From IMG/VR virus record IMGVR_UViG_3300035670_000478, positions 1-42,217 of that record: 42,217 bases of DNA; one strand, written 5' to 3'. The first letter of the stretch is position 1; each line of letters opens with the position of its first letter. Below are positions 1 through 42,217 of this stretch, in pieces. Under the pieces are notes generated by a model. It searched no databases. It worked only from the letters and a program-made list of their open reading frames with translations, and was not told the DNA's origin. A program made the position numbers and the translations under genes. Source of the stretch: a virus.

Positions 1-111
1 ATATGTGGACTTCCAACTGGTTTGCGCATTTTAGTAAATGACATGAAACCAGACGGCACAAAAACAGCTAAGTCTTATAATTTAGAAAGAGATGCGGGGA
101 TTAATTTATAA
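1..111 (+). CDS. C-terminal end of a truncated gene, product unknown
   Basis: An open frame enters from the left edge and ends at TAA 109-111, giving the last 36 residues, which contain GLPTGLRILVNDMKPDG and end in DAGINL. No family is recognisable from this tail. It is the only plus-strand gene before 5773 and converges on the minus-strand adhesin-like array, with a 16-base gap. The start lies outside the window. Confidence 0.55.
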   Translation: MCGLPTGLRILVNDMKPDGTKTAKSYNLERDAGINL

Positions 112-127
112 TATTAGTCGTAAACTA

Positions 128-334
128 TTAAGGATTTTCGCAAAAGCAACAACCCGCCACAGCTTGTTCGACTGTTGAGCCAGATCCAACAAGAAAATTA
201 ATACACCCCTGATAATCATCTCCTTGACCATACCATGGAGCATTAGGATCGTCATAAGCATACCTTTGACCGACATCACATGTGTTGGCACACGGACTTT
301 TTGCATTTAATACGCTAAATATTGGTTCGTTCAT
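128..334 (-). CDS. NEPIFSVL-leader protein A, short and Cys-rich
   Basis: This 68-residue protein starts MNEPIFSVLNAK, the leader shared with at least five other genes up to 5666. The body is rich in cysteine (CANTC near the start, CCFC near the end) with a DPNAPWYG segment between. There is no signal peptide and no recognised domain. No Shine-Dalgarno site precedes the start; instead an AT-rich TATAAT box ends four bases before the ATG, and a short copy of the upstream element at 368-380 lies about 34 bases further up. Because the leader is conserved while the body is not, I infer that the leader is an anchor to the virion and the body the exposed part. Function is otherwise unknown. Confidence 0.7.
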   Translation of the reverse strand: MNEPIFSVLNAKSPCANTCDVGQRYAYDDPNAPWYGQGDDYQGCINFLVGSGSTVEQAVAGCCFCENP

Positions 335-367
335 AAAATTATATATTATAAAAAAATATAATTTTTT

Positions 368-380
368 AATTTGACTTTTG
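368..380. repeat. Short copy of the array upstream element
   Basis: The 13 bases AATTTGACTTTTG recur inside the longer repeats at 917-942 and 5724-5749. All three copies lie 30-60 bases upstream of a NEPIFSVL-leader gene on the minus strand. Confidence 0.6.
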
Positions 381-388
381 ATGATTTG

Positions 389-886
389 TCATGCAAATGT
401 TAAACTAAGACTTGCTGGATAATTAGCATCACAACCCACACAATTTCTATAGATATCCAATGCATCGCTGTTGTTTGATATCCCAGCCAGAGACCATCCG
501 GAAGTTGGAAAACTGCCTTGCGTTCCGCTTGCCGTTGCTAAGACACCACTGTCACAACCAGTCTTAACCAAAAGCCATTTTTCCTCTGAACTTCCTCCAT
601 TACAATAATAATCTAGGTTATGAATGAACAACCATTCACCTTTAATATATCCTGGACCGGGCAGCGGGAAGTTTCCTTCTCCAGAATCAGCAGTATAGAC
701 ATAGGCACCATTAGGGTCTCCCGCTTGGAATATACTACCTACTGTGGAACAAAAACAATTAGCACAACCTGCATAATTATAATAATTTTCCATATCACAT
801 CCAGGTGCTGGAAAATTAGATAAGGTAAATGATGCTGGTAACTTGCCTGTTAAAACACTAAATATTGGTTCGTTATTTTCACTCAT
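389..886 (-). CDS. NEPIFSVL-leader protein B, Cys-rich
   Basis: This 165-residue protein starts MSENNEPIFSVLTGK, the array leader. The body is Cys-rich (CANCFC near residue 45, CDSG near 110, CVGC near 150), Gly/Ser/Asn-rich and without a known domain. It looks like a compact, disulfide- or metal-stabilised beta protein, but that is inference. The start has no Shine-Dalgarno site; TATAAT ends four bases before the ATG, so the message may be leaderless. A 15-A run (900-914) and a full copy of the upstream repeat (917-942) precede it. Likely an exposed tail or fibre component, by analogy with its LamG-bearing siblings. Confidence 0.7.
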   Translation of the reverse strand: MSENNEPIFSVLTGKLPASFTLSNFPAPGCDMENYYNYAGCANCFCSTVGSIFQAGDPNGAYVYTADSGEGNFPLPGPGYIKGEWLFIHNLDYYCNGGSSEEKWLLVKTGCDSGVLATASGTQGSFPTSGWSLAGISNNSDALDIYRNCVGCDANYPASLSLTFA

Positions 887-916
887 AAAATTATATATTA
901 AAAAAAAAAAAAAATA

Positions 917-942
917 AATAATTTTTCCAATTTGACTTTTGC
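917..942. repeat. 26-base repeat upstream of array gene B
   Basis: This block is identical over 26 bases to 5724-5749 and contains CCAATTTGACTTTTGC. On the minus strand it sits 31 bases upstream of the gene ending at 886. It may be a promoter or enhancer element for array genes, or a recombination target. Confidence 0.7.
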
Positions 943-956
943 CCTTAATTATTTAA

Positions 957-1199
957 TTAATTGATTGACATTGTAAGGGATGCGTTACTAATGTTTCCAT
1001 TAATCCCGGTACTCAATACCGTTATCGTAGGTGGTGGCACTTGATTTATAGTGTGTTGCGATGGAGTGCCTGCCGTTGTTCTAAACGGTAGTCCTCAGTG
1101 AAGAAAACTACGATTGGGCAAGGCTTTTTAAGCAGTGATGGGCAAATTTTTTCCTTCAAGCAAAAACAATGCTATGCCTATACATCGATGTCTTATTTG
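957..1199 (-). pseudogene. In-frame remnant downstream of LamG gene C
   Basis: This 243-base stretch holds no intact gene. Read on the minus strand in the same frame as the gene ending at 1200, it gives protein-like sequence: GIALFLLEGKNLPITA, then TAA, a short run, TGA at 1095-1097, then a 45-codon open piece including NQVPPPTITVLSTG and ending ISNASLTMSIN with TAA at 957-959. No start codon or ribosome site introduces the pieces. I read it as the decayed C-terminal part of a longer array protein or of a deleted neighbour. Chance openness of about 45 codons cannot be excluded, but the composition (Pro, Thr, Gly, Asn) looks like a fibre protein. Confidence 0.4.
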
Positions 1200-1916
1200 T
1201 TAGCTGGTCGGGAATGCGGCGGCCGGCGGCGTGAAAGTGGTGCCATCGGGGTAGCGACACGCGAGTGTTATGCGCACGTCATCAATATATCGCACCATGG
1301 AAGTAAATGATGACGCTCCAATCCGCACTTCTTCATTATTGCCATGAAAAGTACCAGCCACTGTCGCAGAGCCAATCTGAATACCATCAACATATAGACG
1401 CAATACATTGGCGGCATCTCTGCATACGGCAATATGGTGCCATGTTGCTGCTGCAATGGCATTGTTTGCTGTTATGCGAGTGTATCCGTCAGTTTCAATG
1501 TATATGGTGGCTCCCACGTGTCTGATGCTAATGTTATAGTTTTCACCGGACAAGTCGCTTTGCTGAAAAAAAGTCGCGTCTGCATAGCCTGAGATTGATT
1601 CCGTCCGGTACCACATTTCAATGGTGAATTGGCCAGTAAACTCAAAAGCATTCGCTGGGCCAGATACGGAGATTCTGTTGCGAACATAATAATTTTGCAA
1701 AACTTCGCTCAGCCGCACCGCAGACCCGAACTTCGCCACTCCGGATTGTTGTACGGCACGGTCTGTGTAATCCTGCTGATAAAGCGTAACAGACTTTGGC
1801 GAAGAACTGACATCAACTATGGTTTGATCTGTGCCATCAAGCGGCAGTAGAAGAATTACGCTACTCCACAGGGGATCACCCTTGCCCGTCAATACGCTAA
1901 AAATTGGTTCGTTCAT
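1200..1916 (-). CDS. NEPIFSVL-leader protein C with LamG (concanavalin A-like) domain
   Basis: This 238-residue protein starts MNEPIFSVLTGKGDPLWSS. Residues about 20-235 form a LamG/concanavalin A-like fold: LLLPLDGT at the start, FTIEMWYRT, ATWHHIAVCRD, LRLYVDGIQIGSA, and the ending DDVRITLACRYPDG then TFTPPAAAF. This ending is typical of LamG modules on phage tail and fibre proteins, which probably bind surface glycans. Local GC is high (41 of 60 bases at 1201-1260), unlike most of the window, so the body was probably acquired recently. The start lacks a Shine-Dalgarno site and has TATATAATTATT just before the ATG. Virion attachment through the leader is inferred. Confidence 0.8.
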   Translation of the reverse strand: MNEPIFSVLTGKGDPLWSSVILLLPLDGTDQTIVDVSSSPKSVTLYQQDYTDRAVQQSGVAKFGSAVRLSEVLQNYYVRNRISVSGPANAFEFTGQFTIEMWYRTESISGYADATFFQQSDLSGENYNISIRHVGATIYIETDGYTRITANNAIAAATWHHIAVCRDAANVLRLYVDGIQIGSATVAGTFHGNNEEVRIGASSFTSMVRYIDDVRITLACRYPDGTTFTPPAAAFPTS

Positions 1917-1948
1917 AATAATTATATATATTAATATTTTAAAATATT

Positions 1949-2398
1949 TTATACAATGTGTGCTGTTAAAGTTACATTATCTGTACCTCCGTCATCGCCA
2001 CCATCTTTCCAATATATTAGAACCAAATATTCTCCACTAACAACAGAAATAGAACCTGATAAAGCAGATTCTCCAGAGCCTTGCCTAATTTCAATCCAAC
2101 CATTAGGCCTTGATTGTTGGTAAAAGTGTTGAAATGGAGGTGTGGATCCCTTCCACAACAAACCATAATCATATCCACTTTCGCTACTTGGATCTAATGT
2201 ATAATTAAGAGTTCCTGTTTGTGCTATTAAGATCCAAAGCCTATTATCATTAGAATGATTACCTCCAACTGTTGCGACTAGTATTGAGTGGAAAGGCATC
2301 AATGAGTTTTGCTGGATTTTATTTTACAGTTGGCGGTGTTGCTAGTAGCGAATACACCGTAACAGGCAGCGGCATACACTGAAAATTGGTTCACTCAT
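1949..2398 (-). pseudogene. NEPIFSVL-leader gene D, interrupted by two in-frame stops
   Basis: ATG at 2398 opens MSEPIFSV, identical at DNA level to gene E through codon 8, then diverges and stops at TAG 2342-2344. A TAA follows in the same frame. The frame then stays open for 117 codons from 2302 (TTG, or ATG at 2299) to 1949, giving a beta-rich protein with LWILIAQTGTLNYTLDP and DGGDDGGTDNVTLTAHIV. Leader and body are exactly in frame (96 bases apart), so one gene seems to have been broken by insertion or point changes. The body could still be made from TTG/ATG at 2302/2299, but no ribosome site is visible there. Confidence 0.6.
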
Positions 2399-2438
2399 AT
2401 TGTTTAATCCTTTGTTTTGGTTGTCTTCTTAAACTCGT

Positions 2439-3149
2439 TTAGTTGGTCAAGAATGCCGCAGTAGGTGGTGTGAAAGTGGTGCCGTCGGGATAACGGCAGG
2501 AGCGCGTGTAGCGCAGATCGTCAACACCCATTCGTGCGCTAGTGCCGTCGCTAAAGCTGCCGACAATCAGCCAGCCGTCGGGGATATTCCTAGAGTCGGA
2601 GAGTGTGCCAGTCTGAATTCCATTGGAATAGACGCGAAGCGTCCCGCCTTGTCGCACCGCAGCAAGATGATGCCACGATCCACTGGCAACTGTGATATCA
2701 CCCCCAATTGGAGTAGATGTATAGGCAACGGAAGTGATTCCGACCGTTAGCCCAAGCCCTGACTTAGCCAGAATTGTTAGATGCGGCCCTTCTCCATACT
2801 GATGCCCAAGTAGCAGAATTCGATGATACTGCCCGCCGAACCCAAACCCATCTGCAAAAGACTGCCCGCGCAGCCAAAACTCCACCGTAAAGTCGCCGGT
2901 GCCAGGAGCAGGCACGGCATATTTTAACCCCAGGCCTTGGCCGGCGTAAGTATTACCCGACACTTCTCCGTACGAAGCATACGACCCAAACTTGCCTGTC
3001 GCAGCTATGTTTGGCGCAACATCGTGGGGTATCGGAACGATCCCGGACTTCACATCGATCGTGTTGGTGTCGAACGGCACGAGCAGGCCGACGCTGCTCC
3101 ACAATGGATCGCCCTTGCCCGTTAATACACTGAAAATTGGTTCACTCAT
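2439..3149 (-). CDS. NEPIFSVL-leader protein E with LamG domain
   Basis: This 236-residue protein starts MSEPIFSVLTGKGDPLWSS. The LamG/concanavalin A-like body has GDFTVEFWLRG, GSWHHLAAVRQGGTLRVYSNG and the ending CRYPDGTTFTPPTAAF. It resembles gene C at both ends but differs in the middle. GC is strikingly high (37 of 60 bases at 2461-2520) against about 20-35 percent nearby, suggesting transfer from a GC-rich phage. The start is preceded by a good site (GAGGAAACAAT then ATG) that is shared with genes F and H. Likely a carbohydrate-binding virion protein; attachment by the leader is inferred. Confidence 0.8.
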   Translation of the reverse strand: MSEPIFSVLTGKGDPLWSSVGLLVPFDTNTIDVKSGIVPIPHDVAPNIAATGKFGSYASYGEVSGNTYAGQGLGLKYAVPAPGTGDFTVEFWLRGQSFADGFGFGGQYHRILLLGHQYGEGPHLTILAKSGLGLTVGITSVAYTSTPIGGDITVASGSWHHLAAVRQGGTLRVYSNGIQTGTLSDSRNIPDGWLIVGSFSDGTSARMGVDDLRYTRSCRYPDGTTFTPPTAAFLTN

Positions 3150-3176
3150 ATTGTTTCCTCTATAATTTAGTATATA

Positions 3177-4286
3177 TTACTTTGGCAATGCTGCGGTCGG
3201 TGGTGTAAATGAAGAACCATCAGGATAACGACAAGCAAATGTCACTCTGTAATCATCAACATAGCGAAGAGCGTTCGTGGAAGCAGAAGTTGTTACTTGA
3301 AGAAGTATCCGAACAAATCCTGAGTTAACACCATCCCAAGAACCACTACTCGTGGCAGTGCCGACCTGTTGTCCGTCTATATAAAGTCTCAGCAGATCCC
3401 CGGCATCGCGAACCAAGGCCACATGAACCCAAGTGTTTGCAGATAAAACGCTGCCTGAATTTATCAAAAGAGATCCGGCATTGTCTGAAACTTTAATCGC
3501 CGGCCCATCTTGCCATAATCTGATATTTCGTAGATAACCAGAAAATTGAGTAAAAAGATAGCACTGAGATGTTGAGACTTGGGCCGTTTGAAACCAACAT
3601 TCTATGGTGAATAACGAAGGCAGAATAAAACCAGTAGTTTGACAATACCCACCGCCATAACCAGCTTCTGCATCTACTTCTAGGGCTTGTCCAAATTTTG
3701 TGACAGATCCTTGGGTTCTTGCTATTTCCACAAATTCTCCATCACCTAGATTAATAATAGCATTTAGACTTAACGAGCTTTCATAAGGGCTAAAGTCTTG
3801 TGCGGTGGTGCCTATCCCGTCAAATGGAATAAGTAGACGAACATCTCCATAAAGCGGATCAGAAACGGGAGACGCATACGCAGACAAATTAGAAACTTTG
3901 ACATTGTTTCCTCCGAATCGTATCACATCTCCTGCTCGGAATTTTATGTTTACAGAAAAAGAAGGAGTTGAGCCAAATTCGGGCGCTTCTATTGAATGTT
4001 TGGTTACGCCATTTTCTTGTATTTGTAGTGATTGCGAACTATCGCCACACCACACCTCTACATCCGTACCGGATATGCTAAATACCCCAGCATCCAATGT
4101 GGTGAATGTTGTCATCCACTCGCTATTTTGATTAGGACCAGAACCACATGCTCCAAGTGGACCAGCTAAAGTCCAAGGAGACTCGGCAGTCCCGTATCCA
4201 GCATAGTCCGTATGCCTACCGCTGGTTATTTCTATTAGATTAGAAGGTTTTCCTGTCAATACGCTAAAAATCGGTTCATTACTCAT
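3177..4286 (-). CDS. NEPIFSVL-leader protein F: extra N-terminal domain plus LamG
   Basis: This 369-residue protein starts MSNEPIFSVLTGKPSNL. Residues about 18-135 form an extra beta-rich domain (WTLAGPLGACGSGPNQN, VEVWCGDSSQSLQIQENG). The rest is a LamG/concanavalin A-like domain: FTIECWFQT, NTWVHVALVRDAGDLLRLY, IDGQQVGTA, and the ending CRYPDGSSFTPPTAALPK. It is the only array member joining two kinds of body, so it may show how bodies are stacked. The ribosome site is GAGGAAACAAT before ATG 4286. Base composition is closer to the phage average than in C and E. Probably a tail or fibre-associated adhesin. Confidence 0.8.
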   Translation of the reverse strand: MSNEPIFSVLTGKPSNLIEITSGRHTDYAGYGTAESPWTLAGPLGACGSGPNQNSEWMTTFTTLDAGVFSISGTDVEVWCGDSSQSLQIQENGVTKHSIEAPEFGSTPSFSVNIKFRAGDVIRFGGNNVKVSNLSAYASPVSDPLYGDVRLLIPFDGIGTTAQDFSPYESSLSLNAIINLGDGEFVEIARTQGSVTKFGQALEVDAEAGYGGGYCQTTGFILPSLFTIECWFQTAQVSTSQCYLFTQFSGYLRNIRLWQDGPAIKVSDNAGSLLINSGSVLSANTWVHVALVRDAGDLLRLYIDGQQVGTATSSGSWDGVNSGFVRILLQVTTSASTNALRYVDDYRVTFACRYPDGSSFTPPTAALPK

Positions 4287-4296
4287 ATTGTTTCCT

Positions 4297-4803
4297 CTAT
4301 AATTTAGTATATATTAAATTATCATTTCTATATTGTTCCTTAATTAATTCGATTTGGCCACCAGTAAGAACTGGCTTATTAATTTCTTGATTCATCTGTG
4401 GAACTGGAGTGGGTAAGCCCAAAAATTCTGCACAAAGATTTATTTCTTCTGGGAACTTAAAATGAGTTACACCTTCTGCAAGAAGGCCCATATCTTCTAA
4501 ACTCCAAAAATGAACATCATATTCTTTTAATTTTAGACCTTCTTCCACTGTTACACCCTGTCTAGCACATGCTGAACGAAATCTATCCACTGGGTTTCTT
4601 ACTAGGCAACATAAGTCCGAAATATCTGTTTCTACTAAAGGAGACCCGATAGAGTCGCCGGTAGCGTTAATCGGGTGCCAACGCTCTCTGTTTGGATTTC
4701 TTAAATTTTCTGGCAATGCTTGCCAAATTATACTGTAGCTTCCACTACGAGCAACTAAGGCAAATTTTTTCCCGTTTGGTAAAGTTATCTTGGCACCTTT
4801 CAT
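4297..4803 (-). CDS. Sulfotransferase-like protein
   Basis: This 168-residue protein has the two hallmarks of PAPS-dependent carbohydrate sulfotransferases: a 5'-phosphosulfate loop, here ARSGSYSI at residues 18-25, and the 3'-phosphate motif RNPVDRFRSA at 69-78. It ends with a typical helix-rich tail (LIKEQYRNDNLIYTKL). It is shorter than most family members. It lacks the array leader although it sits between two leader genes, eight bases after gene H stops, with GAGG before the start, so it is co-transcribed with them. It might sulfate a host or virion glycan. The loop has Ser-Tyr where Ser-Thr is usual, so activity is not certain. Confidence 0.6.
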   Translation of the reverse strand: MKGAKITLPNGKKFALVARSGSYSIIWQALPENLRNPNRERWHPINATGDSIGSPLVETDISDLCCLVRNPVDRFRSACARQGVTVEEGLKLKEYDVHFWSLEDMGLLAEGVTHFKFPEEINLCAEFLGLPTPVPQMNQEINKPVLTGGQIELIKEQYRNDNLIYTKL

Positions 4804-4811
4804 CTTAACCT

Positions 4812-5666
4812 CTATAATGGATTCGCCAATACATAGGCGGTATCAGATACAGCTCCATAATTTCCATCTGTTTTCAATCTAATTTGGTACGTTCCTGATT
4901 TTAGCACTATAGTTTGATTGTAATTGCCCGGACTAACTAAAGTGTTGTTGTAATAATAGCCATCTTTGTACAAAGTCCAATTGTTTGCTGTGTTGCCATT
5001 TAAAGACAAAGATCTGAGCGGTCTTCTATCGACATATAAAACTGATGCTTGATAATGTTGAGTGCCTACACTTGCGTAAAAAGTAACATCAGAATCTTGT
5101 AATAAATCGAATGTTAAGTATCCTTCTGAAGTATTAGAATATATGCGATAATCAATGCGATTTAATGATTCACTATATGTAAGGCCAGAAACTTCTGATG
5201 TAAACAACCATCCAGGAATTTCTCGTTGAAGTATAGATTGCGGAGTATAAGTAGGAAATGTTCGATATGATTGAGCCGTGATTCTTGTGCCTGAATAAGA
5301 GATAGTTCTAGACGCAAACCCAAATCGATTAATAGAGGCGTAGTATTTTCCGGGACTTAACGACTGCCCAGCAGAATAAGTATAATAACCATCTTTATCG
5401 AGTGTGCCTCCGCCAAGATTCGTTGGAGAGGCTAATATGCTAAACATATTTGAAGATTGAGACAAAGTACCCGAACCTTCTAATGATAACACAACTGTAG
5501 TTGCAAATCCAGAAATTGAGGTGCTATTGCCGTTACTGTACACAGTAATTAAATTATCATTTGAATTAATTGCGTATGGATTGCTTTCTCTGCCTGTTGA
5601 TGTGCTGATAAAATCTAGAGCGGAAGGTTTTCCTGTCAATACGCTAAAAATTGGTTCATTACTCAT
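4812..5666 (-). CDS. NEPIFSVL-leader protein H, tandem PPC-like beta-sandwich
   Basis: The start at 5666 is chosen because it opens MSNEPIFSVLTGKPSALDF after a strong site (TTGGAGGAAACAAC); an open frame continues upstream but without the leader. The protein has 284 residues. The body contains a repeated pattern: LDKDGYYTYSAGQSLSPGKY and LYKDGYYYNNTLVSPGNY, each followed by beta strands, as in two bacterial pre-peptidase C-terminal (PPC)-like sandwiches. These are non-catalytic modules on exported proteins. It is the first gene of the array transcript, divergent from dut. A TATAAT box (minus strand, about 5680) and the 26-base repeat at 5724-5749 lie upstream. Confidence 0.75.
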   Translation of the reverse strand: MSNEPIFSVLTGKPSALDFISTSTGRESNPYAINSNDNLITVYSNGNSTSISGFATTVVLSLEGSGTLSQSSNMFSILASPTNLGGGTLDKDGYYTYSAGQSLSPGKYYASINRFGFASRTISYSGTRITAQSYRTFPTYTPQSILQREIPGWLFTSEVSGLTYSESLNRIDYRIYSNTSEGYLTFDLLQDSDVTFYASVGTQHYQASVLYVDRRPLRSLSLNGNTANNWTLYKDGYYYNNTLVSPGNYNQTIVLKSGTYQIRLKTDGNYGAVSDTAYVLANPL

Positions 5667-5723
5667 GTTGTTTCCTCCAATTATTATAAATTGCAAAAAA
5701 TATAAAATAATTGTTAAATTTTT

Positions 5724-5749
5724 AATAATTTTTCCAATTTGACTTTTGC
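5724..5749. repeat. 26-base repeat upstream of array gene H
   Basis: This is identical to 917-942. On the minus strand it lies 58 bases upstream of gene H. On the plus strand its TTGACT forms the -35 box proposed for dut. Confidence 0.7.
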
Positions 5750-5766
5750 TTATTTTTTGGTAAACT
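5739..5766 (+). promoter_or_regulatory. Sigma70-like promoter for dut
   Basis: TTGACT (5739-5744), a 16-base spacer, and TAAACT (5761-5766) lie just before the dut ATG at 5773. Only six bases separate the -10 box from the start codon, so the transcript would be nearly leaderless. Confidence 0.45.
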
Positions 5767-5772
5767 CTCTTC

Positions 5773-6195
5773 ATGAAAATTAAATTATTAGATAAAAATG
5801 CAAAAATTCCATTTAGAGCAAATAAAAAAGATGCAGGAGCAGATCTTTGTTCAATAGAAGATTGTAAAATTGAGCCTTTAGAACGAAAAGCAGTCAGCAC
5901 AGGAATTGCTGTAAAGATCCCAGACGGCTATTACGGTAGAATAGCTCCAAGATCTGGCTTGGCTTATAAAAATGGCATAGATGTACTCGCAGGCGTTATA
6001 GACAGCGATTACACCGGCGAAATAAAAGTAATATTATTTAATACTGATAAAGAACAAAGTTTTGAAATAAATAAAGGTGATAGAATTGCTCAATTAATAA
6101 TTGAAGATCATTTTAATTTTGATTTTGAAGTTGTTGAAGAGTTGGTTGATACCGAAAGAGGCAGCGGAGGATTCGGGTCTACAGGAGTAAGGTGA
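5773..6195 (+). CDS. dut: dUTP diphosphatase (dUTPase)
   Basis: This trimeric-type dUTPase hydrolyses dUTP to dUMP and pyrophosphate, keeping uracil out of phage DNA and feeding dTMP synthesis. All five family motifs are present and in order over 140 residues: DAGADL (20-25), PRSGLA (59-64), GVIDSDYTGEI (74-84, with the catalytic Asp), GDRIAQLI (about 102-109) and the C-terminal lid RGSGGFGSTG. The length is normal for the family, so the enzyme should be active. No Shine-Dalgarno site precedes the ATG; a promoter-like pair ends six bases upstream. The next gene starts two bases after its stop. Confidence 0.96.
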   Translation: MKIKLLDKNAKIPFRANKKDAGADLCSIEDCKIEPLERKAVSTGIAVKIPDGYYGRIAPRSGLAYKNGIDVLAGVIDSDYTGEIKVILFNTDKEQSFEINKGDRIAQLIIEDHFNFDFEVVEELVDTERGSGGFGSTGVR

Positions 6196-6196
6196 A

Positions 6197-6607
6197 GTGG
6201 GCAAAATTGTTATTAGGCTTAAATCAAAAGAAAAAATTAAGTCAAAACAAAAAAACAAACATGTAAATCCTTGTCCAATATGCAATCAACACATGGATTT
6301 GTGCGTTACTTCTCATAAAAATAAGCCTTTTGTTGATAATAAAAATTATTCAAAAATGTGTTTTACTTGTTATTCTACTCCTAAAATTTTACAACAAAAG
6401 TATAATGAAAATGGATATATAATTGAGCAAGTAGATTTACCTTACGATAAGAAAAATTTACACACGCCTGAAGAACTTTTACACGAAGGATCTGCTGATT
6501 CTTTGGAACAAGCTAAAAAATGCGTTAGAAGCGTAAAAAAACTTGTAATAGAAAATAAAATTAATAATAAAACTAAACCTAAACTCGAATTTTACTTATC
6601 AGAATGA
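6197..6607 (+). CDS. Small zinc-finger protein, unknown role
   Basis: This 136-residue protein starts at GTG 6197 inside the AGGTGA of the dut end, which doubles as ribosome site. A basic N-terminus (RLKSKEKIKSKQKNKH) is followed by CPIC at about residue 26-29 and CFTC at about 55-58, a probable zinc ribbon with DNA or protein contacts. The C-terminal half is charged and helical. It overlaps the next gene by four bases (ATGA), so it is translationally coupled. I do not recognise a family. Confidence 0.7.
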   Translation: MGKIVIRLKSKEKIKSKQKNKHVNPCPICNQHMDLCVTSHKNKPFVDNKNYSKMCFTCYSTPKILQQKYNENGYIIEQVDLPYDKKNLHTPEELLHEGSADSLEQAKKCVRSVKKLVIENKINNKTKPKLEFYLSE

Positions 6608-6969
6608 AATTTAAAGAATTTTTACTTATAGAAAACAAATCTTTATTATCACAAAGAGTGGGCGACATACTAAATGCTGTTCAAGACTTATCTGAAGATC
6701 CTAAAAATATAGATAAAAAACAAAAAGTAGAAAATATAGTCAATCAAATAAGAAGAATATTGCATACTAAATGGCCAAGCAGTCAGGAAATGGTTTTAGT
6801 TACTTTGAGAAAATGTGCTGTTAATATGATGATGAGCATAGATTCAAAAAAAGAAAATCGTCCTGAATTAGATTTAGTAATAAACAGCTGTAAAAAGACT
6901 TTAGAATCATTGATTAAAAATCTAGATGGCCCTATAAATCAACTATCTAGTCCTGATGAAAGTGGGTGA
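6604..6969 (+). CDS. Protein with capsid-targeting-like leader
   Basis: This 121-residue protein starts MKFKEFLLIEN. The pattern M-K-x-x-x-F followed by L-x-E matches the capsid-targeting leader of T4 internal proteins (MKTYQEFIAE) and the gp21 protease cleavage rule (L/I-x-E). The remainder is helical (QDLSEDPKNIDKKQKVENI; RRILHTKWPSSQEMVLVTLR), with no known domain. It starts by ATGA overlap with the zinc protein and ends three bases before the ATT start of the amidotransferase. I infer that it may be packaged in the head; a cytoplasmic role is equally possible on sequence alone. Confidence 0.7.
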   Translation: MKFKEFLLIENKSLLSQRVGDILNAVQDLSEDPKNIDKKQKVENIVNQIRRILHTKWPSSQEMVLVTLRKCAVNMMMSIDSKKENRPELDLVINSCKKTLESLIKNLDGPINQLSSPDESG

Positions 6970-6972
6970 TTT

Positions 6973-7989
6973 ATTTGTGGAATAGCTGGCTATATCGGAT
7001 GTTCAAAAAATCCTGAATTAACTTATAATATTATTTCAAATTTATTTAAAAATTTAGAAATTAGAGGCGAAGACGCTTCTGGATTTTGGGGTTGGAATGA
7101 TCAAAATTTGATTTTATATCACAAAGAACCGCTCAAGTCTTCTAAATTTGTAAATAAGAAAATTTGGCAAGACACTAGACATATTAATCCCAATATAATG
7201 CTATGCCACGCCCGAGGAGCTTCTCCGGGATCAGGTTTGCCAATAGTTAATAATAATAATCATCCATTTGTTAGTCATGATCTTTCAATAGGTCTAATTC
7301 ATAATGGGAAAGTTTCAAATAGTACTTATAATAAATTAATTAAAAATTACCAAGTCGAATCTTCTTGCGATTCTGAAATATTATTAAGAATTTTTCAATC
7401 TAATAAAAATAAGGACAAATTAAATAAAATTAAAAGTATTTTAGAAAATGCATATGAATCTCATATGGCAATTGCTATAGGAGAAATAATAGAAAAAGAA
7501 AGAAGATTATATTTGTTTAGAAATGAATTTAGAAGTCTTTATTTTGTTGATATGATTGAAGAACTCAATCAATGTTTTTTTGTATCTACAAAAGAAATAT
7601 GGGACAAAGCAACAGACTGTTTTAATATAAAATATAAAATAGAAGAAATTCCCATCGAAGATATTTGGATTTTAGAAATTAAAAATAACAAATTAATATT
7701 AGAAAAATTTGAGACTAAAACACAAGGATTTCAAATTCAGAATAATAAAGATTTTTATAAAATTGAAAAAGTTAAGCTCTCAGACAAAAATATTTACACT
7801 AATTTGAATGAAAAAGAAGAAAGCTTAGAGCCAGATATTCAAATTGCTGTTAGGTCAAAAGAGATTTGTTCTAATATAATAAGTGATCTTTTTGAATTAG
7901 AAGATAAGATACAAAATAATATTGATGAAGAATTTTTAAATAAATTAATTAGTATCGAAAAGGATATTTTAAATTTATTAAAAAAATGA
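6973..7989 (+). CDS. Class II glutamine amidotransferase with an ATT start codon
   Basis: Class II (Ntn) amidotransferases need Cys directly after the initiator Met. Here the frame reads TGA (6967-6969), TTT, ATT, then TGT GGA ATA GCT GGC TAT: CGIAGY. The only start that puts Cys at position 2 is ATT 6973, with GTGGGTGA just upstream as ribosome site. The product has 338 residues. Other family marks are RGEDASG (about 34-40), HARGASPG (about 79-86), NNHPF and LIHNGKV, and DSEILLRI. It would release ammonia from glutamine for transfer to an acceptor; no synthetase domain follows, and the C-terminal third is unrelated helices. A partner may be the COOH-NH2 ligase at 26082-26993. Confidence 0.85.
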   Translation: MCGIAGYIGCSKNPELTYNIISNLFKNLEIRGEDASGFWGWNDQNLILYHKEPLKSSKFVNKKIWQDTRHINPNIMLCHARGASPGSGLPIVNNNNHPFVSHDLSIGLIHNGKVSNSTYNKLIKNYQVESSCDSEILLRIFQSNKNKDKLNKIKSILENAYESHMAIAIGEIIEKERRLYLFRNEFRSLYFVDMIEELNQCFFVSTKEIWDKATDCFNIKYKIEEIPIEDIWILEIKNNKLILEKFETKTQGFQIQNNKDFYKIEKVKLSDKNIYTNLNEKEESLEPDIQIAVRSKEICSNIISDLFELEDKIQNNIDEEFLNKLISIEKDILNLLKK

Positions 7990-8001
7990 CTATATTAATT
8001 T

Positions 8002-8577
8002 ATGGAAGAAGATAATATAGAAATAGAAATTGAAAATTTATTAGATAAAAAAAATAAAAAAATTAAATCTGGTAAAAAAGGTAAAAGAGTAGAGCTAGAA
8101 GTAGTAAAGCTATTAAATAATAGGTTTGCCGAACTATTATCTAAAAATCCATCTTACGGAAGATTCTCCAGAACAATTGGTAGCGGAAATCGTTGGGGGC
8201 AAAATGTATATTTATCTAAAACGGCCATGGATAATTTTTCCGGCGATTTAGTTTGTCCTACTAATTTTAAATTTATAATAGAGTCTAAAGGTGGATATAA
8301 CGATATAGATTTGTGTTCTGCTTTCGAAGGTGGGCAATCCGAACTTGATGCTTTTTTAAAACAGGCCTCAGACGATTCAGAAAGAACAAATAGAAAGCCT
8401 ATGCTATTATGGAAAAAAGATAGAAAACCAAGATTATCTTTTATAAAATCAAGCGATATAGAATTTGATAATTATAAAAATTTTGAATATCACATGAAGT
8501 ATAGAGATTGGATAGGCCTTAGTTTAAATGATTTACTAAAATTGCCTGATAGTTTTTTCTTTTTAGAAAACTTGTAA
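8002..8577 (+). CDS. PD-(D/E)XK nuclease-like protein
   Basis: This 191-residue protein shows the layout of a PD-(D/E)XK nuclease: a helix with E33 (GKRVELEVVKLL), then SRTIGSGNRWGQ, D82 in SGDLVCP, and E94-x-K96 in FIIESKGGY. Such phage proteins are often resolvase-like or repair nucleases. The N-terminus is Lys-rich (KKNKKIKSGKKGKR), suiting DNA contact. The start has no Shine-Dalgarno site (CTATATTAATTT before ATG). The 3' end overlaps the convergent structural gene by 15 bases. Confidence 0.7.
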   Translation: MEEDNIEIEIENLLDKKNKKIKSGKKGKRVELEVVKLLNNRFAELLSKNPSYGRFSRTIGSGNRWGQNVYLSKTAMDNFSGDLVCPTNFKFIIESKGGYNDIDLCSAFEGGQSELDAFLKQASDDSERTNRKPMLLWKKDRKPRLSFIKSSDIEFDNYKNFEYHMKYRDWIGLSLNDLLKLPDSFFFLENL

Positions 8578-9300
8578 TTGTAAATTGTCTGAAATATATT
8601 TATTTTCTCCAAATTCCATTTCAAACCAAACATTATAAATTCCACAATCCATATTTAATTCTTCTGTATTTACAAAGTAGCTTCCTTCTGTTCCACGACG
8701 ATGTTCTACCGGATCGCCTTCGACCACTAACCTTAGATCTTTTTCTTTTGGAACACAATCTCCACATGCTTTTTCGATCCAAATTTTAAGAGGCGAAGCA
8801 ATCGCTAAATTAGCATAATACCTCTTGAGATCAGATATGTTCGGAACATTAGGAATAACTTCTATGTTTATCCATCTTTTTTCTCCATATCTTAATCTAT
8901 TAGGCCTAAATCCAAATGAAAAGTCATAGATTATAGGAAGATCAGAAGCAAACCAAAGATCTGGAATTACTGCAAATTCATTTGTAACAGTCCCAGATTG
9001 AGAAGAATCAAAATTAACGTACCATACATCAATGTACTTGCCTATAACAAATAATTGATCTTCCAATTCAAATTCAATAGAGTATTGACCATCCTCTACC
9101 GTCGTCACATCAGCCGACTCTATAGTTTTAACCAGTCTTTTTCCTTCTGGATTTTCATTTGTTATGCAAGTTTCATCTAAATAATATATTTCTACTTTAT
9201 TGACATTTTGTACATTTTGTCTTTGATTAGAATTATATGTAAATAATCTTAATATAAGATCATTACCAACTACTATGTTTTGATTTCTTTCTTTTGGCAT
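8563..9300 (-). CDS. Putative virion structural protein, beta-rich
   Basis: This 245-residue protein has no recognised domain but looks like the beta-sandwich structural proteins common next to baseplate genes: VEDGQYSIEFELEDQLFVIG, then KYIDVWYVNF, IPDLWFASDLPIIYDFSF, and a second sandwich near the C-terminus (YNVWFEMEFGENKYISDNL). Its ATG overlaps the stop of the -1-frame gp51-like segment by one base (TAATG), so it is translated together with the baseplate gene upstream. It overlaps the nuclease gene at its 3' end by 15 bases. Role in baseplate or tail is inferred from position. Confidence 0.65.
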   Translation of the reverse strand: MPKERNQNIVVGNDLILRLFTYNSNQRQNVQNVNKVEIYYLDETCITNENPEGKRLVKTIESADVTTVEDGQYSIEFELEDQLFVIGKYIDVWYVNFDSSQSGTVTNEFAVIPDLWFASDLPIIYDFSFGFRPNRLRYGEKRWINIEVIPNVPNISDLKRYYANLAIASPLKIWIEKACGDCVPKEKDLRLVVEGDPVEHRRGTEGSYFVNTEELNMDCGIYNVWFEMEFGENKYISDNLQLQVF

Positions 9301-9527
9301 TATCTTTTCACCTTGGCTTTCTTCCTAGCGGCTTCCATAGCTTCGTTTTCTTTTTCTTTTTGTTGTATGAATCTGTCTATCAGCCATTTTCTTTCATTTA
9401 TTGGTAAAATCATAAAATTTTCTCTAGACTGCTTCATATGATACATGAAAAAGAACATCTCTTCCATTAAGTTTCGCCATAGGCCTAAGCTTGAGTCGCT
9501 GTAGTCTTTCTCCTTGCCTTGGGGAAG
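9300..9527 (-). CDS. gp51-like segment, probably made as a -1 frameshift extension of the gp26-like protein
   Basis: In the -1 frame relative to the baseplate gene, an open frame runs from before the slippery site to TAA at 9300-9302. It encodes SSLGLWRNLMEEMFFFMYHM, a Pro-Ile-Asn-Glu-Arg-Lys-Trp segment and a charged helix ending KKAKVKR. This short Trp/Phe/Tyr-rich piece resembles the C-terminal part of frameshifted tail or baseplate assembly chaperones, and the gp51-like segments next to gp26 in T4-like phages. Made by frameshift it would add 75 residues to 345 of gp26, giving about 420. A separate start at ATG 9467 (55 residues) is possible, but no clear ribosome site precedes it. Confidence 0.65.
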   Translation of the reverse strand, partial: LPQGKEKDYSDSSLGLWRNLMEEMFFFMYHMKQSRENFMILPINERKWLIDRFIQQKEKENEAMEAARKKAKVKR

Positions 9528-10561
9528 AAAAAATTTGCTTCAAGTGGAAGTTCGATTTCAAAATCATTAAGTGTGTAAGGATTATTTATAGAAACTTTTG
9601 TCTCTACTCCAAAAGGAGGTTCATTAACAACAGTTCTTAAATAAGCAACATCTTGAATTGGTAGTTTTTTCAATAATGTTTGAATTTCTAGTTTATTACT
9701 GAGTCCTTCAATTTCTTCGAGCAAATAAGCAGTCCTGTACAACAAAGTATCATCAGCTTGTCCTGATAAATCGAAGTTTTTAGCTCTTCTTTCTCTGTAT
9801 TCTTGTACCGCTTGTTCATCTCGGCCAGTAGCTAGTCTGTACTTGAAATTATAACCAGTAACTGGCAAAACATCTTCTAAATTTGAAAAGGAAAAATTTT
9901 CATCACAATAATTAACATAAAGTTCATTTAAATTTATTGTAGTTGCAAAAGTTTGATCTGAGTCAGGATCTTTTACTTCTACGTCATATTCTGGCGTGTA
10001 TGATATGCCTCTTAAGTAAATTAATAAATAGGTTCTATCTTGCGTTAAGAAATTAGAACTATCAAAATTTTCTTGCATACATCTATTAAATATCATATTG
10101 ATTGCTTGGCCTTTTTTGACAAATCTCGGAGTGGCCAGAATTTCTTCTTCTTCTCCAGTCATTGGTCTAATGTGCAAGACTCCATCTGTAGGCCCGTCTT
10201 CTCCATTATAGAACTTTCCTTTAGAAGGAAGTTCTATTTTTTCATAAATCATATTGCCTTTAGAGGCAATTCCAGCAATAAGTTCTTCTAATTTGCTACT
10301 CCCAGTAACTCTCATTTCGCTCTGCTTGGCTGGTTGTTCTTTCTTATTGTTTTTGCTTCCCATTCTCTGTGCAGCCAAAGCATTCTTAAAAGCCGGTGGT
10401 ACGTTTCCTGTTATTTTTACGCCGCCTTCTCTTTGAGTTTGAACTTCTTGTTCAATTTGTTCCATAACTTCTTCTTGATCAACAACTTCTTCTTCTACAT
10501 TTTGATTTACTTCCGCTGCAGAAATTGGCTTTTTTTGAGGCCTGAAAGTTTCATCTGACAT
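9485..10561 (-). CDS. T4 gp26-like baseplate hub/assembly protein
   Basis: This 358-residue protein carries the T4 baseplate (gp26) family signature: IELPSKGKFYNG at about 105, LHIRPMTGEEEEILATPRFV at about 130-150, AINMIFNRCMQ, TYLLIYLRGISYTPEYDVEV, and FKYRLATGRDEQA. The first 100 residues are a low-complexity, Glu/Gln-rich extension not usual in gp26. It acts in assembly of the baseplate hub. The site AAGGAGAAATAA precedes the ATG. The 3' end contains a -1 slippery heptamer (9527-9533) and overlaps an out-of-frame gp51-like segment, so two products are predicted: 358 and about 420 residues. Confidence 0.85.
   Translation of the reverse strand: MSDETFRPQKKPISAAEVNQNVEEEVVDQEEVMEQIEQEVQTQREGGVKITGNVPPAFKNALAAQRMGSKNNKKEQPAKQSEMRVTGSSKLEELIAGIASKGNMIYEKIELPSKGKFYNGEDGPTDGVLHIRPMTGEEEEILATPRFVKKGQAINMIFNRCMQENFDSSNFLTQDRTYLLIYLRGISYTPEYDVEVKDPDSDQTFATTINLNELYVNYCDENFSFSNLEDVLPVTGYNFKYRLATGRDEQAVQEYRERRAKNFDLSGQADDTLLYRTAYLLEEIEGLSNKLEIQTLLKKLPIQDVAYLRTVVNEPPFGVETKVSINNPYTLNDFEIELPLEANFFFPKARRKTTATQA
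9527..9533 (-). promoter_or_regulatory. Predicted -1 slippery heptamer T TTT TTC
   Basis: In the zero frame of the gp26-like gene the codons are AAT TTT TTC, so the heptamer T_TTT_TTC fits the X_XXY_YYZ rule exactly. After slipping one base back, tRNA-Phe can re-pair with TTT TTT. The zero frame stops 14 codons later at 9485-9487, while the -1 frame stays open to 9300. Confidence 0.65.
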
Positions 10562-10611
10562 TTATTTCTCCTTTTTTTTGTAATTTGCAAATTGTTTATT
10601 CTTATAAGAGT

Positions 10612-10989
10612 ATGATTCAGATAAATATTCAAAACGTAGAAGAAATAATTTTTAGAAATGATAAAATTTGGCGAGATTTGCCTGATTTGAGATATCTTAG
10701 GGAACAGTGGAGAATGAGTAAAATATCTCCTGTTTTGCGGGCTTTGGGAAAAAAATCACTATTAGAGTTTTTAAATAAAATTAAAAAAGAACACGAATCT
10801 ATAATTTCTAAGCATATTGGGACTTCTGTTGTTATTGATAAGATAGATTATTTTTTGGTAAAAAATATGGAATTTTCAATAGAAGATTCTGAATTAGAAC
10901 TCAATTTGATAGAGGCAAAGCAACCTTTATATCCTTATTTTGCTACTTATAGAAAAAATGATAAAATTCACATAACTTTTTGGAGGTAA
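10612..10989 (+). CDS. Conserved-looking phage protein, unknown
   Basis: ATG 10612 is taken because the earlier in-frame codon is a TTG at 10585 with no ribosome site. The 125-residue product has LPDLRYLREQWRMSKISPVL near the start, then basic helices and a beta C-terminus (KNDKIHITFWR). It resembles no domain I know. The first gene of a four-gene plus-strand operon, it is divergent from gp26, with the 12-base palindrome AATTTGCAAATT between them. No Shine-Dalgarno site; TATAAG stands three bases before the ATG. Confidence 0.65.
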   Translation: MIQINIQNVEEIIFRNDKIWRDLPDLRYLREQWRMSKISPVLRALGKKSLLEFLNKIKKEHESIISKHIGTSVVIDKIDYFLVKNMEFSIEDSELELNLIEAKQPLYPYFATYRKNDKIHITFWR

Positions 10990-10992
10990 ACA

Positions 10993-11307
10993 ATGTCTAA
11001 TTTAATTTTATTTTGTTTTTCGGTTATAGGCTTTACGCATATAATTGTAGACCCGGCTACTATTGCAAAACCTTTTAGAGACTTCGTCGAAAAATACTGC
11101 TTCTCTTGGTTGAATAAACTGTTCTCTTGTTATCAATGTTGTGGTACTTGGGTAGGTTTCTTTTGCGGATGGGTTTTGATTTCTAAAGATCCATTTCAAG
11201 TTTTTTTATGCGGAATGGCGGGTAGTTTCTTATCAACATTTGCGGCAACATATTTGAATTATTTAGAAGCACAAAGTATAGTTGAATTGAACGATCAAAA
11301 TGACTAG
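10993..11307 (+). CDS. DUF1360-like small membrane protein
   Basis: This 104-residue protein has an N-terminal hydrophobic segment (about 3-22), the motif SCYQCCGTWVGFFCG (about 45-59), and a second long hydrophobic stretch (about 50-90). The C-x-x-C-x-G-x-W-x-G pattern is that of the DUF1360 family of small phage and Bacillus membrane proteins, whose role is unknown. A strong site (TTGGAGGTAAACA) precedes the ATG. It overlaps the next gene by eight bases. It could act at lysis or at the host membrane, but nothing in the sequence proves this. Confidence 0.65.
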   Translation: MSNLILFCFSVIGFTHIIVDPATIAKPFRDFVEKYCFSWLNKLFSCYQCCGTWVGFFCGWVLISKDPFQVFLCGMAGSFLSTFAATYLNYLEAQSIVELNDQND

Positions 11308-11536
11308 CATATTGTATTGTGAATATTGTAATTGGAAAAAGATTCTAAGAGACAAAGATCCATCTGAAAAAGATGTTTTTAAGTGCCCTTCTTGTGGTCG
11401 AATTATAAAATTAAAAAAAATATCTGATCCGCAAAAAGAATTAGAGCTTCAAATAAAAAAAGAAAAAGATGAAGAAGAATTGAAAAAATGGATGGAAGAC
11501 ACGCTAAAGTATAGAGAGGAATTTAATAATGAATAA
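11300..11536 (+). CDS. Small zinc-ribbon protein
   Basis: In this 78-residue protein, CEYC at residues 7-10 and CPSC near 29-32 form a single treble-clef or ribbon-type zinc site, followed by a long charged helix (QIKKEKDEEELKKWMEDTL). It overlaps both neighbours by eight bases, a sign of coupled translation. Likely a nucleic-acid or protein adaptor; the family is unknown. Confidence 0.65.
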   Translation: MTSILYCEYCNWKKILRDKDPSEKDVFKCPSCGRIIKLKKISDPQKELELQIKKEKDEEELKKWMEDTLKYREEFNNE

Positions 11537-11909
11537 AAAAATAAGTCTTATTGAAGTTAAAGCCGCACTAAAAGATTCAAGATTTAGGCTTTCTTTACCA
11601 AAAAGTTTAGAAAAAGAAGTTAATGAATTTTTAAACAATCCGGGTTGTCCCTGTCACATTCCTCTTTACAGAAAAGTTTTAAAAGAATGTAGAGAACAAC
11701 TGCAAAAATATTACCCGAATTCAGAAATTGCTGATGAAGTAGAAGAAATAAAAAAAATAGCTGATAATCAATGGGTTGTTATAAATTGTCATATAGATGA
11801 TTTAGAAAAAGAACTCAGAAAACTAGGCCCAGGAAGAAAGCAATTAGATGTAGCTAGATTTGAAGATCAAGTTACCGTTGTTATCAACGAATTAGATATA
11901 ATATTTTAG
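11529..11909 (+). CDS. Unknown phage protein with GCPCH motif
   Basis: This 126-residue helical protein has LPKSLEKEVNEFLNNPGCPC at about 23-42, then HIPLYRKVLKECREQL. The C-terminal part is beta-rich (VARFEDQVTVVINELDIIF). No known domain is visible. It is the last gene of the operon beginning at 10612, and its stop overlaps the stop of the convergent glycosyltransferase gene by four bases. Confidence 0.65.
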   Translation: MNKKISLIEVKAALKDSRFRLSLPKSLEKEVNEFLNNPGCPCHIPLYRKVLKECREQLQKYYPNSEIADEVEEIKKIADNQWVVINCHIDDLEKELRKLGPGRKQLDVARFEDQVTVVINELDIIF

Positions 11910-12823
11910 TTGCTAAAAATCTCTATTTTTTTATTGAATTCATCTATATTTTTTATCATTTTTTCTGGGTATTCTTTGTATTTTTCTATTTCTATGGGCA
12001 ATTTATCATTTTTTCTTTGCGATCCTATTATTGTTGCGTTTTCATAAAAAGCCTTAGATTTTTTTAATTTATTTTGTTTGTAATAAATATCTCCCAACAA
12101 ACACCAAAACTCAGCCAGGCTTGGATAATAAGACAAACAAGTCAAAGCCAACTCAGCTGCATCTCTTACTTTTTCTTGGTGCAATTTTACTTGTGCCATG
12201 TAATACTTCATCATTATTAACGAAGCATTTGTTTTATTTTCTCGAATAATGTATTCATTTGCATAAAAAAAGAATTTTTCAAAATTTCTTTTTGATAAAT
12301 AACAACAAGCCAAGTAATAATAAGGGTCAGAGTCCATAGGATTATTTTTCATCCATTGATTGGCCAATGATATTCTCTCTTCAGTATCATCTATATTTTT
12401 TTTTGAAGATATAATTATATTTGAATTTAATTTTGATTTTTTGCTAACAATTGTTTCGTAAATAGGATTAACAAATTTTTCTGAAGTCCATATTCTTGTT
12501 TCTTTTGAAATTACGTTATTATTAAAAACATAAATATCTGTTAATTCTTGTATTTTTTCTAAAATTTCTTGTCCTTCTACTAAAGTTTCCCAAGGATTAA
12601 TATAAAAATTTGTTCCTTCTACTGACAATGAATTTCTTATTTTAGCATAGTTTTTTTCTTCGATTTTAGACACCAAATCGGTGTATTTTTTACATATTTT
12701 TATTGAATCATCCGTACAGCCAAGATCGGCTATTATTATTTTTGATTTTACATCTTTTATTGATTGTAGAGTTTTTTCTATAGTGTTTTGATTATTTTTT
12801 ACTAATATCTGGATTGTTAGCAT
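11906..12823 (-). CDS. GT2-like glycosyltransferase fused to TPR-like helices
   Basis: This 305-residue protein begins as a family 2 glycosyltransferase (LTIQILVKNNQNTIEKTLQS, then KIIIADLGCTDDS), as in small GT-A enzymes that start chains from a nucleotide sugar. The usual DxD metal motif is not obvious; NPWETL (about 77-82) occupies that place, as in TPR-linked relatives. Residues about 150-285 are TPR-like helix pairs (DPYYYLACCYLSKRNFEKFF, AEFWCLLGDIYYKQNKLKKS). It may modify host glycans or virion proteins. It overlaps the small gene upstream by 32 bases, and gene 11529-11909 by four at its end. Confidence 0.7.
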   Translation of the reverse strand: MLTIQILVKNNQNTIEKTLQSIKDVKSKIIIADLGCTDDSIKICKKYTDLVSKIEEKNYAKIRNSLSVEGTNFYINPWETLVEGQEILEKIQELTDIYVFNNNVISKETRIWTSEKFVNPIYETIVSKKSKLNSNIIISSKKNIDDTEERISLANQWMKNNPMDSDPYYYLACCYLSKRNFEKFFFYANEYIIRENKTNASLIMMKYYMAQVKLHQEKVRDAAELALTCLSYYPSLAEFWCLLGDIYYKQNKLKKSKAFYENATIIGSQRKNDKLPIEIEKYKEYPEKMIKNIDEFNKKIEIFSN

Positions 12824-12977
12824 TTTTAAATTTTATATTAATTAAGTATTCCAAAGATTCTTTTTCGTAATTCATTTTATTGTCTTTATAAAAATTTTTA
12901 AGTTCTTCATATCCATTTTCAACCAATGGATTTTCTAAAATTTTTAACAAAGCTTTTATAGATTTTTCCCATTTCAT
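12792..12977 (-). CDS. Small protein upstream of the glycosyltransferase
   Basis: This 61-residue helical, charged protein (MKWEKSIKALLKILENPLVE) ends inside the start of the next gene in another frame. A perfect late-promoter box TATAAATA lies 26 bases before its ATG, supporting expression, but there is no Shine-Dalgarno site. It may be a real small gene or only a translated leader of the glycosyltransferase message. Confidence 0.45.
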   Translation of the reverse strand: MKWEKSIKALLKILENPLVENGYEELKNFYKDNKMNYEKESLEYLINIKFKNANNPDISKK

Positions 12978-13002
12978 GTTTTAATTTAGTTAAAAAATTA
13001 CT

Positions 13003-13010
13003 TATTTATA
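13003..13010 (-). promoter_or_regulatory. T4-type late promoter box TATAAATA
   Basis: An exact TATAAATA on the minus strand, followed by AG, lies 26 bases upstream of the ATG at 12977. It would be read by RNA polymerase with the gp55-like sigma encoded on the other side. Confidence 0.5.
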
Positions 13011-13028
13011 AGTATATAAAGGAGACTA

Positions 13029-13568
13029 ATGAGTAATGAATATCTAAATAATAAGTTTTTTGAAAAAATAATAGTTCAATTTCAAAATTCTAAAAGAGAA
13101 AAATCTAGATTAGAAATATTAATAGAAGACATAAAAAATACGATAGAAATAAAGAAAAATAAAAAAATAAATTTTTCTTATAATAATTATGACTTGAAAA
13201 ATAAAAACGATGAATATTTATTAGTTTCTAAAGAACATGATGAGGCCAAAAAACATTTGGCAATAGCTTTTTTTACGCTTTCTGAAAACATTGTTAGGTA
13301 CGCCAAATTTCAACTTATAGACCAAGATGATGCTGTTCAAGAAGGAGTTATGATTTGTTTTGAAAAAATAAACAGGTTCGATTCAAGAAAAGGTAAGGCT
13401 TTTAATTATATGACAACGTGCATTCTCAATCATTTTAGACAACTATACAGGTCAGCGAGAAATTACAATGAATTGAAGAAGAAATATTTGAAACATGTTC
13501 AATTTTTTCACAATCACTCTATGATAAAAAATGGAAAAGAAATTTTTATAGAAAATCCTAAAAATTAA
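13029..13568 (+). CDS. 55: gp55-like late-transcription sigma factor
   Basis: This 179-residue protein carries a sigma70 region 2-like block at residues 88-150: IVRYAKFQLIDQDDAVQEGV, then FEKINRFDSRKGKAFNYMTT and LNHFRQLYRSARNY. This matches T4 gp55, the small sigma that directs late transcription from TATAAATA boxes together with gp33 and the sliding clamp. The first 70 residues are Lys/Asn-rich and poorly conserved. No region 4 is present, as expected for gp55. The ribosome site TATAAAGGAGACTA precedes the ATG, and TATAAGTA lies about 20 bases upstream. Several late boxes in this window fit its activity. Confidence 0.8.
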   Translation: MSNEYLNNKFFEKIIVQFQNSKREKSRLEILIEDIKNTIEIKKNKKINFSYNNYDLKNKNDEYLLVSKEHDEAKKHLAIAFFTLSENIVRYAKFQLIDQDDAVQEGVMICFEKINRFDSRKGKAFNYMTTCILNHFRQLYRSARNYNELKKKYLKHVQFFHNHSMIKNGKEIFIENPKN

Positions 13569-13606
13569 TATTGATTTAACTTTAAATAAAGATTATATTA
13601 ATAAAT

Positions 13607-13834
13607 ATGAGCAATATAATAGACGAAATGGAAAGACAAGAATTAATTGAAAAATTAATTAAAAATGGTTATGGAGATATAGTGAATATGTTATTGGAAA
13701 ATGATAACAAAGTTTATACAAAAAAAGGCAGACTTAACAAAAGTGGAGCCTGTAGAAAACTTAAGTTAAAGACCAAACAACTGGAAGATAAATTAGAAGA
13801 AATGAAAAATTTATTAAAAAATGAAATGGATTAA
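13607..13834 (+). CDS. Small protein next to the sigma factor, unknown
   Basis: This 75-residue, mostly helical protein has LIEKLIKNGYGDIVNMLLEN at the N-terminus, KKGRLNKSGACRKL in the middle (possibly an HTH-like DNA contact) and a coiled-coil end. In T4, gp55 works with the small coactivator gp33; position and size would suit that here, but I see no clear gp33 signature. No Shine-Dalgarno site (TTAATAAAT before ATG). It overlaps the convergent tube gene by four bases. Confidence 0.6.
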   Translation: MSNIIDEMERQELIEKLIKNGYGDIVNMLLENDNKVYTKKGRLNKSGACRKLKLKTKQLEDKLEEMKNLLKNEMD

Positions 13835-14349
13835 ACTGTTGTGTAGGCTCTATCATATCTCAATGTTAGATCCACTGTTATATAGTTGGAGTCAGCCATA
13901 TCCAGTTCCCCCCATTCTATGTTGTTAGGCCAGACATTTTCAAAAGTCCAGGATTCAATGATTCCTCCACATCCATCGTACATCTCCAGTGTAGCAGAAT
14001 CTTTTTTGAATTGACCTCCTCCTCCATAGCCTATTTTCCAAGCTCCCGATTGTGGATCGTACATTTGTTTCAACCATTCTATTATTGGATTATTATTTTT
14101 CTTAAGATCATATAATGTAAGATTTATCGGTTTCCAATCAGGTTTTCCTGGGAAGTAAATAACTTCATTTAAGTGTTGCGCCTCTACTTCTTTGAAGCTC
14201 AAACTGGGCCTTGCTCCTTTTTCTGGTGGCAAAGTATTGGCTCCTTCTGATGAAACTTGTGGTATTCTAAAAAGCCATCTGAATTTTCTCTTAAGACAAA
14301 GATTTGGATCTTCTAATCCAAAATCAAAACCCATTCTTTCTCTTGCCAT
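13831..14349 (-). CDS. Second tail-tube (gp19-like) paralogue
   Basis: This 172-residue protein resembles the tube protein at 14425-15003 throughout: LKRKFRWLFRIPQ near the start, FPGKPDWKPINLTLYD, the DGCGG...ESWTFENVWPNNI block and IEWGELDMADSNYITVDLTLRYD at the end. These are tail-tube hallmarks of T4-like phages. It follows the first tube gene, separated from it by a strong terminator (14370-14405), and has its own site TATAGGAGTATT. It could be a minor tube protein, a tube initiator or terminator, or a tube protein used in a different ratio. Which of the two forms the main tube is inferred from the preceding hairpins. Confidence 0.8.
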   Translation of the reverse strand: MARERMGFDFGLEDPNLCLKRKFRWLFRIPQVSSEGANTLPPEKGARPSLSFKEVEAQHLNEVIYFPGKPDWKPINLTLYDLKKNNNPIIEWLKQMYDPQSGAWKIGYGGGGQFKKDSATLEMYDGCGGIIESWTFENVWPNNIEWGELDMADSNYITVDLTLRYDRAYTTV

Positions 14350-14369
14350 AATACTCCTATAATTAAATT

Positions 14370-14405
14370 AAAAAGAGGGCTAATATTTCTACTAGCCCTC
14401 TTTTT
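14370..14405 (-). terminator. Rho-independent terminator between the two tube genes (bidirectional)
   Basis: A 13-bp perfect stem (AAAAAGAGGGCTA with its complement) encloses a 10-base loop, with T runs on both sides: five T on the minus strand and seven T on the plus strand. It would stop or reduce transcription from the tube and sheath genes before the second tube gene. Confidence 0.85.
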
Positions 14406-14424
14406 TTCAAAATACATTTTATTC

Positions 14425-15003
14425 TTAGTTGCAACCAATGCACTCTGGAGTTGGTCCAGCACCGCAAAGGTTTCTGTAAGCGACGTTTGAATATCTAAGA
14501 GTAACTTCGATTGTGCATTCTTCTGAAGAAGCATAATCTAGTTCTCCGAAATTTACTGCTTGTGGCCAAGCATCGCCAAGAGTCCATTTTTCTAGTGCCT
14601 TACCGCAACCATCGTACAATGTGCAGTCAGCAATACCAGCGTAACCTCTTCTTACGCTACTTTGCTTTAGCGAAGCTGGAGCTGTAAAGTCATAAACATT
14701 GGCTAGCCATGTCCAAAGACCTTCATTTCCTGTTCCGCCGTTATTAGAAATATCATAGTAGGTAACAGTAATTGTTTCCCATGTGCCTTTTCCTGGAATG
14801 TAAGTTTTTGCATTCAAGAAGTTAATTTCGGTTTCTTCAATCGAGATGTTTGGTCTTGATGCCATCTTTACGTAATGAAGAGGAACCAATGGTGCACCGA
14901 AGCCTCCAGTTCCATTATCCTTGAAAACTTCAAATGTCCATCTAAACTTTCTCTTATGAAGAACGTTTGCGCCACCTAACTGGCCTATACCCATATCAAT
15001 CAT
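14425..15003 (-). CDS. Tail tube protein (gp19-like)
   Basis: This 192-residue protein forms the inner tube of the contractile tail. Typical features are KRKFRWTFEVFKDNG near the start, FLNAKTYIPGKGTWETITVT, YDGCGKALEKWTLGDAWPQA and NFGELDYASSEECTIEVTLR. It ends in a short Cys-rich tail (CGAGPTPECIGCN) absent from its paralogue at 13831-14349. It lies directly after the sheath gene, as in T4. It has site AGGAG nine bases before the ATG, a 13-bp GNRA-capped hairpin upstream and a strong terminator downstream. This framing suggests a stable, highly expressed message, as expected for the main tube subunit. Confidence 0.88.
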   Translation of the reverse strand: MIDMGIGQLGGANVLHKRKFRWTFEVFKDNGTGGFGAPLVPLHYVKMASRPNISIEETEINFLNAKTYIPGKGTWETITVTYYDISNNGGTGNEGLWTWLANVYDFTAPASLKQSSVRRGYAGIADCTLYDGCGKALEKWTLGDAWPQAVNFGELDYASSEECTIEVTLRYSNVAYRNLCGAGPTPECIGCN

Positions 15004-15024
15004 ATTTTAATTCTCCTATTTAAT

Positions 15025-15054
15025 TCCTCCTGAGACCTTGCGGTCTCAGGAGGA
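15025..15054 (-). promoter_or_regulatory. Intergenic RNA hairpin with GCAA tetraloop
   Basis: On the minus strand CCTCCTGAGACC pairs perfectly with GGTCTCAGGAGG around a GCAA (GNRA) loop, 13 bp with the closing T-A. No T run follows, so it is not a normal terminator. It ends about 22 bases before the tube ATG and may stabilise the tube message or mark an RNA-processing site. Confidence 0.75.
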
Positions 15055-15068
15055 TAAAGTTTTTGTGA

Positions 15069-17516
15069 TTAGAAACTTTCGGCTACTTCATCAAAGCTAC
15101 CGGTTCGATGAATGCTGAATTCGATAAACATGAATTCTACTGCTCTTGTTGGTTGTACACCAATTCTTGCTCTAAATTCATTTCTATCTATGACATCTGG
15201 AGTATTCAACTCTTCGTCGGCTTTGATAATAAAGTCCGTTAGACCTCTTCCTACTTGAACTTCTTCAAGAATCTTCGTAGCTATTTGTACGAATTTGTCA
15301 CGGAAAATATCATCATGTGGATCGAATAGAAGTACTCTAGAGGCTGCTCTGATTCTCTTTTCGATGTAGAACATTAGTCTTCTTACATTGACTCTATCCA
15401 AAGCAGTTGGTTTTCTCTGCAATGTTTTTTGACCCCAAACTACGAAGTCTTGAGAATCAACATATTGAACTATTGGATTTATGGCATTTCTATTGCCGTA
15501 CATCAAATCTCTTTCTTCTAATGTTGGACGACTGAAAACGTCAGTAATGTTTGGAACAATACCTCTAGTTTGTCCAGCAGGAGCAAACCACGGACGTGCC
15601 AAAAAGTCATTTCTAGCATAAACAGCCATTACTGATCCGCTTGGTGGAATCCATACATCAACATTATTGAATGAATCTCTTACCTTTACCCAAGGCCAGT
15701 ATAAAGCGGCAAAGTCAGAATCAAATCTGGTTGTGTTTAGTGGGTGAGCACCATTTTGCCATTGAACAATTTCTTTTACTGTTAATCCAAAAGGAGGATC
15801 AACAATAGCCATGCAGTCAGATCTAAGATTTTGACACATGTCAATCATTGCCAAAATAATTCCTGTTGAAGAATGTCCTGGCACTGCGACTAAATCAATG
15901 TCAATCTGTTCTGGCTCACTTAGAGCGTAAAGTCCTGTCATTCCTAATAGATTGCCAATAATTAAGGTGTCTTGATTATCGGGATCAGCTGGAATGCCGT
16001 CACTTCCACCTGATAAACTGTAAGTTCCATCAAGAGGAGGAGCAGGATTGTCAGTATTATCTTCTACTCTAACAAAGTCTGAAACTAAAGATAAGAATGT
16101 TTCTACATAAAATCTACTAGTTTCATCTTTTGATAGATTTCCCCAAGACTCTAATTGAACGCCATTATTGTAAACTTCCATAATGAACGTTCCTTCTCTA
16201 ACATTATTTTTTACAACAACTTGAGTTGCGTTTCCATCGACACCTGGGCTATCTGCCATAATTGTCATCGAAACTGCACCAGATGTGTTGGAATCTCCAA
16301 CAACAAGACCTAAATCCTCTATGTCCGAATCGCCAGAAACACCAGAAGGAGTCAAGCCAACGGCTGTTACTGGAAATGTTGTTGCAGACTCGTCATCAGT
16401 AGGATCTGATAAAGGAGCATCAAATCCAAAAACTGCGTATGTCGAGCTGTCTCCCTTGACTAGTAATCTTGCGTCTCTACCATGATGTAGTGTTCTAAGA
16501 GATAAGTTGTCGCCAACGGCTACTGCTTCAAAACCTCCAGGAACGTCACCATTAGATATGGCGGAATTGATCGCTGTCACAACATCAGCAACAGCAACAG
16601 ATCCGTCTCCGTCGAACGAGGATAGATCTATTACTTGCACAACATTGTCTACGTTTACATTGTCTGTTCCATCTACAACAACGTGTAGATCACCGTCTGT
16701 TACGCTGCTCATGTCGAAAGAACCGGCAACGCCGCCAGTCATCTGTGCAAAGGTCATTCCTTTGCCAAGACCGGTTACGTTTACGTTGACATTGCTTCCA
16801 ACCACGGCAGAAGTACTTCCGCCGCATATTGAATCTTGAACTGATACTAGTTCTAGACTTGCACTTGGTCCGAAAGAAAACGTAGTGCGAACGGCAATCT
16901 TAGGAGTGGCTCCAGTTGTTGCATAGAACTCAATTCCATCAACATCAGAAATTAATTGTGAATTTAGGTCTTCTGCTAATTGTGCTGCTGAATATCCTGT
17001 CGAGTTCACAACAGGATCAGGATGATCACTATCAGCTAAAACTACAAGAGTTTTTGAAGCTAATATTCCATTTAATTTCCATTTGAAATAACTTGTTTTA
17101 TCAAATGTGTATTTGTTTGCTTTTGAACCTGATCCATTTGTGTAGTCAGAAACGATATTTATTTGGCCACCAGCACTCAACAAATCTACTTCTGCTGTTG
17201 TTGCCGATTCTGAATCTACTATGTCTGTTTCTGCGACTCTTACGATATAAAGTTCATTTGCCACTAGCAGATATTGCTCAGCAGCATAAATTAAGTAAGG
17301 GTCGCCGTTTTCTGGATGTGGATAACCAAAAATAGTATTAAGTTGTCTTCTTGTTGAAACCATTGTTGGAATATTGATTGGGCCTTTGCTGGCAAAGCCA
17401 ACTATTCCCGCTCTATGAAAAGATTGTTCTGGAGCGATGAAGCTCAAATCTTTTTCTGTTATTCTAACAGATGGTGAAATTGTGTTTGAAGGTGGAAAAC
17501 CTTTTAGAATTGCCAT
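15069..17516 (-). CDS. Tail sheath protein (gp18-like)
   Basis: This 815-residue contractile sheath subunit carries a typical N-terminus (SPSVRITEKDLSFIAPEQSF, then AGIVGFASKGPINIPTMVST) and a strongly conserved C-terminal domain: WVKVRDSFNNVDVWIPPSG, WFAPAGQTRG, RDLMYGNRNAINPIVQY, RVNVRRLMFYIEKRIRAASR and ARIGVQPTRAVEFMFIEF. It is clearly longer than T4 gp18 (659 residues). The excess lies in residues about 115-520, a beta-rich, Asp/Ser/Thr/Val-rich insertion with repeated VDG-type strands (DLHVVVDGTDNVNVDNVVQV), probably exposed outer-surface domains. Site AAAGGGAGAATAAAATT precedes the ATG. It is co-transcribed with the tube gene downstream and the small gene upstream. Confidence 0.95.
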   Translation of the reverse strand: MAILKGFPPSNTISPSVRITEKDLSFIAPEQSFHRAGIVGFASKGPINIPTMVSTRRQLNTIFGYPHPENGDPYLIYAAEQYLLVANELYIVRVAETDIVDSESATTAEVDLLSAGGQINIVSDYTNGSGSKANKYTFDKTSYFKWKLNGILASKTLVVLADSDHPDPVVNSTGYSAAQLAEDLNSQLISDVDGIEFYATTGATPKIAVRTTFSFGPSASLELVSVQDSICGGSTSAVVGSNVNVNVTGLGKGMTFAQMTGGVAGSFDMSSVTDGDLHVVVDGTDNVNVDNVVQVIDLSSFDGDGSVAVADVVTAINSAISNGDVPGGFEAVAVGDNLSLRTLHHGRDARLLVKGDSSTYAVFGFDAPLSDPTDDESATTFPVTAVGLTPSGVSGDSDIEDLGLVVGDSNTSGAVSMTIMADSPGVDGNATQVVVKNNVREGTFIMEVYNNGVQLESWGNLSKDETSRFYVETFLSLVSDFVRVEDNTDNPAPPLDGTYSLSGGSDGIPADPDNQDTLIIGNLLGMTGLYALSEPEQIDIDLVAVPGHSSTGIILAMIDMCQNLRSDCMAIVDPPFGLTVKEIVQWQNGAHPLNTTRFDSDFAALYWPWVKVRDSFNNVDVWIPPSGSVMAVYARNDFLARPWFAPAGQTRGIVPNITDVFSRPTLEERDLMYGNRNAINPIVQYVDSQDFVVWGQKTLQRKPTALDRVNVRRLMFYIEKRIRAASRVLLFDPHDDIFRDKFVQIATKILEEVQVGRGLTDFIIKADEELNTPDVIDRNEFRARIGVQPTRAVEFMFIEFSIHRTGSFDEVAESF

Positions 17517-17520
17517 AATT

Positions 17521-17748
17521 TTATTCTCCCTTTGTGTTCAATTCTCTTTTTGTAATGTGTCTTGTTGAAATCAATCCCATTTTCTCTACTCGTTCAACGT
17601 ATTCTGTGTTTCGTTCATCCTCTAGCAGATAAACATTCTTTCCAGAGCCTATACCAGGAATGTTTAATGTTGTGAAGGATTTAGGAGCCTTTTTTGACTT
17701 TATTACAAGTTGTACTGGACTTCTTGTTTTATTTTTTATTTCAATCAT
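17521..17748 (-). CDS. Small beta-rich protein between sheath and gp15-like gene
   Basis: This 75-residue protein starts MIEIKNKTRSPVQLVIKSKK, then GIGSGKNVYLLED, and ends in a charged tail. It overlaps the stop of the gp15-like gene by one base and is followed four bases later by the sheath gene, so it belongs to the sheath transcript. Its first half resembles residues 29-66 of the protein at 38006-38473 (LFLFKNKTNASLQLPKK), suggesting a shared small fold. Function unknown; probably virion or tail assembly. Confidence 0.65.
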   Translation of the reverse strand: MIEIKNKTRSPVQLVIKSKKAPKSFTTLNIPGIGSGKNVYLLEDERNTEYVERVEKMGLISTRHITKRELNTKGE

Positions 17749-18746
17749 TATTTGCCCTTTCTAAATTCCTCAACAGCATCTTCTATTCTTGTTATTACAT
17801 CCGTGATCTTGTCTTCCTCTACACTATTGTAAAGGTCAACTTTAGTTTTTAGTACCGCCTTCTTTCGAATGATCGGCTGTGGTATATATGTTTGAGCGGT
17901 CAAATTTATTTCGTATTTTATAATTCTTTGATTTTGATCGCCTGGTTCATAGTCCACATTATTTGCGACAGAGTCCAATTTAACGACAGTTTCCCATTGA
18001 ACCCCTCGCACACTTATATATGCAACAGGTGAAAATTTTAAAAATATTTGTTCTAAAATTTGATCAATATCTTCCATGAACATTGTCCAAACTAATAATG
18101 TATAAGTTTTATTGACAGGAATTCCTCTAGAAATTCCAAAAACCGTATCTCTTTCATATTTTTCTTTTACGGTAAATCCGGGCTTTCTGTCCGGTCTCAA
18201 TTGTCTTAAATAATCTAAAGCTCTATGATAGGTGTATCTACTTTGATCAAACTCTATGCCAGACCCATAAATTGCCATAGCTGGCAATCTTATTCTTTCA
18301 ACTACAAGACTCCCATCTTTTCTTGTATTGTCTTGTAGAATCCAAGCAACAGCTTTTTCTTGAGTTCCCCATATTATTGGAACTTTATGAGCTTTTCCAT
18401 CTTCATCTATAACAGAAATATTATTAAATAAATCCATCATAGCTTCATCGCATCCTCTAATGCTTTTAGAATATCGATAAATTGCATCTCTGTTTGGCTT
18501 GTTTATATCCTCTACTATTTGGCCTGTTTGTACTGGATCGCATTGAGCTTCATGTCCTAATCCTATTTTTTTATTGGCAGATTCCTCTAACCAAGCTAGA
18601 TCAGGCCCATGTGGAGATTTTAGTGATTCTTCTTGATTTCCGCATTGAGAAGGAACTTTATCATTCTCAATAGAGGACTGTAACGGGCTGATATCATTAC
18701 AATCATTTATTTTTTTTTCTTGATAATTTCCTGGATTGGTTGACAT
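17748..18746 (-). CDS. gp15-like tail completion / sheath stabiliser
   Basis: This 332-residue protein has the layout of T4-like gp15, which caps the tail before joining to the head: VPIIWGTQEKAVAWILQDN, then VVERIRLPAMAIYGSGIEFD, a HRALDYLRQ helix, PVNKTYTLLVWTMFMEDIDQ and ILEQIFLKFSP, ending in strands (RIIKYEINLTAQTYIPQP). The first 90 residues are an unusual Ser/Asn/Gln-rich extension containing two Cys. It is first in the transcript gp15-like, small gene, sheath, tube. Site AAGGAAAAAAC and a late box (18765-18772) precede the ATG. Assignment rests on pattern, not on alignment. Confidence 0.65.
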   Translation of the reverse strand: MSTNPGNYQEKKINDCNDISPLQSSIENDKVPSQCGNQEESLKSPHGPDLAWLEESANKKIGLGHEAQCDPVQTGQIVEDINKPNRDAIYRYSKSIRGCDEAMMDLFNNISVIDEDGKAHKVPIIWGTQEKAVAWILQDNTRKDGSLVVERIRLPAMAIYGSGIEFDQSRYTYHRALDYLRQLRPDRKPGFTVKEKYERDTVFGISRGIPVNKTYTLLVWTMFMEDIDQILEQIFLKFSPVAYISVRGVQWETVVKLDSVANNVDYEPGDQNQRIIKYEINLTAQTYIPQPIIRKKAVLKTKVDLYNSVEEDKITDVITRIEDAVEEFRKGK

Positions 18747-18764
18747 GTTTTTTCCTTACTATTT

Positions 18765-18772
18765 TATTTAGT
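18765..18772 (-). promoter_or_regulatory. Late-promoter box ACTAAATA
   Basis: ACTAAATA on the minus strand in the context CACTAAATAAAATAG, 19 bases before the ATG at 18746. It differs from the T4 consensus TATAAATA at the first two positions and is the same variant as at 19474, 20028 and 23087. A 150-base AT-rich gap (18747-18899) around it holds nothing else that I can see. Confidence 0.5.
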
Positions 18773-18899
18773 GAAGTATTATAAAATAAAGAAAAAAATA
18801 AATGAAGTAAAAATAAAAAATAAAATAAAAATTTTACAGAAAAAATCTATAAAACTGCCAAGAAAAATGTTTTGGAAAATCAAATAAAAAAAATAAAAT

Positions 18900-19454
18900 T
18901 TACTCTCCGTCACTTTCCATTGAAACTCTTTTTAATAAATTCATTATTTGGGTCGTCTCGCCAGTATCGGCTCTTAACAAATCTATAAAAGCGTTACCTA
19001 AAGAAATTAATTGTAAGTTATTTAATTTTTTGCCTTTCATAGCTGAGCTTATTGCTAATTTGAGTCTCATTGGGTCTTGACTTGGCAAATATCTTAATAG
19101 TTTTTGAACATTCACATTTCCCTTAATTTGGTTGCCAACTGGTTGTGGATTCATTTGGCCCATTTGATTTTCTGTCACAGATTCATTTCTAGGATTTGAA
19201 TGAGCATGATATTCTTCATCTCCCATGTACATGTCTGAATCTCTGTCGTAATATTTTCCTTCTTTTGGATCGTAATAAACTACTTTTCCACTTCTTAATC
19301 TAAAGGGGCCTTCTAACCCATCTAGCTGAGTGTATCTTTCTTTGTTAATTTCTGGCATTGTTGGAGCGTATTTTTGCCAAACTGCATTAACAAAATTCTT
19401 TTTTTGTTCTGCTGATCTTTTTCTATTTTCATTTATCCAATTTGAAAATTTCAT
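18900..19454 (-). CDS. Protein with capsid-targeting-like leader
   Basis: The start at 19454 (MKFSNWINEN) is preferred over ATG 19466 because GAGGGAAATT precedes it and it gives the leader pattern M-K-F-x-x-W then I-N-E, like T4 capsid-targeting leaders. The 184-residue product has a central Asp/Tyr-rich stretch (VVYYDPKEGKYYDRDSDMYM) and a helical C-terminus (LLRYLPSQDPMRLKLAISSA). No domain is recognised. It lies between the gp14-like and gp15-like genes, so a structural or packaged role is likely. A late box (19474-19481) stands upstream within the end of the preceding gene. Confidence 0.7.
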   Translation of the reverse strand: MKFSNWINENRKRSAEQKKNFVNAVWQKYAPTMPEINKERYTQLDGLEGPFRLRSGKVVYYDPKEGKYYDRDSDMYMGDEEYHAHSNPRNESVTENQMGQMNPQPVGNQIKGNVNVQKLLRYLPSQDPMRLKLAISSAMKGKKLNNLQLISLGNAFIDLLRADTGETTQIMNLLKRVSMESDGE

Positions 19455-19462
19455 AATTTCCC

Positions 19463-20014
19463 TCATTTTCTTTTATTTAGTTCATTTAAATCAAAATCTG
19501 GTTTTTTTTCTGTAACTCGTCCTTCTCCGCTGGTTATGCTTTCTTGGAATCTTTGACATAATATTTGAATTCTTGTTTGGCTCCACAACATTGTTTCCCC
19601 TATATTTCTTTGAATTATTACCCAATCTTCATTTCTATGAGGAGTATGAATTCTGGATCCTATTTTTGGCGGATGTCCTATTTTTTCTAAAACTTCTCTG
19701 TAATTTAAGTCAAAAACAACTTCATCTGGAGAATCTATTCCAAAAGCAGATTGATAATTTTGACCGGGCACAGGTTCGTAACTAGCATACAAAGTTATTG
19801 GATTATTAGAAAATAATTTGCCCCTGTCTTCTCTGTAAAGCCTATCCAAAGAACTAGTTTGGATAAAAACTTCATAATAAAATATTGGAGACCCATATAT
19901 TTTAATCCACTCAGCATCCCAGGTATTAAATAAACACCTTTCAGGATTATCTGGATCAAACTGCTCTAAACTGCCCACTGGTTTATAAGGGCTTCCGTCT
20001 GGATTTTTTAACAT
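19463..20014 (-). CDS. gp14-like neck protein
   Basis: This 183-residue protein resembles T4-like neck protein gp14 in layout: DAEWIKIYGSPIFYYEVFIQ near the start, DRLYREDRGKLFSNNPITLY, AFGIDSPDEVVFDL, GHPPKIGSRIHTPHRNEDWV and a final strand-rich part before SGEGRV. In T4 it joins head and tail with gp13; a gp13-like gene is at 23134. A strong site, GGAGG, lies just before the ATG, with a late box (20028-20035) upstream. It ends nine bases beyond the start of the next gene. Confidence 0.55.
   Translation of the reverse strand: MLKNPDGSPYKPVGSLEQFDPDNPERCLFNTWDAEWIKIYGSPIFYYEVFIQTSSLDRLYREDRGKLFSNNPITLYASYEPVPGQNYQSAFGIDSPDEVVFDLNYREVLEKIGHPPKIGSRIHTPHRNEDWVIIQRNIGETMLWSQTRIQILCQRFQESITSGEGRVTEKKPDFDLNELNKRK
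19474..19481 (-). promoter_or_regulatory. Late-promoter box ACTAAATA
   Basis: ACTAAATA on the minus strand followed by AAAG, 20 bases before ATG 19454 and inside the 3' end of the gp14-like gene. Confidence 0.45.
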
Positions 20015-20027
20015 ACGCCTCCATGCT

Positions 20028-20035
20028 TATTTAGT
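20028..20035 (-). promoter_or_regulatory. Late-promoter box ACTAAATA
   Basis: ACTAAATA on the minus strand in the context CACTAAATAAGC, 14 bases before ATG 20014. It lies directly after the stop of gene 20037-20438 and leads into the GGAGG site. Confidence 0.5.
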
Positions 20036-20036
20036 G

Positions 20037-20438
20037 TTAATTTAATTGAATTTGTGGCCTAACGGCTATATCTCCACCACCCGAAGGCAATTGAAAAGGA
20101 GCACCGGGAAATTCTTCAGCCCACATGATATTGTTAGATGTATCAGTTACGTAATAGCCTTGAACATCTTGACCAACAGAAAAACTAAATGTTATTCCGC
20201 TATCATAGATAGCAGCACTAATTCCAGCTGTTGTCGAGGCGTTCCAACCCGCCCCAGTCAAAGTTACAGAAGAATATCCTGAAGCCGTTGCTTCTGTAAA
20301 ACTTCCCGTGCTAAAAGTTTCTGTGCTCAAAGTTACAGAATTTGTATATAAATGCAAAACTAAATTTGTAGGACTAGTTTTATTTACAATATAATTTAAT
20401 AATCTAACTTCTCCACTGTCGGGGACTACTAAAGACAT
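20037..20438 (-). CDS. Putative small virion surface protein
   Basis: This 133-residue protein starts MSLVVPDSGEVRLLNYIVNK, a beginning common in small tail or decoration proteins of phages. Ser/Thr/Gly-rich strands follow (FTEATASGYSSVTLTG, IYDSGITFSFSVGQDVQGYY) and it ends in IAVRPQIQLN. All-beta, with no signal peptide. A strong site (AACAGGAGAATATTT) and an exact late box TATAAATA (20462-20469) precede the ATG, so it is a late virion gene. Exact location in the particle is unknown. Confidence 0.7.
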   Translation of the reverse strand: MSLVVPDSGEVRLLNYIVNKTSPTNLVLHLYTNSVTLSTETFSTGSFTEATASGYSSVTLTGAGWNASTTAGISAAIYDSGITFSFSVGQDVQGYYVTDTSNNIMWAEEFPGAPFQLPSGGGDIAVRPQIQLN

Positions 20439-20461
20439 AAATATTCTCCTGTTTTATTCTT

Positions 20462-20469
20462 TATTTATA
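20462..20469 (-). promoter_or_regulatory. T4-type late promoter box TATAAATA
   Basis: An exact TATAAATA followed by AAG on the minus strand, 24 bases upstream of ATG 20438. Confidence 0.65.
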
Positions 20470-20528
20470 TATTAGTCCATAATATTTTTTTTCCAAATAC
20501 TCATTTAAATTTTGTCAAGGAGAAATAA

Positions 20529-21002
20529 ATGAAAACTGTTTTTTTAAGATGGTGGCTTTTTATTGTATTAATAAGCGTTTGTTGTGTTTTTTGTTATAAT
20601 TTAGGAGTTTTTAAACAGATATTCTCCAAAGATACTTCTTATCTTTGCAACCTAATTTACATGCTTTTTTTAGCAGGAACTGTTTGGTGCGGATGGAACA
20701 CTTGGCAAGCAAGCAATAAAAGAAATTTTAAAATAAACAATAATTTAGAAATAGGTTGGTTCATAAGCGAACTGTGTCTTACGATAGGAATGATAGGAAC
20801 AGTTATTGGATTTATACTAATGTTTAGTGGGGATCATCTTTTAAAAATTAATATCGAAAATACACAGTCAATGATGAGCCTTATAGGTGCCGTAGCTAGC
20901 GGAATGAGCACAGCTTTGTATACAACTTTGGTTGGTCTTATTTGCTCATCTTTGCTTAAAGTTCAATGTTTTAATTTAGAATATTATTTAAATAAAAAAT
21001 GA
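20529..21002 (+). CDS. ExbB/TolQ/MotA-like proton channel subunit
   Basis: This 157-residue protein with about four membrane segments (about 8-28, 37-57, 75-98, 115-140) carries the family motifs: CLTIGMIGTVIGFILMF, with the conserved Thr in a transmembrane helix, and GAVASGMSTALYTTLVGLI, the second channel helix. Known relatives (ExbB, TolQ, MotA) form pentameric inner-membrane channels that use the proton gradient to drive work in the periplasm. This copy is shorter than ExbB (about 240 residues) and lacks a large cytoplasmic domain. Site CAAGGAGAAATAA precedes the ATG. It overlaps the ExbD-like gene by four bases (ATGA). Confidence 0.75.
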   Translation: MKTVFLRWWLFIVLISVCCVFCYNLGVFKQIFSKDTSYLCNLIYMLFLAGTVWCGWNTWQASNKRNFKINNNLEIGWFISELCLTIGMIGTVIGFILMFSGDHLLKINIENTQSMMSLIGAVASGMSTALYTTLVGLICSSLLKVQCFNLEYYLNKK

Positions 21003-21598
21003 ATAAATCAAATTATAGTACAAATTTATCAATGTTAGATTTATTATTTCTAACCTGTTTAGGATTTTCCTCATTGTTTATATTGTCATATGTTCAAATA
21101 AAAGAAAAAACAACCAAATCGAAGCATGACGTAGAAATAAAAGCAGAGTTTATAATCACCATAACGTGGCCAGCAGATCAAGATTGTGATGTTGATACAT
21201 ATGTTCAAGATCCTAATGGAAATTTAGTTTTTTTTAGATCTAGAGAAAGTGGACTAATGCACTTAGATAGAGATGATTTAGGATACAAAAATGACTCAAT
21301 TAATAATCAAATTCAATACAAAGAAAATAGAGAAGTCGTAACGCTAAGAGGAGTATCAGCAGGAGAGTATGTTGTTAATGTTCACATGTTTAGCAAACGA
21401 AGAGTAGACAAACCAACAACAGTCAATGCAAGATTAGAAAAAATAAATCCTTATAGAAACATAATAGTTAATGAAGTGGATTTGCAAAATACTTCTGATG
21501 AAAAAACTGTTTTTAGATTCACTTTAGATGGTAACGGAAATGTTTTAGAAACCAATAAAAACAGTAAAGCATTAGCCAACCAAGAAATAACTTTTTAA
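20999..21598 (+). CDS. ExbD/TolR-like protein with a beta-rich periplasmic domain
   Basis: In this 199-residue protein, residues about 9-30 form one membrane helix starting LSMLDLLFLTCLGF, with Asp14 placed as the proton-carrying Asp of ExbD/TolR (typically L-I-D-V). The periplasmic part, about 45-199, differs from ExbD: ITITWPADQDCDVDTYVQDP, NGNLVFFRSRESG, VSAGEYVVNVHMFSK. This is a beta-sandwich resembling YfaP-like or PPC-like modules. It is coupled to the ExbB-like gene by ATGA overlap and precedes another membrane gene by two bases. The pair probably makes an energised inner-membrane complex whose periplasmic head is new. Confidence 0.75.
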   Translation: MNKSNYSTNLSMLDLLFLTCLGFSSLFILSYVQIKEKTTKSKHDVEIKAEFIITITWPADQDCDVDTYVQDPNGNLVFFRSRESGLMHLDRDDLGYKNDSINNQIQYKENREVVTLRGVSAGEYVVNVHMFSKRRVDKPTTVNARLEKINPYRNIIVNEVDLQNTSDEKTVFRFTLDGNGNVLETNKNSKALANQEITF

Positions 21599-21600
21599 TT

Positions 21601-22149
21601 ATGAATACAATAATAATACCTATATCTTTTTGCTTTATGGCCTCAATATTGCTTTGGTTTATTATTGGATCAAAAGGCAAATGGGAAACTAAAGCTTTTG
21701 TGACTTTTGCTTATTTATATTTTGGATTGTTGATTTGGATTGCTTTAGAGAGTTATTTGGGATGGCCTTCAAAACAAGATTTTCCAAATAAATATGTTAT
21801 TCATTGGGCACATGTAGAAGAACCTGATGCTAGCAATGAAGGGGCAATATATTTATGGATATCTGAAATAGACTCTAATAAAAATTATAATTTTTTAGAA
21901 TACCAGAGTAAAAAAGATGAGCCAAGAATCTATCAAATTCCATATTCAAAAGATTTACATAAAAAAATTCAAAATATGATGGAAAATATAAAAAAGGGTT
22001 CTGTTTATGTTGGAGGAAAAAAGACCAATAAACTAGGCTTTGAACTAAATGCAGACCCAATGAATAATAGCCAATTTGAATTTGATCAAAATTCAAAAGA
22101 AAATTTTATATTTAATTTACCACCAGCAACGCTCCCAGAAAAAAAATGA
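21601..22149 (+). CDS. Two-helix membrane protein of the ExbB/ExbD-like operon
   Basis: This 182-residue protein has membrane helices at about residues 2-24 and 33-53, then a soluble domain (HWAHVEEPDASNEGAIYLWI, YSKDLHKKIQNMMENIKKG) with no known family. It starts two bases after the ExbD-like stop and overlaps the next gene by four bases, so all four genes are one unit. It may be the partner moved by the channel or a regulator; both are inference. Confidence 0.7.
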   Translation: MNTIIIPISFCFMASILLWFIIGSKGKWETKAFVTFAYLYFGLLIWIALESYLGWPSKQDFPNKYVIHWAHVEEPDASNEGAIYLWISEIDSNKNYNFLEYQSKKDEPRIYQIPYSKDLHKKIQNMMENIKKGSVYVGGKKTNKLGFELNADPMNNSQFEFDQNSKENFIFNLPPATLPEKK

Positions 22150-22817
22150 CAATAAAGAAAAAAGATGGAAGCGTTTATATTATTGAAGGACCAAATAAAT
22201 TAGTAAAAAATCAAGAAAAGATAGATTTAGATAAATGTATTTTTTATAATTTTAGTTGGGATGAAATAGTTTACAAAGGAAGAATATCTTCAAAAATTCC
22301 CGTGGGTACAGTGATAGAAAAACCTGCCCCAGTAGAGACAAAAGAGTTTGAACCAAAAATAGAAAAACCAAAAGAATCTGAATCACAACCAACAGAACCG
22401 AAACCCGAACCAAAACCTGAAAAAAATACAAAAGACGATTTTGTTTTTCCTATACTTAAAGTAAAAGTATTAATGCACTGCTTGCCAGCGAAAGTTTCTA
22501 CTCATAAAGATTTATTATATGGAGAAAGTTGGGAAAGAATAACATATAATAAAAAATTTATTTTTCCAGCAGTTATGATTTCTAATAATGATCTCGAAAT
22601 GTCATTTTGGACAAGTGATCCGAATGAAAAAATAACAGAAAAATCTATCGTTTTTCCTTTTTCATATGAAATTTATAACCAGAATACTCAAGGCTATGAT
22701 AGAGTTCCTTTTGATGAACACAGGTGGTGGAAAGTTAGTCAAAAAGAAACAAAAGAAGGAGGATGGTTAATAAGTACTATTCCGTCTCAGGAACATCCTG
22801 ATTTTTCTGATGATTAA
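22146..22817 (+). CDS. Pro/Glu/Lys-linker protein of the ExbB/ExbD-like operon
   Basis: This 223-residue protein has a small N-terminal domain (IIEGPNKLVKNQEKIDL), a Pro/Glu/Lys-rich linker at about 58-95 (PTEPKPEPKPEKN), and a C-terminal beta domain (LKVKVLMHCLPAKVSTHKDL, EHRWWKVSQKETKEGGW). The linker recalls that of TonB, but there is no N-terminal membrane helix, so it is not a TonB. It is translated by ATGA overlap with the membrane gene before it. The 3' end overlaps the convergent gene by 41 bases. Function unknown. Confidence 0.7.
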   Translation: MTIKKKDGSVYIIEGPNKLVKNQEKIDLDKCIFYNFSWDEIVYKGRISSKIPVGTVIEKPAPVETKEFEPKIEKPKESESQPTEPKPEPKPEKNTKDDFVFPILKVKVLMHCLPAKVSTHKDLLYGESWERITYNKKFIFPAVMISNNDLEMSFWTSDPNEKITEKSIVFPFSYEIYNQNTQGYDRVPFDEHRWWKVSQKETKEGGWLISTIPSQEHPDFSDD

Positions 22818-23088
22818 ATATTTTTGGACCGCCCAAATCAGCATTTGTTAATTTTACGCCCATTCCAATTTTAGATAAAGCTTCTTTATGCTGATCAGCC
22901 GCAATTATATAACCTTTTTGAAAAACATCTGATAATAATTTTACAAAATCTTGAGCGTCTTCTCTAAGTATTAGGTTTTGACACATTCTGTCTATGCATT
23001 TTTCATTTTCTGCATACCTGTCTTTTAATATTTCAAAAAGATATTTTTTAATAAAATTTATATTTGGATTAGATAAATAAGGAAACAC
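22777..23088 (-). CDS. Unknown protein, GTG start
   Basis: This 103-residue, mainly helical protein contains EKCIDRMCQNLILREDAQDF and VKLLSDVFQKGYIIAADQHK. Start at GTG 23088 is assumed; there is no clear ribosome site. Its C-terminal codons overlap the end of the operon on the other strand by 41 bases, the longest such overlap here. No family recognised. Confidence 0.55.
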   Translation of the reverse strand: MFPYLSNPNINFIKKYLFEILKDRYAENEKCIDRMCQNLILREDAQDFVKLLSDVFQKGYIIAADQHKEALSKIGMGVKLTNADLGGPKIFNHQKNQDVPETE

Positions 23089-23094
23089 TAAATA
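23087..23094 (+). promoter_or_regulatory. Late-promoter box ACTAAATA
   Basis: ACTAAATA on the plus strand in the context ACACTAAATAATATAG, 39 bases before ATG 23134 and its AGGAGG site. Confidence 0.5.
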
Positions 23095-23133
23095 ATATAG
23101 TAAAAATAAATATATAAATCAGGAGGATTTTTT

Positions 23134-24024
23134 ATGGGATGCGGAAATAATACATTAGCAATTAACAGGCCTAGTAAAGATAATATGGCTTCTATGTCAT
23201 GTTCTTCATCCTGTAACGACCTAGGACCCGTTGATCCACTAAATAAAAATAAATTAGGACCAAGAAAACAGAGAGAAAAAGTTAGAGAACAAATAAAAGA
23301 TTATGTGCTCCATATGCTAGGAGCACCTGTTGTTAAACTTGAGTTTGACGAACAAAATTTAGATTTTTGTGTTGATCAAGCCATGAAGGTTTTTGAAGAT
23401 TATGCTGGTCGCGAATATTTTTCTTATTATGTTTTTAATACTGTAGGCGGGAAAAGTATTTATGAAATGCCGCCTGACGTGGGACTAATTAGAAATGTAT
23501 TTTATAAAGAAACAGGAAGTTTTGCTTTTCAAAGTAGCGATCTCGGGGGATCGATACCCATCGAATACTTTTACCCAGGTGGAGCTTACGCAAGTATACA
23601 AGGTGGCTTAATTGACCCAATTCAGCCAATTTGGGGACGAATGGGAGAATGGGTTTTGTATCGCCAATACGAGCAAATGTATAGTAGAGTTAGTTCTAAC
23701 CTGGGGGGTTGGGAATATTTAGGAGGATTTAATACAATTAAATTATATCCTGTCCCATTTAGAAGCCAAAAAGTAATCGTTCATTATATGCAAAAACAAA
23801 AAGATTGGGCAGAAGTAACTCAGGCAATGCAAGAAGGAGCCTTAACATATGCAAAAGAGATTCTAGGTAGAATTCGCAGCAAGTACCAAAGTGTTCCAGG
23901 AGCAGGAGGAAGTGTCGCTATGGATGGTCAACAATTATTGCAAGAAGCTAGAGAAGATAGGCAAAAGTGGTTTGAAGACTTAATTTATAAATTCGGTGAT
24001 TTGCCATACATTAGCATGGATTAA
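23134..24024 (+). CDS. gp13-like neck protein
   Basis: This 296-residue protein has the layout of T4-like gp13: VREQIKDYVLHMLGAPVVKL at about 49-68, then LDFCVDQAMKVFEDYAGREY, a beta barrel (KSIYEMPPDVGLIRNVFYKE), a large loop and a C-terminal helix (GALTYAKEILGRIRSKY). The protein ends with GDLPYISMD. Residues 1-35 are an unusual MGCG start with Cys/Ser-rich sequence. It would act at the head-tail joint with the gp14-like protein. Strong site (ATCAGGAGG) and late box 23087-23094. The homing endonuclease gene follows directly. Confidence 0.6.
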   Translation: MGCGNNTLAINRPSKDNMASMSCSSSCNDLGPVDPLNKNKLGPRKQREKVREQIKDYVLHMLGAPVVKLEFDEQNLDFCVDQAMKVFEDYAGREYFSYYVFNTVGGKSIYEMPPDVGLIRNVFYKETGSFAFQSSDLGGSIPIEYFYPGGAYASIQGGLIDPIQPIWGRMGEWVLYRQYEQMYSRVSSNLGGWEYLGGFNTIKLYPVPFRSQKVIVHYMQKQKDWAEVTQAMQEGALTYAKEILGRIRSKYQSVPGAGGSVAMDGQQLLQEAREDRQKWFEDLIYKFGDLPYISMD

Positions 24025-24051
24025 TTTGATGTAATTTGATAAAATATTCGT

Positions 24052-25629
24052 ATGATTTTACATGAAAAACTAGCAGTTCCATATGAAAAAATAAAATATA
24101 AAGATTTTGTTTTGATTTGTTGTGATTATTGTGGAAAAGAAACTGAAAAAAGAAAAAATAAAATTATAAAAGGTAGAAAATTAATAGAAAAAGATTGTTG
24201 TTCTGAAGAAGTTTGCACGAAAAAAAAATTAAAAGAAATTAATATATTGAAATATGGAGTTGTAAATGCCTTTCAGAGAGTTGATGTAAAAGATAAAATT
24301 AAGAAGACAAATTTAAAAAAATATGGATGTGAATACGCACAACAAAATGAAAAAATAAGAGAAAAAAGCAGGTCAACTTGTCTTAAAAATCATGGAGTAG
24401 AACATGCTTTGCAAAATAAAGATATTTTGAAAAAAGCTCAAGAAAAAAGTCAAGAAAAATATGGCACTAAATTTCCAATTCAATTAGAAGAATTTAAACA
24501 AAAAGTTAAAAAAACAAATTTAGAAAAATACGGAATTGAAAATTTTTTAAGTTCTAAAGAAATTCAAGAAAAAATTAGACAAACAAATTTAGAAAAATAT
24601 GGAACTCCTTTTCCTATTTGTTCTGAAGAAATTCAAGAAAAAATTAGACAAACAAATTTAGAAAAATATGGAGCTAACAATTGTTTTGGAAATAAAGAAA
24701 TTCAAGAAAAAATTAGACAAACAAATTTAGAAAAATACGGGACTCCTTTTCCTATTTGTAAATTTGGCAAAACTCAAAATATCATAAAAGATTGGTTAAA
24801 CGGTTATGGATTTAATTTTAATTCTAATTATGAATTATTAGAAGGAAAAGAATTAGATCTTTATGATGAAAATAAAAAATTAGCTATAGAGTATTGTGGG
24901 ATTTACTGGCATAATGAAAATTCGCCACAACCTAGAAATAGATCTTATCATTACGACAAATATAAAAAATGTAAAGATAATGGAATTCAATTATTAACTA
25001 TTTTTGATGATGAATGGAATAATAAACAAAATGTCATTAAGAGTGTTATTTTGAGTAAATTAGGTATTTTTTCTAAAAGAATATATGCTAGAAAATGCGA
25101 AACTAAAGAAATTAGTAAAAAAGAAATGAATGATTTTTGTGAACAGTATCATGTTCAAGGCAAAAATTCTCTTAGTTTGGTTTGCTTTGGTTTATTTTAT
25201 GAAAATGAACTTGTTGGAGTTGTAGATTTAGGAAGACATCATAGGAAAAAAGAAAAAGAAACATTAGTTCTAACGAGATTGTGTTTTAAGGAAGGTTATC
25301 AAATAGTTGGTGGATCTAGTAAATTATTTAATTGTTGTATAAATTATTGTAAAAACAATAATATAAAAAATATTATTAGTTGGAGTGACAATAGATGGAG
25401 TGATGGCAAAATATATAAAAATTTAGGATTTGTTTTAGAAGAAGATTTGGGTCCTGATTATTATTATGTTAATATTAGTAATCCTAAAAAACGCATAAGC
25501 AAACAAAGTCAAAAGAAAAGTAATTCAAACTGCCCAGAAAATATGACTGAATTAGAATGGGCAAATTATAGAGGTTTATCTAGAATTTGGGATTGTGGTA
25601 AAACTAGATGGAATTATAATATATATTAA
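24052..25629 (+). CDS. Free-standing homing endonuclease with LEKYG repeats
   Basis: This 525-residue protein has an N-terminal zinc site (CCDYCGK, then CC...C at about 50-56) and about eight repeats of 19-23 residues ending in LEKYG-type motifs (residues 60-235), thought to read DNA. A Vsr/EDxHD-type nuclease domain follows (ELDLYDENKKLAIEYCGIYW, then HYDKYKKCKDNGIQLLTIFD), and then a GNAT-like C-terminal region (VCFGLFYENELVGVVDLG, IVGGSSKLFNCCINYCKNNN). This set is known from phage homing enzymes related to I-Bth0305I. It sits between a neck gene and a leader gene, so it is probably mobile. Expressed from TAAAATATTCGT just before ATG; no Shine-Dalgarno site. Confidence 0.85.
   Translation: MILHEKLAVPYEKIKYKDFVLICCDYCGKETEKRKNKIIKGRKLIEKDCCSEEVCTKKKLKEINILKYGVVNAFQRVDVKDKIKKTNLKKYGCEYAQQNEKIREKSRSTCLKNHGVEHALQNKDILKKAQEKSQEKYGTKFPIQLEEFKQKVKKTNLEKYGIENFLSSKEIQEKIRQTNLEKYGTPFPICSEEIQEKIRQTNLEKYGANNCFGNKEIQEKIRQTNLEKYGTPFPICKFGKTQNIIKDWLNGYGFNFNSNYELLEGKELDLYDENKKLAIEYCGIYWHNENSPQPRNRSYHYDKYKKCKDNGIQLLTIFDDEWNNKQNVIKSVILSKLGIFSKRIYARKCETKEISKKEMNDFCEQYHVQGKNSLSLVCFGLFYENELVGVVDLGRHHRKKEKETLVLTRLCFKEGYQIVGGSSKLFNCCINYCKNNNIKNIISWSDNRWSDGKIYKNLGFVLEEDLGPDYYYVNISNPKKRISKQSQKKSNSNCPENMTELEWANYRGLSRIWDCGKTRWNYNIY
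24559..24740 (+). repeat. Three 69-base direct repeats inside the homing endonuclease gene
   Basis: Copies of a 44-base core start at 24559, 24628 and 24697, exactly 69 bases (23 codons) apart, and differ at one base. The core encodes EIQEKIRQTNLEKYG. Near identity points to very recent duplication or homogenisation. Confidence 0.85.
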
Positions 25630-25630
25630 T

Positions 25631-26092
25631 ATGGATTTTAATAATTGGTATCAATTAAGAGAAAATAATTCAAGATATTCTGTACAAGTTAATTACAGAA
25701 CAAGTAAAAAAGATATATTAAATGGATTTGCCAAGATAGCTCTTGCGTACGTCAGTGCAGGATTGAAGCAATCTGGGTATCATGTAAAGAGAATATTTGA
25801 ACAAGATCCTCTTAGAGTATTGGTATCTTCAAGAAATTGGGATGATGGAGAATGGGTTGGTATGGTTAGTTTTAATCCGAATGTTGAAGGTGGTTGTTTT
25901 GTGATTTCTCGTGGTTTTTATAATAAAGATCGAAAAACAATAAGCATTCAAAAATCACAAAAATGCCAACACGACGACGCATCAGAGATTGTGAAAGAAC
26001 TAAGAAATATGATGAATGAATTAAAAAATAAAAAAGACAATCATCAAGAAAAACTGAATCCTGTAAAACTAAAACGTGGCCCTAAAAAGTAA
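25631..26092 (+). CDS. Protein with capsid-targeting-like leader
   Basis: ATG 25631 is chosen because it opens MDFNNWYQLREN, matching M-x-F-x-x-W then L-R-E; earlier in-frame codons lie inside the endonuclease gene. The 153-residue product has a beta-rich middle (YHVKRIFEQDPLRVLVSSRN, GEWVGMVSFNPNVEGGCFVI) and a basic C-terminus ending VKLKRGPKK. No known family. It follows the homing endonuclease by one base, so the endonuclease may have inserted just before it. It overlaps the convergent ligase gene by 11 bases. Confidence 0.7.
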   Translation: MDFNNWYQLRENNSRYSVQVNYRTSKKDILNGFAKIALAYVSAGLKQSGYHVKRIFEQDPLRVLVSSRNWDDGEWVGMVSFNPNVEGGCFVISRGFYNKDRKTISIQKSQKCQHDDASEIVKELRNMMNELKNKKDNHQEKLNPVKLKRGPKK

Positions 26093-26993
26093 TTTTATTT
26101 TTTATATTTTTTGGCAAATAATAATCAACTATTTCTTTTATTTCTTTAGAGTTAATTAATAATTCTTCTTTGTTCATAACAAATAAGTTTCTAAATTTAT
26201 TTGCATCGTACCCATAACAAATATGGCACGAAGATGGATCTCCATTATTATTCCAAAAATCATCGGAATTAAGTTTTTCGTAATCAACTTTCCAAAAGTT
26301 TTCATATCCTTTTTCTGCTGTAAATTTTATGACAAATTCACAGATATCATACACTAATTCTATTAATTCTTTTTCGAACAACCAAAAGTTTCCTAAAGTT
26401 CTGTATTCTACTCCATGTTTTGGTTGACGATATCTTCCGGCACTTCCAAACAAATTTCTTCTTTCTACGCTTGTTTTTGAAGAATCTAAAAATAAAAATG
26501 GAAATCCTAAAAACAAATCCAACATTCTAACAAGCATCACGCAAGAATCGTGACTTTTCCCCAGTTCTGTGCCTAAATGAACATGACCACCAGCAGTTCT
26601 TAATTTGCTATTTTTAAGTATTTTATTTATTTTTCTTGAAGATATTGTTTCTAACGAATAAGCACAGTACTCAACAGCGCATCCTGATTTTCTTGCGTCT
26701 GGATGAATTAATTCTTCTGAAGAGAAATAAGCAGAAGATAATTTAGATAAATTATATGGTTTTATTATTTCTTCTAATATTTCAATTGATTCATTTATAT
26801 TTTTATAAAATTCTTCTTTAGAATAGGAAGGTTTTACTGTGCATTCTGCCAATACGTTGTCATAATAAAATTCATTTTTATTTATTTTTAGTCTTTTATT
26901 CCTTGTTGCATTGATTATTCCTATGGCACTTTTGAATTCATTTTGATTATTTATTAATATAAATTCTGGATCGCTGCCGATAGAGAAATTCAT
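26082..26993 (-). CDS. phiEco32-type COOH-NH2 ligase (type 2 amidoligase)
   Basis: This 303-residue protein starts MNFSIGSDPEFILINNQ after ACGAGGATTATT; a longer open frame upstream lacks a ribosome site. Family marks, in order, are GSDPEFIL (6-13), LAECTVKP, HPDARKSGCAVEYCAYS, RTAGGHVHLGTELG and GRYRQPKHGVEYRTLGNFW, as in the COOH-NH2 ligase type 2 family of phage phiEco32 (glutamine synthetase-like fold). Such enzymes join a carboxyl to an amine with ATP; known analyses predict peptide or cell-wall modification. The class II amidotransferase at 6973-7989 is a possible partner. A small dyad, AATACCGTAGTATT, lies between it and the divergent HTH gene. Confidence 0.8.
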   Translation of the reverse strand: MNFSIGSDPEFILINNQNEFKSAIGIINATRNKRLKINKNEFYYDNVLAECTVKPSYSKEEFYKNINESIEILEEIIKPYNLSKLSSAYFSSEELIHPDARKSGCAVEYCAYSLETISSRKINKILKNSKLRTAGGHVHLGTELGKSHDSCVMLVRMLDLFLGFPFLFLDSSKTSVERRNLFGSAGRYRQPKHGVEYRTLGNFWLFEKELIELVYDICEFVIKFTAEKGYENFWKVDYEKLNSDDFWNNNGDPSSCHICYGYDANKFRNLFVMNKEELLINSKEIKEIVDYYLPKNIKNKITF

Positions 26994-27047
26994 AATAATC
27001 CTCGTAATACCGTAGTATTTTAGCTTTTGAAAACATCTATTGTCAAT

Positions 27048-27055
27048 ACTAAATA
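27048..27055 (+). promoter_or_regulatory. Late-promoter-like box ACTAAATA overlapping a start codon
   Basis: ACTAAATA ends on the A of ATG 27055, the first in-frame start of the HTH gene. If it is used as a -10 box, transcription would begin near or after ATG 27061, so the message would be leaderless or the box is fortuitous. Confidence 0.3.
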
Positions 27056-27060
27056 TGATT

Positions 27061-27354
27061 ATGAATTTTAAGGAATTTATATTAAATGAAGATAATATTA
27101 GTAATTTAGATATAGCTAGTATGTATTTTAATGGCAAAGAATCGATCAGAAATTTATCAGCAATAACAGGAAAATCTATTGCAGAAATCTACAGAATAGT
27201 TCATAATTTCGGAAAGCCAAATAGAATAAATAAAAAACATGATATTGTTCAATCTCTTCACTCGTCGGGAATGAGTAATTCATCAATATCAGACTTTACA
27301 GGATATACAAAAAGACACGTTTCTAATATATTAAAAAATGGCACTATCACCTAA
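27061..27354 (+). CDS. Helix-turn-helix protein with capsid-targeting-like leader
   Basis: This protein has 97 residues from ATG 27061; ATG 27055 would add two. The leader MNFKEFILNED fits M-x-F-x-x-F then L-N-E closely. After it come two HTH-like units: SIRNLSAITGKSIAEIYRIV and then SLHSSGMSNSSISDFTGYTK with RHVSNIL, like resolvase or sigma region 4 HTHs. The pair suggests specific DNA binding. A leader for packaging plus a DNA-binding body would make a regulator delivered with the genome; this is inference. No Shine-Dalgarno site. It ends 17 bases beyond the start of the next gene. Confidence 0.7.
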   Translation: MNFKEFILNEDNISNLDIASMYFNGKESIRNLSAITGKSIAEIYRIVHNFGKPNRINKKHDIVQSLHSSGMSNSSISDFTGYTKRHVSNILKNGTIT

Positions 27355-28198
27355 TGATATAACTTTTGTTTATTCTGGAGGGTCTAACAACATAGATCCA
27401 ACTAAATCTATCGGAGGATCTCCTTCGATAAATGCAATAAACGGAACGCTGAATAACTTATTCTCTAATATAAATAGAGAAGATTCAGAAGAGGGCGTCA
27501 CAGATTATAGATGTTTTTATGTTTTTAATAATTCTGATATAGATGCTTTGTTTAATGTTTCTATATTTTTTGAGTCTCAATTAGAAGGAATTTCCACTTG
27601 TGAGTTAGGAGTTTCAAAGTCCACAGACGTACAGATTTTATCTCTTAGTTCGCTTCCTTCTTCTGGCTCTTTTACCATAAGATATGATGATTACATTACT
27701 GGAAATATAAATTGGAACAATGACCCTTCTATATTCTCCAGAAACATTCAAGATGCTTTGAATAATTTAGATGTTTTGTCTGGAATTAGCGTACAAAGTC
27801 TTTCTTCTACGAACTATTCAATTTCATTTTTGCAAAATGACAATAATAGAAATCATGATATTCTCTCTACCGGTTCTATTAATTTGTCTCCTTCTACAAG
27901 TATTTCTTTTACCAAGAACACAGAAGGACAACCAATGAATTCAATTGCTCCGCAGCTTCCAACAAGTAAGACGCCTCCTTTTTCTGTTGTTTTTTATTCT
28001 ACTGATGAAAATAATAGAATATTAATTGGAGACCTTTTGCCTGGAGATGGTTTTCCTATCTGGATTAAGAGAACCACTTTTGGATCGATATCTAATGATC
28101 AATCTAACGGGTTCACATTTAGACTTAATGGTAACTTAGTTAAGGTTCCAACCGAACAAATATCTGCACTAGGAAAGCCTTGTTTTTATTATGATTAA
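27338..28198 (+). CDS. Putative virion structural protein
   Basis: This 286-residue protein, Ser/Asn-rich and mainly beta, starts MALSPNDITFVYSGGSNNID then PTKSIGGSPSI, a start seen in structural proteins of large environmental phages. There is a central repeat-like Ser-rich part (ISVQSLSSTNYSISFLQNDN). It starts inside the HTH gene and overlaps the methyltransferase gene by eight bases, so it belongs to the same transcript. No catalytic motif is visible. Confidence 0.6.
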   Translation: MALSPNDITFVYSGGSNNIDPTKSIGGSPSINAINGTLNNLFSNINREDSEEGVTDYRCFYVFNNSDIDALFNVSIFFESQLEGISTCELGVSKSTDVQILSLSSLPSSGSFTIRYDDYITGNINWNNDPSIFSRNIQDALNNLDVLSGISVQSLSSTNYSISFLQNDNNRNHDILSTGSINLSPSTSISFTKNTEGQPMNSIAPQLPTSKTPPFSVVFYSTDENNRILIGDLLPGDGFPIWIKRTTFGSISNDQSNGFTFRLNGNLVKVPTEQISALGKPCFYYD

Positions 28199-28856
28199 AA
28201 ATTATATAATTTCAATATTAAAAGAAAACTGGGATGACTACAAAAAAGATCTCTGCCCTAAAGATAGGCGAATGAATATTCTACTCGAAAAAGGAGTAGA
28301 AGGAATGAGTACGGAAAACATAAGGTTTTTATTTAATGAGATAGTAAATAAATATGCACATAACGGAGTGTATCTAGAAGTCGGAATGTATAGGGGCTGT
28401 AGTTTGTTAAGCGCCGCACTATTCAATGAATCGACTAGATGCATAGGTATAGATAATTTTTCTCAATTTGATAAAGAAAGAAAAAATCAAGAATTATTAA
28501 AAAATAATTTATCTAAATTTAATAATCCTGAAAATATAGAGTGGTATAATAAAGATTATAAAGAAGCCATCAAAGACATATTTTCAAAAGAACCCGATTT
28601 AATAGTTGACGTTTACTTTTATGATGGAAACCATTCTTACCGTGATCAATTTGATGGGTTGAAAATTATGTTGCCCTATCTAGCAGATAGATGCATAATT
28701 ATTGTTGATGATTTTAATTGGGAAGAAGTGGAAAATGCTAATGCGAATTTTATAAAAGAAAATCCTTTTTTTAAATCTTTGTTAAAAATTAATACAGAGG
28801 TCAATGGATCTAAAGATTGGCATAATGGAATTGAGATTATTGGAAGAGGATTTTAA
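28191..28856 (+). CDS. Class I SAM-dependent methyltransferase
   Basis: This 221-residue protein shows motif I as YLEVGMYRGCSLLSAALF (about residues 62-79), an acidic residue ending strand 2 in CIGIDNFSQF, and VYFYDGNHSYRDQFDGLKIM, then CIIIVDDFNWEEV, as in the Methyltransf_24 family of O-methyltransferases acting on sugars and small molecules. All SAM-contacting positions are present. The substrate is unknown; the glycosyltransferase genes elsewhere suggest glycan methylation. Coupled to the structural gene before it by an eight-base overlap. Confidence 0.75.
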   Translation: MIKNYIISILKENWDDYKKDLCPKDRRMNILLEKGVEGMSTENIRFLFNEIVNKYAHNGVYLEVGMYRGCSLLSAALFNESTRCIGIDNFSQFDKERKNQELLKNNLSKFNNPENIEWYNKDYKEAIKDIFSKEPDLIVDVYFYDGNHSYRDQFDGLKIMLPYLADRCIIIVDDFNWEEVENANANFIKENPFFKSLLKINTEVNGSKDWHNGIEIIGRGF

Positions 28857-28872
28857 ATTTACATAATAAACT

Positions 28873-29376
28873 ATGACTAGATTATTGATATTTTTATTAT
28901 TTGTTTTTTCAAATTTGGCTTATTGTGAAGATTTACAAGAGGCTCAAAAATCTAAATTTGAAAAACAAATTAAATTATATGACAATTTAGAAAATAATAG
29001 TAAAAATTTAAAAGATATAAATTTTTATAATAATAGACTTTTTAAAAATAAAGAAATTGTAGATTTAAAAGAAGATGAAAATAAATTAAATTTATTTATC
29101 ATATACAAAGCTCAAAGCTTATCTGATATAATGTATATGGTTCAAGTTGCTTGGGACGTAGAAAGATCAAAAATTCAAAATGAAGAAGATAAAAAGTATT
29201 TTTATGATTTGTGCTCTAAGCTGTTTGAGCTTAGAAAAAGTCATGCTGTAGAATTTGAAAAAATAGCATTAGAAAATATTTCTAAAATAAATGATATAAG
29301 TGAAGAAGAAAAAAAAGAATTTCTAGAAAAAATAAAAAAGTGGAATGAAACTCAAAACTTAATAAAAAGGAATTGA
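28873..29376 (+). CDS. Secreted helical protein
   Basis: This 167-residue protein has a clear signal peptide (MTRLLIFLLFVFSNLAYC, cleavage near AYC-ED). The mature part is highly charged and helical (FEKQIKLYDNLENNSKNLKD, IQNEEDKKYFYDLCSKLFEL). A Cys at the signal junction hints at, but does not prove, a lipoprotein (NLAYC is not a full lipobox). Phage proteins sent to the periplasm often act in exclusion or lysis. No family recognised. The start has no Shine-Dalgarno site (TAATAAACT before ATG). It is followed closely by the McsA-like gene. Confidence 0.65.
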   Translation: MTRLLIFLLFVFSNLAYCEDLQEAQKSKFEKQIKLYDNLENNSKNLKDINFYNNRLFKNKEIVDLKEDENKLNLFIIYKAQSLSDIMYMVQVAWDVERSKIQNEEDKKYFYDLCSKLFELRKSHAVEFEKIALENISKINDISEEEKKEFLEKIKKWNETQNLIKRN

Positions 29377-29380
29377 GAAA

Positions 29381-29953
29381 GTGATTAAGTGCCCATTGAC
29401 TGGAGAAAGTTGCCTTAAATTTAAGGGCTATCATGTTACAAACTTAAAAAATAAGGAAGTAACAGAATTCTTTAGTGTTTGTGAAGATTGTTTGTGTAAT
29501 TTAGAAAATAAAAAAATAAATTCTAAATTTGTTTGTTCTTTTTGCAATCTTTCGCTAGAAGAGCTGCTGAGTAAAAGCAGAATGGGTTGTGCAAAATGTT
29601 ATGAAGTTTTTGAAAAGCCAATTCAATTAGCATTAGAAAAAATTCACAGAACTCCTGACATATCTAAAAAAGAACTTTGTCATGTTGGTCGATTTCCTAC
29701 ATCTTGGAAAAAAAGACAAGCACAAGAAACTGATCCTAAAAAATTTCTTTTAGAACTCAAGCAAAAATTAGCCATCTCTGTTAGAGAAGAAAAATTTAAT
29801 TTGGCAAATGAATTAAAATATATTATAAAAGGATTTGAATCTTTATTAAAAAAAATAGATGAATTCAAAAATGATCAAGATCAACAAAGCTTGATCAAAA
29901 ATCAAGTTTCTGAATTCATCTACTTGTTTAGAGAAAAAAGCTTAGAAAAATAG
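29381..29953 (+). CDS. McsA-like double zinc-finger and UVR-domain protein
   Basis: This 190-residue protein from GTG 29381 (AAAGGAATTGAGAAA before it) follows McsA from end to end: finger 1 with C4, C11, C34 and C37; finger 2 with C52, C55, C70 and C73 (FVCSFCNLSLEELLSKSRMG then CAKCYEVF); IHRTPD; the HVGRFP motif at about 101-106; and a UVR-like helix pair (KKFLLELKQKLAISVREEKF then NLANELKYIIK). In bacteria McsA activates the arginine kinase McsB, which marks proteins for ClpCP. A phage copy without a visible kinase gene could steer or block the host system. The ending overlaps the subtilase gene by 12 bases. Confidence 0.75.
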   Translation: MIKCPLTGESCLKFKGYHVTNLKNKEVTEFFSVCEDCLCNLENKKINSKFVCSFCNLSLEELLSKSRMGCAKCYEVFEKPIQLALEKIHRTPDISKKELCHVGRFPTSWKKRQAQETDPKKFLLELKQKLAISVREEKFNLANELKYIIKGFESLLKKIDEFKNDQDQQSLIKNQVSEFIYLFREKSLEK

Positions 29954-30901
29954 TTCAAAAAATATAGATCTTAAGCTATCAAAAAGTTTTTTAGGATCAA
30001 GTATCCCAAATCCTTCATAAAAAGACTTGTCTTTCAAATCAGAATTTTTGATTGACAAAGTGTGTTCCTTAAAAATATTTACATAATCTAAATTATTATC
30101 TAACTTTACGCTTAGATTGTTGTTTCGAACATACGACAAATACAAAGCAGCAACGCCAACTGCAAAGGGAGTCGCCATACTTGTTCCGCTCATGATGGCA
30201 TACCAATTATCAGGGACCGTTGACAATATCCTACTTCCCGGAGCTAAAAAGTCTAAATTATCGCCTGTATTGCTGAAATTTGATCTCTCAAAGTTTTCAT
30301 CTATTGAACCTATAGCGATAGACTCAGGATACTCAGCGGGATAAAATATTTTTTTTGTTTTGCCAGAATTTCCTGCTGCGACAAAACAAATTACTTTTTT
30401 AGACAAGGCGTATTTTATCGCATCGTGAACTGAATTTATTGGACTTGGAGAGCCAAGACTCATACAAATAAAATCTGCTTTTGCGACATCAACAGACCAT
30501 TTTATTCCTTCGCAAATAGATTTTGCATTCCCATTTCCGTTGTCATCTAGAACTTTTACTGGTATTATTTTTGAATGAGGAGCAACTCCAACTACTCCAA
30601 TTTCGTTGTTTTCTGCTGCTATTATTCCGCAAACATGAGTCCCATGCTTGTTTTTGTCCCAAGGATCTTTTTTCTTATCTATTAGATTTATGCCTGGAAG
30701 TATGTTGTTTTTTAAATCAGGATGATCTAGATCACACCCCGTATCTAAAACTGCTATTTTTATTCCTTCTCCTTTGGTTTTTGACCAAGCATTAGGCAAC
30801 TCAAAAGCATGAATGCCCCATCCTGCATTTTGTTTTACTTCTTGAATAGAGAATACTTCTTCTAATTCATATGGGAAAAGACTAAATTCTTTTTTTGACA
30901 T
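29942..30901 (-). CDS. Intracellular-type subtilisin (peptidase S8)
   Basis: ATG 30901 is chosen for its strong site (CAAGGAGGTTGAAA); the open frame extends further up without one. The 319-residue product has the full triad: D53 (AVLDTG), H86 (HGTHV) and S241 (GTSMATP), with N178 (AAGNSG) for the oxyanion hole. There is no signal peptide or classical prodomain. Instead a short N-terminal extension contains LFPY (8-11), the counterpart of the LIPY motif that blocks the active site in intracellular subtilisins until cut. It therefore probably works inside the cell or virion after self-activation. Substrates are unknown. Confidence 0.85.
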   Translation of the reverse strand: MSKKEFSLFPYELEEVFSIQEVKQNAGWGIHAFELPNAWSKTKGEGIKIAVLDTGCDLDHPDLKNNILPGINLIDKKKDPWDKNKHGTHVCGIIAAENNEIGVVGVAPHSKIIPVKVLDDNGNGNAKSICEGIKWSVDVAKADFICMSLGSPSPINSVHDAIKYALSKKVICFVAAGNSGKTKKIFYPAEYPESIAIGSIDENFERSNFSNTGDNLDFLAPGSRILSTVPDNWYAIMSGTSMATPFAVGVAALYLSYVRNNNLSVKLDNNLDYVNIFKEHTLSIKNSDLKDKSFYEGFGILDPKKLFDSLRSIFFELFF

Positions 30902-30917
30902 TTTCAACCTCCTTGTT

Positions 30918-31316
30918 TTATTTTTTCCAAACTCCATTTTTGTATTTAGCAACAAAATAATCTATTGCTGAAGAAGCTAAAGAATAAATCACATAATTCT
31001 TTACTACAGATGCGAATGGCCTAAGCCAAATTGGAATTCCTTCTCTTAGTACATATTCGTATAATCTGTCTAGACCATTTAATACTGTGGCTTTCTTATC
31101 TGGTCCACTTTCTAAAAATTCGTTTATGGTGACTATGAGTTCATCAAGAGCGCCTATTAAAAATAAAGTTATTGTTGTGATTGAGACTCTATTTTTAATC
31201 CAAGAATTTGAATTCTTTATTTTTTCGTCCCATTGATTTGATAGTTCTATAATTTTTTCTTCAAATTCTGGAACAACTTGTACTTTGCCGATTGGATTTA
31301 CTGATTCTAATTCCAT
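30918..31316 (-). CDS. Helical protein upstream of the subtilase
   Basis: In this 132-residue protein, residues about 45-65 (ITTITLFLIGALDELIVTIN) and the C-terminal stretch VVKNYVIYSLASSAIDYFV are hydrophobic, perhaps membrane-touching. The N-terminus is acidic (VPEFEEKIIELSNQWDEKIK). A strong site (ACAAGGAGGTTTT) and an exact late box TATAAATA (31344-31351) precede it, so it is a late gene and probably shares its message with the subtilase gene 17 bases downstream. Role unknown; an inhibitor or anchor for the protease is one option. Confidence 0.65.
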   Translation of the reverse strand: MELESVNPIGKVQVVPEFEEKIIELSNQWDEKIKNSNSWIKNRVSITTITLFLIGALDELIVTINEFLESGPDKKATVLNGLDRLYEYVLREGIPIWLRPFASVVKNYVIYSLASSAIDYFVAKYKNGVWKK

Positions 31317-31338
31317 AAAACCTCCTTGTTTATATTAA

Positions 31339-32802
31339 CTATATATTTATATTAATATCTTTTTTGATTTTATCGAATACAGAATACCAATCATTTTGGC
31401 TTTTTTTTCTGAATAGTTTTACTGAAGGGTACCATATTGTTTTTTCTAAATCTAAGCCCCATCTCCAATCTGGAAAATAAGGCAATATTCCATATGTTTT
31501 TTTTCCAATTGCTCCGGCCAAATGTAATATGGAAGTGTCCACAGTTATAACCAGGTCCAGACCAGATACTATAGATGCTGTGTTTTCCCAAGAATTCATA
31601 TATTTAGACATGTCTATCATTTTCAAGTCTTCGCAATAAGCCAAATCAATAGAATTTTCTTGAAATGGCCAAATTCTTGGTCGTAAATCTTTTTGCAAGC
31701 TAAACAATTTTACTTTTGGAATTTTGTATATTTCTTTGAAAAAAGAAAGATAACAAGATCTTTCTTCGTCTCTAGGATGTTGTGGATTTCCTGCCCAGCA
31801 AATTCCTATCTTATAGTGGTCTTTGAAATAAGAGTAATCACATTTTTCGATTTCTTTTATGTAAGGCTTATAGGAATGCTCTACATCTTCAACATTCATT
31901 CCTAAGTAATGTGGCAAATCCATAATAGAGCACCAATAATCGTGATCTTCAATAGATTTTATAATTCCATAAAAATTATGATTTAGCAATTCGTATAAAG
32001 AACTTGGAACTAAAATTTTTATTTTTACTTTTGGGTTTTCTTTTCTAAAATTATCTGTAAATCTTATAAAGTTTATACAATCTCCAATGCCCTGCTCAGA
32101 AAAAAACAAAATTGTTTCATTGTCTTTTATCTTTTTTCCATTCCATTTTTTATTTTTATCTAATTGTTTTATTCTAGCTTCCAAATAATCATAGTACTTA
32201 AATCTGTACTGATAGTGTTTCCATGCTTTTTCATAATCTCCAAGCAAATAGTAAGCACAACCAAGGTCAACATGAGCGGCGGCAGATTTTGGATTTATTG
32301 CTAATGCTTTTTTTAAATAAAATATAGATTTTTTTATTTCTAATTTTTCTGCAAAAGCACCCGCCAAATTAATAAGTGTTTGATGATTTTTTTTATTTAA
32401 TTTATATGACTTCAACAAGCATTCAATTGCTTTATCAAAAACTTTTTTAGCTCTATATTGACACCCTAAATTAGACCATCCTATGTGATTTTTAGGATCA
32501 ATTTCTGTTGCTTTTTTAAAGTGTTCTATTGCTTTGTCTAAATTTCCTAAATGTAAATAGGAAAGGCCTAAAGAATTATTTGCTTCAAAATCATTTGGGG
32601 ATAAATTTAATAATTTATTAAAATAGATTTCAAATTCTTCTTTTTTATTTAATTTATATTTGGCTATAGACAATAAGTACAAAGCATCAAGATTATCAAA
32701 ATCAACCTTAAGAACTTGTTCACAAATAAGTTCTATATCTTCATATTTTTTTTCTTGAACTTTGCTAGCAGCTAAAGCTATTGCTTTTTTAATTAATTTC
32801 AC
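31339..32802 (-). CDS. TPR protein with glycosyltransferase-like domain
   Basis: This 487-residue protein from GTG 32802 has about six TPR units at residues 1-215 (EANNSLGLSYLHLGNLDKAI, GWSNLGCQYRAKKVFDKAIE, AHVDLGCAYYLLGDYEKAWK). They are followed by a GT-B domain: ILFFSEQGIGDCINFIRF, KIGICWAGNPQHPRD, LDLVITVDTSILHLAGAIGK and FPDWRWGLDL. This resembles bacterial TPR-linked GT9/GT41-type transferases. It may glycosylate proteins or modify host surface glycan. No Shine-Dalgarno site. Its last codons contain the late promoter of the next gene. Confidence 0.75.
   Translation of the reverse strand: MKLIKKAIALAASKVQEKKYEDIELICEQVLKVDFDNLDALYLLSIAKYKLNKKEEFEIYFNKLLNLSPNDFEANNSLGLSYLHLGNLDKAIEHFKKATEIDPKNHIGWSNLGCQYRAKKVFDKAIECLLKSYKLNKKNHQTLINLAGAFAEKLEIKKSIFYLKKALAINPKSAAAHVDLGCAYYLLGDYEKAWKHYQYRFKYYDYLEARIKQLDKNKKWNGKKIKDNETILFFSEQGIGDCINFIRFTDNFRKENPKVKIKILVPSSLYELLNHNFYGIIKSIEDHDYWCSIMDLPHYLGMNVEDVEHSYKPYIKEIEKCDYSYFKDHYKIGICWAGNPQHPRDEERSCYLSFFKEIYKIPKVKLFSLQKDLRPRIWPFQENSIDLAYCEDLKMIDMSKYMNSWENTASIVSGLDLVITVDTSILHLAGAIGKKTYGILPYFPDWRWGLDLEKTIWYPSVKLFRKKSQNDWYSVFDKIKKDININI
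31344..31351 (-). promoter_or_regulatory. T4-type late promoter box TATAAATA
   Basis: An exact TATAAATA on the minus strand followed by TATAG, 28 bases before ATG 31316, inside the 3' end of the TPR gene. Confidence 0.6.
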
Positions 32803-32830
32803 ATAAGTAATTTAGTATTTTTATACCAAA

Positions 32831-33412
32831 TTATCTTAAGGCTTGTGTTATTTTGCCTACTGGGGCGAAGCCTAGATCTCCTGGACCTATTTGGCTATTA
32901 ACACTATCCCACCAAGCTTTTTCTTCCGCCGTCATTTCTTTTGTTTCTAAAAGCTTCTTAATTCCTTCTAATTTGTTTTTGACTTCTTCAACAACTGATT
33001 CGTTTTTTCCTTCTAAAAGATCGTCGAAGTCAGCTAAGATTTCATTCCATTCTTTTTTAGACTTTTTCTTCATTTTCTTTTTCATCATCATTTTCTCTGA
33101 ATCTTCGTCTTCATGATCTTCTTCATGATCCTCGTCATCAGATTCGTCTTCATCTTTTTCATCTTCTTTTTTGCTTTTTACTTCGTCTTCCATTTCTTCG
33201 TCTTCTTTTTCGGCATCGCAATCCATTCCTTTTTTCATCATTTTGCCGCATTTTGCTTCTTCAATCGAATCCTCAGAACCTTCTGCTTCTACTACTTCTG
33301 AAGCTCCTGTTGCTCCTAATGGGGCCGTGAGTGAGTTTGTTGTTTTAATTCCTAAATTTATAGCACCATAAAGAGATTCATTTAGTTGTTTGTATTCTTT
33401 ATAAGATAACAT
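32831..33412 (-). CDS. Very acidic protein with capsid-targeting-like leader (core or internal head protein?)
   Basis: This 193-residue protein starts MLSYKEYKQLNES, fitting the leader rule (Y-x-x-Y then L-N-E). Residues about 45-115 are a dense Glu/Asp/Lys run (DEDESDDEDHEEDHEDEDSE) followed by MMMKKKMKKKSKKEW; the C-terminus is helical with a conserved-looking AWWDSVNSQIGPGDLG. Its composition recalls acidic T4 prohead core proteins such as gp67. Site TTGGAGCTTTAAAAT precedes the ATG. The neighbouring subtilase could act on it, but an assigned prohead protease is not in this window. Confidence 0.65.
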   Translation of the reverse strand: MLSYKEYKQLNESLYGAINLGIKTTNSLTAPLGATGASEVVEAEGSEDSIEEAKCGKMMKKGMDCDAEKEDEEMEDEVKSKKEDEKDEDESDDEDHEEDHEDEDSEKMMMKKKMKKKSKKEWNEILADFDDLLEGKNESVVEEVKNKLEGIKKLLETKEMTAEEKAWWDSVNSQIGPGDLGFAPVGKITQALR

Positions 33413-33461
33413 ATTTTAAAGCTCCAATAAGTAGTGAAAACTATAGTTTATATATACATGT

Positions 33462-34100
33462 ATGAAAAAATTTTTATTAATAAATATTATTTTGTTTACT
33501 TGTTTTTTATTAATAATTAATAAAAAAGAAACAAACGAATTTGTAGAAATCAATGAAAATATAAAAAAAATACAGGCAAATATTGAAATAAAACAAGGAC
33601 TTTTCTTCGCAAAAGGCTTTATAGCATACGAAAAAGAAAACAATTTTAAAATGATTTGTTATTCTTTTTTAGGCAAAGAAATTGAAATAGGATCTAACAA
33701 AGATTTTTTTTGGTTTTGGACAAGAAAAGAAAACATTTTGTATTATTGCAAACAAGGCAAAATTAACACGACAAGACTTAGAAAAATGTTTTATCCCGAA
33801 ATTCTTAAGTCTTTTTTAGGAATAGATGAAAATTATATAATTATAAATAATGACTTGAAAAAAATTTCTATTTTACAAGATAAAAAAATAATTTCTCACA
33901 AATTGTATCAAAATGACAACTTGATATTGCAATGTGATGTTGTTGATTTTTATGGAAATTTACCAAGAAAGATTAAATTAAATTGGATAGAAGAAAATAT
34001 AAAACAAGAATGGATCTTAAGTAATATAAAAATCAATAGTGATTTTAGTGATTGGGAATTTCCTGATTATAAAAACAAAATAAACTTAGAAAATTATTGA
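33462..34100 (+). CDS. Exported protein with GSN-FWFW motif (LolA-like?)
   Basis: This 212-residue protein has an N-terminal hydrophobic signal or anchor (KFLLINIILFTCFLLIINKK). The next part is strand-rich: IKQGLFFAKGFIAYEKENNF, SFLGKEIEIGSNKDFFWFWT, ILYYCKQGKINTTRLRKMFY and PEILKSFLGI. The GSN...FWFW stretch recalls exported LolA-like proteins annotated in planctomycetes, from memory only. If right, the phage carries a host-derived envelope protein. No Shine-Dalgarno site; TATATA ends five bases before ATG. It overlaps the convergent small gene by seven bases. Confidence 0.6.
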   Translation: MKKFLLINIILFTCFLLIINKKETNEFVEINENIKKIQANIEIKQGLFFAKGFIAYEKENNFKMICYSFLGKEIEIGSNKDFFWFWTRKENILYYCKQGKINTTRLRKMFYPEILKSFLGIDENYIIINNDLKKISILQDKKIISHKLYQNDNLILQCDVVDFYGNLPRKIKLNWIEENIKQEWILSNIKINSDFSDWEFPDYKNKINLENY

Positions 34101-34309
34101 AATTTCTTTTTATTAATTATTGCTTGGATTCTTTTCTTTCTTTCTTCGTCTCTTTGTTCTTTTGTCATTCCTGTTGTTCTTGTTTGAATGTCGTTTAATG
34201 CCGCTTGTGCTTGGATGTTGGAAGGCCTATTTACAGCACGGGCTGATGCAGCTGGGCCAACTGTTCTTACTGAAGATCTTCTTTTATTTTTATTGCATCC
34301 ACAACCCAT
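34094..34309 (-). CDS. Small MGCGC protein
   Basis: This 71-residue protein starts MGCGCNKNKRRSSVRTVGPA and is otherwise charged and helical (MTKEQRDEERKKRIQAIINK). Similar short MGCGC-starting proteins occur in large phages, without known function. The very strong site GATAAGGAGGAAAAA suggests abundant production. It shares the MGCG start with the gp13-like protein at 23134. Confidence 0.6.
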   Translation of the reverse strand: MGCGCNKNKRRSSVRTVGPAASARAVNRPSNIQAQAALNDIQTRTTGMTKEQRDEERKKRIQAIINKKKFQ

Positions 34310-34319
34310 TTTTTCCTCC

Positions 34320-35786
34320 TTATCCGTTAATTATTAGCCAATCATAAAAAGTGACTTCTGACTGAGTGCCAAGAGTTCCGCGAGCCGCACCACGCCATCC
34401 TAAATCTAAATTTGCTAATTCCGATGCCAATTCTCTTTGAATAATTTTTAAGGAATCGCGTATTATTTTCCCTAATCTATCTTTATTTACTTCTCCTCTG
34501 TATCCTATTTTTTGGCTTAGTCTCCGAGATAACTCATCAGTATCTGGTTTAGTACTTTGGCCTGTTTGTATCTGCTTGTATAGAGGAGAAATGTCTTCGG
34601 GTATTTCTATATTTCCCATGCTATCGTAATTCAAACCTAAAAATTCCGATACAATTTCAAATGCATTTGAATTAGATCTGTGTAATTTATTAAAAGAATT
34701 TTTTATTGCTTGATTTATTTTTTCAACTCTTTCTAATCGATCCATTTGAGCAACGGTCATTTGTGGAGCTTTTTCTTTGCTCGCTGCTAATTTTGTAGGA
34801 TCCATTACTACTTCTTGATCGCCTGTTTGTCCTGTTGTTTTTTCTTTTGTCTTATATTCTTGATCACTAAGCAATCTGCTTTCTGTTGTCTTTATTATTT
34901 TTTTTATTATTTTTTTTATTTCTTGAGGACTCATTTCCTTTTCATTTAATAAATTTTCCAAACTCCATTCTTTTGCTCTTAATTCTTTATGTTCTTTTGC
35001 TTTTCTTTCAAGTGCAAAAGATGTAACTCTTCTTCTTTTTGCGCTATTAATGATTTTTTTTATCGCTTGGCCTGTGTACTGTTCATAAGGAATAATGTTA
35101 CTAGCAAAAACCCCCTCCAGAGCACGATTAGCATCATTTTCAAATTTATCAAGGGTATATTGAGATAGAAGTTGTTCATAAGACTGTGGATAGTCATTTC
35201 CGGTCTCTTTAATTGCATTTGTTGCGGCTTTATTGAATCTATCTCCAAATGATGGTTTACTTAAGTCAAAAACATCTCCACCGCGTGGTCCGCCCTTTAC
35301 CCCTGGAGGTCTTAAGTATTCAAGTTCCACAAGTAAATCAAAAATTCTTCTAAGATCGCTTTCATTAGATCCTTTTTCTTTAATATCTTTAATTTCTTCT
35401 ATTCTTTTTTTTCTTTCGTACATCGATTTGTATCTTAATAACAACATTTTTTGTTTTGCGTCTGATAAGATTTCGTCTGGAGGCCTGCCTGAAGTGACTC
35501 TTCGTTTTTGTAAAGCTCTCCATTTTTTCATTGCCCTTTTCGCAGCTTTATTTTGTCTTTTTTCTTTTCTTTTCCAATCTAATTCTTGTGCTGCTTCAAT
35601 TTCTTCCGGCGACCAGTCTGTTCTTTCTCTTTCTTTTGACGGTCCAGCGACAGAAACAGGCTCTGCATCTTCACTTCCTGATGCAAAAGGATCATCCAAC
35701 TCCCCAGGATCAGAATCTGAAGGAAATCCCTGCCAAAATTCTCTCAAATTTTTATTTTTATTAAAAAGCCACGCAGAAAATTTCAT
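34320..35786 (-). CDS. Large charged helical protein with capsid-targeting-like leader
   Basis: This 488-residue protein from ATG 35786 starts MKFSAWLFNKNKNLRE, fitting M-K-F-x-x-W, then L-R-E. Residues about 20-60 are acidic (SDPGELDDPFASGSEDAEPV), and about 60-330 are highly charged coiled-coil-like helices (KKRIEEIKDIKEKGSNESDL, MSPQEIKKIIKKIIKTTESR). The last 30 residues look folded (GWRGAARGTLGTQSEVTFYD). Size and composition suit a scaffold or internal head protein; gp22-like function is only a guess. The start has no Shine-Dalgarno site. Confidence 0.65.
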   Translation of the reverse strand: MKFSAWLFNKNKNLREFWQGFPSDSDPGELDDPFASGSEDAEPVSVAGPSKERERTDWSPEEIEAAQELDWKRKEKRQNKAAKRAMKKWRALQKRRVTSGRPPDEILSDAKQKMLLLRYKSMYERKKRIEEIKDIKEKGSNESDLRRIFDLLVELEYLRPPGVKGGPRGGDVFDLSKPSFGDRFNKAATNAIKETGNDYPQSYEQLLSQYTLDKFENDANRALEGVFASNIIPYEQYTGQAIKKIINSAKRRRVTSFALERKAKEHKELRAKEWSLENLLNEKEMSPQEIKKIIKKIIKTTESRLLSDQEYKTKEKTTGQTGDQEVVMDPTKLAASKEKAPQMTVAQMDRLERVEKINQAIKNSFNKLHRSNSNAFEIVSEFLGLNYDSMGNIEIPEDISPLYKQIQTGQSTKPDTDELSRRLSQKIGYRGEVNKDRLGKIIRDSLKIIQRELASELANLDLGWRGAARGTLGTQSEVTFYDWLIING

Positions 35787-35888
35787 AAAAATTACCAATA
35801 TATAGTTTTGTACTTAGATATATATGATATTAAAATAAAAATTCATGTGTATATACTATATAAAAATGATTCCTATAGGAGATTAATA

Positions 35889-36125
35889 ATGCAAACATTT
35901 TTAAATTGGATAAAAGAACAAAATTTAGAAGTACCTGTAGTTTCTGATACTACTCCATCTGAAAAAGTAGAGACAGAAGCTCAACCAACAACTGATGAAA
36001 ATAGAAAAAGAACTGGATATAGTGCAAACTATCCCCCAGCTTATGTTTCTGGTCAATATCCTCACAAATATTTCAATCCATCTAAAGCCTCTGCTGATTT
36101 AGATAAAGAAAATATGAAAAAATAA
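35889..36125 (+). CDS. Small protein with capsid-targeting-like leader
   Basis: The start at ATG 35889 follows TATAGGAGATTAATA; the open frame upstream has no ribosome site. The 78-residue product starts MQTFLNWIKEQNLE, the leader pattern with I-K-E. The rest is disordered and ends in YSANYPPAYVSGQYPHKYF then a Lys-rich tail. It is probably a small packaged protein, and it lies ten bases before another leader gene. Confidence 0.65.
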   Translation: MQTFLNWIKEQNLEVPVVSDTTPSEKVETEAQPTTDENRKRTGYSANYPPAYVSGQYPHKYFNPSKASADLDKENMKK

Positions 36126-36134
36126 GGATTTATT

Positions 36135-36608
36135 ATGAAAACTAATTTCATTGAATATTATAATAAAAGACAAAATATAGATTCTTTATTTGAATCGGTA
36201 GTTTTAGAAGCTCAAAATAATCAAGAACTTTATAAGTTGCTTGACGAAGCGGGTTTTTGGAGCAATTTAGGATCGGCAGTTAAACAATTTGGTCAAAATG
36301 TTTGGAGTGGGGGCGGAATAAAAGGCGGCTGGACGCAAGCAAAAGACACGGTCACTGGTCCAAAGGCCAAATATGATTCTGCTGTCGCCTCTTTGCAGCA
36401 ATTAGTTAAATCTTTACAGTCAGATGAAAGAACTAAAAACATGATGACATCTGACAATAGAACGGATGTTGGCACTTTTATTAATGGCGTGATAAAGCAA
36501 TTACAACAACAAAAAGAAATGATTCCTGTGATGACTCCTCAAGCCACCACTGAGCCAACCCCACAACAACCAGGAAGAGCAGCCCCAGCCCCTCCTCCTA
36601 GTCCTTGA
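36135..36608 (+). CDS. Protein with leader-like N-terminus and Pro-rich tail
   Basis: This 157-residue protein starts MKTNFIEYYNKRQNIDSLFE, with L-F-E at residues 18-20, a looser fit to the capsid-targeting rule than its neighbours. A Gly/Trp-rich middle (FGQNVWSGGGIKGGW) is followed by helices and a C-terminal Pro/Gln/Ala-rich tail (PQQPGRAAPAPPPSP). Site AATAAGGATTTATT. A terminator (36634-36673) closes the two-gene unit. Role unknown; a head-internal protein is one possibility. Confidence 0.6.
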   Translation: MKTNFIEYYNKRQNIDSLFESVVLEAQNNQELYKLLDEAGFWSNLGSAVKQFGQNVWSGGGIKGGWTQAKDTVTGPKAKYDSAVASLQQLVKSLQSDERTKNMMTSDNRTDVGTFINGVIKQLQQQKEMIPVMTPQATTEPTPQQPGRAAPAPPPSP

Positions 36609-36633
36609 ATATCTGAACGCTAATTAAATATTG

Positions 36634-36673
36634 AAAATCACACTAGTTACTAATATAATTAGTGTGATTTTTT
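36634..36673 (+). terminator. Rho-independent terminator
   Basis: A 12-bp stem (AAAATCACACTA with TAGTGTGATTTT) encloses a 14-base loop and continues into a T run (36668-36673) on the plus strand. It lies between the leader-gene pair and the RmlA-like gene. Confidence 0.8.
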
Positions 36674-36687
36674 ATTTAAGGTGATCT

Positions 36688-37482
36688 ATGCGAGGAATTG
36701 TTTTAGCTGGTGGTTTTGGCAAGAGATTAGCTCCTTTTACAAACGTGTCTAATAAGCATTTAGCTCCTATCTATGATGAGACCAATAATTTAGCCACTCC
36801 TATGATTTATTATCCGCTTAACACTCTAAAATCTGGAGGAGTTACGGATATTATGATTATTACTTCACAAGAACACTGTGGTGACATTGTCAGAGTTTTG
36901 GGAGATGGAAATGATATGGAATTGTCTCTCACATACAGAATTCAAAATATGAACAGACCGACAACGGGGATAGCACAGGCTCTTGCGTTATCTAAAGACT
37001 TTGCAGGAAACGAAAACATAGCCGTTATCCTCGGGGACAATTATTATGAAGATAATTTTTATGAAGAATTTATGAAGTTTGAAAATAAGACTTCTAAATT
37101 AAAAAATTTAAATGTTCCTGAAAAAGAAAAAACTAAAGCTAAAGTTTTCTTAAAAGAAGTTCATGATCCTGAAAGATTTGGAGTGGCTGATTTTGTAGAA
37201 ATAAATGAAGAAGTAAAAGTAAATTCGATAGAAGAAAAGCCAGAAAATCCAAAAACAAATTGGGCCGTAACTGGTCTTTATCTTTATACTCCTGAAGTTT
37301 TTTATATTATTCCACAAATGAAGCCATCTAAAAGAAAAGAACTAGAAATTACTGATGTTAATAACTGGTTCGTGGACAATGAAAACATGAGTGCCGTTAA
37401 GCTGAAAGGATTTTGGCACGATGCAGGCACTCCGAATGGAGTAAGAGAAATTGAAAAGTTTTTAGCTAAAGAATCAATTTAA
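36688..37482 (+). CDS. rmlA: Glucose-1-phosphate thymidylyltransferase-like (RmlA)
   Basis: This 264-residue protein follows the RmlA/RfbA family: GIVLAGGFGKRLAPFTNVSN at 3-22, KHLAPIYD, PMIYYPLNTLKSGG, the Gly-Asp-Gly loop, PTTGIAQAL, ILGDNYYEDN (metal-binding Asp), DPERFGVADF, VTGLYLYTPEV and GFWHDAGTPNGV. RmlA makes dTDP-glucose for dTDP-rhamnose and related sugars. It is shorter than the usual 290 residues, missing part of the C-terminal tail, but keeps the catalytic core. It may feed sugar to the nearby glycosyltransferases. Good site AAGGTGATC. The stop overlaps the YqgE-like gene by nine bases. Confidence 0.85.
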   Translation: MRGIVLAGGFGKRLAPFTNVSNKHLAPIYDETNNLATPMIYYPLNTLKSGGVTDIMIITSQEHCGDIVRVLGDGNDMELSLTYRIQNMNRPTTGIAQALALSKDFAGNENIAVILGDNYYEDNFYEEFMKFENKTSKLKNLNVPEKEKTKAKVFLKEVHDPERFGVADFVEINEEVKVNSIEEKPENPKTNWAVTGLYLYTPEVFYIIPQMKPSKRKELEITDVNNWFVDNENMSAVKLKGFWHDAGTPNGVREIEKFLAKESI

Positions 37483-38013
37483 AATATGATTTTGTATCTT
37501 AATTTTTAGCTTATCTAGGTACAACTTGTTTTGCTCTTCTTTTTTTAAGTTCCAATAATCATAATTTTCTTCGAATATCATCAGATCATCAGGCTCTATA
37601 GGCCACCAACTTCCTAGTGCCAATTCTGTCGCCAATTGAGCAGAAGTCCAGCCGCAATATCCAACATACATCTCAAAAGGCTTGGTTTTGTTTTGTATTA
37701 TTTTTTCTATGTTTTCCGGATGAATGCTAATATAGGTTTTATTAAATAATTCTTGTTCTGAATATTTTTTTATTTTATGAATAACAGCAACAGCACCGTA
37801 TAATGGCCCGCCGATTTTTAGGTTTTTGTTGTTTTTTAATTTTAAATTTGGATTTACTTCTTCCCAAATGTCCATGATTTTTTCATTCATTTTTTTATTT
37901 AAAATGAGACCATGGTAATATCCCGATTCATTTCCTGTAATAAGCACAATGCTTTTATGGAAATAAGAATCTTTTATTTTTGGAGTAGCGAGTAATGCTT
38001 TTATATCAATCAC
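37474..38013 (-). CDS. YqgE/AlgH family protein
   Basis: This 179-residue protein carries the YqgE/AlgH (UPF0301) signature: KALLATPKIKDSYFHKSIVL at 5-24, GLILNKKMNEKI, GGPLYGAVAVIHK and a Gly/Trp block, YVGYCGWTSAQLATELALGS then WWPIEP. The fold is known, but the function in bacteria is only roughly known. A phage copy is unusual. It overlaps the upstream gene on the same strand by eight bases and the RmlA-like gene by nine. Charged Lys-rich loops (LKLKNNKNLK) fit the AT-rich phage composition, so it is not a very recent import. Confidence 0.8.
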   Translation of the reverse strand: MIDIKALLATPKIKDSYFHKSIVLITGNESGYYHGLILNKKMNEKIMDIWEEVNPNLKLKNNKNLKIGGPLYGAVAVIHKIKKYSEQELFNKTYISIHPENIEKIIQNKTKPFEMYVGYCGWTSAQLATELALGSWWPIEPDDLMIFEENYDYWNLKKEEQNKLYLDKLKIKIQNHILN

Positions 38014-38473
38014 GAATTATTGTAACCCCAGCAATCGGATCTTCTGTCAAAAGCTTTTTTTCTTCTTTTTTAGATTCTGATTTTGTTTTTCTTTTTCTTT
38101 TTGTCGTTTCTTCATTCAAGGCTTCAGGCTCATTTGAAACAACATGCTCTAATTTTCCTTCTGGTGTTATTTGATCTGGCTGATCTAAAAGTAATTTTTC
38201 TTCTGACATATTGGACTCCTCCTTTTTATTTGGACTTTCTATTGTTTCGATCAATACTGCTTCTTTTGGAATCATTTTGAGAAAAAAACTGTCGCCTTTC
38301 CAAGTTTGATTAGGTTCCACCCAAACTTTTCCATCTGAAGATTTTTTAGGCAATTGCAGGCTTGCGTTTGTTTTATTTTTGAATAGAAACAAACCTTCGC
38401 CACACAAGCTCGCAGAAATTTTTTGTCTTTGCAAGTTGTATCTTTCTCTTTTATTGGTATTGTTTTTTCTCAT
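38006..38473 (-). CDS. Unknown phage protein, beta N-terminus and charged tail
   Basis: This 155-residue protein has a basic start (MRKNNTNKRERYNLQRQKIS), then strands (EGLFLFKNKTNASLQLPKKS, WVEPNQTWKGDSFFLKMIPK), and a long charged disordered tail (ETTKRKRKTKSESKKEEKK). The strand part resembles the small protein at 17521-17748. Site TTAGGAAAAAAA. It overlaps the YqgE-like gene by eight bases, so the two are co-translated. Perhaps a virion component; function unknown. Confidence 0.6.
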   Translation of the reverse strand: MRKNNTNKRERYNLQRQKISASLCGEGLFLFKNKTNASLQLPKKSSDGKVWVEPNQTWKGDSFFLKMIPKEAVLIETIESPNKKEESNMSEEKLLLDQPDQITPEGKLEHVVSNEPEALNEETTKRKRKTKSESKKEEKKLLTEDPIAGVTIIRD

Positions 38474-38535
38474 TTTTTTTCCTAAATTAGTTTACTTTCA
38501 CTAATATATTGTAGTATTCTGGAGAAATTTATTAA

Positions 38536-38868
38536 ATGTCAAAAATAAAGCCAAAAAAATGGACCGAGGTTTATCCGGTTGGAACAAAAGAAGGCGACGA
38601 AGAAGCTAGGTTTTTCAGATCTTTAGCAAGAAATCCAAAATACGATTGGAGAAGTGTCGCTGCTTTGTCAAAAGAATCTAATCTAAGCAAAAGCAGAGTA
38701 GAAGAAATAATTAATAAATATTATAAAATGGGAATAGTTTTTCAAAATCCCAAAAACGAAGATCATTGGGGATACTGGGAACGGCTACAACACCTTCTTC
38801 CTGATAAAAAGACTTCTGTTTGTCAAAATGATAAAGATGAAAGAATACAAAAATCACTCAATAAGTAA
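38536..38868 (+). CDS. Winged-helix-like small protein
   Basis: This 110-residue protein contains a winged-helix pattern at about residues 30-75: FFRSLARNPKYDWRSVAALS, then KESNLSKSRVEEIINKYYKM and GIVFQNP as the wing. It is followed by GYWERLQHLLPD and a charged tail. A DNA-binding role (transcription or packaging) is likely. Site TCTGGAGAAATTTATTA. It ends two bases before the convergent glycosyltransferase-like gene. Confidence 0.6.
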   Translation: MSKIKPKKWTEVYPVGTKEGDEEARFFRSLARNPKYDWRSVAALSKESNLSKSRVEEIINKYYKMGIVFQNPKNEDHWGYWERLQHLLPDKKTSVCQNDKDERIQKSLNK

Positions 38869-38870
38869 GG

Positions 38871-39845
38871 TTATTTAAAAACTATATCCCAGCTTTCAAA
38901 AGATGTGATAGTGTATTCATTTTCCGGGTCTATGTTGGTTCTAAAATTAACTCGTAATATTTTTTGAAAACCAAAAGCAGGATCTTCTTTAATTAATCTT
39001 TCAACTTGCCTTGTTTTTATTACCCATTTATTAGATTCCTTAACAAGACATGATTTGGCCTCTTCTGTCACATCGACAACAGAAGCGTTTTTTGGAGCTG
39101 GTCTTCCTTCGTCTCTTTGTTCTCCGAAATATCCAAGTTCTGCTTTTGTTATTTCTACATTAAAATCTGTGTCACTTTTGTACATGTACTCAGGAATAAC
39201 AGAATAATAATTGTCATAACTATAATGATTAAATTCGTAATATTTTATTTCATTTCGTTTGCTATTAGCCTCGTGCAACCAAGCTTCTGCTCTCCACCTT
39301 GATCCTCCATGAAAGTCTCTAAAATTTTCATTATTCCTAATGTGGTCTGATCTAGCCCACCAAAAATTTCCCCACCACCATCCTCCGTAATTACCAACGC
39401 CAACAGTGTGGTAGTTGTCTAGCTTCTCTATGCAGGCTTTCCAATTATCTATCAAATAATATTCCATCATTTCTACCCAACAATCTACCCCTTTTAGTTT
39501 TAGCTCGTTTATTTCTTTTGTTTGAAAGTTTTTATATTTGTTAAAAACTCCTTTTGTATGAAAATATAAAATTTTATAATCGCCTGATTTTCCCAATTCG
39601 TCTACTTTAGATAAAGCCAATATAGCTTCTCCGTAATTTCTAGTTGTATAATCTAGTTTTATTTTAGGACAATCAACTAGTAAACTTTCTACTTTTGATT
39701 TTTGTTGGTTAGTTACATCTGTAACATATAAATAAATTTCACTGGCAGATTCGTACAGGCCTGATTTTATGAGTCTTTTTATCTGTCTTTGTAATTTTTC
39801 TTCCCAATCATTAATCATGTAGCAGTAGAAAACAACAACTATCAT
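38871..39845 (-). CDS. Glycosyltransferase-like protein (GWWWGNFWWARSDHI family)
   Basis: This 324-residue protein starts MIVVVFYCYMINDWEEKLQR as a short GT-A-like domain (YKILYFHTKGVFNKYKNFQT) and has the marked motif VGVGNYGGWWWGNFWWARSD at about 148-167, followed by HGGSRWRAEAWLHE. This pattern occurs in families of phage and bacterial surface-glycan enzymes with little known biochemistry. The C-terminal third (VEITKAELGYFGEQRDEGRP) is a separate charged module. Site TAAGGAGATTTA. It is the last gene of a minus-strand block with an oxygenase and a GT-methyltransferase fusion. Confidence 0.65.
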   Translation of the reverse strand: MIVVVFYCYMINDWEEKLQRQIKRLIKSGLYESASEIYLYVTDVTNQQKSKVESLLVDCPKIKLDYTTRNYGEAILALSKVDELGKSGDYKILYFHTKGVFNKYKNFQTKEINELKLKGVDCWVEMMEYYLIDNWKACIEKLDNYHTVGVGNYGGWWWGNFWWARSDHIRNNENFRDFHGGSRWRAEAWLHEANSKRNEIKYYEFNHYSYDNYYSVIPEYMYKSDTDFNVEITKAELGYFGEQRDEGRPAPKNASVVDVTEEAKSCLVKESNKWVIKTRQVERLIKEDPAFGFQKILRVNFRTNIDPENEYTITSFESWDIVFK

Positions 39846-39854
39846 TAAATCTCC

Positions 39855-40496
39855 TTATATTTTTTCAAAATATCCACCAATATCGAACTTTGTATTCATA
39901 TTTATAGATCCCGCTTCATTTCCTATAAATTTATTTGGATCGACAAGTCTGAAGTCTACTGAAACTCTTGTTTTTGAGCTTGTGTTTTTTACGTTTCCGT
40001 GATTAAGATTTGCTCCATTGAAAACTAATATTTCTCCATATTTTACTTCATATGGCCTGTAGTCTTTTTTGTCTTCTTCGCTTTCTGCCCAAACTGAATT
40101 TTCAGAATTAGTGTCTACAAAAGGCATCCAAAAATTAACTTCTGATACGCCGTGGTTATAGGTTTTATCTTTGTGCCACTCGCCAACAGCAACATTTCCA
40201 TCTCCTAGTTGGACTCTAAATGTTGGAATTTTTTGGTATATTATTTCTTCATAATTAAAACACTTTTTTATAAAATTTAGTAATTTTAAGTATGTTGGCT
40301 TAAATTCGTTTTCAAATTTGGAATAGTACAGCTTGTGCCACGTCGTTTTTTGATCTTTTTCTCTTTCTAGTAATTCATACTTTTCTATAAGGTGCAAATC
40401 TTCTAGAATTTCAACATTGAGTATATTTTTTACTATTTCTTTAAAAGGAAATTCCTCAATATTGTAAAATATTTTATAAGGGGTATTAATGTACAT
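39855..40496 (-). CDS. Fe(II)/2-oxoglutarate oxygenase, StrG-like
   Basis: This 213-residue protein has the double-stranded beta-helix oxygenase set: H108-x-D110 (VGEWHKDKTYNH), distal H166 (NGANLNHGNV) and R177 (SKTRVSVDFR) for 2-oxoglutarate. VNFWMPFVDTNSENSVWAES and the YGEILVFNGANL stretch are like StrG and its relatives, hydroxylases acting on sugars or cyclitols. It is complete and apparently active. It lies two bases after a GT-methyltransferase fusion gene, so it likely tailors the same glycan. No Shine-Dalgarno site is obvious before the ATG. Confidence 0.75.
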   Translation of the reverse strand: MYINTPYKIFYNIEEFPFKEIVKNILNVEILEDLHLIEKYELLEREKDQKTTWHKLYYSKFENEFKPTYLKLLNFIKKCFNYEEIIYQKIPTFRVQLGDGNVAVGEWHKDKTYNHGVSEVNFWMPFVDTNSENSVWAESEEDKKDYRPYEVKYGEILVFNGANLNHGNVKNTSSKTRVSVDFRLVDPNKFIGNEAGSINMNTKFDIGGYFEKI

Positions 40497-40498
40497 TT

Positions 40499-41920
40499 TT
40501 ATTTTCCTATTTTATTTATAAGTTTTTTTCTTTGTTTTTCTAATAAGGTTTTATTAAGATTATTTATTGTTTTATTTTTTAATTCGTATTTTTTATCTTT
40601 TTTTTTCTTAATAAAAGAAGTTACGCTCCAATAGCTTTCATTTTTCTTCAATACTTCGCAACATTCGATATTTTCTTGAATATATTTCAAGTCTTCTTCG
40701 CTGATGTAGTCAGAATAAAACTTGCCAGTTTTTGCGAATTCTTCGAGCATTTCAAGAGTTGTTGTTTTTTCTGGATCTCCCCATCCAAAAACTCTTTTTT
40801 CTGGCATTTTTGCTTCAACACTTGTATGTAAATCTTCAATAATATAAATGCCACCTGGATTTAATTTTCTAAATAGCTTTGCAAATGAAATTTGTTGATC
40901 TTTCATCTTGTGCGTTCCATCATCTAAAATAACATCGAAATTATCCTGCTCAGAACAAAATTTATCTATATCTTCTTCTTTTGATTGATTCATAACACAA
41001 ATTTGCATTCTTTCTTTTTGTTCATTTGTTTTTTCTGGAACGCAAGCTACCACTTCTGCATTTTTAAAATAATCTCTAAACATTTCGGATGATCCCAAAC
41101 ATCCTCGACTAATTTCACAAAATCTCTTTGTGGACTCTCTTATTGGTTCGAATATTCTTTCGTAATGATTAGAAATATAATTATGATCACTTTCTTTATC
41201 TGTCGAATAAAAATCAGATATTTCTAGTAAAGATTTTTTATTTGGATCTATTTTTATATTAAATATTTTATAATATGCGGTATCTATTTTTCTATTTCTT
41301 ACATGCCCATAAGAAAAAGCGTGAAATATGAAATTATTTTCATTAAATTCTCGCCAATTTAAACTTCTGTGAGATATGATTTTGATTTTATCTTGCAATT
41401 TTTTATTTTTATACAAATATGTGAAACAAGTTTGATCATGCCATAATCTTTGCTTAAAGAAACCAGCGGTAGGATCATCGTTGCCAAGACCTGGAACATC
41501 TGTTCCTTTGAGGTTTTCTCCGCAATCCCACCAATCTTTCATGAATTGAATCGACCAGTCTGAATTCTTAACTAAAATCACACCCGCATTCATAACAGAG
41601 TGGCTACTGTAATCTTCGGTAACTACTATATCGTATTTTTCATCTATGAATTCTTCTATTTTAATTTTATCATCTGAGACTATTGCGTCTATATCTAAAA
41701 ACAAAATATAATCTGTTTCTTTTTTTTCTAAAATTTCTAATAAAATTTTCGGCTTTGCCCAAGTAAAAGCTCTGTCTTTTATTATTTCTCTTATTTTTTC
41801 GTCATTTTTTTCTACGTAGTAATCGTATCCATGTTTTTTACAATATTCTTTATTTATTTCCTCTGAAAATTTTCCATAAGAAACATTTTTTGTATAAAAT
41901 TGTGCTATTGTTACTCTCAT
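40499..41920 (-). CDS. GT34-like glycosyltransferase fused to a degenerate methyltransferase-like domain
   Basis: In this 473-residue protein, residues 1-225 match the GT34/GMA12 type: MRVTIAQFYTKNVSYG, KPKILLEIL, D76-I-D78 in FLDIDAIVSDD, SHSVMNAGVILVKNSDWS and DQTCFTYLY. Residues about 230-420 match the sugar O-methyltransferase group (DFYSTDKESDHNYISNHYER, NFDVILDDGTHKMKDQQISF, NPGGIYIIEDLHTS). However, the glycine-rich SAM loop reads CEISRGCLGSSEMF and the strand-2 acid is replaced in VVACVPEK, so methyl transfer may be lost or altered. Start: AAAGATAATAT then ATG, no Shine-Dalgarno site. Likely modifies a surface glycan. Confidence 0.75.
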   Translation of the reverse strand: MRVTIAQFYTKNVSYGKFSEEINKEYCKKHGYDYYVEKNDEKIREIIKDRAFTWAKPKILLEILEKKETDYILFLDIDAIVSDDKIKIEEFIDEKYDIVVTEDYSSHSVMNAGVILVKNSDWSIQFMKDWWDCGENLKGTDVPGLGNDDPTAGFFKQRLWHDQTCFTYLYKNKKLQDKIKIISHRSLNWREFNENNFIFHAFSYGHVRNRKIDTAYYKIFNIKIDPNKKSLLEISDFYSTDKESDHNYISNHYERIFEPIRESTKRFCEISRGCLGSSEMFRDYFKNAEVVACVPEKTNEQKERMQICVMNQSKEEDIDKFCSEQDNFDVILDDGTHKMKDQQISFAKLFRKLNPGGIYIIEDLHTSVEAKMPEKRVFGWGDPEKTTTLEMLEEFAKTGKFYSDYISEEDLKYIQENIECCEVLKKNESYWSVTSFIKKKKDKKYELKNKTINNLNKTLLEKQRKKLINKIGK

Positions 41921-41964
41921 ATATTATCTTTTTGTAAATTACTTCTTATTATAGGAATTGTTGA

Positions 41965-42217
41965 ATGAAAAAAACTAGATCTAGATCAAAAAAAATTAAA
42001 AAAGATGAAAATACAATTTTTGTTCAAATTGCGTCTTATAGAGACAATCAACTTGTTCCAACTCTAAGAGATATGCTAGCTAATGCAAAATATCCCGAAA
42101 ATCTTCGAATTTGCATATGCTGGCAACACGCAAAAGAAGACGAATGGGATACTCTAGATGAGTTCAAGAACGATCCAAGATTTCAAATAATTGATGTAAA
42201 TTACAAGGAGAGCCAAG
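41965..42217 (+). CDS. GlcNAc-type glycosyltransferase, N-terminal part
   Basis: ATG 41965 follows TTATAGGAATTGTTGA and the frame runs off the right edge after 84 codons. After a basic start (MKKTRSRSKKIKKDENT) the protein has IFVQIASYRDNQLVPTLRDM, then NAKYPENLRICICWQHAKED, the beginning of the GlcNAc transferase family (PF11397 type) that modifies Skp1-like or other acceptors in eukaryotes and is found in phage and bacterial glycan clusters. Divergent from the GT34 fusion gene, 44 bases away. Confidence 0.75.
   Translation, partial: MKKTRSRSKKIKKDENTIFVQIASYRDNQLVPTLRDMLANAKYPENLRICICWQHAKEDEWDTLDEFKNDPRFQIIDVNYKESQ

Follow-up and report, generated by a model that had tools for sequence, protein, structure and literature searches.

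Why would a phage keep a row of neighbouring genes that begin with one short peptide and continue into unrelated proteins? The question is raised by a 42,217-base IMG/VR virus record (IMGVR_UViG_3300035670_000478), a metagenome contig of an uncultured phage, which was analysed over its full length and is called the window here. The phage is contractile-tailed, with a sheath gene at 15069-17516. An initial annotation of the window had described an array of genes with a constant leader and variable bodies. All seven leaders were recovered on the minus strand, in genes A, B, C, E, F and G and in the broken gene D. The window leaders fit the pattern M-x(1-4)-EPIFSVLTGK followed by unrelated bodies, and a degenerate form of the leader pattern matches six times in the window against 0.01 expected from shuffled sequence.

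The array lies between the 3' end of a HAD-phosphatase-like gene (1-111, plus strand) and a dUTPase gene (5773-6195, plus strand), and everything between these flanks is read from the minus strand. Gene A (128-334) is an ORF of 68 aa in which NEPIFSVLNAK is followed by a 56-aa Cys-rich body, while the ORF of gene B (389-886) joins NEPIFSVLTGK to a further Cys-rich body. Gene C (1200-1916) carries NEPIFSVLTGK and a LamG domain (PF13385, E = 1.9e-19). In D (1949-2398), translation gives MSEPIFSV, then unrelated bases with stops, then a 117-aa body. Gene E (2439-3149) combines SEPIFSVLTGK with a G+C-rich LamG body (E = 3.1e-12; GC 0.55). Gene F (3177-4286) begins with SNEPIFSVLTGK, followed by a domain of ~120 aa and a LamG domain (E = 1e-16), and gene G (4812-5666) places the same SNEPIFSVLTGK before a beta-type body that belongs to no family, the protein being 284 aa long. 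The original gene list held every leader but omitted two features: a remnant at 957-1094, which by translation is the C-terminal end of a lost gene without a leader (GLPFRTTAG...SLTMSIN and a stop), and gene S (4297-4803), an untagged gene for a small sulfotransferase-like protein that lies between G and F and is a partner of G. A repeated upstream element precedes A (364-381, CAAAAGTCAAATT), B (925-942) and G (5732-5749); its exact 13-mer occurs within the window only upstream of these three genes.

By gene order and base composition, the array is an insertion of ~5.6 kb between the HAD-phosphatase gene and the dUTPase gene. Homologs of the two flanking genes adjoin within ~30 nt in seven relative loci (L009, L010, L012, L013, L014, L017 and L021), and in the window the same two flanks are separated by 5.6 kb on the opposite strand. 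The intact array genes have a G+C content of 0.37-0.55 compared with 0.28-0.31 in the rest, with E (GC3 0.557) and C (GC3 0.47) the most distinct. The closest relative examined, G002, shares most proteins at 50-93% identity, and a regex scan of its 127 kb found no tag. The same set of genes in the same order throughout the related genomes would have spoken against a variable array; what was found instead are relatives without the array and other phages with other sets.

The leader itself is, judging from its codons, kept by selection as a peptide and not as DNA. The EPIFSVLTGK codons of B, C, E, F and G differ from one another by nine silent changes and by no replacement change (P = 1.4e-6 against the neutral expectation), with pairwise silent differences of 0.45-1.05 outside the F-G pair; P = 5e-5 when A is included and all six genes are compared. 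Pooled over the tags, pN/pS comes to 0.05 for the window and to 0.11-0.51 for the remaining phages that carry the tag. The leaders had been called nearly identical at the DNA level, which is true of F and G (29 of 30 nt identical; silent difference 0.15) and of the exact 32-nt repeat in D and E, but in the other intact pairs identity over 30 nt is 73-90% and silent sites differ by 0.39-1.05. Most leaders are not recent DNA copies of one another.

The starts of some genes are nonetheless mosaic at the DNA level. The 32 identical nucleotides of D and E run across the start and give way to unrelated sequence. E and F are identical at 30 of 30 nt upstream and at 23 of 30 within the tag, and before F those upstream nucleotides form the 3' end of S. 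Around the start, F and G are 92% identical over a stretch of 62 nt. Over within-phage pairs of tag genes, mean identity rises from 0.31 and 0.41 upstream to 0.74 within the tag, and directly past the tag it drops to chance, at 0.26-0.30. These mosaic starts are signs of short-range recombination at the gene start. Decayed copies are common and include D in the window, G025_1 with an S fragment, and a copy near position 10224 of L119. A candidate late-promoter motif, ACTAAATWA, occurs nine times against 3.25 expected and stands before E and F; it lies too near the start codons to be interpretable, and before F it forms part of the end of the S gene.

Is the leader a peculiarity of this phage? 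Strict scans of IMG/VR for EPIFSVLTG[K] gave no match outside the window in a collection that may omit records very near to it, and a strict-scan match in GTDB (L076) is a chance match in the wrong frame. The first reading, that the leader is unique to the window, was overturned by relaxed patterns. Scans relaxed at one position led to N-terminal tags in L079 and L080, and the pattern xPI[FY]SxLTGK led to more; matches in L105, L106 and L116 were set aside as chance or internal matches. Five further large phages, all uncultured, carry [EGD]PI[FY]SxLxGK as an N-terminal tag, and each has a cluster of between three and six such genes: three in G023 (150 kb), five in G024 (122 kb), four in G034 (238 kb), six in G025 (381 kb), and three in G027 (244 kb), which has one more elsewhere. 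Most cluster tags do not fit the scan pattern that led to their cluster, and they are therefore independent evidence. A regex scan of nearly the whole of G034, G025 and G027 found tags only in the clusters and at the one extra G027 site. A Pfam scan of ten bodies assigned none of them to a family. Among the window's own relatives, a search for other shared-leader arrays found none of this kind. Comparison of these contigs, uncultured throughout, shows a tag that is conserved as a peptide, that occurs in gene clusters in no fewer than six separate phages, and that precedes a changing set of bodies at corresponding positions. Since only the searched tag variants were sampled, further members are likely. 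Pfam, NCBIfam and the named phages gave no match for the tag system; searches of named phages with three tagged bodies returned nothing, nor did those with two tag peptides, which at 20-22 aa are short queries and make a weak test. The initial annotation knew of no described system with this leader, and full-text searches for the tag strings agreed in giving no paper.

The other phages also reveal how bodies and tags are combined. G034, G027 and G023 have a locus in common in which a PaaK-like gene (40-60%; the name comes from a weak NCBIfam match and a motif), a 134-aa gene (57-78%) and a 95-aa gene (74-81%) are kept; the tagged genes among these flanks vary in number and their bodies are all different. 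The body of B is homologous to that of G025_6 (L119:17030-17563; 40%, E 3e-33), and the two tags read EPIFSVLTGK and GPIYSMLSGK. The body of G resembles that of G027_3 (L124:8836-9669; E 5e-9) and, over one short segment, that of G025_3 (L119:14762-15700; E 0.012), both homologs having the tag GPIYSVL. The body of A resembles G023_2 (L095:609-788) at 38% over 47 aa (E 0.002), and the bodies of G024_2 and G034_2 match. Exchange of bodies behind a constant leader is well supported by these comparisons, because the same flanks hold different bodies, homologous bodies follow other tags, and starts identical in DNA precede unrelated bodies. Swapping by recombination in both the leader and the gene ends had been proposed; the comparisons bear out the leader-body exchange and give no support to recombination through the 3' ends. 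Near-identical contigs of the same phages gave no sign of body exchange; they are repeats of one phage each (G025 and G026; G027, G029, G030, G031 and G032; G024, G028 and G033) and do not test exchange at the population level.

Tags are more alike within phages than between them (7.84 versus 6.68 of 10 positions; permutation p 2e-4 with phage relatedness ignored). G023 and G024 each mix EPIF-type and GPIY-type tags, which makes one phage-specific partner less likely. Core genes in common with the window phage are almost absent from G023 and G024, as they are from the cluster regions of the other tag phages. Any partner of the tag would therefore have to be widespread or travel with it, which weighs against docking.

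Gene S provides a case of conserved order. Homologs of S that are 66% identical directly follow G-type tag genes in L124 and L119, and the order G-type gene, S, tagged gene recurs in three phages with spacers of 8-11 nt and then 10-16 nt. The third gene has a LamG body in the window; in the other two phages it has Cys-rich bodies that are unrelated to each other. S has the RSGS...RNPVDRFRSAC motif arrangement of PF03567 (Sulfotransfer_2), but it is short (168 aa), falls under the Pfam cut-off and has no PDB relative; one member of the S family reaches E 0.0088, below the cut-off, and the window S itself has no match. From the gene order one might guess that S modifies the displayed proteins or their glycans.

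What, then, are the bodies? Laminin_G_3 (PF13385, curated cut-off 27.6 bits) is reached by C (70.8 bits), E (47.3) and F (61.9), while A, B, D and G fall below the cut-off. The proposed range from Cys-rich bodies to LamG holds for A up to C, E and F, but the PPC-like sandwiches are not confirmed by Pfam for D and G. A giant protein of G002 that is rich in Thr and Pro contains a domain matching the body of D (E 3e-11), and G002 also has an S homolog beside genes that look, by their sequence, like discoidin-type fibre genes. The ends of C, E and F are alike in protein, as had been remarked, with 54-62% identity over the last 45 columns (pS 0.67-0.82, saturated) and pN 0.10-0.14 against pS 0.66-0.79 over the last 20. 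Since silent sites are saturated, this likeness reflects protein constraint and not DNA exchange, and it gives no support to recombination through common 3' ends. AlphaFold models of G (pLDDT 41) and F (pLDDT 30) were unusable, and PDB searches with G, C, a G profile and an S profile found nothing useful.

We consider it probable that the leader is a docking tag for interchangeable accessory adhesins of the virion. The tag, in its general form M-x(1-8)-[EGD]-P-[IV]-[FY]-S-x-L-x-[GAST]-K joined to interchangeable bodies, would be an address peptide that fits each protein into a virion socket, and any body with a fitting tag would be displayed. LamG lectin-like folds, beta-type domains and small Cys-rich folds would serve as the accessory adhesins. 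The turnover of bodies would proceed through insertions, duplications and recombination near the start codon, either illegitimate or at short homologies, with broken copies left behind. We infer virion display and surface binding by the bodies indirectly, from the LamG domains in C, E and F and from the D body as a domain of the giant G002 protein, whose gene is near an S homolog and the discoidin-type fibre genes. The neighbourhood of the array counts against docking, being a nucleotide-metabolism operon and not a tail-fibre region. Comparison of genes among the tag phages, with the window phage represented by a 42-kb fragment, yielded no candidate for a shared socket gene. A bolder form, which we put forward tentatively, is that the tag acts as a plug across lineages, such that whole tag-body genes, as well as the G-S pair, could pass from one phage to an unrelated one and be displayed at once through a widespread putative socket.

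Precedents exist for the docking reading. K1E, K1-5, SP6 and Klebsiella phages have conserved N-terminal docking peptides of 7 and 11 residues on their receptor-binding proteins, and these phages carry, in the structural region, two to ~eleven large depolymerase tailspikes together with an adaptor resembling T4gp10, the peptide being specific to each phage group (PMC6872550). The resemblance is that several proteins whose bodies are otherwise unrelated start with a conserved peptide of very few residues; in those phages the peptides attach to the adaptor and the bodies are horizontally exchanged, and the adhesin role in the window is our inference. In contrast to those systems, the window bodies are small and Cys-rich, LamG or beta-type, the clusters lie outside the window's structural block, and one and the same tag can be recognised in unrelated lineages. 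No depolymerase or tailspike was found, the bodies being LamG or without a Pfam family. By analogy these peptides are the best precedent, and membership is not claimed. The LamG pair of cyanophage S-SKS1 shares the LamG fold and has paralogs with common N- and C-terminal motifs, its common start being NGG.IG..N..FTGTKSDDPNYS. Unlike LamG phage structural proteins, only three of the seven window bodies are LamG, and the tag is independent of LamG.

T4-like phages use N-terminal targeting peptides. The T4 internal-protein capsid-targeting sequence is a short N-terminal peptide that sends unrelated proteins to one virion compartment, and by analogy the tag could be an intracellular sorting or head-packaging signal for bodies that are injected and not displayed. 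A short, N-terminal, body-independent tag and the many small bodies agree with this. Yet the tag differs in sequence, EPIFSVLTGK and its variants lack the [LI]xE prohead-protease site, the phage group appears to carry a separate leader of the capsid-targeting type (MKFSEWL..[LI]xE) on other proteins, and outer structural proteins are where LamG and fibre-shared domains typically occur; we regard packaging as unlikely. Similarly improbable is action at the host cell surface, such as blocking rival phages or altering adhesion, where a host factor or a membrane system would read the tag. The presence of the tag in unrelated lineages would follow from a conserved host partner, and Cys-rich bodies suit extracytoplasmic sites, but neither a hydrophobic signal-peptide core nor a lipobox or transmembrane segment is seen in the tag sequence, and LamG and D-type domains also occur in structural genes or giant fibre-like genes of phages.

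Genes arranged head to tail, with start regions that repeat locally, could also be plain tandem paralogs whose leader is a functionless leftover, with no exchange of bodies. The silent-site test largely contradicts this, as silent sites have diverged around a fixed peptide; the bodies are moreover non-homologous and the peptide recurs in other lineages, which leaves this explanation very little room. An assembly chimera or artefact is scarcely credible: the window is a metagenome contig with an abrupt change in base composition, but its ORFs are coherent, the architecture recurs in independent contigs, and two of the tag phages turned up several times in separate samples, with 99.96-100% identity between recoveries.

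If the tag does dock proteins on virions, it would constitute a natural modular display, with an address of about ten residues, in several large uncultured phages. It would also offer a handle for naming many of the Cys-rich phage orphans that belong to no family, and a testable mechanism by which surface proteins are changed while the main tail fibres are left untouched.

Several genes that neighbour tag clusters in other uncultured phages, where the short N-terminal peptide EPIFSVLTGK or a variant heads clustered genes with differing bodies, have relatives in the window. The window carries a subtilisin-like protease gene (29942-30955), and a 31% homolog of it adjoins the tag cluster of phage contig G027 (L124:5611-7218). 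Genes of 134 and 95 aa flank the tags in G034, G027 and G023 (L117:14274-14965); their weak window relatives, at 11529-11909 and 10993-11307 (within 10993-11909), lie outside the array.

The array insertion site is adjoined, in two relatives that have the HAD-phosphatase-like gene beside the dUTPase gene (L009 and L013), by a ribonucleotide reductase gene. It contains an intein-like insert (CVSADTRLLTRKGE...VFNGVLTGN) and lies upstream of the HAD gene. In two unrelated phages (L119:1047-3250 and L056:1953-3126), sulfotransferase-like paralogs neighbour a gene resembling 2OG-dioxygenases as well as fibre genes of the discoidin type.

The closest relative, G002, encodes giant proteins in which Thr-Pro-rich linkers alternate with adhesin-like domains (L055:13620-19999). 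The window gene at 24052-25629 encodes a protein with repeated TNLEKYG units that looks like an endonuclease. Because its G002 homolog sits at a different place (L056:15845), this gene appears to be mobile.

Other leaders were also seen. Three collagen-like genes of another phage (L043:4991-5941, 7029-11537 and 11548-12426) begin with the short leader LFLGN[IV]LG, which has three matches in that record and is possibly a second leader family. Many proteins of the window and its relatives carry an aromatic-rich N-terminal leader of the type MKFSEWL...[LI]xE, exemplified by MKFKEFLLIE, FSNWINE and FNNWYQLRE (window genes starting or ending at 6604, 18900, 25595, 27040, 32831, 34320, 35808 and 36135). 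These leaders resemble the capsid-targeting sequences of T4.
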